This document shows, piece by piece, positions 1 to 15,942 of a DNA stretch of 15,942 nucleotides. The stretch lies in contig JAHJSF010000182.1 in assembly GCA_018830405.1 (NCBI GenBank), forward strand, positions 1 to 15,942, read 5' to 3'. The translations under genes were made by a program, and so were the position numbers. Below the pieces are notes generated by a model, which was given only the letters and a program-made list of their open reading frames with translations, was not told where the DNA came from and ran no database searches. Each line of letters starts with the position of its first letter. Position 1 is the stretch's first letter. The DNA comes from Nitrospinota bacterium (GTDB lineage Bacteria > Nitrospinota > Nitrospinia > UBA9942 > JAHJSF01).

Positions 1-99
1 CACCCATGGAGAAACAACAGAATTAATATGAAACACAGTGAGGTTATAGGGACTATCCCCCTAACCCAAACCAAAACCCTACAAAGGGGACATTTCTAA
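1..99 (+). CDS. Partial C-terminus of a transposase (probable)
   Basis: Frame 1 is open from the first base to TAA at 97-99 and encodes 32 residues starting HPWRNNRIN and ending QRGHF. An HPWR motif near the C-terminus, followed by a stop within GGGGACATTTCTAA, resembles rve-type (IS481-like) transposases, whose frames run into the terminal repeat. Only the tail is present, so no catalytic DDE residue can be seen. It could be a chance open frame; the coincidence with the IS-end repeats is the main support. Confidence 0.35.
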   Translation, partial: HPWRNNRINMKHSEVIGTIPLTQTKTLQRGHF

Positions 100-137
100 T
101 GAGTCAAGGAGAGGGACATTTCTAAATAGTTTTGACA
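1..137. mobile_element. Terminal part of an insertion sequence, entering from the left edge
   Basis: The motif GGGACATTTCTAA occurs twice in direct orientation, at 87-99 and 113-125, a 26-bp period. It is followed by TTTGACA ending at 137. Read on the minus strand the end is TGTCAAAACTATTTAGAAAT, the TGT...ACA style of IS481-like termini with repeated transposase-binding motifs. An open frame on the plus strand ends inside the first repeat copy, as IS transposase frames often do. I infer that the element boundary is near 137. The family assignment is from memory of similar ends and is uncertain. Confidence 0.5.
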
Positions 138-150
138 GGGTTTTTAGCAT

Positions 151-228
151 AAACAACCGGTTTTGGACAAAATAGTTGTTTTTGACCTCATATTTGTGGC
201 GTCACCAAAAGGTGAGGGGATTTTGAGG
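151..228. terminator. Two nested hairpins downstream of the csgG-like gene (possible terminator)
   Basis: AAACAAC (151-157) pairs with GTTGTTT (175-181) around an inner TTTT/AAAA pair. TCACC (202-206) pairs with GGTGA (211-215) over an AAAA loop, and is itself enclosed by CCTCA (186-190) and TGAGG (224-228). These hairpins lie just past the stop of the minus-strand gene ending at 232 and before the IS end. There is no clean U-run, so a terminator role is only a guess. Confidence 0.3.
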
Positions 229-231
229 CAA

Positions 232-1197
232 TTACTGAATTGATTTCACTATATCCCCCGCCCGAAAGGGACTAATGCTTGAGGTAATGTTTCCCTCCGA
301 CACATTTTCATTCTGGTGGTTTACCAATTCTATTTCACCGATCTTGGTCTGTCTGACGCCTAAGACATGGCCGGTAGCAGGGTCGATTAGTTGCCCTCCA
401 TTGCGATAGACTCCAAGTTTTGCCCCTGTTTTAAGTTTTGATCTTGTCCCCCCTCTGAAAATAAGGCTGTCTCCTTCGACTATAAGGACACTCCCTTGGA
501 AAGGGAGCTTGCTCAATTCTGTTATCATAGATTCGACCGCTTTGGCCATGGCATCCCTCAGGGCTCCGTCCTTCAGGCCGGCATCGGCACTCGACTTTGA
601 GCCGAATCCAAGGAGTCCGCCGGTCTTCTTTCTATATTCCCCTTCCCCCGATTTGGCAACCAAGGTTCTGCCTGTTGAGACATCAACCAGGGCGTAATCA
701 ACGCCCACCCTGATTATCTTAGTCTTCGACTGGGCTATAAGGATATCCGACCCTTCTTCCAGTTCCGAATAGGATGTTATTGCCCCCGATACCCTGTAGT
801 CTATCGCCTCAAGTACATTTTCTGTGTTTTTATTCCTCTTATTCAGATAGCCGTTGGCCTGCAGATCGGTTACCATGCTGTGCTGTGTTAAATCCTCATC
901 CGTAAGCATAATCGGCTCAAGTCCTGCATTCTTCAACATTGTCCTTAGTATATCGGTCGCGGCCTCTCCTACCCCCAAAACCCCTGAAGGGGTTTTATTG
1001 GCCAGCTCCAGTATGCCGATTGTATATTGAGGGCCATTATAGTTAATCCCGGCCTCACCCACCTTATCGGTCTGACCGGTGCGGGAGGTATCTTGTCTGA
1101 CTACTCCTTTTGTTTTGACCTGACAGCCGATCAGGGCAAGAAGGAGCAGAGACGATATCCCAAAAATATTGACCATTTTTAAAAAAGATCTGCGCAT
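232..1197 (-). CDS. CsgG-like outer-membrane lipoprotein with C-terminal FlgT_C-like extension
   Basis: This 321-residue protein has a signal peptide with lipobox L22-I23-G24-C25. It is followed by a CsgG/HfaB-type domain at about residues 55-235, visible as 'YTIGILELANKT', 'VDYALVDVSTGRTL' and the closing helix 'LKDGALRDAMAKAVESMI'. CsgG itself forms a nonameric outer-membrane secretion pore for curli, but many CsgG-family lipoproteins have no assigned export role. Residues 236-320 ('GVYRNGGQLIDPATGHVLG', 'KIGEIELV') resemble the small beta domain at the end of FlgT-like and other envelope lipoproteins. A good Shine-Dalgarno sequence (AAGGAGA) precedes ATG 1197. It is the last gene of the block, 18 nt after the DUF799 gene. 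The usual third partner, DUF4810, is absent. Family confident; function unknown. Confidence 0.75.
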   Translation of the reverse strand: MRRSFLKMVNIFGISSLLLLALIGCQVKTKGVVRQDTSRTGQTDKVGEAGINYNGPQYTIGILELANKTPSGVLGVGEAATDILRTMLKNAGLEPIMLTDEDLTQHSMVTDLQANGYLNKRNKNTENVLEAIDYRVSGAITSYSELEEGSDILIAQSKTKIIRVGVDYALVDVSTGRTLVAKSGEGEYRKKTGGLLGFGSKSSADAGLKDGALRDAMAKAVESMITELSKLPFQGSVLIVEGDSLIFRGGTRSKLKTGAKLGVYRNGGQLIDPATGHVLGVRQTKIGEIELVNHQNENVSEGNITSSISPFRAGDIVKSIQ

Positions 1198-1215
1198 ATT
1201 TTTCTCCTTTCCAGA

Positions 1216-2001
1216 TTATTTAGACCCCACAGGTCCGGTTAGTATTATCGGGTGGGTATATAAAATACGGTTTAAGGCGATTTCTGTTTCTATCCAGAGG
1301 TGTATCCTGGTCGCCTTGGTGATGATCTTTGTTCCAAATCCCCTAACCAACGATTCCTCCATACTCACATTTTCGTTCCCTATTATATACCAAGAATTTA
1401 GCCCCGGCATTTCTTTCATTGGATCGTTGGAAGCGGGGAGACTTTCTATCTTTTCTCCTTTTAAATCATTTATATTTGAAGCGATGGAGATGGCCACCCC
1501 GGCAGAGCCTGAAAAGAGTTCTTTTTTTACTCCGGCCCCTTTTCCCCAGATAACCTTACCGGTTTTAACATCAACAAGTTTCCAGCCCATTCTAACCTTC
1601 CTCAGGTTGTATACCCCCGTAACCTGATCTTCAAAGTTCAACAGGTATCCGTAAAAGAGGCCGTCAACTCCAAGCTTTTCTCCTATCTGTTGGGGGGAGA
1701 GGAGCCCCAGCTGGTCCCCAAGAGTGATACCTAATTGATCTCTCAGGATAGTATCTACTTCATTTATCGGTTTTATTATATAGCGGGTCCCTTCTAATTT
1801 TTTAGTAAAGGCCTCTCTGGTTACCTGCGGGCCTTCAACGTCATTGGTGTTGTTGACCATAGGGAGGACGGCTACCGTTCTTATACGGTTGTTAGGGGTT
1901 GGCCTTAAGCCCCGTGAGCCGGCACACCCTGCCAAGAGCCCAAGTATAGCCAAAGATACAAGTAAAAGAGGAGCAAACCTTTTTTCTCTAAGAGTCTTCA
2001 C
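1216..2001 (-). CDS. DUF799 (GNA1162-like) lipoprotein, GTG start
   Basis: This 261-residue lipoprotein has n-region KTLREKR, a hydrophobic core and lipobox LAGC with C26. The body matches the DUF799/GNA1162 family: 'VAVLPMVNNTNDVEG' at about 43-57, 'LGVDGLFYGYL' at about 110-120, and 'WKLVDVKTGKVIWGKGAG' at about 140-157. The family has a TolB-N-like alpha/beta fold and no settled role. It is usually encoded beside CsgG-family and DUF4810 lipoproteins. The only start that keeps the signal peptide is GTG at 2001, inside the last codons of the upstream Cache-HAMP gene (14-nt overlap, no clear Shine-Dalgarno), so translation is probably coupled. The C-terminal 100 residues look less typical of the family. 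Function inferred only as envelope-associated. Confidence 0.75.
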   Translation of the reverse strand: MKTLREKRFAPLLLVSLAILGLLAGCAGSRGLRPTPNNRIRTVAVLPMVNNTNDVEGPQVTREAFTKKLEGTRYIIKPINEVDTILRDQLGITLGDQLGLLSPQQIGEKLGVDGLFYGYLLNFEDQVTGVYNLRKVRMGWKLVDVKTGKVIWGKGAGVKKELFSGSAGVAISIASNINDLKGEKIESLPASNDPMKEMPGLNSWYIIGNENVSMEESLVRGFGTKIITKATRIHLWIETEIALNRILYTHPIILTGPVGSK

Positions 2002-3400
2002 TTGTTATTTTTTTATATTTATCCAGCTCTTTCTCCAATTCTTCTACCCTGTTTTTTATCTCTATCATCTTTATTTCGCGGTCGACGGTTAGTTTGGCAA
2101 AGCTTTTCAGTTCGTCCACCTTATCCCTCAACATCTTGTCCGAGGCCTCCAGCGCTCCCCTTTTTATCTTATTCTCCTCTTTTAAGACCTTTAAATCATG
2201 GACCATCCGGTTGAAGAATAGCCCCAGTCGGCCTATTTCGTCGTTGTCGTCAGCATATACAGTTACGTCGAGGTTGCCCCTCCCTACCTCATTCATGGCC
2301 TGGCTAAGTTTGACTATCGGCCCGGATACGGAATGGGATATATATCCGCCTATAAACAGGGATGCCATTAGACCGACAACCAACATTAGCAGGAGGAGCG
2401 TGCCGATAGGGCTTAGTATCCGATCCGTTTCGGTTTCCAGTATGAGGGTCCAGCCTATCCCTTGGTAGGATAGATAACCTTTCGATTCAACGAATAGGTA
2501 AAGCTCCTCCCCCTCCCCCTCTTTATCGCCCGGGGCAAGGATGTAGTTTCTTCCATCCTTGGCTTCTTTCCACTTTCTTATGGCCGATCTCAACCCCTGA
2601 CTTACTTCCTCAAATATTTTATATTCTCTTGAGGAGTATACTGCTTCCTCTCTTTTATTAATCAAGTTAACCTCTATCTCTCCCCCCTTGATCCCGGTCA
2701 AAGAGGCCGATCGTCTAATTGTCTCGCCTATTATAAATTCGGTCTCTTTTATATTCAGGGGCGCCTTGATAACCCCGGCAAACTCCCCCTTTTCGTTATC
2801 TATCCTGACGCATATTGCAATGGAATCAATGTTACTGCTATCGTCGTGGCTAAGATTGGATACATAAAGACCATCCCTTTTGGCCAGTTGCCACCACTCT
2901 TCATCATCCTGCCGATAGTCTGATGTCTGGCCGCTCTGAGCAATATTTGCCCCATAGCGGTTTGTTATAAATATCTCCCCAAAGATGGGGTAGCCATATT
3001 CCCCTTTATAGAACTCGACTATATCGCGGAGGCCGACAGATAGATTGTTGCTGGCTATCTTGTTTATAAAGGGGTTTGTTGTCCCTTTGGGGAGAGACCC
3101 CCACTCTGTATCTCTTTTATTTATATATTCCTCGATATTTTTTATCTTGGAGAAGGCCTCGTTGGAAAGGCGGAGCTCCTCCTGCACCCTTCCCTCCCGA
3201 GCATGAATAATTATTTCCTCTATTCTGCTATGGATAGCCATGTCGACCTTATCCATAAGGGAGACCCCTAAAAGGGTATAATTGTGGGTGAGTTCCTGCC
3301 GCAGATTTTTGCGGGCGGAGTTTAAGAGCAGTATCCCTACCAAGGATAGGAGGAGGATTACCGATAGAAAACCGAGGCTTAGCCTTTTATATATCTTCAT
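1988..3400 (-). CDS. Cache-HAMP membrane sensor with coiled-coil tail, no output domain
   Basis: This protein has 470 residues. TM1 is at about 7-27. A periplasmic dCache-like domain spans about 30-325, with 'FITNRYGANIAQSG' (144-157), the 'EEWWQLAKRDG' motif (167-177) and 'AICVRI...GEFAGVIKAPLNI' (195-217). TM2 is at about 333-355 and HAMP at about 355-405 ('PIVKLSQAMNEVGRGNLDV', then 'DEIGRLGLFFNRM'). A coiled coil then runs to the end, with the tail 'REIKMIEIKNRVEEL' at 441-455. In longer proteins a HAMP domain of this kind is followed by a kinase, MCP, cyclase or phosphatase; here the protein simply ends. Its ATG lies within the end of the upstream HAMP gene (14-nt overlap), and its own end overlaps the DUF799 gene by 14 nt. 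Cache domains bind small ligands such as amino or carboxylic acids. The ligand and partner are unknown. Confidence 0.8.
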   Translation of the reverse strand: MKIYKRLSLGFLSVILLLSLVGILLLNSARKNLRQELTHNYTLLGVSLMDKVDMAIHSRIEEIIIHAREGRVQEELRLSNEAFSKIKNIEEYINKRDTEWGSLPKGTTNPFINKIASNNLSVGLRDIVEFYKGEYGYPIFGEIFITNRYGANIAQSGQTSDYRQDDEEWWQLAKRDGLYVSNLSHDDSSNIDSIAICVRIDNEKGEFAGVIKAPLNIKETEFIIGETIRRSASLTGIKGGEIEVNLINKREEAVYSSREYKIFEEVSQGLRSAIRKWKEAKDGRNYILAPGDKEGEGEELYLFVESKGYLSYQGIGWTLILETETDRILSPIGTLLLLMLVVGLMASLFIGGYISHSVSGPIVKLSQAMNEVGRGNLDVTVYADDNDEIGRLGLFFNRMVHDLKVLKEENKIKRGALEASDKMLRDKVDELKSFAKLTVDREIKMIEIKNRVEELEKELDKYKKITSEDS

Positions 3401-4640
3401 CTCTTTCGAGTTTCTCCTTTAGCTGTTTGATCTCTTTTTTAAGTTCTATCATCTTCAGCTCTCTCCCTATAGCCAGATTGTTGAAACGTTCCATTTCGGC
3501 CATTTTATCGTTTAGGGTCTCGGTTAGTTCTTCGATGGTCTGCTCCAGCCCCTCTTTCAACTTTTTAATTTCTTGAAGCATGATATTAAACGATTCTGCC
3601 AGTTCTCCAACCTCATCCTTAGAATTGATATCTATCTTCACATTTAAATCACCACGCCCTACTTGGTTGGCTGCATCGCGCAGCTTTATGATGGGGTCTG
3701 TAATAGGGATAGATATAAAGTAACCAACCACAACGGATAACATTACAGACAGGAAGATAGCCGCCATTACAAGGGTGGTGTTAAATAGGGCCCTTCGTTC
3801 ATCCTCGGCAATCTTATCCATAGCCACTACCTGAATCTGGTCATCAAGCAGGTTGTCTGCCTCTTGCAAGATGGTCTCAAATGTGGCCATGTCCCGTCTC
3901 TGTTGTCTTTCAAACTGAATAAGTTCCCCGGCCAGTTTTTTGATTTCTTTGTAGTCTTTATCCACAATGTCCAGCCATTTCCTTTCCTCGGCTGACAGGG
4001 GAAGTCTTCTGTATCTTGCCTCCTCTGCTTCAAATTTTGTCTCCTCCTTCTTTATTCGGGAGATTAAATCGTTTTTCGGATCGTTGATATATTCCTCAAT
4101 GGAGAAAAAGATATGTCCTATATCTATTTCCATTTTTAGAGATATTTCGGTCTTCTCAGCCCTGTGTTGGGGGTCATTGAGGGGTGGGGAGCTGAGTTTG
4201 TTTTCAAGTATATTTTCTATCTCTCTTGCATTGAGTACTATTTTTTTGAGCCAAACATTTACCCTCTTTTTTGTTTCGATAATCTCTTCGCCAAGGATGC
4301 GCATACTATCCTGTTTACGAGCCAGTTCACCGATTAACTCCTCCTCCTCGTTGCTCCTTATCTTGGAGAGGTATATATCCATGAACCTTTTGAAGTCTTT
4401 TTGGGAGTCTTTAAAGCGGATAATTGTTTCTTCCTTCTCCTCTCGACTGTAATCGCTTACGGCATCGGCCATCTCATGTATATTTATTTCGAGTTCGAGA
4501 GAGGCTTGGACCTTGGGGTTTTCCCTTTCGACTATCTCAATTATGTCCCGATTGATTATGTTGATGCCGAAAATGCTCAGCCCCCCTATCAGGAGGGCTA
4601 TTAAGAGAAAGGCTGAGAGCAGTTTTATGACTATCTTCAT
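3387..4640 (-). CDS. HAMP membrane sensor with helical periplasmic domain and coiled-coil tail, no output domain
   Basis: This protein has 417 residues. TM1 is at about 7-27. The long, mostly helical, charged periplasmic region at about 30-285 resembles four-helix-bundle or helical-bimodular chemoreceptor sensors. TM2 is at about 288-310 and HAMP at about 310-361 ('PIIKLRDAANQVGRGDLNV', 'DEVGELAESFNIM'). A coiled coil follows and ends in 'RELKMIELKKEIKQL' (393-407). There is no kinase, MCP hairpin, GGDEF or PP2C output. From HAMP to the end it matches the next gene closely, while the sensor halves are unrelated, suggesting duplication of the cytoplasmic half with sensor swapping or two inputs into one partner. 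It is the first gene of the block, directly after the palindrome cluster downstream of trpG. The Shine-Dalgarno is weak (AAAAG). Confidence 0.75.
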   Translation of the reverse strand: MKIVIKLLSAFLLIALLIGGLSIFGINIINRDIIEIVERENPKVQASLELEINIHEMADAVSDYSREEKEETIIRFKDSQKDFKRFMDIYLSKIRSNEEEELIGELARKQDSMRILGEEIIETKKRVNVWLKKIVLNAREIENILENKLSSPPLNDPQHRAEKTEISLKMEIDIGHIFFSIEEYINDPKNDLISRIKKEETKFEAEEARYRRLPLSAEERKWLDIVDKDYKEIKKLAGELIQFERQQRRDMATFETILQEADNLLDDQIQVVAMDKIAEDERRALFNTTLVMAAIFLSVMLSVVVGYFISIPITDPIIKLRDAANQVGRGDLNVKIDINSKDEVGELAESFNIMLQEIKKLKEGLEQTIEELTETLNDKMAEMERFNNLAIGRELKMIELKKEIKQLKEKLERDEDI

Positions 4641-4683
4641 CTTTTATATAACATTAGTTGTTTGTTCTTGCATTTTTCAAATA

Positions 4684-4790
4684 CCCCTTTTATTCCCCTT
4701 TTCTAAAGGGGGAGTATATTGGAGTTCCCCCATTTTTTAAAAGGGGAGTATCAAATTATTCCCCCTTAACAAAGGGGGATAGGGGGTTGT
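4684..4790. repeat. Cluster of C/G-rich palindromes between trpG and the HAMP block
   Basis: At least three imperfect palindromes of the form CCCC(C)TTT..AAAGGGG(G) follow each other. The rightmost one, CCCCCTTAACAAAGGGGG at 4761-4778, recurs exactly at 10917-10934 and is followed by ATAGGGGGTTGT, which recurs at 10970-10981. The cluster starts 12 nt after the trpG stop on the minus strand. Transcribed, it would form a string of hairpins and may end or attenuate the trp transcript, but there is no long U-run. Confidence 0.7.
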
Positions 4791-4802
4791 CCTCCCCTTA
4801 TT

Positions 4803-5372
4803 CTACAATTTTATCTTAAGAAAATTGTTTAGCAACTCTTTCCCGACGCCGGTCAGTATAGACTCAGGGTGGAACTGCACCCCTTCAAGGGGCATTGCCC
4901 TATGCCTTACCCCCATTATCACCCCATCCTCCGTTTCGGCGCTTATTTCAAAGGAGTCGGGGAGGGAATCCTTCTCTATGACCAGGGAGTGGTAACGGGT
5001 TGCCTCGAATGGGTTTGGGAGACCTTCATATATTGTCTTCCCATCGTGGTGTATAAGAGAGGTTTTGCCATGCAGAAGGAGCGGGGCGTGTATGATATTT
5101 CCCCCAAAGGCGTAGCCGATAGCCTGGTGTCCGAGGCAGACCCCGAGGATTGGAATCTTGCCGGCAAATTCTTTGATAACATCAACAGAAATACCCGCCT
5201 CTTTTGGTGTGCAAGGGCCGGGGGATATAACGATCCTATCCGGCCTTTTGGCGGCGATCTCTTCAATGGTTATCCGGTCGTTTCTGAATATCTGAACATC
5301 TTCCCCCAGCTCACCCAGATATTGAACCAGGTTGTAGGTAAAGGAATCATAGTTATCTATCATTAAGAGCAT
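4803..5372 (-). CDS. trpG: Anthranilate synthase component II, glutamine amidotransferase subunit
   Basis: This 189-residue class-I glutamine amidotransferase is the usual length for a stand-alone TrpG. It begins '[12 protein letters not shown]', has the oxyanion motif PGPC (51-54), nucleophile Cys79 in GVCLGHQ, and His168/Glu170 in FHPES, so the triad is complete. HGKTS at 101-105 and YHSL at 127-130 are typical. It hydrolyses glutamine and passes ammonia to TrpE to make anthranilate from chorismate. It begins 2 nt after the trpE stop, with a Shine-Dalgarno (GGAGGGGA) 8 nt before ATG 5372, so the pair is co-translated. TrpG and PabA cannot be separated by sequence alone, and one protein may serve both anthranilate and folate synthesis. 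The partner gene decides the call. Confidence 0.93.
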
Positions 5373-5374
5373 AA

Positions 5375-6853
5375 TTAAATCCCCTCCTCAGCTAGGGAGA
5401 TGGCCTGCAAGAGGGCCTTCCCCTTATTTATCGTTTCTTGATATTCTTTGTCCGGGTCTGAGTCGGCCACTATTCCCGCCCCGACCCCAAGGTAAGCCCT
5501 CTTCCCTTTGATAAGGAGGGTGCGGATGGTGATGGCCATATCCATATTGCCGTTAAAACCAAAATAGCCGACCGCACCTCCATATATGCCCCGTCTGGTC
5601 GGCTCTATCTCTTCAATAATCTCCATCGCCCTTATCTTGGGCGCGCCTGATAGTGTCCCGGCCGGGAAGGTGGCCTTAATGACATCGTATGAGTCGAGCC
5701 CCGGCCTCAGTTTCCCCCTTATGTTGGAGACTATGTGCATGACGTGGGAGTAGCGTTCTATGGTCATAAGTTCGTTTACCTCTATGCTCCCTATCTCCGA
5801 GACGCGGCCGAGGTCGTTTCTCCCCAAGTCGACCAACATGATATGTTCGGCCCTCTCTTTCGGGTCGTTAAGGAGTTCCTCTTCCAAGGCCTTATCTTCC
5901 GCTTCGTTTTTCCCCCTTGGTCTTGTGCCGGCGATTGGCCTGAGTTCGACCTGTCCGTTTTCCGACCTGACCAGAACCTCGGGGGAGGAGCCGATTATTT
6001 CTATGTCGTCTAATTTCAGACAATACATGTAAGGGGAGGGGTTAATCATCCTCAGGGCCCGATATATGTTGAAGGAAGCGGTGGTGAAATCGGTTTCAAT
6101 CCTCTGGGAAAGAACCACCTGAAAGATATCCCCCTCGGTTATATACTCCTTACAGCGGGCAACCCCTTCTTTGAATTTGGCCTCCGATATGTTCGAGCTG
6201 AATTTATTCCCTTTTTTGGTCCCTTCCCCCTTATCTTGGGGGATATTGAGGGGCTTGTTAAGTTTCTCTATGATGGCCTCTATATCGGCTATCCCTTGCC
6301 GATAGGCCTCGGCCGGCTCTTTCCCCTCAGTGGCTATGTTTGATACCACCTTTATTTTTTGAGTCAGGTTATCGAATATTACCAGGGTGTAGGAGAGCAT
6401 AAAGATTGAATCGGGGATGTTGAGGTCATCTTCTGTTTCTTCGGGGAGGTCTTCAAAGAAGCGGACCATGTCGTAACCGATATATCCGACCGCCCCTCCG
6501 CAAAACCTCGGCAGTCCCTCAACCTCGGCCGGTTTGTATTTCCCGATAATCTCTTTAAGAGAGGCGAGGGGGTCTTTCTTCGATTCGATTATTTCACTTT
6601 GACCGTTTCGGGTAATCTCTATCCTTTTCCCCTTGCTCTTGAACACGGCTTGGGGGGAACTCCCGATTATACAGTAGCGCCCCCATTTTTCTCCCCCCTC
6701 CATACTCTCCAGGAGGTAGGAGTAGGGACCGTCATTAAGTTTCAGGTAGGCGGTGACAGGGGTTTCAAGGTCGGCCGAGATCTCCCTGTAAATGGGGACA
6801 AGGTTGCTCTCTTGGCATTTTTCTTTGAATTGCTCTAAAGAAGGGGTATACAT
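5375..6853 (-). CDS. trpE: Anthranilate synthase component I
   Basis: It encodes 492 residues from ATG 6853. An in-frame TTG at 6859 is less likely: the AGGA box is 8 nt before the ATG but only 2 nt before the TTG. The protein converts chorismate plus ammonia (from TrpG) to anthranilate and pyruvate. The feedback-site motif LLES is at 47-50. PIAGTRPRG is at 306-314; Ala here, not the Lys of PIKGT in PabB enzymes, marks an anthranilate rather than an aminodeoxychorismate synthase. His337 in [23 protein letters not shown] at 399-406, IYGG and the metal-binding EYQET at 470-474 are all present. No trpD, C, F, B or A lies nearby, and no run of Trp codons lies upstream, so a classical leader-peptide attenuator is not visible. 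LLES suggests the enzyme is inhibited by tryptophan. Confidence 0.95.
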
Positions 6854-6910
6854 TTTCAATATCCTGCTTTAAATGGTTTTGGCTAAAGTAAGAAATGTCT
6901 TTGCCTTTTT

Positions 6911-7062
6911 CTCCCTTTAGAGACTGTGTCGCAATGTCTGTTTTGTCATTGCCCGGCTTGACCGGGCAATCCATGGTCCCTGATTCTATTAGACTTCTGG
7001 ATTCCCGCCTTCGCGGGAATGACAGGGAAAAGGATTGTGACACAGCCTCTTAGCAAAGGGAG
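6911..7062. mobile_element. Miniature element with terminal inverted repeats and two internal hairpin units
   Basis: The left end, CTCCCTTT plus AGAGACTGTGTCGCAAT (6911-6935), matches the reverse complement of the right end, AGAGGCTGTGTCACAAT (7034-7050, 15 of 17 bases) plus AAAGGGAG (7055-7062). Inside are two units facing each other. At 6944-6973, TGTCATT leads into stem ATTGCCCGG/CCGGGCAAT and ends AATCCA. At 6998-7024 lies the inverted unit, with stem ATTCCCGC/GCGGGAAT. Units of the TCATTCCCGC...GCGGGAATCCA type are scattered in many proteobacterial genomes. With no coding capacity, 152 bp and inverted ends, it looks like a MITE or composite palindromic repeat. It sits just upstream of trpE. 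Confidence 0.65.
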
Positions 7063-7088
7063 GTCGGGAGGGATTTAAAGAAAGGTAA

Positions 7089-7125
7089 AATCTCCCCTGC
7101 CCCCTCTTTGTCAAAGAGGGAGATT
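7089..7125 (-). terminator. Perfect hairpin downstream of the GGDEF gene
   Basis: CCCTCTTTG (7102-7110) and CAAAGAGGG (7112-7120) form a near-perfect palindrome, and AATCTCCC (7089-7096) pairs with GGGAGATT (7118-7125) as an alternative outer arm. It begins 10 nt beyond the stop codon of the minus-strand signalling gene. On the minus strand the outer arm ends in GATTTTA. Position and stability suggest a terminator for the kinase block. It has the same general design as the C/G-rich palindromes at 4684 and 10917. Confidence 0.5.
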
Positions 7126-7135
7126 ATTTATATTT

Positions 7136-8404
7136 TCACTTCTTATAAGGGGTTCCATTGATAACTATCATGTTTTTCCCCGACTCCTTGGCCTTATAGA
7201 GAGATTTGTCCGCAGCCTCAAGAAATGCCTTGGCGTTGTCGGTTTCAGGGGTAATATCCGCCAAGCCAAATGTGGCGGTGACCCTAAAAGTTTCCCCGCT
7301 TTCGGTGCGGAATTCCTTGTTCCGCATATCTTCCATAATTCTCTCTAGGCTTATTACAGCCTGTTCCGACCCGGTGTGGGGGAAGAACATGGAGAACTCA
7401 TCTCCCCCAAATCTTCCCGATATATCATGCTCTCGGAGGTTTTCTATTATTGATTCGGAGAAGTAGAGGAGGACTTCATCTCCCATGCTGTGCCCGTAGA
7501 GATCATTTATATCTTTAAAGTTATCCAGGTCGGCGATACATAGAGACAACTTTGTCTGGTACCTTAGGGCTGTTTGAAAGGTGGAGTTAAGCTGATCTAC
7601 GAAGCACCTTCTATTGTAAAGGGGGGTGAGGGTGTCATGGATTGCCTGGAACCTCAATTTCGCCTCAAGTTGTTTTCCCCTTATGGCGTACCTTATGGAA
7701 CGGTCGAGGAGGGAGGCGCTAACCTCCCCCTTCTCTATATAATCAGCCGCCCCGGCGGCCATGGCCTCCATATCAACAAAGTAGTTCCCCAGGCCGGTTA
7801 GTATGACGCAGGGGAGTTCGGGGTTATAGTCACCAATCTCGCGGAGCAGTTCAACGCCTGATCTTTCTCCGAGTTTATAGTCTATAAAACACACATCGTA
7901 GTTTCCCTCTTTTATTTTTTCGAGCGCCTCGTTGTATGATGGGGTCCAGGTTAGATCATAATGGCTGTTTGGAACCTCGGATAAGAGGTCTTTCATGAAG
8001 ACATATTCGTCTTCATCATCGTCTACCAAGAGTATATTTATACTGTCGCTGTCTTCGTATGAAGCGATTGCCTCCTCAACGGACTTGAATATTCGGATAG
8101 ATTTGAATAAATCGGTTTTGGCCGCGATTTTTTTAATAAGGTCATTATCGGCGACAATGCGAACCCCTTCTTCCTTTTTGGGGAACCTGGTTAGTATAAA
8201 AAAAATGGCGCTGGCCAAAAAATGGTCCTTTTGGCCTACCCTTGTCAGGTCGATGACTACCCTTTCACTTCCAGCATCCCCTTCGTTTAGTCTTAGGCAT
8301 CGGTCTATAGTAGATTTTAGGGCGAACAGGCTCTCGCCGTGGGGAGAGGCATTGGGTGATATAACATTAATACCTCTCTCTTTTCTATGTTCAATAGGTG
8401 TCAT
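7136..8404 (-). CDS. STAS-like/receiver/GGDEF diguanylate cyclase
   Basis: This protein has 422 residues and three domains. Residues 10-116 have the beta-alpha pattern of a STAS domain ('VVIDLTRVGQKDHFLASAIFFIL'), but the usual D-S-S/T-G phosphorylation motif is replaced. Residues 122-243 are a CheY-like receiver with acidic cluster D128-D130, phosphoacceptor D175, T203 and K225. Residues 253-420 are a GGDEF domain with 'HDTLTPLYNRR', an intact GGDEF signature at 333-337, and an RxxD inhibitory site (R324-D327) at the correct 5-residue spacing. It therefore probably makes c-di-GMP under phosphorylation control with product inhibition. It starts 17 nt after the receiver gene and ends the kinase operon. 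The STAS call is structural and less certain than the other two domains. No membrane segment is seen. Confidence 0.88.
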   Translation of the reverse strand: MTPIEHRKERGINVISPNASPHGESLFALKSTIDRCLRLNEGDAGSERVVIDLTRVGQKDHFLASAIFFILTRFPKKEEGVRIVADNDLIKKIAAKTDLFKSIRIFKSVEEAIASYEDSDSINILLVDDDEDEYVFMKDLLSEVPNSHYDLTWTPSYNEALEKIKEGNYDVCFIDYKLGERSGVELLREIGDYNPELPCVILTGLGNYFVDMEAMAAGAADYIEKGEVSASLLDRSIRYAIRGKQLEAKLRFQAIHDTLTPLYNRRCFVDQLNSTFQTALRYQTKLSLCIADLDNFKDINDLYGHSMGDEVLLYFSESIIENLREHDISGRFGGDEFSMFFPHTGSEQAVISLERIMEDMRNKEFRTESGETFRVTATFGLADITPETDNAKAFLEAADKSLYKAKESGKNMIVINGTPYKK

Positions 8405-8421
8405 TTTTTGTCTTATTTTAG

Positions 8422-8871
8422 CTATTGTCTGTCTCCGTTGGGGGGGAGCTTTACTATTTCAACCCAATATTTTTTCAATGTCCTCAATACCGCCACTAAG
8501 CCGTCAAATGTTACCGGCTTGGTGATAAAACCGCTAATCCCACGTTGGTATGTCTTATTTATATCCTCCTCAGCGCTTGAGGTTGTTAAAACAACAATAG
8601 GAATACTTTTTAAGGCGCTGTCCGCCTTAATCTCTATCAGCGCCTCCCGCCCATCCTTTTTGGGCATATTAAGGTCGAGAAGGATTAGATCCGGCCTCGG
8701 GGCATCCTTATACTCTCCACGCTTATGGAGATAATCGAGCAACTCTTCCCCATTATGGACAAAACTAAGATTATTAATAAGGAGGAAGTCTTGCCAAGCC
8801 TCTTTCAGGAGCATACAATCCTCCAGGTCATCATCGGCCACTAAAATTTGAATCGCTTCTTCGCCCCCCAT
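8422..8871 (-). CDS. Single-domain response regulator, Rcp1-like
   Basis: The protein has 149 residues and consists only of a receiver domain, with D13-D15, phosphoacceptor D66 in LLDLNMP, T96 in VVLTTSS and K118 in ITKP. 'HNGEELLDYLHKRGEY' after beta 2 and 'LTTSSAEEDINKTY' are typical of the Rcp1 subfamily, which pairs with kinases of the 'ASHDLQEPLRKV' type such as cyanobacterial phytochrome Cph1. It lies 51 nt downstream of just such a kinase and 17 nt upstream of the REC-GGDEF gene. With no output domain it probably shuttles phosphate or competes with the cyclase receiver for it. Confidence 0.9.
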   Translation of the reverse strand: MGGEEAIQILVADDDLEDCMLLKEAWQDFLLINNLSFVHNGEELLDYLHKRGEYKDAPRPDLILLDLNMPKKDGREALIEIKADSALKSIPIVVLTTSSAEEDINKTYQRGISGFITKPVTFDGLVAVLRTLKKYWVEIVKLPPNGDRQ

Positions 8872-8922
8872 AACACCCCCCTGCCTTCTTATTGTCGTTC
8901 CGCGGAAACCGCACGTGGGTCA

Positions 8923-10893
8923 TTATCTCATATTTTTGTTATATATGGGTAGCCTAAGAATAAAGGCCGCCCCCTCCCCAAGCGTGCTTTCCGCCCTTAT
9001 TTTACCATTGCAGTTGTCAACTATCTTTTTGCAAATCGACAGGCCGATGCCGGTTCCCTGGTATTCCCCTTGACCGTGCAGCCTTTGAAATATTGTAAAT
9101 ATTTTTTCTTTATATTTTTCATCAAAGCCTATTCCATTGTCCTTAACGGTTATTTGGTAAAATCCTTGGCCGGCTCTTTCTCCATATATTTTTATATGCG
9201 GCGGTTCATCTTGTTTGCGGAATTTTAGGCCGTTGTCTATAAGGTTCTGGAATAATTGATAGATGTGTAGATTGTTTGACAGCACCTCTGCCCCCTCGTC
9301 TAGGTCGATATCTATAATGTCTCCCCTCTCTTCCGAACGGAGGTTGGCCGCTACCTCCTTTATTGTCTTATATAGGTTGACAGCTTCCTTTGTTTCTTGA
9401 CTTGACGACACCCTAGAGTAGCTGAGAAGGTCCTTGATTAGTTGCTGCATTCTTCCTACTGCTTTATTCATCCTGGCCATATAATCGAGCCCCTTCTCAT
9501 CCAAGGCGTGGCTATATTTTTCCCTTAGTCGGTCGGAAAATGCAACTACTTTTCTGAGCGGCTCCTGAAGGTCGTGGGAGGCCATATAAGCGAATTCTTC
9601 AAGCTGCTTATTTGAGTAGAGGAGGCGATTGGCGGTGTCTGCTTGTCTCTTCTCCGCCTTTTCGCGGTTAGATATCTCGGCCACGAGACGCTTCTGCCGC
9701 TCTTCAAGGTCTTCCATTATATTGAGCATGGCTGTCCTGTTTCTCTCCAAGTAGTTTTTCTCCTCCTCGGTGCCGGCAAGTGTATCTATCAGGTCTCTGC
9801 TTCTGGCCGCTATCTTTTCTTCAATCCCCCTGTTGATATCTTTGGCCCGGGTAATTAGGGCCTTAATCGAATCGGCCAGCTCTGCTATTTCGGCCACTTC
9901 GTGGTGGGTGGTATCTATATTAAAATCCATATTTGAGAGACCAACCCTTTCGACCTCTTTCTTAAGATTGTCTATAGGGTCAAGAACCAGGTCAGATATA
10001 TATATGGAGACCAGGTAGCTGATAGAAACGAAGAAGAGGGAAAAGAGAATGAGTATCAGCTTCAGGGACCTTATAATTGCCAACGAGCCCTCTTCCTTAA
10101 GTTCTCCCTTTACGCTCCAATTAGTACCTTCTATAGGGCTGCACGTCCCCACAATATTAAACCCGCCATTCTTATACCTGTATATTTTGCCGAAGGGGGA
10201 GTTGGTCCCGTTATTTTTGGAGCACCTTTTTATGGCCGATTCATCCTCTGAGTTCCTGCTGAGGAGTCTGCTGATTCCATTCCCCTCTTTATCTACAACG
10301 GAGAGAGTTACCCAGCCTAATTCTTCCCCGATTGAAGATAATATTTTATTGATAGTGTCGATCCTTATCTCCGCAACTATCCTCCCCTCCTCTCCATTAG
10401 GCCTATTTATTGGGTGACTAAAGGTGATTGTATCGATTGGGTAGAGGGTCTCCCTATGCCCGATCTGAAAATTACTGTCAGGTTTAAGTGTTGGCGATAA
10501 ACTTTTATCCAGGCCTATAAGGATTTCATCCGTTGAGACCGTTACTTGACCATTTTTGTTCACCAAGGATAAGGAGGCGATGTCAGGATAGTAGCGCATG
10601 ATATCCTTCATCTTCCCCAGGTACAGACCGTGACCCCCGTTGCCCCCACGTGTACCATTGGTTGGATATTCGATAAGGGGGTAATCTGTCGCGATAAGCC
10701 TTATAATGTTTTTGTACTCATCCAAGAGGGCCTCTATGTTTTTGGCGCCTCTTGTGGTCTGGCTTTGCAGGTCGGATATGAAGCGGTTTGTTACATATTT
10801 TCGGGCGAAGGGGTATAACGAGACGACCAACATTAGGGACAGAAGAATAGACGCTGTCAGCCAATATAGTCTTATCCGTGTCCCTATCTTCAT
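8923..10893 (-). CDS. Membrane sensor histidine kinase, Cache-like/HAMP/HisKA/HATPase
   Basis: This protein has 656 residues. TM1 is at about 9-30. A periplasmic Cache-like sensor spans about 35-265, with 'IASLSLVNKNGQVTVST' and 'VTLSVVDKEGNGISRLL' as typical strands. TM2 is at about 275-300, HAMP at about 300-352, a long coiled coil at about 355-430, and HisKA with phosphoacceptor His440 in 'MASHDLQEPLRKV'. The ATPase domain shows the N-box 'QNLIDNGLKF' (549-558), DNGIGF (585-590) and GTGIGLSI (613-620). All catalytic motifs are intact. It is the first gene of a three-gene unit with an Rcp1-like receiver and a REC-GGDEF protein, making both likely targets. The sensed ligand is unknown. The Shine-Dalgarno before ATG 10893 is weak. 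Confidence 0.92.
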   Translation of the reverse strand: MKIGTRIRLYWLTASILLSLMLVVSLYPFARKYVTNRFISDLQSQTTRGAKNIEALLDEYKNIIRLIATDYPLIEYPTNGTRGGNGGHGLYLGKMKDIMRYYPDIASLSLVNKNGQVTVSTDEILIGLDKSLSPTLKPDSNFQIGHRETLYPIDTITFSHPINRPNGEEGRIVAEIRIDTINKILSSIGEELGWVTLSVVDKEGNGISRLLSRNSEDESAIKRCSKNNGTNSPFGKIYRYKNGGFNIVGTCSPIEGTNWSVKGELKEEGSLAIIRSLKLILILFSLFFVSISYLVSIYISDLVLDPIDNLKKEVERVGLSNMDFNIDTTHHEVAEIAELADSIKALITRAKDINRGIEEKIAARSRDLIDTLAGTEEEKNYLERNRTAMLNIMEDLEERQKRLVAEISNREKAEKRQADTANRLLYSNKQLEEFAYMASHDLQEPLRKVVAFSDRLREKYSHALDEKGLDYMARMNKAVGRMQQLIKDLLSYSRVSSSQETKEAVNLYKTIKEVAANLRSEERGDIIDIDLDEGAEVLSNNLHIYQLFQNLIDNGLKFRKQDEPPHIKIYGERAGQGFYQITVKDNGIGFDEKYKEKIFTIFQRLHGQGEYQGTGIGLSICKKIVDNCNGKIRAESTLGEGAAFILRLPIYNKNMR

Positions 10894-10916
10894 TTATGAT
10901 TCTTTCTTGTTTCAAT

Positions 10917-10982
10917 CCCCCTTAACAAAGGGGGAACAACCCCCTTTTATTCCCCCTTTGTTAAGGGGGATAGGGGGTTGTT
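10917..10982. repeat. C/G-rich palindrome pair at the 3' end of hisD
   Basis: CCCCCTTAACAAAGGGGG (10917-10934) is identical to 4761-4778. It is followed by a larger inverted repeat in which AACAACCCCC (10935-10944) pairs with GGGGGTTGTT (10973-10982) around CCCCCTTTGTTAAGGGGG (10952-10969). The right end overlaps the hisD stop codon, so on the minus strand the hisD message runs straight into a strong hairpin. It may terminate hisD and separate it from the kinase gene starting at 10893. Confidence 0.7.
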
Positions 10983-12261
10983 ATAATCTTTTTCTGACCG
11001 CCTCGGCGTGTCCCGACAAACCTTCATCTTCGGCTATTGATATGACCTGTCGGCCAACCTTAGCCAAGCTCTCCTTGTTGAATGATATTAGACTGGTTCG
11101 TTTCAGAAAATCATAGACGCCCAAGGGGGAGAAGAAACGGGCGCTCCCCCCGGTAGGCAGGACGTGGTTTGGCCCGGCCGCATAATCGCCGACTGCTTCA
11201 GGGGTGTAGCTTCCCACAAAAACCGCCCCGGCGTTAACGATTCCCTTTAGCTCTCGGTTAGGATTTTTGGTCATAATCTCAAGATGTTCCGAGGCGACTA
11301 TATTAGCCAACTCTACCCCTTCCTTCATATCTTTCACTATGAAGGCGATACAGTTGTTTTTGATAGACCTGATAATCATCTCTCCCCTAGCCTGCCGATT
11401 GGCCTGACGGGCGAGCTCCTTTTTGACCTCCTTGGCGAGTTCGATTGAATCGGTGACGAGCATCGGGTAGGCATTTTCGTCATGCTCCGCCTGCGATATC
11501 AGGTCGGCGGCAATAAAATCTACCCGGCTATCCTTGTCGGCCAGAATCAGTATCTCACTCGGTCCGGCCACCATGTCTATACCGACCACGCCGTAGAGCT
11601 GTCTCTTGGCCTCAGCAACATATACATTCCCCGGTCCGACAATCTTGTCTACCTTCTCAACCGTTTTTGTTCCGTAGGCCATGGCCGCAATAGACTGCGC
11701 ACCGCCTATCGGGAATATCTTATCTACCCCGGCTATCTCGGCGGCGGCCAATATGGTGGGGGATATCTTTCCGTTTGGTGTCGGGGTGGCCAAGAATATC
11801 TTTTCCACACCGGCGACTTGGGCCGGTATGGCATTCATCAGGACGGATGAGGGATAGGTAGCCTTTCCCCCCGGGGCGTAGATGCCGACCTTGGCTATCG
11901 GGGTAATGATTTGCCCCAGAGTTATGCCCGGTTCTGAAACCTTCCAACTTTTCTCCAGCTGGTTTTTGTGGAATTTTCGTATCCTGTTGGCGGCGAATTT
12001 CAGGTCGCTTACTAGGCCGCTTGAGGCCTTCTTAGCCCCCTTGATTATATCTTTACGCTCAATGGCGTAGCCGTCGGGAGACAGGTCAATACCGTCAAAC
12101 TTTTTGGTAAACCTAATGACCGCTCGGTCTCCCTCTTTTTTTACCTTTTTGATTATTGTTCGTACGGTATCTTCTATCGAGTCGTTGGAATAATCACCCC
12201 TATTTTTTATCTTTTTTAATTCTCTCTCAAAACCCTTGGTGCCGCTTTCAACTATTTTCAT
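10981..12261 (-). CDS. hisD: Histidinol dehydrogenase
   Basis: This 426-residue protein is full length for HisD. It oxidises L-histidinol to L-histidine in two NAD-dependent steps with zinc in the active site. The zinc ligands expected from E. coli HisD are present: Gln257 and His260 in SQAEHDE, Asp359 in GDYAAGPNH and His418 in GLSGHAEAV. The catalytic pair Glu325-His326 in ASEHLEI is intact. 'VGIYAPGGKATYPSSVLMNAIPA' and 'IVGPGNVYVAEAKR' are family hallmarks. ATG 12261 is preceded by GGAGAAAG at a somewhat long distance. No other his gene is in the window. On the minus strand a perfect TTGACA lies at 12357-12362, but the nearest -10-like TAGAAT (12331-12336) is 20 bp away, so its promoter is unresolved. 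The stop codon is built into the palindromic repeat. Confidence 0.96.
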   Translation of the reverse strand: MKIVESGTKGFERELKKIKNRGDYSNDSIEDTVRTIIKKVKKEGDRAVIRFTKKFDGIDLSPDGYAIERKDIIKGAKKASSGLVSDLKFAANRIRKFHKNQLEKSWKVSEPGITLGQIITPIAKVGIYAPGGKATYPSSVLMNAIPAQVAGVEKIFLATPTPNGKISPTILAAAEIAGVDKIFPIGGAQSIAAMAYGTKTVEKVDKIVGPGNVYVAEAKRQLYGVVGIDMVAGPSEILILADKDSRVDFIAADLISQAEHDENAYPMLVTDSIELAKEVKKELARQANRQARGEMIIRSIKNNCIAFIVKDMKEGVELANIVASEHLEIMTKNPNRELKGIVNAGAVFVGSYTPEAVGDYAAGPNHVLPTGGSARFFSPLGVYDFLKRTSLISFNKESLAKVGRQVISIAEDEGLSGHAEAVRKRL

Positions 12262-12394
12262 AATATTTCTTTCTCCAAACTATAACCTTATGTTTTAAAG
12301 ATATATTCTCCAGAATAGCAGATAGACACGATTCTAACAAAATATAGTCCGGCACTTGTCAAACAGATTTGCTTTGAGATTAAATAGGCTAAAA

Positions 12395-12424
12395 TTGACG
12401 AAGGAAGACATGATATGATACAAT
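12395..12424 (+). promoter_or_regulatory. Candidate sigma-70 promoter of the tRNA-Thr gene
   Basis: TTGACG (12395-12400) and TACAAT (12419-12424) are 18 bp apart, placing the start of transcription near 12431, about 60 nt before the mature tRNA. A second perfect TATAAT lies at 12469-12474 but has only a poor -35 (GTTAAT at 12446). Confidence 0.4.
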
Positions 12425-12435
12425 TCCGCAGTTGT

Positions 12436-12465
12436 TAAACGGCGAGTTAATCTTATTAACCGTTT
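12436..12465. promoter_or_regulatory. Inverted repeat in the tRNA-Thr leader (possible operator or hairpin)
   Basis: GTTAATCTTATTAAC (12446-12460) is a perfect palindrome with a 3-nt centre. It is extended outward by AAACG on the left and CGTTT on the right, with a 4-nt offset on the left side. It lies between the two candidate -10 boxes of the tRNA gene, so it could be a repressor site or a processed leader hairpin. No regulator is named by the sequence. Confidence 0.35.
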
Positions 12466-12492
12466 GTTTATAATGACATTAGGTAGGCCATT

Positions 12493-12564
<72 letters not shown>

Positions 12565-12576
12565 TTTAAGCTGCGG

Positions 12577-14322
12577 CTATTTCTTCCGAGGTAATTTATC
12601 TTTTACCCCCTTTAGCTTGGACGAAATTTTAGGGTCTTCTTTTATGGCCAGAGATTTTTCCCAATTCTCGGAGGCCATCTTATAATCGTCAAGGGCATAA
12701 TAGACATCACCAAGGTGATCCATGATCAGCGGGTCGGCCGGAACAAACTTTAGGCTCTTCTTCAGTTCCTTGAGGGCCTTTTTATATTGCCCCCTCTTGT
12801 AGTAGACCCAGCCGATGGTATCAAGATAGTATCCGTTTTTCGGTTCCATCTTAAGACCCTCCTTTATATGGCCGAGGGCCTTATCCAAATCTCCCCCCTC
12901 TTCGGCTATCGTGTAGGCGATATAATTGTGGGCGGTTGAATGGTTAGGGTTGAGGGCTATGGCTCTCTCCATCTCCTCTATAGATCCCTTATAATCCCTC
13001 TTATTATCCAAGACGATGCCGAGCCAGAAGTGGTAATCGTCATCATTCGGGTTAAGCTCAATCGCCCGCCTCAAACTCTTCTCTGCCTCTTCATACCTCT
13101 TGTTGTTTAATCTGGCAACGGCCAGATAATAGTGGAGACTCGGGTTGTCCGGAAGCACCTTTATCCCCTTTTCAATTATAGCTATAGCGTCTTTCTCCCT
13201 CCCCGCATCTTCGTATAGTTTGATGAGGTGAATATATATATCAAAGTTACCTTTATCCTTCTTGAGCATCTCTTCCCACTCAATTGTGGCCTTATCATAT
13301 TGGCCGAGCTTTTCGTAGAGGTAGGCGATATATTTGTCTATCTTAGGGGAGTCAGGTTTGACACTCCTTATAAGGAGAAACTGCTCGAGGGACTCGGTAA
13401 TATTATTATCTTGATAATAGATAAGGGCCAGGTTGAACCTGCTGTTTACATCCCATGGGTAGTCAAGAAGTATAGCGTTAAGTGTCTCAACGGCTAGGTC
13501 ATACTTCTCTTGGCTCATATATATCGCTGCTACCTGTTCTAAGGCCAGGTGGTTGGTAGGTTCATTCTCAAGTATAATCGTGTAGGTATCAATGGCCCTC
13601 CTATAATCCTTTTCAAGCTGGTATATGACGGCCAAGTTTTCCAGGGCCTTATCAAAATCAGGCTTTATCCTTATACTCTTTTTAAGATATTTCTTCGCTT
13701 CTCGATACCTTTTGGTCATTACATGGGCCCGGGCGATATAGTAATATCCTAAGTAAGAATTTTTATCCTTTTTGGTCAGGAGGGTTAAGGTGTCGATGGC
13801 CTCGTCATACCTCCCCTCCTCTATGAATAGATGCCCCAGAGACAGGTACGAAGCTAAATAATCGGGATCTTTTTCTATTATCTCTCGGTAGGTCTTCTCA
13901 GCCATATCCGGTTTGTTGGTCTTGGCATATAGTTCGCCGAGGAGGAGGTGAATCTCTGAATCCTCGGGACGGAGGGCTGAGAACTCTTTTGTCACCTTTA
14001 AGGCCCCCTCCATCTCATTGGTATACATGGAGAGGATGATTATCTTCCTGAGAATTGTGATGGAGGCGGGGTCATAATCTCTGGCGGCCTTATACTCCTT
14101 CAAGGCTTCCGGCCTCTTATTGCCCATCTCAAATATCTGACCCTTGATGAAATGGCTATAGGCCCTGTGGTCGGAGGGGGGGGCTTCTTCAATGGTTCTT
14201 AGAGGCAGAATCAGCTCCTCAGGGATATTGAGCGGTTCCCTATCGGTCGGGGTGGTGACACAGCCGGTAAGTAGAGTAAAAATCAGTAGAGAAATTAGGG
14301 TTGAAGCTCTCCTATCTCCCAT
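12577..14322 (-). CDS. TPR-repeat lipoprotein
   Basis: The protein has 581 residues from ATG 14322. This start is preferred over ATG 14352 because AGGAGG lies 5-6 nt before it and a classic lipoprotein signal follows, with lipobox LTGC and C21. The rest, about residues 50-575, is a continuous array of roughly 13-15 tetratricopeptide units, each with the W/Y-G-Y-A-P spacing (e.g. 'AEKTYREIIEKDPDYLASYLSLGHLFIEEGRYDEAI'). It should be an outer-membrane- or periplasm-facing scaffold; TPR lipoproteins often serve secretion, polysaccharide or lipoprotein assembly. It overlaps the end of the dciA-like gene by 11 nt. A C8 run encodes residues 47-49 near the N-terminus of the mature protein. The partner proteins cannot be read from the sequence. 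Confidence 0.88.
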   Translation of the reverse strand: MGDRRASTLISLLIFTLLTGCVTTPTDREPLNIPEELILPLRTIEEAPPSDHRAYSHFIKGQIFEMGNKRPEALKEYKAARDYDPASITILRKIIILSMYTNEMEGALKVTKEFSALRPEDSEIHLLLGELYAKTNKPDMAEKTYREIIEKDPDYLASYLSLGHLFIEEGRYDEAIDTLTLLTKKDKNSYLGYYYIARAHVMTKRYREAKKYLKKSIRIKPDFDKALENLAVIYQLEKDYRRAIDTYTIILENEPTNHLALEQVAAIYMSQEKYDLAVETLNAILLDYPWDVNSRFNLALIYYQDNNITESLEQFLLIRSVKPDSPKIDKYIAYLYEKLGQYDKATIEWEEMLKKDKGNFDIYIHLIKLYEDAGREKDAIAIIEKGIKVLPDNPSLHYYLAVARLNNKRYEEAEKSLRRAIELNPNDDDYHFWLGIVLDNKRDYKGSIEEMERAIALNPNHSTAHNYIAYTIAEEGGDLDKALGHIKEGLKMEPKNGYYLDTIGWVYYKRGQYKKALKELKKSLKFVPADPLIMDHLGDVYYALDDYKMASENWEKSLAIKEDPKISSKLKGVKDKLPRKK

Positions 14323-14641
14323 AAGGCCCTCCTTTTTTTCCGTAAGAACCATATCCTGAATCCGTTACCCTGAAGACAATCTTATTAACCGCCTCTCCTC
14401 CCGATACGCTATTAAGCTTATCTCGTAAATTCCCTTCAAGAAACATAAGCTGTCTCATCCAAACGGCGTCCCTCACCTTCACAAAAAGGGTCTTTCCTTT
14501 GATGTCATATGGAGTGGCCACTTTGGCAATCTGCTCCCCTACCGCCTCGTCCCATATTTCAAAGGCCTTGTACTGGCGCATCTTCCCCTCCAAACCAAAG
14601 TTTTTCAGGGCCTTATCCAATATAGTGCCGATTGTCTTCAT
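14312..14641 (-). CDS. DUF721 family, DciA-like
   Basis: This 109-residue protein has the DUF721 pattern: 'FEIWDEAVGEQIAKVATPYDIKGKTLFVKVRDAVWMRQL' at about 27-65, then 'LRDKLNSVSGGEAVNKIVFRV'. DciA proteins with this KH-like domain load the replicative helicase DnaB in bacteria lacking DnaC/DnaI, but many DUF721 proteins are untested. The glycine- and tyrosine-rich tail (SGYGSYGKKGGPYGR) is short. The gene heads a unit with the TPR lipoprotein, overlapping its start by 11 nt, an odd functional pairing. No clear Shine-Dalgarno precedes ATG 14641. Confidence 0.75.
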   Translation of the reverse strand: MKTIGTILDKALKNFGLEGKMRQYKAFEIWDEAVGEQIAKVATPYDIKGKTLFVKVRDAVWMRQLMFLEGNLRDKLNSVSGGEAVNKIVFRVTDSGYGSYGKKGGPYGR

Positions 14642-14733
14642 ATTTTTATAATAAATGTATATCGGTGCAAAAATTAGGGATACTATGCAAAACTATCCTA
14701 TCACCGGAAGCTCATATGTTAACAGATTTATTT

Positions 14734-14787
14734 ATCCTTATCCAAGGATGGGGGGGAGCTATTTATGGATGTGCCAATCTCCCCCCC
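14734..14787. repeat. Two adjacent hairpins in the divergent intergenic region
   Basis: ATCCTT (14734-14739) pairs with AAGGAT (14744-14749). Directly after it, GGGGGGGAG (14750-14758) pairs perfectly with CTCCCCCCC (14779-14787) across a 20-nt loop. The region lies between the divergent dciA-like gene and the sigma-28-promoter gene. No U-run follows on either strand, so a terminator is not clear. Confidence 0.55.
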
Positions 14788-14827
14788 TGCATAATAGTAA
14801 TTAAGCGGGGAAATTTAATATATCGGC

Positions 14828-14854
14828 TAATCAAAAAAATGTTTTCGCCGATAT
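14828..14854 (+). promoter_or_regulatory. Candidate sigma-28 (FliA) promoter
   Basis: TAAT (14828-14831), a 15-bp spacer and GCCGATAT (14847-14854) match the FliA consensus TAAA-N15-GCCGATAA at 3 of 4 and 7 of 8 positions with exact spacing. Transcription would start about 40 nt before ATG 14905. A TATAAT at 14868-14873 could serve sigma-70, but it lacks a good -35. Confidence 0.5.
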
Positions 14855-14904
14855 TAGATGTAGGGGCTATAATATGAGAAACAATATATGGGAAAGATAC
14901 TGCT

Positions 14905-15366
14905 ATGAAAATAGACCCCAAAGATATTAAGGTGGCGGCCCTTGCGGGCAAAATCACCCCATCTCAAAAAAAAGAGGCGGGGAAGGATTCTTTTGATGCC
15001 CTCCTAAGCGAGGTGATATCGCGAAAAGGGATTAGTGCCGATAAGGCCGCCCCCCTGTCTGACATGCCCGATATTGTGTCTACTACTTCTGCGCCTCAAG
15101 ACCCCTTTTTTAACACGGCATCGGTAGATAAGTTAGAGAGAATCTTCAACATGATGGATGTTTACCAAAATGCTCTTAACAACGAGCAAATAGGTATTCA
15201 GCACTTTGAGGGTTCTTTGGAGGAGTTGATTGCTATGAGCCGAAAGGCTATAGAACTTATGGCCTACCTGCCGCCCGAGGATGGGCTTGGGGAGATAATA
15301 TCTGAATCAGCCGCCACCCTTATAACGGATAGCCGGCTCTACCACAGCCTGAAAAGGTCCAACTAA
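14905..15366 (+). CDS. Small helical protein behind a sigma-28-like promoter, possibly flagellum-associated
   Basis: I do not firmly recognise this 153-residue protein. Residues 1-72 are low in structure, with a 'KDSFDALLSEV' segment (28-37). Residues 73-153 are strongly helical: 'VDKLERIFNMMDVYQNALNN', 'SLEELIAMSRKAIELMAYLPPEDGLGEIISESAATLI'. There is no signal peptide or membrane segment. The layout (FxALLSE-type N-terminus, then a D-x-Y-Q-x-x-L helix, a helix ending L-P, then E-I-I-x-E-S) recalls small proteins encoded near flgM in flagellar clusters of deltaproteobacteria, from memory only. A FliA-like promoter upstream supports a motility role. The gene is convergent with gatC, with 4 nt between the stops. 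The Shine-Dalgarno (GGGAAAG) is weak. Confidence 0.6.
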   Translation: MKIDPKDIKVAALAGKITPSQKKEAGKDSFDALLSEVISRKGISADKAAPLSDMPDIVSTTSAPQDPFFNTASVDKLERIFNMMDVYQNALNNEQIGIQHFEGSLEELIAMSRKAIELMAYLPPEDGLGEIISESAATLITDSRLYHSLKRSN

Positions 15367-15370
15367 ATCT

Positions 15371-15688
15371 TTATTCGATAACCTTAGGAACCTTTAAAAA
15401 TGTTCCTTCCCTCTGCGGGGCATTGGATAGCAGATCCCCACTGAAAAAGGGCTGGCGTAATTTATCCTCTCTCATGAGGACTCCCTCTTCGGAATTACTT
15501 GAAGTGATATCGACACCATCGGTAGCCAAGCGGTTCAGCTTGCCTATATGCCCCAATATGTCGCTCAATTGGTGTGGAAAGGTGGAAACTTCATCGGGGG
15601 TAAGGTTTAGGCGGGCCAAAGCGGCTACCTTCTTAACCTCACCTTCCGATATTTTTATCTGCGGTGACTTGCCTTCTTGCTCCGCCAT
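15371..15688 (-). CDS. gatC: Glutamyl/aspartyl-tRNA amidotransferase subunit C
   Basis: The protein has 105 residues and shows the GatC pattern: 'ISEGEVKKVAALARLNLTPDEV' (13-34), 'FPHQLSDILGHIGKLNRLATDGVDIT', 'LREDKLRQPFFSGDLLSNAPQREGTFLKVPKVIE' at the end. GatC stabilises GatA within GatCAB, which converts misacylated Glu-tRNA(Gln) or Asp-tRNA(Asn) to the correct amidated forms. The N-terminus is about 10 residues longer than usual (MAEQEGKSPQ), so an alternative start cannot be excluded, though no better one is seen. Unlike the common gatCA or gatCAB operons, nothing follows it on the minus strand; the next gene there is convergent. Confidence 0.92.
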   Translation of the reverse strand: MAEQEGKSPQIKISEGEVKKVAALARLNLTPDEVSTFPHQLSDILGHIGKLNRLATDGVDITSSNSEEGVLMREDKLRQPFFSGDLLSNAPQREGTFLKVPKVIE

Positions 15689-15759
15689 CTTCTCTTTGCT
15701 TTCTTCTTCTTTGTAGAACTTGCCATTATATTGCTCCTATGCGTATGATTAAGCGATTT

Positions 15760-15787
15760 ATTATAGCAGAAGATAACCTATTGTCTA
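15760..15787 (-). promoter_or_regulatory. Promoter of gatC
   Basis: On the minus strand TAGACA (15782-15787) and TATAAT (15760-15765) are 16 bp apart: five of six and six of six matches to consensus. It reads toward gatC, about 70 nt before ATG 15688. The -35 box lies at or within a few bases of the apparent IS boundary. Confidence 0.55.
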
Positions 15788-15942
15788 TACTAAACTATCC
15801 CTGTGTAGCGAGCAGATAAACTGTCCTCATCTGTAGCACATCAATTGTCCGGTTATTATTATAATGTATGGCCAGAGAAAGGAGGGCTATACATGAGACG
15901 AACGGAGATACTGCAGGAGGTTCGGAAGATGAGATTTGAAGA
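15788..15942. mobile_element. Left end of an insertion sequence running out of the window
   Basis: The region before the transposase start carries direct repeats. AAACTATCC...TGTAGC (15792-15809) and AAACTGTCC...TGTAGC (15818-15837) are followed by a third AATTGTCC (15843-15850). Such iterated motifs are typical of transposase-binding IS ends. A TATAAT (15860-15865) probably drives the transposase. The exact left boundary is unclear; it may be as far left as TGTCTA at 15782. Confidence 0.6.
15893..15942 (+). CDS. Transposase, N-terminal fragment (cut by the window edge)
   Basis: The strong Shine-Dalgarno AAAGGAGG precedes ATG 15893. The first 16 codons read MRRTEILQEVRKMRFE and continue past the edge. 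'EVLQEVRKMRFEEAY' is the familiar opening of a group of unclassified-family (ISNCY-like) helix-turn-helix transposases. With 16 residues the family call rests on this motif and on the IS-end repeats just upstream. Confidence 0.6.
   Translation, partial: MRRTEILQEVRKMRFE

Follow-up and report, generated by a model that had tools for sequence, protein, structure and literature searches.

Contacts between a lipoprotein and an inner-membrane sensor are known from YfiB/R/N and QseG/QseE (PMC2837407, PMC3375315, PMC6075780). The S-helix, a coiled-coil signalling module of ~40 residues that occurs with HAMP, PAS, GAF and HD-GYP domains, lies almost always between two domains and carries an ERT signature (Anantharaman, Balaji and Aravind 2006, PMC1592074). 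In Neisseria, GNA1162 and a CsgG-like gene are two genes apart (PMC5282872); our literature search found no paper on the function of DUF799. We analysed a window of 15,942 nt, an entire contig, in which two HAMP-domain sensor genes adjoin a DUF799 and a CsgG-like lipoprotein gene. The best explanation, to which we give an even chance, is that HAMP1 and HAMP2 are trans-acting sensor subunits for a histidine kinase encoded in the window and are co-transcribed with an unrelated FlgT-like lipoprotein pair, making two modules in one operon.

ORF calling placed the four genes on the minus strand in a tight array, in the order HAMP1 (3387..4640, 417 aa), HAMP2 (1988..3400, 470 aa), DUF799 (1216..2001, 261 aa) and CsgG-like (232..1197, 321 aa). 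The HAMP1/HAMP2 and HAMP2/DUF799 overlaps are both 14 nt, an equality that is unremarkable by itself, and an 18-nt gap separates DUF799 from the CsgG-like gene. The DUF799 gene starts with GTG, and no ribosome-binding site could be seen ahead of it, unlike the HAMP2 and CsgG-like genes; this is consistent with translational coupling where HAMP2 meets DUF799. In a promoter scan 5' of HAMP1 the matches stood at roughly chance level, and the contig ends 231 nt beyond the CsgG-like gene. ORF calls and Pfam thus confirmed the arrangement, start codon and domain names given in the first-pass annotation. Because the genes overlap, co-expression of the four proteins is suggested here, and a functional link between sensors and lipoproteins could therefore exist.

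Pfam detected a HAMP domain in both sensor proteins (1.8e-15 in HAMP1 and 9.5e-11 in HAMP2), and two TM segments were predicted in each. HAMP1 consists of TM1 (aa 3-21), a periplasmic part of ~270 aa resembling a four-helix-bundle sensor, TM2 (291-309), HAMP (310-359), a coiled coil and a tail. HAMP2 has TM1, a double-Cache periplasmic part of ~310 aa whose AF2 model matches dCache domains, TM2 (332-350), HAMP (354-403), a coiled coil and a tail. With this order of TM segment, periplasmic domain, TM segment and HAMP, both qualify as HAMP-containing two-TM sensor proteins. Past HAMP we found only the coiled coil and the tail, and in neither protein did Pfam reveal a kinase, MCP or GGDEF domain; with no HisKA-HATPase, MCP signal or GGDEF after HAMP, they were rejected as sensor histidine kinases, chemoreceptors or cyclases. 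The nearest paralogues of HAMP1, encoded on contigs C31 and C22 of this genome, are full kinases whose sensor/HAMP parts are 29-37% identical to it, and the HAMP2 sensor domain is homologous to sensors of full kinases.

The C-termini of HAMP1 and HAMP2 have a common helix module of ~38 residues, encoded on the minus strand at 3402..3518 in HAMP1 (aa 375-413 of 417; NDKMAEMERFNNLAIGRELKMIELKKEIKQLKEKLER) and at 2018..2137 in HAMP2 (aa 422-461 of 470; RDKVDELKSFAKLTVDREIKMIEIKNRVEELEKELDK). The HAMP1 tail, used as query, retrieved the HAMP2 tail with an E value of 1.8e-6. We defined a tail group as proteins that carry this module (profile A5) no more than 15 residues from the C-terminus and lack a catalytic domain, and both HAMP1 and HAMP2 belong to it. 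The tail was found in 50 distinct genes; in all 50 the match lay 15 residues or fewer from the C-terminus, and none of the 50 was in a HATPase-carrying ORF. The N-terminal domains of these proteins are REC, GAF, PAS, Cache or HAMP, and the tail alignment has invariant R17, E18 and K25, with the signature VGRE(L/I). Because this conserved helix occurs only at the end of kinase-less sensors, HAMP1 and HAMP2 probably act via protein contacts, and the common tail suggests that they may signal to a separate enzyme. The earlier view of sensors working through contacts and not through enzymatic output is upheld to this extent, whereas a joint system with the lipoproteins is not.

A second motif, LED (AML(Y/N)xLED), was found at the N-terminus of output enzymes (HD-GYP, GGDEF-EAL or kinase) that often lie directly downstream of tail genes, which are themselves often in tandem. 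Among 43 tail genes with flanking sequence, the following gene was an LED enzyme in 15 cases, another tail gene in nine and a kinase in five, while 15 of the 43 belonged to groups with no LED enzyme or kinase next. At locus L231, for example, tail proteins of 392 and 353 aa are neighbours of a 901-aa HD-GYP enzyme. A tail gene stood directly upstream of 15 of the 16 LED genes with flanks, and the 16th (L250) had a tail match at the contig end. LED occurred in four of 77 class genomes, all within the nine tail-bearing ones, and five of their six LED genes followed a tail gene, the sixth being near a contig start; this test is only partly independent because most of the genes behind the LED profile (A6) are tail neighbours, two of them from class genomes. 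The results demonstrate a strict C-terminal position of the tail, tail proteins without kinase domains, and linkage between tail and LED genes. The tail or LED strings that we tried were printed in no paper found by literature search.

The gene following HAMP1 and HAMP2 is DUF799, not an LED enzyme or kinase as is typical for tail genes. On the same strand, 2.5-6.3 kb upstream of the block, is a kinase/REC/REC-GGDEF cluster. According to Pfam, it encodes a membrane histidine kinase with dCache-HAMP-coiled coil-HisKA-HATPase order (8923..10893), followed downstream by a single-domain response regulator (8422..8871) and a STAS-REC-GGDEF protein, a putative diguanylate cyclase (7136..8404). The kinase is 4.3 kb upstream of the sensors, with trpE and trpG intervening. 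It contains the sole additional LED-like match among 1482 ORFs (9685..9759, minus strand; aa 379-403, KNYLERNRTAMLNIMEDLEERQKRL), a weaker copy of the motif that ranks right below all true LED proteins with an E value of 0.015 and is not significant in the genome-wide search. This segment is situated between HAMP and HisKA, whereas other LED enzymes carry the motif at the N-terminus. Of 42 tails ranked by similarity to the HAMP1 tail, the three that stand ahead of LED kinases came 1, 2 and 5; for the HAMP2 tail they came 1, 5 and 8.

In the two-module reading, HAMP1 and HAMP2 would be effector-less inner-membrane sensors with the tail helix as docking or transmission end, most likely signalling in trans, through their conformation, to an enzyme with a complementary LED segment. 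The candidate receiving enzyme here is the window kinase, and its targets would be the adjacent receiver and REC-GGDEF proteins. From these sequence patterns we infer physical docking of tail to LED, with the window kinase as partner. Alternatively, HAMP1 and HAMP2 may signal chiefly to one another or to a different kinase of the genome, such as those on C31 and C22, through mixed HAMP/coiled-coil dimers in which the tail only stabilises the coiled coil. The identity of HAMP1 to those kinases and the resemblance of its tail to that of HAMP2 speak for such dimers, but a generic coiled coil is not expected solely at kinase-less C-termini (50/50 genes) with three invariant residues, and the tail-LED linkage would be left unexplained. 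We regard this alternative as unlikely.

We then assessed the lipoproteins. The DUF799 protein, with lipobox LLAGC, matched the GNA1162-like Pfam family (4.4e-12; 46.4 bits against a gathering score of 25.9) and the solved GNA1162 structure (4hrv, 2.7e-10). The CsgG-like protein matched Pfam CsgG (6.6e-6; 26.0 bits against 20.8) and has a C-terminal FlgT_C/TsaP-like beta domain; FlgT_N gave no Pfam match. Its fold matched FlgT (8z5n, 3w1e) best, across 233-235 residues, nearly the whole length, with Z 16.2 over 235 residues for 8z5n, including the middle and C-terminal FlgT domains, and matched CsgG over about 200 residues with Z about 15. Long strands span 134-195, with a Gly/Lys-rich region at the position of the second hairpin, and no curli genes were found among the part of the neighbours scanned with Pfam, the contig stopping after the CsgG-like gene. 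The protein, a CsgG-superfamily lipoprotein that is FlgT-like overall, is no less similar to a FlgT ring subunit than to a CsgG channel, and gating through CsgG is thus unsupported.

For comparison, we examined 43 other CsgG-orthologue loci, with up to 8 kb on each side, and the 77 class genomes. DUF799 lay directly upstream of CsgG in 40/40 other loci with upstream sequence, and a FlgT-like gene preceded DUF799 in 34/36 loci with room, including five same-order Nitrospinota; a HAMP sensor stood just before DUF799 in none of these 36. The conserved partners of the pair are FlgT-like, SLH/TPR, LPP20-like and MlaEFD genes: in Nitrospinota, Nitrospirota and deltaproteobacterial lineages the pair sits in a FlgT-like/LPP20-like/SLH-TPR cluster, in many cases with the MlaEFD genes for lipid transport behind it. 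A search of the window's genome for the SLH/TPR lipoprotein gave only a TPR match; with the genome 87% complete and the contig stopping shortly after CsgG, this does not prove a loss. Small TM-HAMP proteins of another family were seen upstream of the FlgT gene in 5/43 CsgG loci, and also beside DUF799-like genes in cytochrome/PPIase clusters. A FlgT-like match lies near the HAMP1-like kinase on C22 (E 3.7e-12, 25% identity); relocation of the FlgT gene to C22 was given little weight, as this protein is far more distant than the cluster FlgT and has no Pfam family.

The order HAMP-HAMP-DUF799-CsgG was absent from the 43 other loci and was not found in the 77 class genomes. The first-pass annotation had suggested that the two sensors and two lipoproteins may form one system and had named a gene order confined to one genome as an outcome that would refute it; in the set searched, this is the outcome, and the pair has other conserved partners. 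Such a trans-envelope device, in which the lipoproteins would provide sensing or gating in the outer membrane while touching the HAMP periplasmic domains, seems improbable. Gene overlap with apparent coupling, the precedent of YfiB/R/N and QseG/QseE, and the small TM-HAMP genes near FlgT and DUF799-like genes lend it some support, but the latter proteins have neither tail nor large sensor domains, none of the 43 loci has a tail-bearing sensor gene, and the HAMP2 periplasmic part is a double Cache of the small-molecule type. Instead, the second module of the two-module reading would pair DUF799 with the CsgG-like protein as FlgT-like outer-membrane lipoproteins from a widely conserved lipoprotein cluster, which probably build a periplasmic or outer-membrane ring or scaffold and not a curli-type channel. 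We infer that this is their function and that the joint operon is a co-expression arrangement confined to this lineage; as a set, the four genes have the look of a local grouping, not of a known joint machine. That HAMP1 and HAMP2 are functionless kinases degenerating after loss of their catalytic domains is very improbable and was rejected, because, although their close sensor relatives are full kinases, their overlapping frames are intact and they have in common a conserved C-terminal module after HAMP that is missing from those relatives.

Output-less sensors annotated as 'HAMP' or 'PAS domain-containing' occur in many bacterial genomes, and their partner is usually not known. A short terminal sensor motif, matched by a second motif at the beginning of the enzyme encoded next door, would make the partner predictable from sequence and testable. 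Somewhat short of even odds, we tentatively propose that tail and LED are a matched docking pair (with kinases, HD-GYP and GGDEF-EAL enzymes), an uncharted, cross-phylum splitting of the one-piece sensor-effector into trans-acting subunits, to which an outer-membrane lipoprotein pair would here have been coupled as well. If so, several sensors, often in tandem as here, could feed one enzyme. The tail/LED pairing is the part most worth following up; the analysis also places DUF799 and the CsgG-like protein in the conserved FlgT-like/LPP20-like/SLH-TPR cluster.

Compared with described systems, the tail resembles the S-helix as a ~40-residue coiled-coil module of signalling proteins, but it occurs only at the C-terminus with VGRE(L/I), whereas the S-helix lies between domains with ERT; an S-helix was ruled out by motif (no ERT) and position (not interdomain). 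As in YfiBNR and QseE/QseG, an outer-membrane lipoprotein is encoded together with an inner-membrane two-TM sensor; those sensors have their own GGDEF or kinase output, whereas HAMP1 and HAMP2 have none. The DUF799 protein is a clear member of the Neisseria GNA1162 family (4hrv; PF05643) and its gene adjoins a CsgG-like gene, but it has a C-terminal extension of ~90 aa and other neighbours. The CsgG-like protein is a lipoprotein with the same alpha/beta core as the CsgG curli secretion channel (4uv2, 4uv3), differing in its extra C-terminal domain, in the Gly/Lys-rich stretch at the site of the second membrane hairpin of CsgG, and in its gene neighbours. Unlike FlgT, the H-ring/T-ring scaffold of polar flagella (3w1e, 8z5n), it is a lipoprotein without the FlgT N-terminal domain, in a window without flagellar genes; like FlgT, it combines a CsgG/TolB-N-like middle domain with a C-terminal beta domain.

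We confirmed, at the positions given in the first-pass annotation, four minus-strand genes in tight array within a metagenome-assembled genome (1.42 Mb, 87% complete), for which Nitrospinota bacteria were the nearest relatives in a sequence search. The window represents one entire contig (C176) of this genome. ORF calling placed the two-TM sensors HAMP1 and HAMP2 at 3387-4640 and 1988-3400, a DUF799/GNA1162-like lipoprotein at 1216-2001, and a CsgG-like lipoprotein at 232-1197, with two overlaps of 14 nt each followed by a gap of 18 nt. The GTG start of the DUF799 gene was confirmed, a Pfam scan reproduced the domain assignments of the first-pass annotation, and a domain scan found no output domain in either HAMP1 or HAMP2. 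The gene block is real. A ribosome-binding site was visible for the HAMP2 and CsgG genes, whereas none was visible before the GTG-initiated DUF799 gene, which fits its translational coupling. Several features flank the block. The genes trpG and trpE (4803-6859) separate a kinase/REC/GGDEF cluster from HAMP1, and three imperfect 24-nt palindromic repeats of the CCCC..AAAGGGG type occupy 4690-4779, between trpG and HAMP1. Just past the CsgG gene, where the contig ends (87-130), two 18-nt direct repeats (GGGACATTTCTAA...AGT) were found; our guess is that they mark an insertion-sequence end where the assembly broke.

The periplasmic part of HAMP2 was modelled as a double Cache domain, and homologous sensors occur in full kinases. 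For HAMP1, similar sensor kinases are encoded on contigs C31 and C22 of this genome. HAMP1 and HAMP2 share one terminal module, a C-terminal helical tail of about 38 residues, which no Pfam family covered in the tail proteins scanned. We ran a tail profile on 77 genomes of the class and on 23 of the genomes with a CsgG cluster, and obtained matches in 9 and 15 of them, respectively. Across all loci examined the tail was found in 50 distinct genes, never more than 15 residues from the C-terminus. A kinase ATPase domain was absent from all of these ORFs; the remaining architecture was that of REC-GAF-PAS, Cache-PAS, Cache-HAMP-PAS or PAS-only sensors. Among the 43 tail genes with flanking sequence, the following gene encoded an enzyme bearing the LED motif described below in 15 cases, another tail protein in 9 and a kinase in 5. 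HAMP1 and HAMP2 are members of a recurrent sensor class, which seems to act via a separate enzyme. On contig C22 of this genome (L092:15-2983), a gene for a FlgT-like protein immediately precedes that of a HAMP-PAS kinase, itself a close HAMP1 paralogue.

The genes 3' of tail genes often encode PAS-GAF-HD-GYP proteins or kinases, and in one case a GGDEF-EAL protein. Many of these enzymes have in common an N-terminal segment, R.AML(Y/N)(M/I/L)LED(L/F)N, here called LED. Run on the 77 class genomes, the LED profile retrieved six genes from four of them, and all four were among the nine tail genomes; random placement would give this with a chance of 126/1,353,275 (about 1e-4), a value that flatters the outcome because two of those four genomes fed the LED profile. 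Five of the six genes directly follow a tail gene; the start of the other lies close to a contig end. A literal-string search of a partial literature found no prior description of the pairing of tail and LED, which appears to be undescribed in general form in the literature searched.

Among 1482 ORFs, the next LED-profile match after all genuine LED proteins was the window kinase (8923-10893, minus strand; dCache-HAMP-coiled coil-HisKA-HATPase), whose LED-like match, AMLNIMEDLEERQ, lies between HAMP and HisKA (E 0.015). When 42 tails were ranked by similarity, the three that precede LED-bearing kinases came 1, 2 and 5 for HAMP1, and 1, 5 and 8 for HAMP2. From this match and these ranks, we infer that the window kinase, together with the adjoining receiver (8422-8871) and STAS-REC-GGDEF protein (7136-8404), would most likely be the output of HAMP1 and HAMP2.

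The first-pass annotation had instead proposed that the two sensors and two lipoproteins form one system, a reading to which conservation gave no support. A profile of the CsgG-like protein retrieved 43 loci, with identities of about 47-60%, from Nitrospinota, Nitrospirota, Candidatus Manganitrophus, and deltaproteobacterial and gammaproteobacterial MAGs. In none of these loci, including those of five relatives from the same taxonomic order, did a HAMP gene immediately precede DUF799, and on this comparison the four-gene combination remains a single-genome arrangement. DUF799 itself was directly upstream of CsgG in 40/40 loci with upstream sequence (L138 has other small ORFs between), and a FlgT-like gene lay ahead of DUF799, within 1.4 kb, in 34 of the 36 loci with room. 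In many loci, an SLH/TPR lipoprotein and an LPP20-like protein follow CsgG, often with MlaE, MlaF and MlaD. The conserved cluster (L113-L154; for example L139:5786-14542) runs FlgT-like, DUF799, CsgG/FlgT-like, SLH-TPR lipoprotein, LPP20-like, and a protein of about 250 aa.

In many deltaproteobacterial MAGs, MlaE-MlaF-MlaD come after the end carrying the ~250-aa protein, and in Nitrospirota and Gammaproteobacteria MAGs the cluster has a short form of only three genes (FlgT-like, DUF799, CsgG). Small two-TM HAMP-only proteins of 184-229 aa, in which the tail is absent, form one family. Some of their genes lie beside DUF799-like lipoproteins (L045:3907-4461, L046:6513-7172, L087:6341-6907), in clusters that also hold PPIases, CXXCH proteins or PilM/N. 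Others are located 5' of FlgT in the FlgT-DUF799-CsgG cluster (L129, L135, L139, L149, L154). Tandem genes of about 320 and 430 aa, both matching DUF799, are conserved across the class (L037-L043, L047-L049), often near a gene resembling a GHMP kinase.

The CsgG-like protein was modelled with a pLDDT of 76, and in a profile search its C-terminal part also matched 6ve2, the PilQ-TsaP complex. The model matched CsgG over about 200 residues, whereas it matched FlgT over 233-235 residues, with the C-terminal domain included. Together with the 6ve2 match, this longer fold match argues for a FlgT-like ring protein, with a pore as the less likely reading.
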